NCBI RefSeq assembly: GCF_015207265.1
Contig: NZ_JADEXE010000031.1
Location: 1 to 37,065 of the forward strand
Length of the DNA: 37,065 nucleotides
Direction of reading: 5' to 3'
Source of the DNA: Nodosilinea sp. LEGE 07298
Lineage (GTDB): Bacteria; Cyanobacteriota; Cyanobacteriia; Phormidesmidales; Phormidesmidaceae
The position numbers and the translations under genes are program-made. The notes under the pieces are model-generated. The model had not been told where the DNA came from. It saw nothing but the letters and a program-made list of their open reading frames with translations, and ran no database searches. Positions 1 to 37,065 of the stretch are shown piece after piece (positions within the stretch are counted from its first letter, which is position 1; every line of letters starts with the position of its first letter).

Positions 1-66
1 GTCTGCAATGGGAAGACAAATCGTTTTATCGCCTGCGGTTCCACGCTTCCGTCGTTGCTTGGCCAT
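1..66 (-). CDS. 5' end of an unidentified gene, cut by the window edge
   Basis: Reading leftwards from an ATG at 66, 22 codons are open to the window edge, giving a basic N-terminus that begins MAKQRRKRGTAGDKTICLP. A strong Shine-Dalgarno AGGAGG (complement of 75-80) sits 8 nt before this ATG. A GTG directly upstream (69-67, spacing 5) is an alternative start. The strong ribosome site and open frame support a real gene. The lysine/arginine-rich start could fit a nucleic-acid-binding protein, a ribosomal-type protein or a transposase, but I do not recognise the family. Confidence 0.55.
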   Translation of the reverse strand, partial: MAKQRRKRGTAGDKTICLPIAD

Positions 67-325
67 CACGTTGGCCTCCTAAGCGCTCTACCCCTATTTT
101 ACTCGACACAAACTTGGGTGGAACTAGATTCACCCTTCCAGAAAATGAACTGGCCAGACTATTGAGACACGAGCATCGAGGCCATCGGTAAACCTTCAGA
201 ATGTATTCGGTTCAAAGTGAGCAGCTTTTATCGTTGGCGAAGCAATATATAGAAAGCCGGGAATCTACTCCCGTTTGCCCAGCAGTACCACGTTCTATCT
301 TCGAGCCTGTCAGGCTCAACGATCC

Positions 326-541
326 ATGTTATGTACGTCTTGTCGCAACAAACCCCACTGTGTGGCCGCCCAACTCGCCCAGAGCGATGCCGTAGTCGAT
401 CAGCTCCTGCGGCAGCTTAAGCGCTGTAGCCTGCGTCCCCGCCGCACCGTTTGGCAGCGAGTTAACGCCTTCTGGCGATCCCGACTTGGAAAGCTGCGCA
501 CAGCACTCCAGAGTATCCTGCGATCGGCGTTAATCCATTAG
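326..541 (+). CDS. possible small cysteine-containing hypothetical protein
   Basis: A 71-codon frame from ATG 326 (an upstream TTG at 275 is also possible) encodes a basic peptide beginning MLCTSCRNKPHC. The Cys-x2-Cys...Cys cluster is followed by an Arg/Leu-rich amphipathic stretch. No convincing Shine-Dalgarno precedes either start. A separate frame starting at ATG 201 overlaps it, so an ancestral frameshifted gene is conceivable: the first part in frame 201, the rest in this one. I do not recognise a family. It could also be a chance frame in a GC-rich gap. The stop lies immediately before the end of the convergent cupin gene. Confidence 0.3.
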   Translation: MLCTSCRNKPHCVAAQLAQSDAVVDQLLRQLKRCSLRPRRTVWQRVNAFWRSRLGKLRTALQSILRSALIH

Positions 542-913
542 CTAGTCAGCGGGGTCAAACACCGTTTCGTCTTCCTGCCGCCAGGCCGGATCAACCAGAC
601 AAATGAACACCAGCGGGCGATCGCCCGTATTGCGAAGGTACTGGCGGGCCTGGGGCGGAATGTACACCGCATCGCCGGGCTGCACTAGGTTGGTTTCGTC
701 GTCGATGTGCATCTCCCCCTGCCCGGCCAGAATGTAGTACACCTCGGAGGTGGTCAGGGCGTGAGGGGTAGACACCTGACCCACTGGCACGACCGCGTGG
801 GCCAGACTATAGCGCAGGGCAATGTCTTGTTTATCAGGATGCAGCAGTTCCCGTAGCTGAGTGCCGTCACCGGCGACAAATTCGGGGCAGTCGAGTAGTT
901 TACGAATCAGCAT
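542..913 (-). CDS. small cupin-domain protein
   Basis: A 123-residue single-domain cupin. Motif 1 is visible as PHALTTSEVYYILAGQGEM around residues 50-68 and motif 2 as GDAVYIPPQARQYLRN around 80-95. In classical cupins motif 1 carries HxH and E, and motif 2 carries a further His. Here only H51 and E57 remain: the second His is Leu53 and the motif-2 His is a Tyr near 92. The metal site is therefore altered, which suits a sensor or binding role as well as an unusual enzyme. The ATG at 913 was chosen because the residues upstream of it are not cupin-like and overlap the preceding gene. It lies 46 nt downstream of the GGDEF-EAL stop on the same strand, so co-transcription is likely. Substrate is unknown. 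Confidence 0.8.
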   Translation of the reverse strand: MLIRKLLDCPEFVAGDGTQLRELLHPDKQDIALRYSLAHAVVPVGQVSTPHALTTSEVYYILAGQGEMHIDDETNLVQPGDAVYIPPQARQYLRNTGDRPLVFICLVDPAWRQEDETVFDPAD

Positions 914-959
914 GGCAGGCAACCGTGTGGGCAGAGCCTTCTCGCCCAACCTGCCCCGA

Positions 960-2705
960 CTAAGACGCTTGGGTAACCGGGGCAGGGTCGAGCCGTTGGG
1001 CAATTTTCTCCGCCATCATAGCTTCAATGGCCGTGGGTGCCAGCGGACGCGAAAACAAATAGCCCTGGCCTAGCTCGCACCGCAGCGCCTTGAGCTGGGC
1101 GTGGTGGCGGGTGGTTTCAACCCCTTCGGCCACCACATCGAGACCGAGGTTCCAGGCCAGGCGCACCACCGACTGCAAAATTTCTAGTTTTTCAAAGTCT
1201 TGATCGGCGTTTTCAATAAACGAGCGGTCAATTTTTAAGCAGTCGAAGGGAAAGCGATGCAGGTAGCTAAGCGACGAATAACCGGTACCAAAGTCATCGA
1301 CCAGCAGCTTAATGCCCAGCGCCTTAATCTGCTCCAGGGTATCAATAATGCTGTCTGAGTGATCGATAAGCACACCTTCGGTAATTTCAATTTTGAGCCG
1401 GTTGGCCGAAAAGCCGGTTTCAGCCAAAATCTGCTGAATTCTTTCCACTAGGTTCTGCTGGGAGAACTGCTTGCTCGACATATTGACGCTGACCGTAAAG
1501 TTGGCCATGGCCGGAAACGCCAGCGTCCAGGCCTGCATCTGGCGGCAAGCCTCGGCCAGCACCCACCAGCCCAAAGGAATGATCAGCCCGGTAGCTTCGG
1601 CAATGTGGATAAATTCTCCCGGCAGCAGCAGCCCTCGGGTGGGGTGCTGCCACCGCACCAGCGCCTCAAAACCGCAGATTTCTTCGGTATTGAGCATGAC
1701 GATCGGTTGGTAATGCAGCCGCAGTTCATTACTCATCAGGGCCTGACGCAAATCTATTTCGGTGCGCAGGCGCAGGTCTTGCTGCACCCGTAGAGAGTTG
1801 TCAAACACGTGCCAGGCGTGACTGGGGTTGTCTTTAATCTGGTACATGGCGACGTCGGCGTCACGTAGCCAGTCGCTAGCGCTTTTATAGGCGGCAGGGC
1901 CTAGGGCAATACCAATGCTGGCCTCGACATACACCTCCTGCTGCTGCAGCAACAGGGGTTGAGCAATGGCCGCCTGAATCTGCTCAGCCAGGTCAATAGC
2001 GGTAGAGCTAGTGGCCATGTCTTCGAGTAGAACAGCAAACTCGTCGCCCCCTAGACGAGCGATGGTGACGTCGGGGCGTAGCTGCGATCGCAGCCGGGCC
2101 GCTATTTCGATCAGCAGATCGTCTCCAACTTGGTGGCCCAGGTTGTCGTTGATGACCTTAAAGCGATCGAGATCGATAAACAGCAGCGCCATCAACACCT
2201 GGGGCTGGTCATGGGTGCGGGCCAGGGCATGACCCAGGCGATCCATAAACAAATCTCGGTTGGGTAGCCCGGTCAGGGTATCGTGGAACGCTTGCTGGAG
2301 CAGATTGGCCTCCTGCTGCTTAGCAGCAGAAATATCTTGTAGGACAAGCAGCGCGGCAGCCTGGCCGGGGCCTGCCAACGGCCTTCCGGTTGCCGTAATC
2401 CAGTGGGTGCAGGCGGGCGCACTGGCTACCAGCAAAAGCTCCTCGTCTTGCAGGCACTGGCCGCCCAAAAGCCGGTTCAGCGGCAGATCAGCGCCAGCTA
2501 AGGCGCGGTGATGACCATCGAGCACTTGGTAGCTTGATGGCTCACCGCAGCCCCCTAGACCCGCTACTCCCCCCGGCAGCAGTGCCTGTGCGGGGGCATT
2601 GCTAAAGAGCAGTGCCCCCGCCGCGTCTACCACAATTACCGCATGGGGTAGATGGCTGAGCACAGCCAGGTACATCTCAGCATCTGGGCAGGGGGGCTGT
2701 GACAT
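960..2705 (-). CDS. PAS-GGDEF-EAL cyclic-di-GMP turnover protein
   Basis: A 581-residue cytoplasmic signalling enzyme without transmembrane segments. Residues about 10-125 form a PAS-like sensor (LSHLPHAVIVVDAAGALLFSN). The diguanylate cyclase domain follows (HDTLTGLPNRD, then GGDEF at about 219-223 with LGGDEFAVLLED). The EAL phosphodiesterase domain runs to the C-terminus (GFEALVRWQHP with EAL at about 347-349, DDFGTGYSSLSYL, KIDRSFI, AEGVET). The signature motifs of both domains are intact, so it could make or degrade c-di-GMP; which dominates cannot be told from sequence. ATG 2705 is preferred over an upstream TTG at 2738, but neither has a clear ribosome site. The cupin gene follows at 46 nt. 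Confidence 0.93.
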   Translation of the reverse strand: MSQPPCPDAEMYLAVLSHLPHAVIVVDAAGALLFSNAPAQALLPGGVAGLGGCGEPSSYQVLDGHHRALAGADLPLNRLLGGQCLQDEELLLVASAPACTHWITATGRPLAGPGQAAALLVLQDISAAKQQEANLLQQAFHDTLTGLPNRDLFMDRLGHALARTHDQPQVLMALLFIDLDRFKVINDNLGHQVGDDLLIEIAARLRSQLRPDVTIARLGGDEFAVLLEDMATSSTAIDLAEQIQAAIAQPLLLQQQEVYVEASIGIALGPAAYKSASDWLRDADVAMYQIKDNPSHAWHVFDNSLRVQQDLRLRTEIDLRQALMSNELRLHYQPIVMLNTEEICGFEALVRWQHPTRGLLLPGEFIHIAEATGLIIPLGWWVLAEACRQMQAWTLAFPAMANFTVSVNMSSKQFSQQNLVERIQQILAETGFSANRLKIEITEGVLIDHSDSIIDTLEQIKALGIKLLVDDFGTGYSSLSYLHRFPFDCLKIDRSFIENADQDFEKLEILQSVVRLAWNLGLDVVAEGVETTRHHAQLKALRCELGQGYLFSRPLAPTAIEAMMAEKIAQRLDPAPVTQAS

Positions 2706-3229
2706 AGGGTCTAAGAGGGTAATGAGGGGATGGAACAAGTCATACCGTTTACAAATATGAGTTATCTATAATATGAGTCACGAGGGGCGCGATCGCGCTT
2801 GATAGCTCTAACGTGCCCAAAATGCTGATGGAGTTGCGTCTCGAGTTGCATCTCTGGGAACGTTCTCAGGCTTACCCTAAAGAAAACGTGTGTGGGCCAC
2901 AGTCCGTGAGATGCAGTGAGCAGAGCCTGACTTTAGAAACTTAAGATAAAGTGCTGTAAAGGATATGTGAGTCGTTGAACGTTACCCGCTGTGAGCAATT
3001 CAGGGTTGCCTCTCAGGGCCTACACTAAAACTGTTACCTCAGGGTCGTGCATTAATTTACCGAGACTGACCTAGTAACCAAGGGCAACACCCTGGAGCGA
3101 CGGCAGTTCTGGCCTGATCTCAGGGAAGCCAGGCCACCAACAAGCAGCCTCCACAGCACGGCGATGGTTGCTGTGATAGGTACGGGTCTGTGATTAAATA
3201 GCCAGGCTGACGAAGGCATTTTGGGCAGC
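2706..3229. other. intergenic region between divergent genes
   Basis: About 520 bases between the divergent GGDEF-EAL and kinase genes, presumably holding promoters for both. TATAAT occurs at 2767-2772 (plus strand), and a 12-bp HIP1-centred palindrome, GCGCGATCGCGC, lies at 2787-2798. I see no convincing gene, terminator or RNA fold; the frame on the minus strand from 3414 to 3052 runs into the kinase gene and looks like a shadow. Confidence 0.5.
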
Positions 3230-5062
3230 ATGGAGCAAACACTACTAGGGGGGCGGTACCAGGTTGTCCGGCGGCTGGGGTCAGGAGGGTTCAGCCGTAC
3301 TTTTTTAGTGACCGATATACACCTGCCCAACCATCCTCGCTGCGTCATCAAGCAGCTCAAGGTGCAGGATAAAGATACTGGCACCCTCGATATGGCCCGT
3401 CGCCTCTTCGACACCGAAGCACGGGTGCTGTATCAGCTGGGCAACCATCCCCAAATTCCCTCCTTGATGGCCCACTTTGAAGAAGACCAGGAATTTTATC
3501 TAGCCCAGGAATATATAGAGGGCAGCCGCCTCAATCGTCAGGTTGAAGAGGGTAAGCCCTGGTCAGAGACTCGGGTGGTGCTGCTGCTACAGGAGGTGCT
3601 GGAGATTTTGTCTTTCGTGCATCGTCAGCAGGTCATTCACCGTGATATTAAGCCGTCTAACCTGATTCGTCGCCACCGCGACGGCAAGCTGGTGCTGATC
3701 GACTTTGGGGCGGTTAAGCAGGTGACTTCGTCGCCTTTGCTCGATGCCGAAACCGGGGCCACCAACATTACAGTAGCCATTGGCACCCACGGCTACATGC
3801 CAAACGAGCAGTATGCGGGCAAGCCTCGATTTAGTAGCGATGTGTACGCGGTTGGCATCTTGGGTATTCGGGCGCTGACGGGCATGCATCCCCAAAGGCT
3901 GGAGGAAGACCCGGTGACCAGCGAGATCGACTGGCGTCAGCACGCGCCAACGGTGTCGTCGTCGCTGGCGGCGGTACTCGACACAATGGTGCGCTACGAC
4001 TTTCGCGATCGCTACCCCACCGCCCAAGAGGCCCTGGAGGCGCTGCAAAACCTGCCTAACCCTTTGCATGGGTTAGTGGGCACCCAAATCTACCAAACCT
4101 GGATGAAAGGGGCCAATGGGCGGGGGCCAACCTTCCCTGATGACGATAGCAATACCGCTGTCGGCCCCACCGAAACCTCAGAACCCACGGCTTTTGCCGA
4201 CGACCAAGACTCAACCTCCCTTTTTCCAGTCGATTTGGCCTATAGCAATGGCAAGGGTGCAGCTTCGCAGCCCATAGCCGCCGTCGAAGCAAACGTCTCG
4301 GACTTTCAGCCCCTTCCCCACCGCCGATCGCTGGTTGTCGGCAGTGTACTGGGAGCGCTGGCTATTGGCCTGGTGCTCTGGCGCAGTGGCTTGACCATTG
4401 CCCTTGAGCTGAATGGGGGCGGGGTGGCGATTCCTTTTCAAGCAGCAGCCGTGCCAACGTTGACAACCGACTTAGGCCTGCTGCTGCCCCCCGAGGAAAA
4501 GGCCACCTTTCTAACTCGTCAGGGCGATCGCCTGTTGAATCAGGGCCGCTACCCCGATGCCCTGGCCACCTATAACGAAGCCGTAGAGATTCAGCCAGAG
4601 TATGCTGCCGCCTACCTGGGGCGGTGCAAGACGCTGATTGCCCTCAAGCGCCCCATTGAGGCCATTGCCGCCTGCGACGACGCTCTGGCCTACAGCACCT
4701 ATTACCCCGAAGCGGTGCGCAGCAAAGGCAACGCCGAAGAGCAGCAGGGTAAGCTGCTGGCGGCCCTCGCTCTGTACGAAAGCACCAACCGCCTCATGCC
4801 CGCCATGTTTGAGGCCTGGCTAGACCGGGGGCGGGTGCTGCAAAAGCTAGGGCGATCGGCGGAAGCCCTGGCAGCCGTTGACCAGGCGATCGCCCGCAAC
4901 CGCGAGTCGGCAGAAGCCTGGACCGTGCGCGGCGAGGCCACCTGGACCTTAAGACGTTACGACCAAACCATCATTGCCCTCGAAAAGGCTCTACAGCTCA
5001 ACCCCAACTACGGCCCGGCTAAAGAGCTGCGCCAGCAGGCGCGCCAGACTTTGGGACGGTAG
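3230..5062 (+). CDS. Ser/Thr protein kinase with TPR domain
   Basis: A 610-residue Hanks-type kinase. The glycine loop is LGSGGFS at 16-22, the ATP-binding Lys is K41 (VIKQL), the catalytic loop is HRDIKPSN at 137-144, and the metal-binding DFG starts at D158, so the kinase should be active. An acidic linker follows, then one hydrophobic segment at about 367-386 (LVVGSVLGALAIGLVLW), then several TPR repeats from about 430 to the end (YPDALATYNEAVEIQPEY, YDQTIIALEKALQLNPNY). The layout predicts a membrane-anchored cytoplasmic kinase with a TPR platform on the other side, a frequent cyanobacterial Spk architecture. ATG 3230 is preferred to TTG 3221 because MEQTLLGGRYQ is the usual family start. 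It stands alone, divergent from the c-di-GMP gene. Confidence 0.93.
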   Translation: MEQTLLGGRYQVVRRLGSGGFSRTFLVTDIHLPNHPRCVIKQLKVQDKDTGTLDMARRLFDTEARVLYQLGNHPQIPSLMAHFEEDQEFYLAQEYIEGSRLNRQVEEGKPWSETRVVLLLQEVLEILSFVHRQQVIHRDIKPSNLIRRHRDGKLVLIDFGAVKQVTSSPLLDAETGATNITVAIGTHGYMPNEQYAGKPRFSSDVYAVGILGIRALTGMHPQRLEEDPVTSEIDWRQHAPTVSSSLAAVLDTMVRYDFRDRYPTAQEALEALQNLPNPLHGLVGTQIYQTWMKGANGRGPTFPDDDSNTAVGPTETSEPTAFADDQDSTSLFPVDLAYSNGKGAASQPIAAVEANVSDFQPLPHRRSLVVGSVLGALAIGLVLWRSGLTIALELNGGGVAIPFQAAAVPTLTTDLGLLLPPEEKATFLTRQGDRLLNQGRYPDALATYNEAVEIQPEYAAAYLGRCKTLIALKRPIEAIAACDDALAYSTYYPEAVRSKGNAEEQQGKLLAALALYESTNRLMPAMFEAWLDRGRVLQKLGRSAEALAAVDQAIARNRESAEAWTVRGEATWTLRRYDQTIIALEKALQLNPNYGPAKELRQQARQTLGR

Positions 5063-5085
5063 GAAGTACTGGAGTGGGTGGAGCC

Positions 5086-5946
5086 TCAAGGGTCTAGCGT
5101 GGCCACGCTAATGTTGGTTTCTAAGACAGAGCTAACCCGACTGCCCTCCTGAGTGCTGCCGTAAACCGGCAGGGTTTGGCTGGGAAAGGGGCTGGCGACT
5201 AGGGCAATGTGGCGATCGCTGACCGCGAGCCCGTGGGTTGGATCAAATCCGCGCCAGCCGCCGCCGGGTACGTATACCTCGGCCCAGGCGTGCAGATCGC
5301 GATCGGCCATAGTAGGGTCGCCCTCTTCGTAGCCGCTGACAAAGCGGGCCGCCAGCCCCACCGCTCGGCAAGCTTCCATAAACAGCACCGCAAAATCGCG
5401 ACAGCTACCCAGCTTTTTGGCCCAGGTAATGCCCCCTGGCCAGGGGTGACCGGTGGCTCGGATGGTGTAGTCGCAGGTTTCGTAGATGTGAGATACCAGG
5501 GCCGTCAAAAATAACCCTACATTGCCGTCGGTGCGGTGGGCGATCGCCTGGGCCAAGTCTACGACACCCGCCGCAATGGGCTCGTGAACTGGGTTGAGGT
5601 AAGGCAGCAGGGTAGAGCGCACGGTCATTGGATAGTCTACCGGCAGGGTATTGGCCCAGGATTCGGCGAGGTAGTCAAAGGGGTTTGAGCGATAGGTTTC
5701 CACCTCAGCGGTAGTCACCAGGGTAAACTGTTCGGTCGGAGTGGGCTCAAACCAAAGCCCCACCGTAGAGTTGCCGTCCAGATCGGCGATCGCCGTCTGT
5801 TGGCTAGGTTTGGGGGTTACCTCCAAGTCAAATCTGAGGAGCTGTTGGGCACCATCGCTGCGAGGGCGCAGACGTAGAACGTGGGGGCGCAGGGTAATTG
5901 GCTGCTGATAGCGGTAGTGAGTGAGGTGATGAATTCGATAGCGCAT
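5086..5946 (-). CDS. transglutaminase-like cysteine peptidase family protein
   Basis: A 286-residue protein starting MRYRIHHLTHYRYQQP, the typical beginning of the bacterial transglutaminase-like N-terminal domain. The papain-fold catalytic triad is visible: Cys182 in KKLGSCRDFAVLF, His219 in RDLHAWAEVY and Asp235 in GFDPTHG. Family members are usually cytoplasmic proteases or amide-processing enzymes, often next to alpha-E and ATP-grasp partners. Those partners are not present here, so it is an orphan. An in-frame extension upstream to 6147 is open but AT-rich, has no family similarity that I can see and no ribosome site, so ATG 5946 is chosen. It is convergent with the kinase gene, 23 nt apart. 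Confidence 0.88.
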   Translation of the reverse strand: MRYRIHHLTHYRYQQPITLRPHVLRLRPRSDGAQQLLRFDLEVTPKPSQQTAIADLDGNSTVGLWFEPTPTEQFTLVTTAEVETYRSNPFDYLAESWANTLPVDYPMTVRSTLLPYLNPVHEPIAAGVVDLAQAIAHRTDGNVGLFLTALVSHIYETCDYTIRATGHPWPGGITWAKKLGSCRDFAVLFMEACRAVGLAARFVSGYEEGDPTMADRDLHAWAEVYVPGGGWRGFDPTHGLAVSDRHIALVASPFPSQTLPVYGSTQEGSRVSSVLETNISVATLDP

Positions 5947-6210
5947 GGAGAGCAGAAACCTGGCAAGGGACGGTGTAGTTGAGGCAATCTCATGGCGTTT
6001 TACAAACAACCAACTATTTAAAAAAGCGCAAAAAAGCCTTATTTTAGACGACCAAACTCGATTAACGGTATCAGACCCTCGATTTTGGCCCTGTAGCCAA
6101 ATTGCCAGTCGGCTCCAAAATGGGGTCTTTATTAATCGGCCCCTCACCTTGGTTCTTGATGACTGATCCCCGACAGAACAGTCTAAAAACTGTCTACTCC
6201 ATTTTCATTT

Positions 6211-6239
6211 TTTTGACAACAGGCAGCCTGTTGTCAAAA
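6211..6239. repeat. perfect 29-nt palindrome, operator-like
   Basis: TTTTGACAACAGGC (6211-6224) is followed by a single A and its exact reverse complement GCCTGTTGTCAAAA (6226-6239). A one-base centre is poorly suited to an RNA hairpin loop and better suited to a dimeric DNA-binding protein. It lies between divergent genes, about 265 nt before the transglutaminase-like start and 360 nt before the zinc-ribbon start. Confidence 0.8.
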
Positions 6240-6262
6240 CCTGTTAACGCTAAAACCTGTTA
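6236..6262 (+). repeat. two direct copies of an 11-mer, 16-nt period
   Basis: AAAACCTGTTA occurs at 6236-6246 and again at 6252-6262. The first copy begins inside the right arm of the 29-nt palindrome, so the CCTGTT core appears three times in about 35 bases. Such clusters can be protein-binding arrays; this is inference. Confidence 0.6.
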
Positions 6263-6272
6263 GCCAGGATCC

Positions 6273-6289
6273 AACCTTTCAGGTTTTTT
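6273..6289 (+). terminator. short T-tailed hairpin, weak
   Basis: AACCT (6273-6277), loop TTC, AGGTT (6281-6285), then further T residues to 6289. The 5-bp AT-rich stem is weak, and no gene obviously ends here on the plus strand, so a function as terminator is doubtful. Confidence 0.25.
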
Positions 6290-6601
6290 CTAAACCAAAC
6301 GAAGCGCTGACGCTGCTCTATCCAGTGAACCAAACAGGCTAGTAATTTCACCAGGATTGCTCTATCCAACGGCGGGGATCACCCGCCCTCACATGATCCC
6401 AAGGTTAAGCATTTATAAAATAAGCTTGCACCTCCCATAAAACAACGTAATAATAAAACCTATAGAGAACGCAGCAATTTTAACCTGCCACTTTATCAAC
6501 AGTTCTCGCAGTGAGATAAACCATTGCGAGATTCTTTTTACCTAAAACAGTTCACAGATAACATTTCTGATTTATTCATTAAAAGCTGCCGGAGTCACAA
6601 C

Positions 6602-6790
6602 ATGATTGGTCATTCTCAACAAGTTCATTGCCCAAACTGTGGGCATCTAGCCGAAAGGCACCATATTGATCCCGACCAGTTGGTGCGAACTCAGTGTGGG
6701 GCCTGCGACTATCTCATGATTACCTGTGCCCGCACCGGCAAAGTCATTGAAGCCTATGCCCCAGGATTGTTTGCCACCTCGGCCTGCTAG
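6602..6790 (+). CDS. small zinc-ribbon protein, conserved in cyanobacteria
   Basis: A 62-residue protein with a four-cysteine zinc ribbon: C10-PN-C13 near the start and C32-GA-C35 in the middle, followed by DYLMITCARTGKVIEAYAPG. Similar 60-residue proteins are widespread in cyanobacteria and have often carried the misleading label 'replication restart helicase PriA'. The protein is far too small to be a helicase and shares only Cys-x2-Cys spacing. ATG 6602 has a GGAG element 8 nt upstream (CGGAGTCACAAC before the ATG), so the in-frame TTG at 6524 is not needed. Function is unknown; a nucleic-acid or protein-binding role is a reasonable guess for a zinc ribbon. Confidence 0.85.
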   Translation: MIGHSQQVHCPNCGHLAERHHIDPDQLVRTQCGACDYLMITCARTGKVIEAYAPGLFATSAC

Positions 6791-7009
6791 CTGCTGCGCC
6801 AGAGACATGTAAGGAGTCTTGGTCTACGGCACCCTGATTACCAAGCTCAAATACCCAACTTTAGATGTCCCCGACTGGCCTTCACGGCTATGTCGGGGAC
6901 ATTTGTATTTAGGGTCTTTTGCTGTCTCTCAAAGCCTGTCTCAGCCCTGACCAAATTGGTATAGTCAAAGCCAGCGCTACAGTACGGTTTGCCCCAGGAC
7001 GGCTTAGGT

Positions 7010-8242
7010 ATGGATTTTATTCTGCGGGAATGTCGGATCCCTAGCGGTGAGTTGGTTGACATTGGGCTAGAAAATGGCCTGATCGGGGCCATTGAATCTC
7101 ACCTAAAAGCCTCGGCGATCGCAGAAATTGCCGTAGGGGGCAAACTGGTGAGCCCTCCTTTTGTGGAGTCGCACATTCACCTTGACTCGGCGCTTACCGC
7201 CGGTCAGCCCCGCTGGAACCAAAGCGGCACCCTATTTGAGGGCATTGAGATCTGGCGCGATCGCAAGCAGTCGCTCACCCTAGAGGATGTCAAAGAACGC
7301 GCGATCGCCACACTCAAGCTCCAGGCCCAGCAGGGAGTGCTGTTTGTACGCACCCACGCCGACGTCAGCGAGACTAACCTGGTAGCCCTCAAAGCCCTAC
7401 TGGAGGTGCGCGACGCGGTCAAAGACTGGATGACAGTTCAGATTGTCGCCTTTCCCCAGGACGGCCTCTACAGCAGCCCCGGCAATCTGGAGCTGATGGA
7501 AACAGCCCTCAAACTAGGGGTCGATGCGATAGGCGGCATTCCCCACTACGAAATGACCCGCGAAGACGGGGTGCAGTCGGTGCACCGCATTTTTGAGCTA
7601 GCTCAGCACTACGATCGCCTGATCGACATACATTGCGACGAAATCGACGATGACCAGTCGCGCTTTTTAGAAGTGGTCGCTGCCTGTACCGTGCGATCGG
7701 GCCTCGGATCGCGAGTCACCGCCAGCCACACGACCGCCTTTGCCAGCTACAACAACGCCTACGCCTTCAAGCTCATGGGACTGCTGGCCCGCGCTAATCT
7801 CAACTTTATCGCCAACCCGCTGATCAACATCACCCTCCAGGGCCGCACCGACACCTACCCCAAGCGACGCGGCGTCACCCGCGTCAAAGAACTCTGGCAG
7901 CAGGGCCTGAATGTCAGCCTGGGCCACGACTGTATCCAAGATCCCTGGTACAGCTTAGGCACCGGCAACATGCTCGATGTCGCCGCCATGGCCGTCCACG
8001 TTTGCCAAATGACCGGCCAAGACGAGATCGCCGCCTGCTACAACATGATCACAACCAATGGCGCTAAAACCCTTGCTGTTCAAGAGATCTATGGCCTGGA
8101 GGTAGGCAAACCCGCCAGCTTAATTGTGCTGGATGCGGATAGCCCCTACGATGCCATCCGCCGCCGCGCCGCCGTCACCCACGTCTTCTCCCACGGCAAA
8201 CTGCTAGTGCAGACAACCCCCGCAGAGGTGAAGTGGGCGTAG
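7010..8242 (+). CDS. codA: cytosine deaminase, amidohydrolase superfamily
   Basis: A 410-residue metal-dependent hydrolase that tracks E. coli CodA (about 427 aa) along its length by recalled sequence, e.g. AGQPRWNQSGTLFEGIE, HCDEIDDDQSRF and NITLQGRTDTYPKRRG. Metal and catalytic positions are visible: HIHLD at about 55-59, His208 and Glu211 in HCDE, His240 in SHTTA, Asp307 in GHDC. CodA deaminates cytosine to uracil (and isoguanine) in pyrimidine salvage. The residue after the metal-binding Asp is Cys308, where E. coli has Asp314, so substrate preference may differ. ATG 7010 is used rather than TTG 6989. No cytosine permease (codB) is adjacent. It is convergent with the SDR gene. Confidence 0.9.
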   Translation: MDFILRECRIPSGELVDIGLENGLIGAIESHLKASAIAEIAVGGKLVSPPFVESHIHLDSALTAGQPRWNQSGTLFEGIEIWRDRKQSLTLEDVKERAIATLKLQAQQGVLFVRTHADVSETNLVALKALLEVRDAVKDWMTVQIVAFPQDGLYSSPGNLELMETALKLGVDAIGGIPHYEMTREDGVQSVHRIFELAQHYDRLIDIHCDEIDDDQSRFLEVVAACTVRSGLGSRVTASHTTAFASYNNAYAFKLMGLLARANLNFIANPLINITLQGRTDTYPKRRGVTRVKELWQQGLNVSLGHDCIQDPWYSLGTGNMLDVAAMAVHVCQMTGQDEIAACYNMITTNGAKTLAVQEIYGLEVGKPASLIVLDADSPYDAIRRRAAVTHVFSHGKLLVQTTPAEVKWA

Positions 8243-8379
8243 GGGATGGATGGGTGGACGGGTGGAGGAGAAAGGGAAGGGTGAAGACGGTAAGGAGATT
8301 AGGAAGGTGAGTGTTGCCTACAGGCTCCTTTGCAAAACAGAAGTTTAAATTGATGATTAATCCCTCCTTTCCGTGAGGT

Positions 8380-8401
8380 CAAGGACGACGGAACGTCCTT
8401 G
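8380..8401. repeat. 8-bp perfect stem-loop
   Basis: CAAGGACG (8380-8387), loop ACGGAA, CGTCCTTG (8394-8401). There is no T-run, so it is not a classic intrinsic terminator; it could protect mRNA ends of codA or be a repeat remnant. Confidence 0.5.
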
Positions 8402-8508
8402 TCGACGGGGGTCTGAGGCCAGCGAAATGGCCCCAGCAATAGATTTGGCGTTGACCCAAATTGTGCGCCGCAAGCCTAGATATTGAGCTGAGAAAACCTG
8501 AGTTTAAT

Positions 8509-8529
8509 GGTGGGCAGTGCCCACCCTAC
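8509..8529 (-). repeat. REP-like palindrome with GTAG head (copy 1)
   Basis: GGTGGGCA-G-TGCCCACC (8509-8525) is followed directly by CTAC (8526-8529). Read on the minus strand this is GTAG plus a palindrome, the layout of REP elements. GTGGGCA...TGCCCAC with CCTAC is a motif I recall as common between cyanobacterial genes. Confidence 0.65.
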
Positions 8530-8535
8530 CAGCCA

Positions 8536-8558
8536 GGGCAAACGGTGTTTGCCCCTAC
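8536..8558 (-). repeat. REP-like palindrome with GTAG head (copy 2)
   Basis: GGGCAAAC (8536-8543), loop GGT, GTTTGCCC (8547-8554), followed directly by CTAC (8555-8558). It lies 6 nt after copy 1 in the same orientation, and 2 nt before the SDR stop codon. Confidence 0.65.
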
Positions 8559-8560
8559 CC

Positions 8561-9325
8561 TCAATGAAAATAAGACGCCCCATTCACATCAAAGGTGGCT
8601 CCGGTAGCATGAGGCGCTAACCCCGCCACCAAAAACGCCACCAGGTTAGCAATATCCTGCGGTTCTGCCGGGGCACCCATAGGAATATCACGGGTAACAT
8701 ACTCCGCTCCTCGCTCCGCCATTACCTGTTCAATGCGATCGGTGCGTACAAAGCCAGGCGCGATCGCATAAGCCCGCACCCCATCTTGGGCAAACCCCTT
8801 CGCTAGGCTGCGAGTGAGACCAATCACCCCTCCCTTCGAGGCCGCATAAGCCATAAACTCTGGCCCATCCCCCCGAAATGCGGCTCGACTGGCCAGGTTC
8901 ACTAGCGTACCGCCGCCCTGGGCTTGAAAGTGGCCTACAGCCTCCCGACACAGATCGGCCATAGCAATCAGATTGACTTGCAGCGTGTCCTGCCAAGCCG
9001 TCGACCATTGCTCCCAAGGATCTGTAATAGCGGCGGCAGGCATAGTGGCGGCGTTATTCACCACGGCGTTAATAACCTCGCCCTGGGTCAGGGCTTGCTG
9101 CCACAGCGCCAGGGCCGCCCCCGGCACCGCTAAATCGGCCTGCACCACGTGAATGCGTTCAGGTCCCAAATCGGCGGCAATTTGGTTGGCCTCAGCCTCT
9201 CCATGGCTGTAGTGGAGCAGGATCGATGCCCCCGCTTTGTGCAGGGTGCGGGCGATCGCCTCCCCAATGCCTCGGGAGCCGCCCGTCACCAACACCGTGC
9301 TGCCTTGTAAATCGATCAACGTCAT
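8561..9325 (-). CDS. short-chain dehydrogenase/reductase (FabG-like)
   Basis: A 254-residue Rossmann-fold oxidoreductase of the classical SDR type. The dinucleotide site is TGGSRGIG at 14-21, the structural motif is NNAA at 90-93 (usually NNAG), and the catalytic residues are Ser146 (NLASRAAF), Tyr160 and Lys164 (YAASK). TGGSRG and the overall length resemble 3-oxoacyl-ACP reductase, but SDRs of this type act on many sugars, alcohols and ketones, so the substrate cannot be assigned. ATG 9325 is the only sensible start. The gene is monocistronic, convergent with codA and divergent from the hli genes. Confidence 0.9.
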   Translation of the reverse strand: MTLIDLQGSTVLVTGGSRGIGEAIARTLHKAGASILLHYSHGEAEANQIAADLGPERIHVVQADLAVPGAALALWQQALTQGEVINAVVNNAATMPAAAITDPWEQWSTAWQDTLQVNLIAMADLCREAVGHFQAQGGGTLVNLASRAAFRGDGPEFMAYAASKGGVIGLTRSLAKGFAQDGVRAYAIAPGFVRTDRIEQVMAERGAEYVTRDIPMGAPAEPQDIANLVAFLVAGLAPHATGATFDVNGASYFH

Positions 9326-9465
9326 ACGTCATTGCCACTAGTGGTGACGCGCCCAAACCTTTTGCGAATCAAGCTTAGCCCCCGTAACTGGGGCGGTAGG
9401 GCACCTATAGCCAATGTACAGCGACAGTTACCCGCTCCAAAATGTAAAGAACTTAGCAATATTTG

Positions 9466-9483
9466 TTTACATTGCGTTACACT
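9466..9483 (+). promoter_or_regulatory. HLR1-like element (putative RpaB site) before hliA/B
   Basis: TTTACATTGCGTTACACT matches the HLR1 consensus (G/T)TTACA(T/A)2-N2-(G/T)TTACA(T/A)2 at 15 of 16 specified positions. It lies 33 nt before the ATG at 9517. HLR1 is the known binding site of the response regulator RpaB, which controls high-light genes in cyanobacteria. Binding here is inferred. Confidence 0.75.
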
Positions 9484-9516
9484 AAGCTTACAGAAGCAAG
9501 AAACGGAGAACATCCT

Positions 9517-9729
9517 ATGACCACTAGCGGTTACACCACCGAAGATGGCGGTCGCCTCAACAACTTCGCCGTTGAACCTAAGGTTTACGTCGATGACAGC
9601 CAGCAGTTTGGCTTCAACGAGTACGCCGAAAAGCTAAATGGTCGCTTAGCCATGATTGGCTTTGTATCTGCGGTACTCTTCGAGGCTGCTACTGGTCACG
9701 GCATCGTCACCTGGCTCACCAATCTGTAG
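9517..9729 (+). CDS. high-light-inducible protein, HliA/HliB type
   Basis: A 70-residue single-helix chlorophyll a/b-binding-like protein of the thylakoid membrane. The signature [12 protein letters not shown] (residues 39-50) starts the membrane helix and carries the Glu, Asn and Arg that bind chlorophyll and pair helices. The tail [11 protein letters not shown] is also typical. The length and the N-terminus MTTSGYT...RLNNFAVEP resemble Synechocystis HliA/HliB (ScpC/ScpD) as recalled. Such proteins bind chlorophyll and carotenoid and protect photosystem II assembly intermediates. GGAGA 8 nt upstream supports ATG 9517 over an upstream TTG. An HLR1-like site precedes it. HliA cannot be told from HliB here, so no symbol is given. 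Confidence 0.93.
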
Positions 9730-9829
9730 GCTCACTTAGGCGCGTCATCTGAACGCCTTCACACCGAGTTTCTCTATCGTGTCAATCGAATAAAGTTATC
9801 GTTCTCAGACCTACGGCCCAAAAACCCAT

Positions 9830-9847
9830 GTTACATTAAGTAACAGG
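9830..9847 (+). promoter_or_regulatory. HLR1-like element before hliC
   Basis: GTTACATTAAGTAACAGG matches the HLR1 consensus at 13 of 16 specified positions and begins 60 nt before the ATG at 9890. It suggests the second hli gene has its own high-light-responsive promoter; weaker than the copy at 9466. Confidence 0.5.
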
Positions 9848-9889
9848 ATATTGATTTTTGCCCCTCTATACACCTAGGAGATATCCATC

Positions 9890-10033
9890 ATGGAAACCAA
9901 CGAAACCAAGTTCGGCTTTGTCAACTTTGCAGAAACCTGGAACGGTCGCCTAGCGATGCTGGGCTTCGTAATTGGTGTAGCCACCGAGTTTCTGACCGGT
10001 CAGGGCATTCTGTCTCAAATCGGCATCATGTAG
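9890..10033 (+). CDS. hliC: high-light-inducible protein, HliC (ScpB) type
   Basis: A 47-residue protein beginning METNETKFGFVNFAETWNGR and ending QIGIM. Its core ETWNGRLAMLGF (residues 15-26) carries the conserved Glu, Asn and Arg of the Hli helix. Length and sequence resemble Synechocystis HliC (47 aa). HliC forms heterodimers with other Hli proteins and accompanies chlorophyll synthase or photosystem II assembly modules. A good Shine-Dalgarno AGGAGA (9876-9881) precedes the ATG. It sits 160 nt after the HliA/B-type gene on the same strand, so the two possible partners are encoded side by side. A strong terminator follows. Confidence 0.93.
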   Translation: METNETKFGFVNFAETWNGRLAMLGFVIGVATEFLTGQGILSQIGIM

Positions 10034-10060
10034 TTTGCCTACAGCCTGACAATTGAATAG

Positions 10061-10093
10061 AAAAAGGGGAGCAATAGTTTGCTCCCCTTTTTT
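10061..10093 (+). terminator. intrinsic terminator of hliC
   Basis: GGGGAGCAA (10066-10074), loop TAGT, TTGCTCCCC (10079-10087), flanked by five A (10061-10065) and six T (10088-10093). It is a classical rho-independent terminator and, by symmetry, could also work for the minus strand (frp ends at 10238). Confidence 0.92.
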
Positions 10094-10237
10094 GTTGGCT
10101 TTGTTGGCCTGGGCTTGCTGATATAGCTGTCATCAGCTTGATAGAGTCATGGCCCAGAGCCAGCGCTCAAGCGCTCTTAGAGTTTTTTGAGATCCTGATC
10201 AATGGGACTACCGCTGTAGCTAATGTGCAGCTAGCCT

Positions 10238-10567
10238 TCACATCATTCGGGTCAGGGCAGTTATCTTAGACAGCTTAAGGGGGTCTAGACCTCCTAAATC
10301 GTCTAAACTCAGCCAACCCTCTTTGACTAAGTCAGCAAATACAAAAATTAGCGCTGCTTCTCGTCCGTCATATTTACCATCAAGCTCATGGCGACGAGCG
10401 CTCAGAAAGTCGTGCAGACGCCAAATGTCATCGGTGTTAGCCACGGCACTGGCTTGATCTCGCACCACTTGCACTAAAGCTTTTATCTCTCGTTCGTAGG
10501 CCTTATCGAAGGCGGTCTTAGCAATGGACTGCTCCTGAGATGTCCACTGGAGTTCGCTGGTCTGCAT
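10238..10567 (-). CDS. frp: fluorescence recovery protein (FRP)
   Basis: A 109-residue helical protein that binds the C-terminal domain of photoactivated OCP, detaches it from the phycobilisome and speeds its return to the orange form. The signature segment DDIWRLHDFLSARRHELDG is present. Trp49, His52, Asp53 and Arg59 correspond to Trp50, His53, Asp54 and Arg60, known as functionally important in Synechocystis FRP. An in-frame ATG twelve codons upstream (10603) exists, but the start at 10567 gives the family's usual length. The gene lies downstream of ocp on the same strand, with an intervening terminator, so it probably has its own promoter. FRP accompanies OCP1-type proteins. Confidence 0.95.
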   Translation of the reverse strand: MQTSELQWTSQEQSIAKTAFDKAYEREIKALVQVVRDQASAVANTDDIWRLHDFLSARRHELDGKYDGREAALIFVFADLVKEGWLSLDDLGGLDPLKLSKITALTRMM

Positions 10568-10603
10568 GATTAGAGGGGTGAAAAAAGGATGAAAAGCCGC
10601 CAT

Positions 10604-10913
10604 AGATGATTCTTGAGCCCATACCCAGCACTATCGCAATGCTTGAGGAAGAACCTAGCTTAGATAAGGCTAAGGCTGAGCCCACAGTGAGTATCAGCCT
10701 TAGCTATATCTGTGTAGCAACTATGGATATTTATCTATATTAAGGAATATTACAGGCTTTTGCAAGCTCTCATAAACCAAAAACCACCCTCAGGCGAGAG
10801 TGGTTTTTGTTTAAGACTAAGCGGGCCTAACTAGGTAGCCAAAAAAGAAAAGCAGCTTTTGCAGGGAAATACCAAGATATTGACCCAGTCTCTAGCGATA
10901 CCTTAACAAGGCT
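10604..10913. other. ocp-frp intergenic region
   Basis: About 310 bases between ocp and frp. It holds the terminator at 10779-10808 and an AT-rich stretch near 10730-10750 that could carry the frp promoter. No further gene (such as a carotenoid ketolase, found here in some cyanobacteria) is present. Confidence 0.6.
10779..10808 (-). terminator. intrinsic terminator downstream of ocp
   Basis: AAAAACCAC (10779-10787) pairs with GTGGTTTTT (10800-10808) around a 12-nt loop that can pair further. A T-run follows on either strand. It lies 106 nt past the ocp stop and 212 nt before frp, so most ocp transcripts probably end before frp. Confidence 0.8.
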
Positions 10914-11873
10914 CTACCGCACTAGGTTTAGCAGCTCTTTGGGTGAGGCCAGTAGATCGATCGCCACAAAGAAAATTTTGCCTTCGGGGTTAATCAAAAA
11001 CCGCCAGGCAATGTTCATGCCGACTCCAGCGCCAAACCAAGGCGTTTGCACCTTGCCGGTAACCTTAATTTGGGTAAAGCCATCAGCGGCGGGTTCGGTA
11101 ACCCCACGCTCAGGGATCAGTTTGAGATTTTGGCAATCTTCCTGAAAGAAACGCAGCACGTTGGCCTTGCCCACGATGGGGCGCTGGAAGGGGGGTTGCA
11201 GCGCACCATCATCGGTAAATAGCTCGATGAGGGCATTAAAGTCGTTGGCATTGAGGTTGTTCATGTAAGCCAGTACCGTTTGGTTGTTGACTCCCTCAAT
11301 GGAGACCTGGCTGCGCTGGGTAACATCTTGGGGTGGCACTACAGGCTCGGCCACACGGGTGTAAGAGCCCATTTGCTTGGCGTCAAAGCCCATGTCAACC
11401 ACGGCATTGCGTAGCACCGTAATCTGCTGCCCCGACTCCAGGTTGCGAATTGATTGCAGCACCGCTGAGGCGTTAGCCGACAGCTGGTAGCCTTCGGGAA
11501 TGGGGGCAACAAAGCCTTCTTCCATCCATTGGCCCAGCTTGTACCAGAATCCCAGCTTGATATTGGGCGACCAGGTGGAGTAGGTGCGGCCAATGGGGGT
11601 ATCGGCTCGGTTGGCTAGGTCGCACATGACCTGCGATTGCTCTTGAAACGACATGGCTTTGATCTCATTCATGGTAGCCTCAGCAAACTGCATGCTTGCT
11701 GCGCCAGGAGCCGCAATGGTGATGCCTTTGCCCATATCGAGGTAGGCAAACCAGATTAATGCCAGTTGGTCTTCTGCACTCAGCTGCGTAAAGCGAGCAA
11801 TAGTGGCGGGTACCGCATCAGCAGTGAGGGTACTGGGGAAGATATTGCGCGCTGAATCGAGTGTGAACGGCAT
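10914..11873 (-). CDS. ocp: orange carotenoid protein (OCP1 type)
   Basis: A 319-residue two-domain photoreceptor that, in strong blue-green light, binds the phycobilisome and dissipates excitation as heat. The N-terminal helical carotenoid domain (about 1-165) keeps Tyr44, Trp110 and Arg155. The C-terminal NTF2-like domain keeps the keto-carotenoid hydrogen-bond pair as Tyr203 and Trp290 (Synechocystis Tyr201/Trp288). The offset of two comes from a linker two residues longer near 167-173. The residue matching Glu244, partner of Arg155 in the interdomain salt bridge, appears to be Asp246 (FFQEDCQNL); this alignment is from memory. An adjacent frp supports the OCP1 type. An HLR1-like element lies upstream. 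Confidence 0.97.
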   Translation of the reverse strand: MPFTLDSARNIFPSTLTADAVPATIARFTQLSAEDQLALIWFAYLDMGKGITIAAPGAASMQFAEATMNEIKAMSFQEQSQVMCDLANRADTPIGRTYSTWSPNIKLGFWYKLGQWMEEGFVAPIPEGYQLSANASAVLQSIRNLESGQQITVLRNAVVDMGFDAKQMGSYTRVAEPVVPPQDVTQRSQVSIEGVNNQTVLAYMNNLNANDFNALIELFTDDGALQPPFQRPIVGKANVLRFFQEDCQNLKLIPERGVTEPAADGFTQIKVTGKVQTPWFGAGVGMNIAWRFLINPEGKIFFVAIDLLASPKELLNLVR

Positions 11874-11929
11874 ACTGTGATTTCCTCAAAGGGTACTGGG
11901 CGAAATGACTGTAAATTTTGAAACATTTC

Positions 11930-11947
11930 CTTACAAAATTTAACATT
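11930..11947 (+). promoter_or_regulatory. HLR1-like element in the ocp/nfu divergent promoter
   Basis: CTTACAAAATTTAACATT matches the HLR1 consensus at 14 of 16 specified positions on the plus strand. It lies 56 nt upstream of the ocp start and 111 nt upstream of the divergent nfu gene. Orientation is opposite to ocp. Confidence 0.5.
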
Positions 11948-12058
11948 CAAAGGGCATCCACGCAAGATCAATGGCAACCATACGATCGCGTGCTTTGATT
12001 TAGGGGCAAAATCTCTAGAATGGGGATAGTCAACCCATAATTTTGGCAAACATCACCC

Positions 12059-12298
12059 ATGGAAACTCTTGCCCTTACCCCCCCCAATGTGGAGCAGGTC
12101 TTAGACGAACTGCGCCCCTACCTGCTTGCCGACGGCGGCAACGTAGAGCTGGTAGAAATTGATGGACCTGTCGTTAAGCTACGTCTGCAGGGGGCCTGTG
12201 GCTCTTGCCCCAGCTCTGCGATGACCCTGCGCATGGGCATTGAGCGCCGTCTGCGCGAGTTTATTCCTGAAATCGCTGAGATCGAGCAGGTATTTTAG
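12059..12298 (+). CDS. NifU-like Fe-S scaffold/carrier protein (Nfu)
   Basis: A 79-residue protein consisting only of the NifU C-terminal domain. The Fe-S ligand motif CGSCPSS carries Cys47 and Cys50; two subunits share one cluster. Such proteins (NifU/CnfU in cyanobacteria and plastids) carry clusters to photosystem I, ferredoxins and other targets. [18 protein letters not shown] is the standard domain start, so the gene is full length for this class. It is divergent from ocp and sits 71 nt before serS on the same strand. Confidence 0.93.
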
Positions 12299-12360
12299 GA
12301 ATGCTGATATTCTGTTCTATTGGCAAGGGGTTTTCCTGACGCCAGAGAATCAGATTTTAG

Positions 12361-13647
<1,287 letters not shown>

Positions 13648-13683
13648 GAATTTGCGGGTTAATGATGTACCAGGTAGCCAGGT

Positions 13684-13730
13684 TTCGACTTCGCTCAACC
13701 TTCAGCGATCGAGGGCTGAGCGAAGTCGAA
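13684..13730. repeat. inverted repeat with 14-bp perfect arms between convergent genes
   Basis: TTCGACTTCGCTCA (13684-13697) is exactly complementary to TGAGCGAAGTCGAA (13717-13730) around a 19-nt centre that can pair partly (CCT...AGG). It lies 36 nt after serS and 45 nt before the end of the convergent hypothetical gene. It may act as a bidirectional terminator or mRNA-end stabiliser. I recall GAGCGAAGTCGAA repeats as common in filamentous cyanobacteria. Confidence 0.75.
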
Positions 13731-13775
13731 GTCTGATCAGCAGGTATCTTATTTTCTCGCGAGTCCCTTGGGCCT

Positions 13776-14207
13776 CTAGAGCGGAAAGCGATAAACAATC
13801 GCGCCCGTGTCTTTTACCTCAAAGGTCGCGTTGAGCAGCTGGGCTTTTTGATCGAGAAATGTTTTGGCCTGCTCGATCGGCAACTGCGCTGCTGCCGCAA
13901 ACTGAATGATGGTGAGGTCTCCCGCCTGGTTTTGCAGCAGCTGTAGAAACATCTGCTCCTGCTGTAGTGATAGAGACTGGGATGTTTGCCGGTTGCTGTG
14001 GCGCAGATTCCACGCTAGCCAGCCGCCTAGGGCCGTAGGCGCTAGGCCAAACAGCACTAGAGCAGCGCCGGTTTCGGCTAGATCTTCCAGATCGTCATCA
14101 GCATCGGCGATTTGAGCGGTCGCCAGCAGCGAAATGGATAGCCCAAACAGTAAACAAGCTCCGGCCAATGTCTTTTGTATTGTTCGCATACCCTGTATTG
14201 TTCGCAT
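13776..14207 (-). CDS. hypothetical protein with N-terminal hydrophobic segments
   Basis: A 143-residue protein of unrecognised family. A signal-peptide-like or membrane segment comes first (GACLLFGLSISLLATAQIADA), then an acidic stretch (DADDDLEDL) and a second hydrophobic segment (GAALVLFGLAPTALGGWLAW). The C-terminal half is soluble and helical, with LQQEQMFLQLLQNQAGDLT and AQLPIEQAKTFLDQKAQLL; this part resembles a winged-helix-like small domain, a guess only. The start region is an exact 18-bp tandem duplication, giving two possible ATGs (14207 and 14189) plus an upstream ATG at 14213. GGGAG nine bases before 14207 favours that start. Convergent with serS. Confidence 0.7.
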   Translation of the reverse strand: MRTIQGMRTIQKTLAGACLLFGLSISLLATAQIADADDDLEDLAETGAALVLFGLAPTALGGWLAWNLRHSNRQTSQSLSLQQEQMFLQLLQNQAGDLTIIQFAAAAQLPIEQAKTFLDQKAQLLNATFEVKDTGAIVYRFPL

Positions 14208-14211
14208 ACCC
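14176..14211 (-). repeat. 18-bp tandem duplication spanning a start codon
   Basis: TGTATTGTTCGCATACCC occurs at 14176-14193 and again, without interruption or mismatch, at 14194-14211. On the coding strand each unit carries an ATG plus the codons for MRTIQ, so the start codon and N-terminus of the gene are duplicated in frame. Confidence 0.85.
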
Positions 14212-14361
14212 ATGTTCTCCCACCCAAATCGATCTCAGCTTTTGACAGACTTTTGACAGCAATGTTAGCCATCTTCTCCCTAATTTGCCTAGGAGGAGCC
14301 GCTTTAACCGTCTCTATACCCTCTCTATAATAGGAGGCAACCCAGTCGCCCTCGGCCAGCT

Positions 14362-15204
14362 ATGACCTACCCAACGGGACACTCCGTCGCGCAGACTAAC
14401 CCACCGCGATCGCCGCGTGAAACGCTGCCAACCATGTACGACCTCCCCAGCGAGTTTCCAGAGGAACCCGGCTTGCCTGACGAATTTCATGATCTACAGC
14501 CTCAGCTTTTAAGTCGTACTCTGGCTTTGAGCGACTACAGCCGTGATCAGTGGTTTACCGGATCCGATTTAAACCTCTACTACGATGTTCACCACCCCCT
14601 CTGGCACAAACGGCCCGATTGGTTTCTAGCGGTAGGTGTTCCCCGACTCTACGACGGCTATGACCTGCGTCGCAGCTATGTAGTATGGCAGGAGGGTGTT
14701 GCTCCAGCAGTAGTTGTGGAATTTTTATCGCCCAGAACTGAGCAGGAAGATTTGGGCCGATTCTACCAAGAGGAAGATCAGGTTGAAAGCGAGGAAGTGA
14801 GTCCAGAACCCGTAGATTTGAACCAAATACCGGGCAAGTTAGATGTCTACGAAACTTACCTACGAGTAGCCCACTATGTGGTTTACAGTCGATACACTCA
14901 ACGACTGCGCTACTTTAAGCTAATTGGTCGCCAGTACGAAGAGCAACGTGTTAACCCATCTCCCCTATCCATTTGGCTCAGCGATTTAAATATCGGATTA
15001 GGGGTTTGGGAAGGTGAATTTGAAGGTATTCCAGGCCATTGGCTACGGTGGTGCAATGCGCAGGGAAACTGGCTATTGACTGATACAGAGCAAGAATATC
15101 AAGCCAAACGGCAGGCCCAACTTCAGACACAAGACGTTCAGCAGCGAGCCGATCGCTTAGCACAGCGGCTGCGCGAACTTGGGGTAGACCCCGACGAAAT
15201 TTAG
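14362..15204 (+). CDS. Uma2-family (DUF820) PD-(D/E)xK nuclease-like protein
   Basis: A 280-residue protein of the Uma2 family, which is greatly expanded in cyanobacteria and has a restriction-endonuclease-like fold of unknown cellular role. Visible core elements are RPDWFLAVGVPR (about 84-95), VVVEFLSPRTEQEDLG (about 117-132) and KLDVYETYLRVAHYVVY (about 158-174), carrying the usual Asp, Glu and Lys positions. The C-terminus is a short coiled coil ending RLAQRLRELGVDPDEI, a very common tail of this family. ATG 14362 is the first start. It converges with the DUF2358 gene with two bases between stops. Confidence 0.88.
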   Translation: MTYPTGHSVAQTNPPRSPRETLPTMYDLPSEFPEEPGLPDEFHDLQPQLLSRTLALSDYSRDQWFTGSDLNLYYDVHHPLWHKRPDWFLAVGVPRLYDGYDLRRSYVVWQEGVAPAVVVEFLSPRTEQEDLGRFYQEEDQVESEEVSPEPVDLNQIPGKLDVYETYLRVAHYVVYSRYTQRLRYFKLIGRQYEEQRVNPSPLSIWLSDLNIGLGVWEGEFEGIPGHWLRWCNAQGNWLLTDTEQEYQAKRQAQLQTQDVQQRADRLAQRLRELGVDPDEI

Positions 15205-15206
15205 CC

Positions 15207-15590
15207 TTATTTTTTACCAAATAGCTGACCCAGCACCGCCAGCCGAGAGCAGTGCCAGTAGTCAATGTGGGAAATCACCTTGCCGTCTTCGCCGAGGGCT
15301 AGCTCACTGTGTCCAGGAATGCTCATGCGCGGCTGCCAGGGCACAGGGGCTACCCAACTTAGGGTCCAGTGGGTGTTGATTTGAGTGGGAGTGGCGTACT
15401 CTATACCGTGCAGATCGAGGTTGACTTGCTTAAACAAGCCATCGATTAGCCCGATCATGCTCCGGTAGCGGTCGACGCCGCGAAACTCGTTGAGCGGGTC
15501 TTTGAAGTACACGTTTTCGGCGTACAGGTGGTAGCTCTGGTCTTTGGGGAAGTGCTGATAGTCGAGGCGAATTTGGTCGAGGATATCCAT
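15207..15590 (-). CDS. DUF2358-type NTF2-like protein
   Basis: A 127-residue protein with an NTF2/SnoaL-like pattern: MDILDQIRLDYQHFPKDQSY, then YAENVYFKDPLNEFRGVDRYR (the usual 'damaged site' phrase of such folds), and the closing strand DGKVISHIDYWHCSR. DUF2358 proteins occur in cyanobacteria and chloroplasts with no assigned function. ATG 15590 is preferred over TTG 15611 because MDILDQIRLDY matches the family start; GAGAGG lies about ten bases upstream. It is on the same strand as and downstream of bgtA (109 nt), convergent with the Uma2 gene. Confidence 0.8.
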   Translation of the reverse strand: MDILDQIRLDYQHFPKDQSYHLYAENVYFKDPLNEFRGVDRYRSMIGLIDGLFKQVNLDLHGIEYATPTQINTHWTLSWVAPVPWQPRMSIPGHSELALGEDGKVISHIDYWHCSRLAVLGQLFGKK

Positions 15591-15699
15591 GCAGGTGGCC
15601 TCTCTAGGCAAGTACCGTCGTCTTTATTATCGACATTATCGACGACAGCACCTGGAGCCTGAGGTTGATTTCGCCTGAACCGCTCTAGCAGCTAGTGCC

Positions 15700-16479
15700 C
15701 TACAAAATCTGGGAGAGAAACTTCTGGGTACGATCCTCGCGGGGGTTGCTAAAGAACTCCTGGGGCGTGTTTTCTTCGACCAGGTAGCCACCATCCATGA
15801 GCACAACGCGATCGGCGACCTCGCGGGCAAAGCCGACTTCGTGGGTGACGCAGACCATGGTCATGCCTGAGTCGGCTAGACCCCGCATTACATCCAGCAC
15901 TTCACGCACCATCTCTGGGTCGAGGGCGGAGGTGGGCTCGTCAAATAGCATTACCTTGGGCTGCATGGCTAGAGAACGGGCGATCGCTACCCGCTGCTGC
16001 TGTCCCCCCGAAAGCTGCCCCGGGAACTTATGGGCCTGTTCTAAAATACCGACCCGCTCTAGCAGCTGCATAGCCACCTCCTGGGCTTTAGACTTGGGCC
16101 AGCGGCGGACCCAAATGGGGGCCAGGGTGACATTTTGCAGCACCGTCAGGTGGGGGAACAGGTTGAACTGCTGAAACACCATGCCCACCTCGCGGCGGAT
16201 AGCCTCAATATTTTTGAGGTCGTGGGAAATGGTGATGCCGTCTACCTCAATGCTGCCTTTTTGATAGGGTTCCAGGGCATTGAAGGTGCGGATAAAAGTT
16301 GATTTCCCCGATCCAGACGGCCCCATAACCACCAGCACTTCGCCCTTGTAGACCGTCATGGTGACGCCCTTAAGCACGTGGAAACCATTGTCGTACCACT
16401 TCTCGACGTCGCGGGCAACAATAACGGGCTCCGTGCCTGTGTGTTGGGCCGATGGCTGCTCCGTCTGAAACTGTGTCAT
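15700..16479 (-). CDS. bgtA: amino-acid ABC transporter ATP-binding protein
   Basis: A 259-residue ABC ATPase of the polar amino-acid (GlnQ/AapP) class. Walker A is GPSGSGKST, the Q-loop is [12 protein letters not shown], the signature is [16 protein letters not shown], Walker B is [15 protein letters not shown] and the switch His is in VTHEVGFA. All catalytic motifs are intact. It supplies energy to the NatG/NatH permeases encoded upstream, as BgtA does in the Anabaena N-II and Bgt uptake systems. ATG 16479 is preferred over TTG 16509, with AGAGG ten or so bases before it. A 216-nt gap separates it from natH, larger than elsewhere in the cluster, so a separate promoter is possible. Confidence 0.93.
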
Positions 16480-16695
16480 GAACGTTTTCCTCTTAAGTTC
16501 AGACCCCAAGTGGGGTCATTAACAACGCACAAACAACGAATTCAAAAGCATTCAGTACCTTTAACCAAGGCGGATAATGCTATTTTGCCTTAACCCTAGA
16601 GGGTTTCTGAATTCCAGACTGTTAACTGTTACACGGAGAGACATTTGCTCTGGGAAAGACTGGCCCAGCCATGCCCAGGGGCAGTAGACACGACG

Positions 16696-17913
16696 TTAGT
16701 GGCTAGTGTTGAGCTTTTCTTCAATTTTGCGGCTGCCCAGCGACATGGCGTAGCAAAACAGCCAGTAGATCACGGCTAGAAACAGGTAAACCTCAGCGTA
16801 ACGGCCCAGGTAGGACGGGTTGGCCAAGATCGATTTACCGATGCCCAGCAGTTCTGCCAAACCCACAATCGACAACAGAGTGGTGTCTTGAAACAGGCTA
16901 ATAAACTGACCTACGATCGCCGGAATGGCAATTTTGAGGGCCTGAGGTAGAACAATGAGACCCAGGGTCGTAGGCGTATTCAGCCCCAGCGACATCGCCG
17001 CTTCATTCTGGCCTCGGGGCACCGCTTGCAGGCCAGCTCGTACGTTTTCGGCCAGGTAGGCGGCGCTAAACAGGGCCAACGCAATAATCGCTCGCAAGAT
17101 GCGATCGGGCCGCGACCCGATCGGTAAAAACAGCGGAATCATCACCTGGCCCATAAATAGCAGGGCCACCAGGGGCACCCCTCGCACCAGCTCAATGTAG
17201 GCGGTAGACAGCCACCGCACCACCGGCAGCGCACTGCGCCGCCCTAGGGCCAGCAGCAGCCCCAGCGGAAAACATAGGGCAATACCGCTGACAGCCGTAA
17301 ACAGCGTCAGCACCAGCCCGCCCCAGTCGTTGGTGGACACGGGGGTGAGCCCCAGGCCACCGCCAATCAGCCAGAGGGCGGCAAAGTACGATAAAAACCA
17401 GGCCAGCGACACCCACTTGCCAATGCTGGGAAACTTGCGCCCCGCCTGTCGGCCCGCCGCGGCTGCGATCGCCACCAGAGCCACCATCGGCAACAGCTTG
17501 AGGGAACTGGGTCGCGTAGGCGGAAACAGCACAATAAAGGCACACACCAGCCCCAGGCCAATTAGCACGCTGCGGCTAAACAGGGTCGAGACATTGCGGC
17601 CCAGCACTCCCCACGACAGGCCCGCCAGGCCGCAGACGATCGCCAGCAAGGCCCAGATGCGCGGATAGAGACCGGAGGGAAAGGTGCCGGTCATAAACAG
17701 GCCAAAGTTGTTGGGAATAACCTGCCACTGGGCAGTAGTTAAAGCCCAGGACGTAAGCCGGATAGCTCCCCAGCTAAAAATGCCGACAATGATAACGGTC
17801 AGCAGGCTGTTGAACCAGTCGCTAAACAGGTTTTTTTTGGCCCAGGCCACAGGCCCGAGGCCAACGACTTCAGGAGGCGCTGAGGAAAACGAATCGGGAG
17901 TTACGGTGGTCAT
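16696..17913 (-). CDS. natH: amino-acid ABC transporter permease (NatH/AapM type)
   Basis: A 405-residue inner-membrane permease with about eight hydrophobic segments. The extended N-terminal half (segments about 30-190) distinguishes the AapM/NatH class from short GlnP-type permeases. The C-terminal half holds the BPD-transport core with the coupling-helix motif NEAAMSLGLNTPTTLG that docks onto the ATPase. It is predicted to pair with NatG as a heterodimeric channel for acidic and neutral amino acids. Its ATG follows the natG stop by three bases, so the two are translationally coupled. Confidence 0.92.
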   Translation of the reverse strand: MTTVTPDSFSSAPPEVVGLGPVAWAKKNLFSDWFNSLLTVIIVGIFSWGAIRLTSWALTTAQWQVIPNNFGLFMTGTFPSGLYPRIWALLAIVCGLAGLSWGVLGRNVSTLFSRSVLIGLGLVCAFIVLFPPTRPSSLKLLPMVALVAIAAAAGRQAGRKFPSIGKWVSLAWFLSYFAALWLIGGGLGLTPVSTNDWGGLVLTLFTAVSGIALCFPLGLLLALGRRSALPVVRWLSTAYIELVRGVPLVALLFMGQVMIPLFLPIGSRPDRILRAIIALALFSAAYLAENVRAGLQAVPRGQNEAAMSLGLNTPTTLGLIVLPQALKIAIPAIVGQFISLFQDTTLLSIVGLAELLGIGKSILANPSYLGRYAEVYLFLAVIYWLFCYAMSLGSRKIEEKLNTSH

Positions 17914-17916
17914 GGC

Positions 17917-19095
17917 TTAGCGCTCCTTGAACTGTACGGCCTGGTTGAACTGGTTCATTACCAGGGTGATGAGTAAGCAAAGAATGAGATAGGTGGCCAT
18001 CAGCACCACAAACACTTCCACCGGTCGCCCGGTTTGGTTGTAGGTGGTGGTCGCCACCGAATACATCTCGGGAAAGGCGATCGCAAAGGCCAGGCTAGTG
18101 TTCTTGGTCAGGTTCATGTACTCGCTGTTCATGGGCGGAATAATTACCCGCAGCGCCTGGGGAAAGACCACCAGCCGCATCACGATACCCGCATGTAACC
18201 CTAGGGAACGGGCCGCTTCCCATTGGCCCTTCGACACCGACTGAATCCCCGCCCGCACAATTTCGGCCACAAAGGCCGAGGTATAAAACACCAGAGCGGT
18301 GAGAGCTGCTACATACTCCCGCGACAGCCGCAGACCGCCGGTAACGCCACCGCCCTCAATGCCCTCAGGCACAGTCCAGTTCATGCCAAAGACGATAATG
18401 GCTAACCAGACCAGGCCCAATACCGCTAGGGCAATTAGCTGGGTCTGACCACCGGCACCGGTTTCAATGCGAATTTTGGTGCGCCACTGCCACAGGTAAA
18501 AGGCCGCGATCGCCGCCCCAATCGTGGCCGCAATGCCGAGCACCGCCAGCACAGCACTGCTAGCCCAGGGAATGTAAACCCCCCGGTTATTTAAAAAAGC
18601 CAACCCCAGCACGCCAATTTGGTTATCTGGGCTGGGCAGAGCACCAAAAATAGCGAAATACCAAAAGAATAGCTGTAGAAGCAGCGGCACATTGCGCACC
18701 AGGCCCACGTATATCCGGCTGAGCCTGTGTACCAGCCAGTTCTTAGAAAAGCTGGCCACGCCCGCCGCTGTACCCAGCACAGTGGTGAGGGCAATACCCG
18801 CTGCTACCAGGGTTAGCGTATTGCCCAGCCCTACCATTAGCGCTCGCCAGTAAGGGTCGTTGGGGCGATACTGAATCAGGCTTTCACCAATGCTAAAGCC
18901 AGCGGGGTTGAGCAAAAAACTAAAGCCAAAAGCCCGCCCCATCTGAATCAAGTTACGGTTCAGGTTGCCCAGGAAAAAGCTCAGCAAGAGAAAGACAACG
19001 AGCAGGGTGATTACCTGAAAGGCAATTTTCCAGAATCGCTCATCCCGCAGCATTGCCTTCAAATTGAAGGATTTGCTGCCGCTATCGTGGGCCAT
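17917..19095 (-). CDS. natG: amino-acid ABC transporter permease (NatG/AapQ type)
   Basis: A 392-residue inner-membrane permease. It starts MAHDSGSKSFNLKAMLRDER, a cytoplasmic tail followed by a first hydrophobic segment (VITLLVVFLLLSFFLGNL, about 32-49). More segments follow, then the coupling motif QWEAARSLGLHAGIVMRLV near 300. The sequence SRIYVGLVRNVPLLLQLFF is typical of this subfamily. It is the partner of NatH. A terminator-like hairpin lies in the 191-nt gap between natF and this gene, so it is probably expressed at a lower level than the binding protein. Confidence 0.92.
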   Translation of the reverse strand: MAHDSGSKSFNLKAMLRDERFWKIAFQVITLLVVFLLLSFFLGNLNRNLIQMGRAFGFSFLLNPAGFSIGESLIQYRPNDPYWRALMVGLGNTLTLVAAGIALTTVLGTAAGVASFSKNWLVHRLSRIYVGLVRNVPLLLQLFFWYFAIFGALPSPDNQIGVLGLAFLNNRGVYIPWASSAVLAVLGIAATIGAAIAAFYLWQWRTKIRIETGAGGQTQLIALAVLGLVWLAIIVFGMNWTVPEGIEGGGVTGGLRLSREYVAALTALVFYTSAFVAEIVRAGIQSVSKGQWEAARSLGLHAGIVMRLVVFPQALRVIIPPMNSEYMNLTKNTSLAFAIAFPEMYSVATTTYNQTGRPVEVFVVLMATYLILCLLITLVMNQFNQAVQFKER

Positions 19096-19201
19096 CTATG
19101 TCACCTGCGGTTAGGTCGTGTAGTCAAGTCGTGTAAGAGCTGTATGCAAAATAATCCAAGAGTGATGTCAAGAAAAGTTCAATTTGTTACAAGGATTTAT
19201 G

Positions 19202-19227
19202 AAAAAGGCGCAGTCTAGCTGCGCCTT
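19202..19227 (-). terminator. intercistronic stem-loop between natF and natG
   Basis: On the minus strand AAGGCGCAG (19227-19219), loop CTAGA, CTGCGCCTT (19213-19205), followed by three more T (19204-19202). The perfect 9-bp stem and T-run look like an intrinsic terminator. It lies 59 nt after the natF stop and 106 nt before natG, so partial read-through would give excess binding protein over permease. Confidence 0.8.
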
Positions 19228-19286
19228 CTAAGCTTCAGAGATTAAGGAGAATAGCTTAAGGAAGCGTATTGCTCCCAGATCTTGCC

Positions 19287-20345
19287 TTAACGGAAGGGGG
19301 GAGAGTACATGAGGCCACCCTCAGTCCACAGAGCATTTTGGCCTCGCTCTAGAGCAAACTCAGAATCAGCCCCAACGTTGCGCTCGTAGATCTCGCCGTA
19401 GTTGCCCACCTGGCCAATGACATTTGCCATGAAGTCGTTGGGTAGACCCATGTCGGTGCCCAGGGTGCCCTCAGCTCCTAGGAAGCGAGCAATGTCAGGG
19501 TTCTCAGTGCCCTCAAAGGTGGCGACGTTTTCAGAGTTGATGCCAAACTCTTCGGCCTGTATCAGACCATAGGTCGTCCACTTGACGACGTCGAACCAGG
19601 CTGAGTCGTTATTGGTGGTCACAGGGCCGAGGGGCTCTTTAGACATGGTGACTTCGAGCAAAACGTGCTCGTCGGGGTTGGGCAGGGTGCTGCGGCGAGC
19701 AACCAACTGCGACTTATCAGAAGTCATCCCTTCGCAGCGGCCTTCGGCGTAGGCGGCGTAGGCGGCGTCAGCATCCTGAAACACGACCGGCTCAAAGTCG
19801 ACATTGATCTGGCGCATTTGGTCGGTCAGGTTGAGCTCGGTAGTGGTGCCGGTTTCAACGCAGATGGCCTGGCCAGCAAAGTCTTCAAGGGTTTCAAGGC
19901 CGCTATCGGCTCGCACCAGCATGCCCTGACCGTCAAAAAAGGTGGTCGGCGCAAACTCTAGGCCAACACTGGTGTCGCGGCTAACGGTCCAGGTGGTGTT
20001 GCGAGAGAGCATATCGACCTCGCCCCCAGACAGCGCGGTAAAGCGCTCGGTAGAGTCTAGACGACGATATTCTACCGCTTCGGCATCGCCCAAAACGGCA
20101 GCGGCTACGGCTTTGCACACATCTACGTCGAGGCCCGAGTAGGTACCACTTTCATCTACAAAGCTAAAGCCCGGAATGCCACCGTCTACACCACAGATCA
20201 GCTGTCCCCGATCCTTCACTACATCTAGTCGGCTACCACCGGCAGCGACGCCCTCCGTTTCACCATCGGCAGTAGTCGTTGTCCCACCACCGCAGGCGGC
20301 CATCGTTAGCCCTAGGGCAGCTGCGAGTAAACCCCACTTACGCAT
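19287..20345 (-). CDS. natF: amino-acid ABC transporter substrate-binding lipoprotein
   Basis: A 352-residue periplasmic binding protein of the AapJ/NatF type. The N-terminus MRKWGLLAAALGLTMAACGG is a lipoprotein signal, with Cys18 as the predicted lipidation site, followed by a Thr/Gly-rich tether. The binding domain starts SRLDVVKDRGQLICGVDGGI and shows the SBP family-3 phrases FSFVDESGTYSGLDVDVCKA and DMLSRNTTWTVSRD. Homologues bind acidic and neutral amino acids and deliver them to NatGH. It is first in the cluster, as expected for a high-copy component. No NtcA box (GTA-N8-TAC) was found upstream. Confidence 0.93.
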   Translation of the reverse strand: MRKWGLLAAALGLTMAACGGGTTTTADGETEGVAAGGSRLDVVKDRGQLICGVDGGIPGFSFVDESGTYSGLDVDVCKAVAAAVLGDAEAVEYRRLDSTERFTALSGGEVDMLSRNTTWTVSRDTSVGLEFAPTTFFDGQGMLVRADSGLETLEDFAGQAICVETGTTTELNLTDQMRQINVDFEPVVFQDADAAYAAYAEGRCEGMTSDKSQLVARRSTLPNPDEHVLLEVTMSKEPLGPVTTNNDSAWFDVVKWTTYGLIQAEEFGINSENVATFEGTENPDIARFLGAEGTLGTDMGLPNDFMANVIGQVGNYGEIYERNVGADSEFALERGQNALWTEGGLMYSPPFR

Positions 20346-20734
20346 GAATTAATCCTCACTCACATAAAAAACTTTGCAAAATGTACACTCTTTCAAAACC
20401 GAGAGTGTTGCACTTGTTAACACTCCAACGGTTTGAGTTTTGATTTTGCATCAGATATAACAATATACCTGGAGGAGGATTCAAGTGGGACGGATCCGCT
20501 AGCTTCTGCAATGGAAAAACGTCAGCGTTCTTGATCTTATAGTGGATGCATTAGCTTCTGGCCATGGCAAACGCCCGTTTCCTGGGCTCGTGTCCTAGGC
20601 TCTAATAGATTTAGCCGAGTGTCTGTTAACGTTCAAACTTGGGATTGTGGCTATTTCTGCGTAATCTCTGCACAGTACGCCGCTTCGCCGATGCAGCCTA
20701 CGTATGGATCCCAAAAATTGGGCTTGACAGATCA
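20346..20734. other. intergenic region upstream of natF
   Basis: About 390 bases with no supportable gene. It must hold the natF promoter. One stem-loop (ACACTCT 20385-20391 with AGAGTGT 20402-20408, loop 10) lies 40 nt before natF and could be in its leader. I see no match to a known amino-acid riboswitch. Confidence 0.5.
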
Positions 20735-20944
20735 CTAGCGTTCTTGGGCCAGGTCGCGGATTAGGGGAATTTTGGCGCGAATGTAACCGTGGAGCTGATC
20801 GGTTTCGGCTTGGTCGATAGACTGATGCCCGGCGAACTGATCTAACAGCCAAGACACCAGGCTGTTGTCATCTAAGGCAAGAAGATGCTTGCTCTGCGAC
20901 CGTTCCACCAAAGACCACAGGTGTCGTAGGAGCTGAGGATTCAT
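20735..20944 (-). CDS. small conserved cyanobacterial protein, function unknown
   Basis: A 69-residue, probably all-helical soluble protein starting MNPQLLRHLWSLVE and ending IRAKIPLIRDLAQER. Small proteins of this pattern (an N-terminal LWS/T helix and a terminal YI..K..LIRDLA helix) occur widely in cyanobacteria without an assigned role. There are no cysteines and no membrane segment. No clear Shine-Dalgarno precedes the ATG. It stands alone between natF and comF. Conservation is from memory. Confidence 0.65.
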   Translation of the reverse strand: MNPQLLRHLWSLVERSQSKHLLALDDNSLVSWLLDQFAGHQSIDQAETDQLHGYIRAKIPLIRDLAQER

Positions 20945-21047
20945 AGCAGTTGTTAATAATTTCTTTAGATTTATCCTAATGCACTTAACTCCGTATGCGG
21001 CAGGGTCAAGGAATTATTAACATCCCTTATTTCACAGCGCTGCTAAT

Positions 21048-21797
21048 CTACCGGTGGGGTGAGATGCTGCTACGGGCGGGGCAGTTAGCATCAGTCTCCC
21101 AGGCGATCGCACGGGCCACGGTGCAGATGCCTGCCACCGCAATGCCATGACGCCGCAGGGTATGAGCGGCCGATTGAGCCGTAGCCCCAGTGGTAAAAAT
21201 ATCGTCTAGCAGCCACACCGTGGTTTTACGCAGGGCACTGACCTGCTTTGGATTGACGTCGAAGGCCTGGGCCAGGTTTTGCTGGCGGGCCGAGCGGCCG
21301 AGGCTGTGCTGGGGTTGGGTAGCCTGAACCCGCCGCAGTCCATCGCTGTGCAGGGGCAGTCGGGTTAAGCGGCAAAAGGACCGGGCTAGCAGGTCGGCCT
21401 GGTTAAAGCCGCGCTGCTGGAGCTTGGTAGGGTGCAGGGGAATGGGCACGATGGCCACCGGGCCTACCGATGGCTCTGACTTGACCCCATCGCGCCAGGT
21501 TTGCCCCAGCTCGGCACCCAAAAACTGAGCGACATCAGCATGTCCAGTGTATTTGAGGCTGCTAATGATTTGGCGCAGGCTGCCCTCGTAGCGGCCCCAG
21601 CTCATGACTGTAAGGTCGGCCATAGGGCGATCGCAGGGGGTTGAGGTTTGGCACTGCCGCACCTGATGGCAGCAGCTTGGGCAGAGTACCGCCGAGGTCG
21701 ATCGCTGGCACAGCGGGCAGGGGCTAGCTAAAAAAAGGCTGAGCAGCTGCTGTCTACCCTGGCTCAACCAGGTTTGGGCTGATGAAGAGTGGTGCAT
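21048..21797 (-). CDS. ComF family phosphoribosyltransferase-like protein
   Basis: A 249-residue protein. The N-terminal zinc finger carries Cys27, Cys30, Cys39 and Cys42 (CPLC and CPSC). The type I phosphoribosyltransferase fold follows, with VPIPLHPTKLQQRGFNQADLLAR and the PRPP-binding loop VWLLDDIFTTGAT. ComF/GntX proteins are linked to natural transformation in other bacteria; in cyanobacteria comF is required for transformation but also occurs in non-competent strains. Length is normal for the family. It stands alone on the minus strand, with a T-poor downstream gap. Confidence 0.9.
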   Translation of the reverse strand: MHHSSSAQTWLSQGRQQLLSLFLASPCPLCQRSTSAVLCPSCCHQVRQCQTSTPCDRPMADLTVMSWGRYEGSLRQIISSLKYTGHADVAQFLGAELGQTWRDGVKSEPSVGPVAIVPIPLHPTKLQQRGFNQADLLARSFCRLTRLPLHSDGLRRVQATQPQHSLGRSARQQNLAQAFDVNPKQVSALRKTTVWLLDDIFTTGATAQSAAHTLRRHGIAVAGICTVARAIAWETDANCPARSSISPHR

Positions 21798-22163
21798 GGG
21801 ATATGCCCGGTGGGGAGGAGGCAGGGCTGTGGCCGAGCGCTGCTGGGTCTATTGTTGCGAAGACCGGCAGCGGCGACGAGGGTGAAAATAACGAATTTGG
21901 GTGCCACTTGCCCCATTTTGGGTCTTCGGGCAGGCGGCTAAGGCGATGGCCATCGCGTAGAATCTGTAAATATAAGATATTGACTCGAATAAAACGCTCC
22001 TTGGCAATACATTTGGCCCAGTGCCTTAGTTTTTTGAGCAGGCCGACAGAGTTTTGGGCAGGCCGACAGACCTGGGGCTTTGATAAGCATTGATTAAAAA
22101 CTAAATACATTGGCCACCTCCCTCAGGCTAGTTTTTGGTGAGGGCTAGCCTTCTACCGCTGGT
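21798..22163. other. intergenic region between divergent comF and PEP-synthase-like gene
   Basis: About 370 bases. GCAGGCCGACAGA occurs twice with a 20-nt period (22038-22050 and 22058-22070). GGCTAG and CTAGCC flank a 12-nt T/G-rich segment at 22127-22151. Overlapping frames on both strands here are low-complexity and unconvincing, so no gene is called. Confidence 0.5.
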
Positions 22164-24536
22164 ATGACCTGGTTTCGACAACTGGATGACCTGGGTTTAG
22201 CCGATCTGAAATCCGTTGGCTACAAAGCCTATTACCTGGGCCTGCTCAAGCAGCAGGGATTGCCTGTGGCCAACGGAGGGGTGCTAACGGCTGCCACCTG
22301 GCATCACAGCCTAGAGCAGATGGCCTGGCCAGAACCAGCGGGCGATCGGCTGTCGTCAGTTTGCCGGGATGGGTTTCAAACCCTGCAGCAGTATAGTCAG
22401 CGGTGGCAGCAAGCCATGCGAGCGATTCCGGCGATCGCCCTGGCTGATTGGTCAGATGTCCCTCAGCCCAGTGACGCTGTGCCTGCCGCTTGGATGCTGC
22501 GCGCGTCGCTGTGGGTAGATGGGCAGTCAGAGGATTTGGCTGCTGCCCCAGTGCTGATCAGCAGTGGCCTTTTGCCAGCCCAAATTGAGGCCGACTTTGC
22601 CGCCCTGCCCCAGATGCTGCCGCAGTTTTGGAGCCAGGCGCTGACGGCTCGCTGCTTACCCGTCTGGCAACGCTACGGCCAGTGCCTGAGCGATATCCAC
22701 CTCGCCACCCTCGTGATGCCGGTCTACCCCGCGATCGCATCAGGTACCTTAACCCTTGCCCAGGGGCAAATTACTGTAGCGGCAGTTGCTGGGCTCGGGC
22801 AAGCCCTAACGCAGGGAGAAGCGATTCCGACCTACTGTTGCACCAGCCGTAGCAAGATTGCTGTGGCCACCTGGAAACCAGGGTTTCAGGAGCGCGTTTA
22901 CCAGTTAATGCCAGCGTCTAAGTATCGACCCCGCCCAGCGGCTGTAGCCCAGCCCGTTCAGGTCATAGAACGCGATCGCCCCGAATTGCAAACGCCCCTA
23001 AGTTCTGCCCAACTGGCTCGCCTGGTGCATTTGGCCGATCTGGCTCAAACCGCTCTGGGTAGTAGCGGGGTGCGCCTGGAGTGGTTGCTGCACCCCAGCG
23101 CCAACCCCGATCAGCCCACCCTAATGATTACCGAAGCGGCCCCCTGGAGTGACCCAGCAGCAGTAGCGGCTGCGCCCACGCCTGCGCCCGCCGCTCGGCC
23201 CCGAGGGCAGCCGCCGCTGCTGCCCTCAGCCAGCACAGTCGTACGCGGCATTGGGGCCGCAGGAGGGCAGATTCAGGGAGTGGCGGTCGTGGCCAACCAT
23301 CCCCAGGATTTACCCAAGTCTTTACCGTTAGGGTGCATTGTGGTGCTGCCCGACCTCCAGCCTGACCTGTTTTTGCAGCTACAGGCCGTTACAGGCATTG
23401 TGACCGAGCGGGGTGGGGCTACCTGTCATGCCGCCATTTTGGCGCGGGAGGTCGGTATTCCAGCGGTGGTGGGGGCACCCCAGGCCACCCAGCTGCTAGA
23501 AACCGGTATGGTGCTCTGGCTCGACGGCGATCGCGGTGTCGTCTACGGCCTGACCGATGAGGCTGCCAGTCACCAGCAGTTTCAAACCGCACTCACCCAG
23601 TTTCAATCGACGGCTGCTCCCACGGTTGACCTGTCGCCCCAGCATAAAGCTCGCTATCAGCGGCTGCACACTCAGGTCATGATCAACCTCAGCCAGACTC
23701 GGCAGCTGGCCACCCTGCCCCTCGATTACGCCAACGGGATTGGCCTGCTGCGATCGGAGTGGCTGCTGCTGGACGTGTTGGACGGTCGGCACCCGTGGGA
23801 CTGGGTCAACCAGGGCCAGGGGGCCGAGCTGCAAAGCCGCCTGGTGCAGCAGCTAGAGCCCATTGCCCAGGCTCTAGGGTCTAAGCCCCTGCGCTACCGT
23901 AGCCTCGATCTGCGATCGCATGAATGGCAAGCCCTACAGGGCAGCCCTCCGGTCGAACCTAACCCCATGCTGGGGCTACGGGGCACCCTCAGCTACGAGG
24001 TTGACGATCGCCTGTTTCAGGTTGAGCTGGGGGCGTTGGCCACCCTGCAACGCGCTGGCTACACCAATTTACAGCTCATTTTGCCCTTTGTGCGCACCGT
24101 CGAAGAGGCGATCGCCTGCCGCCAGCGTATTGAGCGAGCTGGCCTGCTTGACGCAGACGGTTTTGCCCTCTGGATTATGGCCGAAGTACCGTCGGTGCTG
24201 TTTTTACTGCCCGCCTACGCCCAGGCCGGCATCCAGGGGATTGCCATTGGCTCTAACGACTTGACCCAGCTGCTGCTGGCCGTCGATCGCGACCAGCCCA
24301 TCATGGCCTCTGCCTACGACGAACGCCATCCCGTCGTGCGATTGGCCATGGCTCACCTGGTTCAGGAGGCCCACCGCTGCGGCCTGATCTGCTCTATTTG
24401 CGGTCAGGCCCCCGTCCGCCATCCCGAACTGATTGCCGATTTAGTCGCCTGGGGCATTGACTCGATTTCGGTAGAAGCCGCTGCCCTACCCTTTACCCTA
24501 GAGGCCGTATGGCAGGCCGAGCAGGGCGAGCACTAG
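22164..24536 (+). CDS. PEP-synthase-like protein with degenerate N-terminal domain
   Basis: A 790-residue protein with the domain order of phosphoenolpyruvate synthase. The central swivelling domain is intact: GGATCHAAILAREVGIPAVV with phospho-acceptor His422. The C-terminal PEP/pyruvate domain is also intact: NPMLGLRG, WIMAEVPSVLF, GSNDLTQLLLAVDRD and the catalytic Cys746 in ICGQAP. The N-terminal ATP-grasp region is poorly conserved: the usual VRSSATAEDL phrase appears only as MLRASLWVDGQSEDL, followed by unrelated sequence, and the usual glycine-rich opening is decayed. It therefore may not use ATP as PpsA does. It could act as a phosphotransfer or regulatory relative; substrate unknown. 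It stands alone, 88 nt before gpx. Confidence 0.85.
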   Translation: MTWFRQLDDLGLADLKSVGYKAYYLGLLKQQGLPVANGGVLTAATWHHSLEQMAWPEPAGDRLSSVCRDGFQTLQQYSQRWQQAMRAIPAIALADWSDVPQPSDAVPAAWMLRASLWVDGQSEDLAAAPVLISSGLLPAQIEADFAALPQMLPQFWSQALTARCLPVWQRYGQCLSDIHLATLVMPVYPAIASGTLTLAQGQITVAAVAGLGQALTQGEAIPTYCCTSRSKIAVATWKPGFQERVYQLMPASKYRPRPAAVAQPVQVIERDRPELQTPLSSAQLARLVHLADLAQTALGSSGVRLEWLLHPSANPDQPTLMITEAAPWSDPAAVAAAPTPAPAARPRGQPPLLPSASTVVRGIGAAGGQIQGVAVVANHPQDLPKSLPLGCIVVLPDLQPDLFLQLQAVTGIVTERGGATCHAAILAREVGIPAVVGAPQATQLLETGMVLWLDGDRGVVYGLTDEAASHQQFQTALTQFQSTAAPTVDLSPQHKARYQRLHTQVMINLSQTRQLATLPLDYANGIGLLRSEWLLLDVLDGRHPWDWVNQGQGAELQSRLVQQLEPIAQALGSKPLRYRSLDLRSHEWQALQGSPPVEPNPMLGLRGTLSYEVDDRLFQVELGALATLQRAGYTNLQLILPFVRTVEEAIACRQRIERAGLLDADGFALWIMAEVPSVLFLLPAYAQAGIQGIAIGSNDLTQLLLAVDRDQPIMASAYDERHPVVRLAMAHLVQEAHRCGLICSICGQAPVRHPELIADLVAWGIDSISVEAAALPFTLEAVWQAEQGEH

Positions 24537-24624
24537 ACCAGGAAAACCGCAAAATTCCCCACAATACACAGCGATCGCCATAGCATGGTCGATAATGACA
24601 ACGTTGTGCAGACAGTTACTCCCT

Positions 24625-25089
24625 ATGTCTTTTCCTACAAACCTAGCTACCCTAGATGGTGCTCCTTTGGCCTCCGAGTCACTGGCTGACAAAGTCGTTC
24701 TGTTTGTGAATGTGGCCAGCAAGTGCGGCCTTACCCCTCAATACAACGGCCTGGTCGAGCTTGACAAAGCCTACAGCGATCGCGGGCTGATGATTGTGGG
24801 TGTGCCCTGCAACCAGTTTGGCCAGCAGGAACCCGGCAGCCCCGCAGAAATTCAAGATTTCGCCAAAAACAAGTACGACGTCGACTTTACCCTGCTCGAA
24901 AAGCAGGACGTCAACGGCCCCAACCGCAGCCCCCTCTACCAATTTTTGGTAGGCGAAGGCCCCGATATTAGCTGGAACTTTGGCAAGTTTTTGGTCGGGC
25001 GCGACGGTAGCGTAGTCGCTCGTTTTGACCCCAAAACCCCTCCCAACGACCCCGATCTAAAGGCTGCGATCGAGCAAGCCCTGGGCTAA
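24625..25089 (+). CDS. glutathione-peroxidase-family thiol peroxidase
   Basis: A 154-residue single-domain enzyme that reduces hydroperoxides using glutathione, thioredoxin or NADPH-linked donors. The catalytic Cys34 is in NVASKCGLTPQYNGL, a plain Cys rather than selenocysteine. The partner Gln is in CNQFGQQEPGS and the Trp in WNFGKFLVGRDG. Second cysteine positions suggest a thioredoxin-dependent mechanism is possible. ATG 24625 (MSFPTNLATLDG) is preferred over ATG 24595 because the additional ten residues are not typical. Its last four bases overlap the end of the convergent csaB. Confidence 0.93.
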   Translation: MSFPTNLATLDGAPLASESLADKVVLFVNVASKCGLTPQYNGLVELDKAYSDRGLMIVGVPCNQFGQQEPGSPAEIQDFAKNKYDVDFTLLEKQDVNGPNRSPLYQFLVGEGPDISWNFGKFLVGRDGSVVARFDPKTPPNDPDLKAAIEQALG

Positions 25090-26153
25090 TTGGCCAGGGT
25101 CGTCAGCACATCGTGCAGCAGATCTTGGTGCATGAGGGCGCGATCGACCCGCGATTTGATCTGTTCTGGCGTCAGTGGGTCGCCGTTGGCATAGACCTCC
25201 AGCCAGGTTTTGGTGATCTGCGCTGGGGTCTCTGGCCAGCGGTGAGCCCCGGCTTGGGGGCTAAGGTCAAAGCCCGGCAGGTCGAGGTCGGCCATCAGCT
25301 GGCTAACCTTGGGGTCGTAGCTGAGCCCAAAGCAGCGGCAGCCCTCAGCCGCTGCCATAATCAGAGCGTGCAGCCGCATGCCAATCGTCATGTCTACCCC
25401 GCGAAACAGCCCCTTGAGCTGGTGTGGATCGCTGAGCGTATAGATCTGGTTGGGGCCGGGCAGGCGAAGCTGAATGTACTCGGCAATGGGCATGTCTTTG
25501 ACCGGCTGAAACGGCACTAGCAGCAGGCAGGTGTGGGTAGCCTTTTGAAACGAAGCCAGAGCCTGAGTGAACTGGTCGAGGTGGCGCTCGGTTAGCCAGG
25601 GGTGCGGGCGCAGGGCTACAGCAACCCGGGGGGCAGGCAGCTCCCACAGCCCTTCTACAGGCGCTGATTCTAAGGCCCATACCGGGTCAGGGGCCTGCAT
25701 ACCCGGCACCTGCCACCGGGCTAACCAGGCTGCCGAACCATGATCGCGTACGCTGACAGCGTCGCAGCGACCCAGAGCGTAGCGGCCCAGCCCCTGGCTG
25801 AAAGGATGGTTAAGCGGGCCAATGCCCTGGCCCCAGGCAATGGTTTTTAGCCCCAGCCACTGGGCGATCGCCATTAGTCCACCATAGTAAATTGGGTTTT
25901 GCAGGCTAGTGGCATCTTGCAGCAGGCTACCGCCCCCCCAAATAAACACATCGGCCCCTCGCAATGCCTGAATGACTGGCCCTAGGGCCTTTCGGGGCAC
26001 TGCCTCAACTCCGTAGCGCTGAGCGGTTTCGGCCGGGTTGCCCGACAGTACCACCGGAGTTACTGTCGAGGGCAGCATTTGCAGCAGGGTGGCCAGCAGC
26101 GCTTCGTCGCCGCCGTTGCCCATGCCATAGTAGCCACACAAAACCGCTCGCAT
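25086..26153 (-). CDS. csaB: polysaccharide pyruvyl transferase CsaB
   Basis: A 355-residue GT-B-like transferase that adds ketal pyruvate from PEP to cell-wall polysaccharides. In Gram-positives this anchors SLH-domain proteins, and cyanobacteria with SLH porins carry homologues. CsaB hallmarks are visible: CGYYGMGNGGDEALLATLL at the start, FIWGGGSLLQDATS, AWGQGIGPL and the C-terminal GMRLHALIMAAAEGCRCFGLSYDPKV. Full length for the family. Convergent with gpx, sharing four bases at the stops. The PEP-synthase-like gene nearby could be functionally related through PEP, but that is speculation. Confidence 0.92.
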   Translation of the reverse strand: MRAVLCGYYGMGNGGDEALLATLLQMLPSTVTPVVLSGNPAETAQRYGVEAVPRKALGPVIQALRGADVFIWGGGSLLQDATSLQNPIYYGGLMAIAQWLGLKTIAWGQGIGPLNHPFSQGLGRYALGRCDAVSVRDHGSAAWLARWQVPGMQAPDPVWALESAPVEGLWELPAPRVAVALRPHPWLTERHLDQFTQALASFQKATHTCLLLVPFQPVKDMPIAEYIQLRLPGPNQIYTLSDPHQLKGLFRGVDMTIGMRLHALIMAAAEGCRCFGLSYDPKVSQLMADLDLPGFDLSPQAGAHRWPETPAQITKTWLEVYANGDPLTPEQIKSRVDRALMHQDLLHDVLTTLAN

Positions 26154-26246
26154 TCTCCACCTACCCCAGTTGACCCGTTAGGTAAACCGCTATACGCGAT
26201 ACACCGACCTCTCTACAATAGAGGCTGTTGTTACGCCCCGAACCCC

Positions 26247-26561
26247 ATGCATGCCCTCTCACTACCCACCTGGATGATCCATATTTCAAGCGTGCTGGAG
26301 TGGATGGCAGCCATGTGGTTTATCTGGCAGTTTGCCACAGTAACCCAGCGGCCCGTGTGGCGGTGGCTGGCGATCGGCATGTTTCCGGCCCTGGTCAGCG
26401 CCATGGCCGCCTGTACCTGGCACCTGTTTGACAATGCACCCAGCCTGGCCTGGCTGGTGACCCTACAGGCAGCACTGACCGTAGGGGGCAATGCTACCCT
26501 CTGCCTCGCCGCCTGGTGGATTTGGCGGCACGGGCAAGTTTCGGCAGAAAGCCCAGAGTGA
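26247..26561 (+). CDS. DUF2499 (Ycf49-like) small membrane protein
   Basis: A 104-residue membrane protein with about three hydrophobic segments. The family start SLPTWMIHISSVLEWMAAM is present, then WRWLAIGMFPALVSAMAACT and a third segment near 75-93. DUF2499 proteins are conserved in cyanobacteria and as plastid (Ycf49-like) proteins in algae and plants; function is unknown. ATG 26247 is preferred because upstream in-frame codons read the csaB promoter region. It is followed after 198 nt by DUF3593, a frequent neighbour, suggesting the two act together. Confidence 0.85.
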   Translation: MHALSLPTWMIHISSVLEWMAAMWFIWQFATVTQRPVWRWLAIGMFPALVSAMAACTWHLFDNAPSLAWLVTLQAALTVGGNATLCLAAWWIWRHGQVSAESPE

Positions 26562-26625
26562 AAACCCTAGTGCTCTGTCAACGGTTAAGTTTAGAGTGTG
26601 ACTGATCGTGGTGTGGCCTGTCTGC

Positions 26626-26653
26626 GGTGCATTGCTGCGCGAATGCACCCTAC
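26626..26653 (-). repeat. REP-like palindrome with GTAG head (copy 3)
   Basis: GGTGCATT (26626-26633), an 8-nt loop, AATGCACC (26642-26649), then CTAC (26650-26653). Same layout and orientation as the copies near 8.5 kb, with a different palindrome. Confidence 0.6.
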
Positions 26654-26669
26654 AAAACTAACTTCTTCG

Positions 26670-26734
26670 CATCCACCCATTCACTCATCCACCCATCCAC
26701 TCATTCACTCATCCACCCATCCATTCATTCACCC
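26670..26734 (+). repeat. 24-bp tandem repeat, about 2.3 copies
   Basis: ATTCACTCATCCACCCATCC plus CACTC/CATTC-type ends repeats at 26679-26702 and 26703-26726, followed by a partial unit, with one substitution between units. Composed of ATCC/ATTC-like quartets, it looks like a slippage-prone microsatellite in the leader of the DUF3593 gene. Confidence 0.75.
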
Positions 26735-26759
26735 TACGCTCATCACCCTACTCCACCCA

Positions 26760-27077
26760 ATGCTCGACAAAAACACCCTTTTCGCCATGTCCCTCTTCCC
26801 CTACCTGGGGTTTCTATGGTTTATGACCCGCACCAAGGAGACGCCTCGGCTGGCCCTGACCGGGTTTTACGCGCTGCTGATATTTGTGGCAGTAACCATT
26901 CCGGCAGGCATTTACGCCAAGGTAGGACTAGGCGAAGAGTTAGCTAATGTCGACTGGCTTCACGGCAGCGCAGAGGCGTTTTTAACGCTGTCGAATATTT
27001 TGGTAGTGCTGGGGTTTCGCCAGGCCGTGTTGCAGCATCAGGCAGGGCTAAAAGAGGTGGGGAAAGAAGGGCAATGA
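26760..27077 (+). CDS. DUF3593 small membrane protein
   Basis: A 105-residue protein with three hydrophobic segments: LFAMSLFPYLGFLWFM near the start, LTGFYALLIFVAVTIPAGIYA around 35-54, and AFLTLSNILVVLGFRQAV near the end. DUF3593 proteins are found in cyanobacteria and plastid-bearing eukaryotes and lack an assigned function. ATG 26760 is chosen; the open frame upstream is the tandem repeat translated as His/Pro/Ser-rich sequence, which is not protein-like. It forms a pair with DUF2499, with a REP-like element and microsatellite between them. Convergent with the TenA-like gene, 19 nt apart. Confidence 0.85.
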   Translation: MLDKNTLFAMSLFPYLGFLWFMTRTKETPRLALTGFYALLIFVAVTIPAGIYAKVGLGEELANVDWLHGSAEAFLTLSNILVVLGFRQAVLQHQAGLKEVGKEGQ

Positions 27078-27096
27078 GGACGGTGAGGATTTCTCC

Positions 27097-27738
27097 TCAG
27101 TCCCCCATCTCCTCGTCCCCTGAGGCAAAGGCCATTTGCCAGAAGGCGGCTTCGAGGTCGGCAACCCGCAGAAAGGCGGCCTCAGCCTGGGCCTCGACGC
27201 TGGAGTTGGCAGATGCAAGGGCGGCATCGGCCTGGGCCGCCAGTAGATTAACGTAGTCGGTAAAGCCGGGGTTGCCCCAGCGATCGGCAAACTCGGTGTA
27301 GGGCGCGGGCATGGGGCCGGGGAGTTGCCAGCCCTGGTTGTAGGCATACTCAATAGCCCATAGAGCGGTGGACTGCACAGCATAGGGGGCAATGGCCAAG
27401 CTAGCCATAAATTCGCGGTAGCGCTGACAGGTGGGCTGAGACGGAGTCGCGAGGTTGAGCGATCGCTCGGCAGCCTTGGCCTCAAACCATAGCAGCTCGT
27501 CTTTGAGGGCACCTAGGCCCGCCAGCAGCACATCAATGTGGTCATCCGGGGCTACCGCCAATACGCGACCCACCATACGGGTAAAGTCTTTGACAAACAA
27601 AAAATCTTGCACCAGCCAGGTGTTGAACTGGGTTGGCTGTAAGGTGCCGCTGTGGCAGCCGGTCAGGAAGGGATGAATAGTGGCCTTTTTCCAGGCAGCA
27701 GGGTAAGTTTGCAAAAGGGTTTGGCAGGTCAGAGACAT
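27097..27738 (-). CDS. TenA-like protein, Cys-less active site (TenA_E-like)
   Basis: A 213-residue helical protein of the heme-oxygenase-like TenA superfamily. Asp45 in TWLVQDFLFVKDF matches the TenA Asp44 position. Where classical TenA has the catalytic Cys (PCxxxY), this protein reads APYAVQSTALWAIEYAYNQG, without Cys. That matches the divergent TenA_E group, which hydrolyses formylaminopyrimidine or acts in salvage of damaged thiamine, though the substrate here is unproven. The second ATG (27738) is used because AAGGA lies 7 nt before it; the first ATG (27744) abuts that element. A classical TenA is encoded at 34.75 kb. Confidence 0.8.
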   Translation of the reverse strand: MSLTCQTLLQTYPAAWKKATIHPFLTGCHSGTLQPTQFNTWLVQDFLFVKDFTRMVGRVLAVAPDDHIDVLLAGLGALKDELLWFEAKAAERSLNLATPSQPTCQRYREFMASLAIAPYAVQSTALWAIEYAYNQGWQLPGPMPAPYTEFADRWGNPGFTDYVNLLAAQADAALASANSSVEAQAEAAFLRVADLEAAFWQMAFASGDEEMGD

Positions 27739-27780
27739 GAACATTTCCTTAGGGACGAGAGGGATGGTGTATTGCGTTTT

Positions 27781-27826
27781 AGGTATCAGGTGTGCGGTTT
27801 ACGGTTTGGCCTTATACCTGACACCT
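27781..27826. repeat. imperfect inverted repeat, 11 of 13 matched
   Basis: AGGTATCAGGTGT (27781-27793) and ATACCTGACACCT (27814-27826) are inverted with two mismatches around a 20-nt centre. It lies between the start of the TenA-like gene and the end of lptC, both minus-strand, and could end lptC transcripts. Confidence 0.5.
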
Positions 27827-27845
27827 TGGACCCAATACCTACCCC

Positions 27846-28997
27846 CTAATTCGGCACAATTTCCGTAACAACGCGGCCGCCGTCGACCACTACGGTTTCG
27901 TCGTCGAGGCGGCCCACGGCGCGGGAGCCACTGAGGTTAATGGCGGGGTCGGCCTGGCGATAGTTGACCTGGCCTTCGGCTACTACAGTTTCGGTTTCAA
28001 CGTTCCAGTTGAGGCGATCGCTGGTCATGCGGGTCTGGTTGGTTTCGCCGACCGCCACCACATCCTGGGAGAGCATAATCTGCTGTTCAGCCAGGTTCAT
28101 CTGGCCCTGGCGGGCTGTAACCCTAATTTTGTTTTCAGGGTGAACCAACGTCAGAGGCTGGTTGACGGCCACCTGCTCTTCGTCCACCTGCCAATCGAGG
28201 GCTTCGCTGGTCATGTTGAGCGGTAGCTCTAGCATTTGCATGGCCACCTGCCCCCGCAGAGCAACCAGTTGATCGGCCAAGTCTAAGGACCCGCGCTGGC
28301 CAACAACGATATCGGTAATGGCATTTTGCTTAAACTGCTCTACCCGCAAGGGCTGCGCGCTCTCAACGCGTTCGTCCTCCCAAAACCAGGTCAGCTCCTG
28401 TGCCTGGAGCTTGAGCCACGGGTCGGTCTGCGGATCGGCCACCACAGTGCTGGCAACCACATTACCCTCAAGCTCCATACGATTCTCGCGGTTAAACACC
28501 CGCGCTTCGTCGGCCGCTGCCCGCAGCTGCGGGTGAGTACCAGTAATTTGATCACGCATGATCAGCACGTCGTCCTGGGGTCGCCACTCCATTTCGCTGC
28601 CCCGCAAAATAGAGCCATTCTTAACGCCTGTGGCGACGATATTGCCCCGCAGCAAAATAACGCTGCCGTTTTCCCGCACTTCGCCTGTGTCAGCGACGAC
28701 TTTGTAGATTACCTCGCCATCCTGGAAAAGATCGCCATCGGGCCGGGTAATAAAAGCCACCTGTTGGTCGGTGCTATAGGTGACCTCGTCGCCCTTGACC
28801 CGCCACAACATCTGCCCATCGTCGTCGGGCTGCTCAAGGGTAACATCGCGCAGGGTGAGGCCGGGCTCTGGTTCGGTTGCCGAGGGGTCATCGGCCCCTC
28901 GGTTGAGACCTGGCCCTGGGCCGAGTAGGCTGTATAGCCCGATCGCCAAAGCCGCGATCGCAGCTCCCCCCATCGTTAACTGCCGCCATTTTGCCAT
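27846..28997 (-). CDS. lptC: LPS export protein LptC (cyanobacterial long form)
   Basis: A 383-residue bitopic protein. One N-terminal membrane helix (MGGAAIAALAIGLYSLLGP, about 9-27) precedes a periplasmic beta-jellyroll-type domain rich in alternating strands. Its ladder-like phrases (EMEWRPQDDVLIMRDQITG, RMELEGNVVAS, DRLNWNVETETVVAEGQV) are typical of LptC/OstA proteins. LptC links the LptB2FG transporter to the LptA bridge for lipopolysaccharide transport. It is roughly twice the length of E. coli LptC (191 aa), as usual in cyanobacteria. The start follows the labA stop by 14 nt, so the two are probably in one operon with metG. Confidence 0.88.
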   Translation of the reverse strand: MAKWRQLTMGGAAIAALAIGLYSLLGPGPGLNRGADDPSATEPEPGLTLRDVTLEQPDDDGQMLWRVKGDEVTYSTDQQVAFITRPDGDLFQDGEVIYKVVADTGEVRENGSVILLRGNIVATGVKNGSILRGSEMEWRPQDDVLIMRDQITGTHPQLRAAADEARVFNRENRMELEGNVVASTVVADPQTDPWLKLQAQELTWFWEDERVESAQPLRVEQFKQNAITDIVVGQRGSLDLADQLVALRGQVAMQMLELPLNMTSEALDWQVDEEQVAVNQPLTLVHPENKIRVTARQGQMNLAEQQIMLSQDVVAVGETNQTRMTSDRLNWNVETETVVAEGQVNYRQADPAINLSGSRAVGRLDDETVVVDGGRVVTEIVPN

Positions 28998-29011
28998 GGG
29001 TCGCCTAAAAG

Positions 29012-29665
29012 TTATTCGCCAATTACCACGCCGTCTTCAGGCGGATTGTCGGCAGTGGCTAGGTTAGACAGCGGCCGGTAAGTGTAGTTATGGGTAGGAG
29101 AATTGCGGGGCAGCTTTCTAATGTCGTCTTTGACGCCTTCGAGGTCGATATAGCGATCGGCCACGTTGATCAGGCTGTCGCTGGTCATCGATCGCAGGCT
29201 GACCACCTCAACCCGCGCCCCCCGGTAGCTGGCGGCATCGGCGGCATAGGCCAAATCACCATCACCGCTAACCAGTACGGCGGTGTCGTAGTAATCGACC
29301 AAAGCAACCAAATCTACGGCAATCTCGACATCGAGATTGGCTTTCTTAGATCCGTCGGGTAGCTGCACCAGGTCTTTGGCGATGACCCGGTAGCCGTTGC
29401 GCCGCATCCACAGCAAAAAGCCCTGCTGCTTTTCGTTAGTGCGATCTACCCCGGTGTAGAAAAACGACCGAAACAGGCGCGACCCAGCGGTAAGCTTGCA
29501 CAGCAGCTTGGTGTAGTCGATCTCTATACCTAGCTGCAGCGCCGCATAGAACAGATTGGAGCCATCAATAAAAATGGCTACTCGCCCCCGATTGTCGAGC
29601 ACCTGCTCAGGGGTGAATATGGCATCGTCGCTCAATAAGGAATGGCTGTGATGTGTATCTAACAT
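29012..29665 (-). CDS. NYN-domain protein of the LabA/DUF88 family
   Basis: A 217-residue protein with a PIN-like NYN nuclease domain. Acidic sites are visible: FIDGSNLFYA (about 32-41), KKANLDVEIAVDLVALVDYYD and VLVSGDGDLAYAADAA. The founding cyanobacterial member, LabA of Synechococcus elongatus, affects circadian feedback of transcription; most homologues are presumed RNases. It lies between metG (74 nt upstream) and lptC (14 nt downstream) on the same strand. Whether it is a true LabA orthologue or another paralogue cannot be told, so no symbol is given. Confidence 0.88.
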   Translation of the reverse strand: MLDTHHSHSLLSDDAIFTPEQVLDNRGRVAIFIDGSNLFYAALQLGIEIDYTKLLCKLTAGSRLFRSFFYTGVDRTNEKQQGFLLWMRRNGYRVIAKDLVQLPDGSKKANLDVEIAVDLVALVDYYDTAVLVSGDGDLAYAADAASYRGARVEVVSLRSMTSDSLINVADRYIDLEGVKDDIRKLPRNSPTHNYTYRPLSNLATADNPPEDGVVIGE

Positions 29666-29739
29666 GAGTTTTTTATGGTTTTTAAATTGAATTTGCGGAA
29701 TTTAAAAGCGAAAGCAAAAAGCGCTGGGGTAGTTTTTTA

Positions 29740-31347
29740 TCAAGGGCTGGCTGCCGTTTCGGGCAGCTCTAGCCGCTGAAATACGGGAGCGGCTTCTCCC
29801 AAGGGTTGACCTGGGGGCAGGTACCCCCAGGCGGCGTGGTCAGCGTAGCCGATCGCTTGACCAAGAGCTTTGTCATTAAAATCAACGGCAAAGCCCAGCT
29901 GGGTATAAATCTGGTTGCTAATGTCAGGAATAATCGGCGATAGCAGATAGGCGGCCTGACGTACCGACTCCAGTACAGCGTATAAGACGACTTCAGTCTC
30001 GGCCTGTTTGCCCTGTTTATAGAGGCTCCAGGGAGCTTGCTCATCCAGGAACTTGTTGCTGGCCTGCACCAGGACCAGGGTGGCCGTGCAGGCTTGGCTA
30101 AAGGCTAGATGGGTGTAGGCTTTATCGATTGTATTGGGGAGGGCGGAGCCGATCGCCCGCAGAGAGTGGTCAGCGGCGATCGCATGCGGATCGACATCGG
30201 GCACCTTGCCGTCGCAGTAGCGGGCCGCCATTTTGAGGGTGCGGTTGAGCAGATTGCCCAAATCATTGGCCAAATCGGCGTTGAGCACGTTGATAAAGCG
30301 AGTTTCGTTAAAATCGCCGTCTTTGCCAAACTCAATTTCGCGCAGGAAGTAATAGCGCACGGCATCGGCACCATAGGTCTTAACCAGCGCCACCGGATCT
30401 AGGGTATTGCCCTGGCTTTTGCCCATTTTTTGGCCATCTTTCGTCAAAAAGCCGTGGCCGTACACCCGCTCTGGTAGCGGCAGCCCCGCCGACATCAGCA
30501 TGGCTGGCCAGTACACGGCGTGAAAGCGCAAAATATCTTTGCCAATCAGATGGGTATTGATCGGCCACCAGTCGTTAAGGGCTTTTTCCAAACTGGGCGG
30601 TTCGCTGGGGTCTTGCAGGGCGGTGATGTAGCCCAAAAGCGCATCAAACCACACATAGAGCGTATGGCCAGGGTCGGTAGGCACCGGAAACCCCCAGTCG
30701 AGGTTGATGCGCGAAATTGAAAAATCTTGCAGCCCCCGCTTCACAAAGCTCAGCACTTCGTTGCGGCGCGACTCGGGCTGAATGAAATCGGGGCGATCGG
30801 CGTAGAGCTGCTCTAGCTGAGCTTGATAGTTAGACAGCTTAAAGAAATAGTTCGACTCGTCGCGCCACTCAACGGCTTTGTTGGTGTGGATGGGGCAGTG
30901 CTGGTTGGGCAGCAGGTCGCGCTCTTCTTTAAATTCTTCGCAGGAGACACAGTACCAGCCCTGCTGCTGGCCCTTGTAAATATCGCCGCGATCCCACACG
31001 CGCTGAAAAAATTCGTTGACGATGACATTGTGGCGGGGGGAAGTGGTGCGAATGAAGCGATCGCAGTCAATATTGAGCAGCGTCCACAGCCGCTCAAACC
31101 CAGCCACAAACTCATCGCAGTGTGCCTGGGGCGAAACGCCCCGTTCTTCGGCGGTGCGCTGAATCTTTTGGCCGTGCTCGTCAGTGCCCGTAATCATCAG
31201 CACCGGATGCCCCATCAGCCGGTAAAACCGAGCTACGACATCAGCCGCAATAGTCGTGTAGGCACTGCCAATGTGGGGCAGGCCGTTGACGTAATAGAGC
31301 GGTGTCGTAATGGCAAAGGGCGGTTTATCGGCAGGGGTAAAAGTCAT
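29740..31347 (-). CDS. metG: methionyl-tRNA synthetase
   Basis: A 535-residue class I synthetase. The HIGH-type motif is PHIGSAY (24-30), and the KMSKS-type loop is DGQKMGKSQGNTLDP, with Gly in place of the first Ser. A Cys-rich knuckle (WYCVSCEEF, then CPIHTNK) sits in the connective domain. The anticodon-binding domain follows, and the C-terminal EMAP/dimerisation domain of some MetRS is absent, consistent with the short form. It charges initiator and elongator tRNA-Met. It leads the metG-labA-lptC group. Confidence 0.97.
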   Translation of the reverse strand: MTFTPADKPPFAITTPLYYVNGLPHIGSAYTTIAADVVARFYRLMGHPVLMITGTDEHGQKIQRTAEERGVSPQAHCDEFVAGFERLWTLLNIDCDRFIRTTSPRHNVIVNEFFQRVWDRGDIYKGQQQGWYCVSCEEFKEERDLLPNQHCPIHTNKAVEWRDESNYFFKLSNYQAQLEQLYADRPDFIQPESRRNEVLSFVKRGLQDFSISRINLDWGFPVPTDPGHTLYVWFDALLGYITALQDPSEPPSLEKALNDWWPINTHLIGKDILRFHAVYWPAMLMSAGLPLPERVYGHGFLTKDGQKMGKSQGNTLDPVALVKTYGADAVRYYFLREIEFGKDGDFNETRFINVLNADLANDLGNLLNRTLKMAARYCDGKVPDVDPHAIAADHSLRAIGSALPNTIDKAYTHLAFSQACTATLVLVQASNKFLDEQAPWSLYKQGKQAETEVVLYAVLESVRQAAYLLSPIIPDISNQIYTQLGFAVDFNDKALGQAIGYADHAAWGYLPPGQPLGEAAPVFQRLELPETAASP

Positions 31348-31616
31348 ACAACCAACGGGAACACTTGCCTGCTAAAAGGCTGAATCAACAACGGCAACCA
31401 TCGGCCCAATAGCCACTAGAACTAAGCTCTAGGGCAAAACCCGACAGATAACCAGGATAGCAGTGTCAGCTAAAAGCTGACCTTTGACACCTGCATGAAC
31501 CAAATGCCAACCCGCATCCTAGCCTGCTGTGTTAAAGTTCCCTGAATAAAACCCAGAAGATTTAAGCATCTGGCGGAGTAAAACAATCATTATCAAACGG
31601 CTGCTGTAAAGCAAAC

Positions 31617-32228
31617 TCATTCGTCGTCGAGCAGGCCCACTCGGCCCGGTGGCCAAAATCGCACCACGGCTTTACCGATGATATTTTCCTGAGGTACAAA
31701 CCCCCAGGCGTGGCTGTCGTAGCTGCTGTTGCGGTTATCACCCAGCACTAGGTAAGACGCGTCGGCCACTTCCTCGGGTCCCCACTGGTAGTCGGGTGGA
31801 GCTTTGATGTAGGGCTCGCTCAGCACCTCGCCATTGCGAATCACCTCACCATCGCGCACCTCGACCACATCCCCCGGTAGGCCAACAATACGTTTGATAA
31901 AGGCATCTCGCCGCTTGCCTGGAGGGGTGAGACTTTCGGGCGGCCAAAACACCACGATATCCCCATGTTCAGGGGGGTTAAGGTGGTAGCTAATTTTTTC
32001 GATTACTAGGCGATCGTTTATTTGCAGCGTAGGCTCCATCGACCCAGAGGGAATGTAGCGCGCCTCTGCCACAAAGTGCCGAATCCCCAACGCCAACACC
32101 ACGCTTAGCCCAATAGTTTGCAGCCCCTCCACCCAGGGGTTGGGCTGCGATACCTGCTTTTGTCGCCCTGGACCTTGATCTAGGGCAGGTTCGGGCGGCA
32201 GCGAAGATTTATCAGACTGATCGGTCAC
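31617..32228 (-). CDS. lepB: type I signal peptidase
   Basis: A 203-residue membrane-anchored serine protease that removes signal peptides from exported and lumenal proteins. One membrane segment (LQTIGLSVVLALGIRHFV, about 36-53) is followed by the catalytic Ser63 in SGSMEPTL, the general-base Lys112 in RRDAFIKRIVGLPGD, and box E GDNRNSSYDSHAWGFV. The start is GTG with GGGGAC about eight bases upstream. The short length and single anchor are typical of cyanobacterial LepB. It is on the same strand as cysK (184 nt upstream) and metG (269 nt downstream). Confidence 0.95.
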   Translation of the reverse strand: MTDQSDKSSLPPEPALDQGPGRQKQVSQPNPWVEGLQTIGLSVVLALGIRHFVAEARYIPSGSMEPTLQINDRLVIEKISYHLNPPEHGDIVVFWPPESLTPPGKRRDAFIKRIVGLPGDVVEVRDGEVIRNGEVLSEPYIKAPPDYQWGPEEVADASYLVLGDNRNSSYDSHAWGFVPQENIIGKAVVRFWPPGRVGLLDDE

Positions 32229-32412
32229 AGGTGTGTCCCCGAAAATTTATAGAGCAGGGTAGGCTCGGGTAGCGCTGAGGCGTATTTACACCACAGACGT
32301 TTCCCTTTGATCTGTCCTAGTGTAGTCGATCTGCTTTGCAACCAACTGCCCTGTAGGATAGGGGTTATCGCAATTACAGACGGTCACCTGAGACGATGCA
32401 TCGGGGATAGAT

Positions 32413-33432
32413 CTAGGCGGCGGGCGAAGCAATTCCTGCGGAAATTGCAGGGGCCAGATCTTCAGACCACAGCCCTTTGTCTTCGAGCCAGGAGCGGCTG
32501 TAAATGCGTGACTGGTAGCGCGAGCCGCCGTCACACAGCACCGTAACAATTTTGTGGCCGGGGCCGAGCTGTTTGGCCAGCTTAACCGCCGCTGCTACGT
32601 TAATACCTACTGAGCCACCCATAAATAGCCCGTCTTTATAGAGCAGTTGATAGATGGTGTGCAGCGCCTCAGCATCTTCAACTTGAATGGCATCGTCAAT
32701 GGGCACGCCTTCCATATTGGCAGTAATGCGGCTGTTGCCAATGCCCTCGGTAATCGAACTGCCCTGGATGTTGATTTCGCCAGTTTTGATATAGCTGTAG
32801 AGCCCGCTGCCCATGGGGTCAGCCACGACGCAGCGAATTTGGGAATTTTTCTCTTTGAGAAATAAGGCCGCGCCCGCGTAGGTGCCGCCGGTGCCGGTAG
32901 CGGCGACCCAGCCATCAACGGTGCCCTCGGTCTGCGCCCAGATTTCGGGGCCGGTGGTTTCGTAATGGGCCAGGCGGTTGGCTAAGTTGTCGAACTGGTT
33001 GGCCCAGATGGCATTGTCGAGTTCTTCGGCCAGGCGACCCGAGACCTTGACGTAGTTGTTGGGGTCGCGATACGGCACGGCAGGCACCGGGCGGACCTCG
33101 GCCCCCAGGGTGCGCAACAGGTCAATCTTTTCCTGGGACTGGGTATCGGGAATGACAATTAAACAGCGGTAACCCTTGGCGTTGCAGATATGGGCCAGAC
33201 CAATGCCGGTGTTGCCTGCGGTGCCTTCGACCACGGTGCCGCCGGGCTTGAGCAAGCCTTTTTCTTCGGCGTCTTTAATGATGTAGAGGGCGGCACGATC
33301 TTTGACCGACCCGCCGGGGTTGAGAAATTCTGCTTTACCCAAAATGTCGCAGCCGGTCGCTTCGCTGACGCTGGGGAGGCGAATTAAGGGGGTGTTGCCT
33401 ACCGTGGCGACAAAACCGTTTTTGATGTCCAT
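32413..33432 (-). CDS. cysK: cysteine synthase (O-acetylserine sulfhydrylase)
   Basis: A 339-residue PLP enzyme that makes cysteine from O-acetylserine and sulfide. The internal aldimine Lys is in LNPGGSVKDRAALY, the substrate loop is EGTAGNTGIGLAH, and the PLP phosphate loop is ATGTGGTYAG. ATG 33432 (MDIKNGFVATVGNTPLIRLP) matches the family start; an in-frame ATG at 33486 would add 18 basic residues and is judged less likely. The C-terminal stretch (CDGGSRYQSRIYS and the tail to residue 339) suits the longer A-type. CysK and CysM-like paralogues are hard to separate by eye. Confidence 0.93.
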   Translation of the reverse strand: MDIKNGFVATVGNTPLIRLPSVSEATGCDILGKAEFLNPGGSVKDRAALYIIKDAEEKGLLKPGGTVVEGTAGNTGIGLAHICNAKGYRCLIVIPDTQSQEKIDLLRTLGAEVRPVPAVPYRDPNNYVKVSGRLAEELDNAIWANQFDNLANRLAHYETTGPEIWAQTEGTVDGWVAATGTGGTYAGAALFLKEKNSQIRCVVADPMGSGLYSYIKTGEINIQGSSITEGIGNSRITANMEGVPIDDAIQVEDAEALHTIYQLLYKDGLFMGGSVGINVAAAVKLAKQLGPGHKIVTVLCDGGSRYQSRIYSRSWLEDKGLWSEDLAPAISAGIASPAA

Positions 33433-33863
33433 ATGCTTCGTAACCGTTGACAACAGACTGCTGCGCCGGGGCTGACGCTGACCCATGTTCTAGCGCAGGT
33501 CGCCTCTTCATCCTACGGTGAAACGGCGGGCTTCTCGGCTAGAATCGGGGTGCTTTCTACAGTTTTGGATCGCTTTTGAGGATGTTGCTGAGGGGCGATA
33601 GTCTAAGGGGAGGCATTGGGGGCGATTCTCATCCTGAGACACTTCGTCAACGCCCGTTGGTGATCTACCCATCTCTAATCGGTGCCAGTCATCGCTAGCA
33701 ACCCAACTTCCTTGTTCTAAGCACCGATCTAAAGGACTGTAACTCCTGGCTTTCTTTAGTTTGACAGCGAGAAAAGCAGCTAGCATCTGTCATCAGAACA
33801 TGATCTCGGCCTCAGCCCAAACCCTGCTGCTGCTATTAGCCCCTTGTTTCGCCTCTAGCTCCA
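33433..33863. other. intergenic region between divergent cysK and cbbY
   Basis: About 430 bases. A 92-codon frame on the minus strand (33786-33508) has no family resemblance, odd composition and no ribosome site. I see no repeat or RNA fold of note. Confidence 0.5.
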
Positions 33864-34625
33864 ATGAAAACCCTTGAAGCGCTCATTTTTGATGTCGACG
33901 GTACCCTGGCCGAAACCGAGCGCGACGGCCACCGGGTCGCGTTTAACCAGGCGTTTCAAGAGTTTGATCTGCCCTGGCACTGGCCGGTGGGCCTCTACGG
34001 TCAGCTATTGCGGGTAGCCGGAGGCAAGGAGCGCATTCGCTACTACATGGACCGCTACCAGCCAAAATTTCAGCTTCAAGCCGATACCGATGAGTTGGTG
34101 GTAGCGCTGCATCAGGCTAAAGCTCGCCACTTTCAGGCGCTGGTCGAAAGCAATGTAATACCGCTGCGGCCTGGGGTGCGGCGATTGATCGAGGCGGCTC
34201 GGAAGGAAGGGGTGCGGCTGGCGATCGCGACCACCAGCGCCAAAGACAGCGTTATCCCGCTGCTAGAGCATCTGCTGGGGCCAGAGTCGCCCACCTGGTT
34301 TGAGGTGATCGCCGCCGGAGACATGGTGCCGACTAAAAAACCCGCCCCCGATATCTATAATCTGGTGGTCAACGCCATGGACCTCAACCCCGCCACCTGC
34401 CTGGTGATTGAAGATAGCCCGCAGGGGTTAGAAGCGGCGATCGCCGCCGGGCTCCCCACCGTGGTCACGGTCAATGACTACACCCGCAGCTATGCTTTGC
34501 CCGGCGCTCGCCTCGTTATCAGCCATCTAGGCGAACCCAGCCTCCCGTTTGAAGTGCTTTGGGGCAAAGCCAACAACGCCTACTATTTCTCGCTAGATTT
34601 GGCTCAGGCGATCTTGCCGTCTTGA
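33864..34625 (+). CDS. cbbY: CbbY-type HAD phosphatase
   Basis: A 253-residue HAD-superfamily phosphatase. The nucleophile and acid-base pair are Asp10 and Asp12 in IFDVDGTLAETE, motif II is ATTSAKDS, the Lys is in PTKKPAPDIY, and motif III is LVIEDSPQGLEAA. The cap opening ERDGHRVAFNQAFQEFDL is the CbbY signature. CbbY removes xylulose-1,5-bisphosphate, a misfire product of Rubisco that inhibits the enzyme, so it supports carbon fixation. Full length. The TenA gene follows on the same strand after 128 nt. Confidence 0.92.
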   Translation: MKTLEALIFDVDGTLAETERDGHRVAFNQAFQEFDLPWHWPVGLYGQLLRVAGGKERIRYYMDRYQPKFQLQADTDELVVALHQAKARHFQALVESNVIPLRPGVRRLIEAARKEGVRLAIATTSAKDSVIPLLEHLLGPESPTWFEVIAAGDMVPTKKPAPDIYNLVVNAMDLNPATCLVIEDSPQGLEAAIAAGLPTVVTVNDYTRSYALPGARLVISHLGEPSLPFEVLWGKANNAYYFSLDLAQAILPS

Positions 34626-34628
34626 ACG

Positions 34629-34650
34629 CACCACCTTTCGGTAGGCGGTG
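34629..34650 (+). terminator. weak hairpin after cbbY
   Basis: CACCACCT (34629-34636), loop TTCGGT, AGGCGGTG (34643-34650) with one A-C mismatch, then TGTAGTTTTATTTA. The imperfect stem and broken T-run make it a weak terminator candidate. Confidence 0.4.
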
Positions 34651-34676
34651 TGTAGTTTTATTTATGCCTGGGTTAA

Positions 34677-34699
34677 GGGCGCACGCCGTACGCCCCTAC
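34677..34699 (-). repeat. REP-like palindrome with GTAG head (copy 4)
   Basis: GGGCG (34677-34681), a partly pairing 9-nt centre (CACGCCGTA), CGCCC (34691-34695), then CTAC (34696-34699). The palindrome is less perfect than in the other copies, but the CTAC junction and orientation are the same. Confidence 0.5.
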
Positions 34700-34753
34700 A
34701 GGGCTACCTTTGTGCCCGCCATTCCCTCGTCCCCCCATCATCTATCTCAATCT

Positions 34754-35380
34754 ATGCCGCTCTCTCAAACGCTCTGGCAAACTAACCAAGACCTCGCTAC
34801 CGCCTGCCTAAATCACCCCTTTGTGCAAGGCCTGGGGGATGGCACCCTACCCGTGGAGAAATTTGCTTACTACGTGGGTCAGGATGCTTTTTTTCTCGAA
34901 GCCTTTGCCCGTGCCTATAGCATCGCCGCTGCCAAAGCGCCTACCTGGGAAGCGTTCCAGGTGTTTCACCAGCTGGCAGATGGGGTGTTGGCTGAGCTTA
35001 ATCTACACGGCAGCTATGCCCAGGAATGGGGCGTGGATCTGACCACCGTTACCCCCGGTGCCGCCACTCGCCGCTATACCGATTTTTTACTGAGCACCGC
35101 CTGGGGACAAGCGCCTGGGGCGACGGCGATCGCAATGGCCCCCTGTATGCGGCTCTATGCTTTTTTAGGGCAGTCGCTAGCGCAGTTCGACTCGCCATCC
35201 CACCGCTACAGCCCGTGGATAGAGACCTACAGTAGCGACCAGTTTGAACCCTTGGCCGCGCAGCTCGAAGCGCTGATTGACGACCAAGCTATCGATACCC
35301 CCAGCAACCAGGCTGCCTACCGCTACGCGATGGACTGCGAACTGGCCTTTTTTGAAGCCGCCTGGAACATCGAGGCGTAA
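34754..35380 (+). CDS. tenA: thiaminase II / aminopyrimidine aminohydrolase TenA
   Basis: A 208-residue helical enzyme that hydrolyses aminomethyl-pyrimidine from degraded thiamine for salvage. Active-site residues of the classical family are present: Asp44 (YVGQDAFFLEAF), the nucleophile Cys131 (MAPCMRLYAFLG) and Glu201 near the C-terminus (AFFEAAWN), matching Asp44, Cys135 and Glu205 of B. subtilis TenA. ATG 34754 (MPLSQTLWQTNQ) is used; upstream in-frame codons run through the intergenic repeat. No TPP riboswitch is seen before it. Confidence 0.92.
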   Translation: MPLSQTLWQTNQDLATACLNHPFVQGLGDGTLPVEKFAYYVGQDAFFLEAFARAYSIAAAKAPTWEAFQVFHQLADGVLAELNLHGSYAQEWGVDLTTVTPGAATRRYTDFLLSTAWGQAPGATAIAMAPCMRLYAFLGQSLAQFDSPSHRYSPWIETYSSDQFEPLAAQLEALIDDQAIDTPSNQAAYRYAMDCELAFFEAAWNIEA

Positions 35381-35405
35381 CGCCTAAAGATTAAAAATTG
35401 AAGAG

Positions 35406-36065
35406 TCAGAGTTGACTGGCTAAGAGCTGGCGGACGTCTTCGTCACTGGTTTGAGAAAAGTCTTCGTACCAAAACCCGATCGCGCGCAGCGCTTCAGGCA
35501 TAGCGACACACACCACCTCATCGACTTCTCGGCTCAGCTCCTCACAGATGGGTGGGGCGGCTACTGGAGCGGCCACGATTAGCCGAGCGGGCTGCTGGGG
35601 TTTGATCACCGAGACGGCGGCTCGCATGGTGGCTCCAGTGGCGATGCCGTCGTCGACCAAAATAACGGTGCGATCGCGAATCTTGGGCTGGGGTCGATCG
35701 CCCCGGTAGGCGCGATCGCGGCGCTGCAACTCTTGCAGTTCTTTGGCCGCAATAGCGTCAATCATTTGGGCCGAAATCTCTAGACCATTAACGACATCGT
35801 CATTGAGCACTCGCACTCCACCCGAGGCGATCGCCCCCAGGGCCAGTTCTTCATGGGTGGGCACACCCAGTTTGCGCACCAGGCAAACATCTAGCCGGGC
35901 ATTTAGAGCTTTGGCCACTTCGTAAGCTACCGGCACCCCGCCGCGCGGCAGCCCCAGCACCAGCACATCGGCGCGATTGGCATAGCGCTGCAGCCGTTCA
36001 GCGAGCCGTCTGCCAGCATCGGCACGGTCATGAAACGGTATAGCGTGGTCAGTAGCATCGAGCAT
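35406..36065 (-). CDS. phosphoribosyltransferase-domain protein
   Basis: A 219-residue cytoplasmic protein with a type I phosphoribosyltransferase fold: LGLPRGGVPVAYEVAKALN in the hood region and the PRPP-binding loop VILVDDGIATGATM near 136-149. The segment RKLGVPTHEELALGAIASGG is typical of a family of unassigned PRTs often found beside stress-related hydrolases. The nucleobase substrate, if any, is unknown. An exceptional Shine-Dalgarno region precedes the ATG: two full AAGGAGGT copies. It is convergent with tenA and divergent from the HAD gene at 36304. Confidence 0.88.
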   Translation of the reverse strand: MLDATDHAIPFHDRADAGRRLAERLQRYANRADVLVLGLPRGGVPVAYEVAKALNARLDVCLVRKLGVPTHEELALGAIASGGVRVLNDDVVNGLEISAQMIDAIAAKELQELQRRDRAYRGDRPQPKIRDRTVILVDDGIATGATMRAAVSVIKPQQPARLIVAAPVAAPPICEELSREVDEVVCVAMPEALRAIGFWYEDFSQTSDEDVRQLLASQL

Positions 36066-36070
36066 GTTCT

Positions 36071-36091
36071 ACCTCCTTTTCCTACCTCCTT
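36071..36091 (-). promoter_or_regulatory. doubled perfect Shine-Dalgarno sequence
   Basis: On the minus strand AAGGAGGT occurs at 36091-36084 and again at 36078-36071, 13 nt apart. Each copy matches the anti-Shine-Dalgarno perfectly, and the nearer one lies 5 nt before the ATG at 36065. Confidence 0.85.
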
Positions 36092-36303
36092 TGCAGAAGG
36101 GGCTGGGCGGCCAGCACGACCTCAGACCCATGTCCACACCATATCCACAATGGTCTAACAGATCAGGCCTATCGACTATCAACTTTGATTTAGACTGACG
36201 CGTAATCCAGCCCCTGATTGCCGCTGCGACTCAACCCAAACATTAACCAACCAGGCCCCTTCGCCAGAGATAATAAACGCGGAAACGTTCACAGGCTCGC
36301 CCC

Positions 36304-37065
36304 ATGACTGCCGACATTCGTCTACTCGTGCTCGATATCGACGGTACCCTGGCCGGAGAGTCTAATCAGATCAACGCCCCTGTGCTGGAGGCCATTGGCC
36401 AGGTGCAGCAGCGCGGGATTGCGGTTGCGATCGCCACCGGGCGCATGTACCAATCGGCCCTGCGGTTTCACCAGCTGGTTGGCTCTGTGCTGCCGCTGAT
36501 GGCCTACCAGGGGGCCTTCATCAAAGACCCCAAAACCCAAAAACTGCACCGCCACACCCCCCTGCCCCGCAATTTAGCGCTAGAAATTTTGGCCTACCTG
36601 GCCCCGATGGAGGCCAGCAACGACCTATCGATTCACCTATATATTGACGACCAGCTCCACGTGCGGGCGATTATCGACGACACCGAAGCCTACGCCCAGC
36701 GATCGGGCATTCGACCGATCGCAGCGGGCGACCTGGCTATGCTGCTGAACAACAACATGGCGATCGAAACCACCAAGTTGCTGACGTTGAGCAACAATCT
36801 TGATCTGCTCAGCGACATTTTGAGCCATTTGAGCCAGCGCTACCCCACCGAAGACCTGTATCTGACGCGATCGGTGGAGTACTTCGTCGAGGCGACCCAT
36901 CCCCTGGCCCACAAGGGCGAAGCCGTGCGGTACCTGGCCGAAGATCTTTTGGGTCTCAAGCCTGACCAGGTGATGGCTGTCGGCGATAACTACAACGATT
37001 TGGAAATGCTGCGCTACGCAGGCATCGGCGTGGCCATGGGCGATGCGCCTGAACCTGTCAAGCAG
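36304..37065 (+). CDS. Cof-type HAD phosphatase, cut by the right window edge
   Basis: 254 codons are open from ATG 36304 to the last base, with no stop inside the window. HAD motif I is VLDIDGTLAGES with Asp11 and Asp13, motif II is AIATGRMYQSA, the conserved Lys is in ATHPLAHKGEAV and motif III is AVGDNYNDLEMLRYAGIGVA. The large C2-type cap between about 85 and 190 marks a Cof/HAD-IIB phosphatase, a family acting on sugar phosphates and related metabolites. Substrate is unknown. Only the last few dozen residues should be missing, judged from the family's usual length. Confidence 0.9.
   Translation, partial: MTADIRLLVLDIDGTLAGESNQINAPVLEAIGQVQQRGIAVAIATGRMYQSALRFHQLVGSVLPLMAYQGAFIKDPKTQKLHRHTPLPRNLALEILAYLAPMEASNDLSIHLYIDDQLHVRAIIDDTEAYAQRSGIRPIAAGDLAMLLNNNMAIETTKLLTLSNNLDLLSDILSHLSQRYPTEDLYLTRSVEYFVEATHPLAHKGEAVRYLAEDLLGLKPDQVMAVGDNYNDLEMLRYAGIGVAMGDAPEPVKQ

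Follow-up and report, generated by a model that had tools for sequence, protein, structure and literature searches.

An apparently exchangeable ocp gene with two promoter versions beside two probably RpaB-controlled hli genes in Nodosilinea

The window analyzed here is the whole stretch of 37,065 nucleotides from Nodosilinea sp. LEGE 07298 (contig NZ_JADEXE010000031.1), whose genome measures 7.25 Mb. The genes of interest lie in it in the order sdr(−), hliA/B(+), hliC(+), frp(−), ocp(−), nfu(+), and serS(+) (Table 1). Profile searches bore out the identities given in the first-pass annotation: both short Hli-type proteins exceeded the cut-off of PF00504, the chlorophyll a/b-binding motif, frp was recognized by PF18032, and the orange carotenoid protein (OCP) contains both its N-terminal carotenoid domain (PF09150) and the NTF2-like domain (PF02136). 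The N-terminus of the hliA/B-type protein is also Psb34-like, with a score under the NCBIfam cut-off, and the 47-residue Hli-type protein is one that we take to be HliC. The closest matches to ocp came from Nodosilinea and from relatives labelled Leptolyngbya or Phormidium. An Rfam search of positions 9000–12400 returned nothing above a gathering score. The gene rpaB is encoded in the same genome (NF045944 above cut-off) and was found with this model in 24 of the 25 genus genomes searched.

Table 1. Genes and putative control elements of the locus (positions within the window).
Feature	Position	Strand	Basis
HLR1 of hliA/B, 15/16, sense	9466–9483	+	motif score, conservation
hliA/B-type gene, 70 aa	9517–9729	+	PF00504
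HLR1-like element of hliC, antisense, 13/16 here, 12–14 in relatives	9827–9844	−	score, conservation
Sense reading of the hliC element, 13/16 here, 11–13 in relatives	9830–9847	+	
hliC-type gene, 47 aa	9890–10033	+	PF00504
Terminator-like hairpin 3′ of hliC, between convergent hliC and frp	10060–10093	+	
frp, fluorescence recovery protein, 121 aa	10238–10603	−	PF18032, E 1.8e-38, 131 bits
Putative frp promoter block: TTGCAA (10760–10765), 17 nt, TAATAT (10737–10742)	10732–10773	−	conservation
Terminator-like hairpin 3′ of ocp, before the frp promoter	10784–10797	−	
ocp, orange carotenoid protein, 319 aa, full-length	10914–11873	−	PF09150 + PF02136
Type A ocp promoter core; likely −35 TTGTAA (11931–11936), −10 TACAGT (11908–11913)	11910–11947	−	by eye
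HLR1-like element, 14/16, antisense to ocp, over the likely −35	11930–11947	+	score, conservation
nfu (NifU-like), right border of the exchangeable slot	12059–12298	+	PF01106

HLR1, the use of which on either strand is documented in the available text of PMC6331805, was scored as KTTACAWW-N2-KTTACAWW with 16 scored positions, while promoter boxes and transcription starts were assigned by eye. The scores of 15, 13, and 14 claimed at 33, 42, and 56 nt before hliA/B, hliC, and ocp, respectively, were reproduced. When Markov sequence modelled on the same regions was read on either strand in 1000 runs, the observed score was reached in 0.4% of the runs for hliA/B, 6.5% for hliC, and 1% for ocp. The whole genome holds 121 places with at least 14/16 matches (up to two mismatches) vs. 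98 with the reversed pattern, and among 295 generic upstream regions at loci of other cyanobacteria, 13 was reached in 49, 14 in 20 (9 reversed), and 15 in 5 (4 reversed). Since scores of 13–14 are this frequent by chance, those of hliC and ocp are weak by themselves and comparative evidence is needed for both, whereas the hliA/B match stands on its own. The best genome-wide matches (among them those in L002/L016, L003, and L014) include some that precede a Psb34-like gene and a further hli gene, as well as two arranged in tandem close to a small membrane protein (gene names by eye).

The hliA/B element overlaps the likely −10 box (9478–9483) and follows the likely −35 box (9454–9459), a position suited to a repressor. 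At this locus, 19 of 22 genomes could be scored, having 100 nt of upstream sequence available (L222, L226, and L237 were dropped for short or no upstream sequence or for having no hli gene); all 19 carry the element in the sense orientation with 14–16 matches, and none of 500 permuted motifs did as well. The 28 further hliA/B loci, the best matches from 145 genomes searched, scored 11–16 (mean 14.57), again with 0/500 permuted motifs as good. L040 and L122 were left out of the hliA/B rows of the distinct-upstream comparison because the contig stops before the gene.

For hliC, the score and spacing of the proposed element stood, but the antisense reading is the better supported. In the window, 13 matches are reached on both strands, and across 21 of the 22 genomes (L237, with no hli gene, was dropped) the antisense element scored 12–14, better than the sense reading in 16 and tied with it in 5; seven of 500 permuted motifs were as good. 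Eleven off-locus copies of hliC could be scored, ten with the element antisense and one sense, with 13–15 matches and 0/500 permuted motifs as good. With its place in the probable core promoter, the element is in a repressing position, and it overlaps a 17-bp palindrome at 9829–9845. As the site of another regulator the palindrome was set aside: with at most one mismatch it occurs 8 and 8 times on the two strands of the genome vs. 9 and 9 for the reversed sequence, and its half-sites differ among relatives. The consensus for NtcA is GTA-N8-TAC, and no match to it was seen by eye. L231 carries two copies of hliC. Conservation thus gives good support to predicted HLR1 control of both hli genes, strongly for hliA/B and less so for hliC, and RpaB would most likely repress both in low light.

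The first-pass annotation saw no HLR1 before frp and took this gene to be separately controlled. In the window the best frp score is indeed 12/16. In relatives the contrast with ocp is blurred, the frp promoters of 15 loci reaching 12–14 (22/500 permuted motifs as good) with the −35 box forming part of the match. The separate control itself gained support, as the TTGCAA and TAATAT boxes, 17–18 nt apart and with conserved flanks, were present in all 15 loci with ocp, and a hairpin follows ocp; the hairpin scan of the stretch found four terminator-like structures vs. 3.1 expected from shuffles. Together, these features make it likely that frp is transcribed separately from ocp.

As ocp is on the minus strand and its HLR1-like element on the plus strand, the site faces away from the gene. 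It occupies about −46 to −29 (start by eye), between the −66 to −45 range of activating sites and the −38 to +23 range of repressing sites given in the available text of PMC13421787. The likely −10 and −35 boxes show 8 of 12 matches, under the promoter-scan cut-off. The 16 distinct ocp upstream regions of the island, one of which (L038) is outside the 22-genome set, can be assigned to two promoter versions. Version A, found in the window and four others, has an ocp–nfu gap of 184–190 nt and an element of 13–14 matches. The remaining 11 have gaps of 271–605 nt, a different promoter, and no match above 12/16 within 300 nt. Comparison with relatives, through which the first-pass annotation proposed to check its sites, showed the hliA/B and hliC sites to be kept, and the ocp site to be present in only 5/16 distinct promoters. 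Within the 22-genome set, version A scored 13–14 in 5/5 (1/500 permuted motifs as good) and version B 10–11 in 10/10 within 100 nt (372/500 as good). The type B promoters (L219–L222, L226, L228, L230, L234, L236, and L237) share blocks around ATTTCTT, TAGACT/TAAACT, and GGTCAAGCTTTGAT, with variants. No significant homologue of the A or B promoter was found before ocp in the other loci searched (best E 0.2 and 0.37).

The match before ocp could simply reflect A+T-rich core-promoter sequence that resembles HLR1 by chance, with only the hli genes being RpaB targets and ocp being controlled otherwise. We regard this as a serious contender, falling somewhat short of an even chance. It is favored by the frequency of 14/16 matches in the genome and in generic upstream regions and by the 11/16 island promoters that have no element. 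Against it, 16 of the 18 element columns are invariant in the five type A promoters vs. 83 of 176 columns elsewhere, only one of 500 permuted motifs did as well, and the element resembles, by eye, the antisense HLR1 of the off-locus hliC copies. The five promoters are related copies, and their conserved block extends beyond the element toward ocp. Outside the island, 14 matches were reached in 11 of 66 ocp upstream regions (1.7 expected from shuffles; 4 reversed), some of the 11 being near relatives, and none of 300 permuted motifs was as good; yet 14 is also reached by generic (20/295) and frp (13/72) upstream regions, and at like A+T by 14/174 generic vs. 10/44 ocp regions. Because generic and frp regions reach this score too and some of the ocp matches are near kin, we claim no general link between ocp and HLR1. 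It is plausible that HLR1 controls ocp in this strain and in the four relatives sharing its promoter, and whether RpaB would repress version A in low light is about evenly balanced.

Nfu supplies iron–sulphur clusters to photosystem I, and the same element can be read as an activating RpaB site of nfu, lying in sense orientation 111 nt before its start. Orientation and spacing fit, as activating sites are placed about 50–100 nt 5′ of transcription starts in the available text of PMC11633204. However, the best score before nfu does not exceed 12/16 in any of the ten type B, two broken, and five empty genomes, and the element is tied to the ocp version. Since nfu is without such a match in these 17 non-A genomes, the element is probably not its own, and we set this improbable reading aside in favor of ocp.

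The slot between hliC and nfu was obtained for 20 of 25 genus relatives (none was found for G002, G006, G015, G019, and G022 among the loci searched). In the 22 genomes compared, it holds version A in 5, version B in 10, a broken ocp in 2, and is empty in 5. In the empty slots (L223, L225, L231, L232, and L238) nfu comes next after hliC, both frp and ocp being absent. In the broken ones (L224 and L227, genomes G008 and G011) ocp has lost its N-terminal half and the remainder contains a stop, the frp start looks degraded, and hliA/B is five residues short; no other full-length close ocp of these genomes was among the matches listed. L237, a version B genome, showed no hli gene next to frp.

The flanks of the slot and ocp have conflicting histories. 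In a strain tree built from the two neighboring genes serS and nfu (21 genomes; L220, with no serS, was left out), the window strain groups with three empty genomes (98/96). In the ocp tree (15 genomes), which is poorly resolved outside a few clades (6/12 inner branches open), the window ocp groups with L233 and L235 (100/99). AU tests, for which the groups were picked after the trees had been seen, rejected the clade of the window, L233, and L235 with serS+nfu (p = 3.8e-46), and with ocp they rejected L233 and L234 together (p = 9.4e-35) as well as L233, L235, L234, L221, and L226 together (p = 5.6e-05). A clade of all version A genomes was rejected by serS+nfu (p = 0.000165) but not by ocp (p = 0.43). 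Fourfold sites, used to lessen the effect of protein constraint, gave the same kind of contrast between genes. The window and L235 are 76% identical in ocp vs. 48% in sdr, 54% in serS, and 42% in frp. The window and L032 share 83% in frp vs. 50–58% in sdr, serS, and ocp, and L233 and L234 share 74% in sdr and 70% in serS vs. 38% in frp and 43% in ocp. The pair L229–L228 showed no such gene-to-gene contrast.

The promoter version tracks the ocp gene and not the strain, as it requires two changes on the ocp tree (15 genomes; 2/300 shuffles as few) vs. five on the serS+nfu tree (14 labelled genomes; 300/300 shuffles as few). We infer that ocp has been exchanged together with its promoter by recombination. 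Further ocp paralogues exist in some genomes, so the versions might instead be old duplicates sorted by differential loss without any exchange. Two ocp copies at the locus were seen in none of the 22 genomes, and an ocp identity of 76% between the window and L235, with 48–54% in the flanks, is not expected of old duplicates; we consider this reading unlikely and retain exchange.

Taken as a whole, the explanation that we favor, and hold to be somewhat more probable than its negation, is that the Nodosilinea locus consists of a mostly constant, RpaB-controlled part, hliA/B–hliC, and an exchangeable part, frp and ocp, between hliC and nfu. Bound to HLR1 in the core promoters, RpaB would keep hliA/B and hliC repressed in low light and derepress them in high light, an established mechanism that motif, position, and conservation lead us to apply here. 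The gene ocp, and partly separately frp, would be swapped among strains by homologous recombination through the conserved flanks, ocp moving with its promoter. In version A, with the antisense element over the likely −35 box, RpaB would probably repress ocp in low light; version B has a different promoter lacking HLR1, and frp retains its own promoter under either version. Both the binding of RpaB at the island and the direction of its regulation we infer from sequence. Of the single high-light switch for Hli and OCP that had been suggested, the hli part is well supported and the ocp part would extend at best to version A. As the promoter version goes with the exchangeable ocp and the other version is without HLR1, such a switch would at best be a property of one ocp version. 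That Nodosilinea swaps ocp with its promoter, that the versions differ in RpaB control, and that the coupling of Hli and OCP is in consequence a swappable strain trait is offered as a tentative proposal, with the balance tilting slightly against it.

How photosynthetic redox state is linked to ocp transcription is described as unknown in the available text of PMC8136909, where Hik33–RpaB and PedR are named as possible links. Close relatives that either have or lack an HLR1-like element at one and the same gene and locus constitute a natural experiment on this link, and, to judge from the exchange, swapping at a fixed site is one way in which OCP and its regulation can evolve. A literature search, outside of which lay the RpaB regulon paper (Riediger 2019, PMC6525291), turned up neither an HLR1 described before ocp nor any account of such an exchange. 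HLR1 control of hli genes, as predicted for this island, is known biology; the exchange of ocp together with its promoter would be the new part and worth following.

Among loci elsewhere, hli genes occur near ocp in 3/68 (many with short flanks), and the island therefore looks particular to the genus Nodosilinea. L165 (G049) has an ocp paralogue (55% identity) preceded on its own strand, at a distance of about 70 nt, by an hli-type gene, possibly as an hli–ocp operon, and in L073 (Halomicronema sp. CCY15110) hliA/B, ocp, frp, and hliC stand in a row on one strand, unlike the Nodosilinea arrangement.

In Synechocystis 6803 and S. elongatus 7942, RpaB controls hli (scp) genes through the same motif at the same core-promoter place and on either strand, according to the available text of PMC6331805 and PMC13421787. 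Here, in contrast, two adjacent hli genes have HLR1 on opposite strands and stand beside frp and ocp. The cyanobacterial ocp–frp pair, with frp following ocp on the same strand in 55/68 non-island loci, recurs in the island; it differs from the usual pair in lying between hliC and nfu, in the separate frp promoter, and in the two ocp promoter versions. A parallel to the exchange is offered by Acaryochloris marina MBIC11017, whose regained phycocyanin genes are thought, in the available text of PMC11633204, to have brought their own HLR1 elements. That acquisition was plasmid-borne, whereas in Nodosilinea the exchange would take place at one slot beside the hli genes, with some of the versions lacking HLR1.
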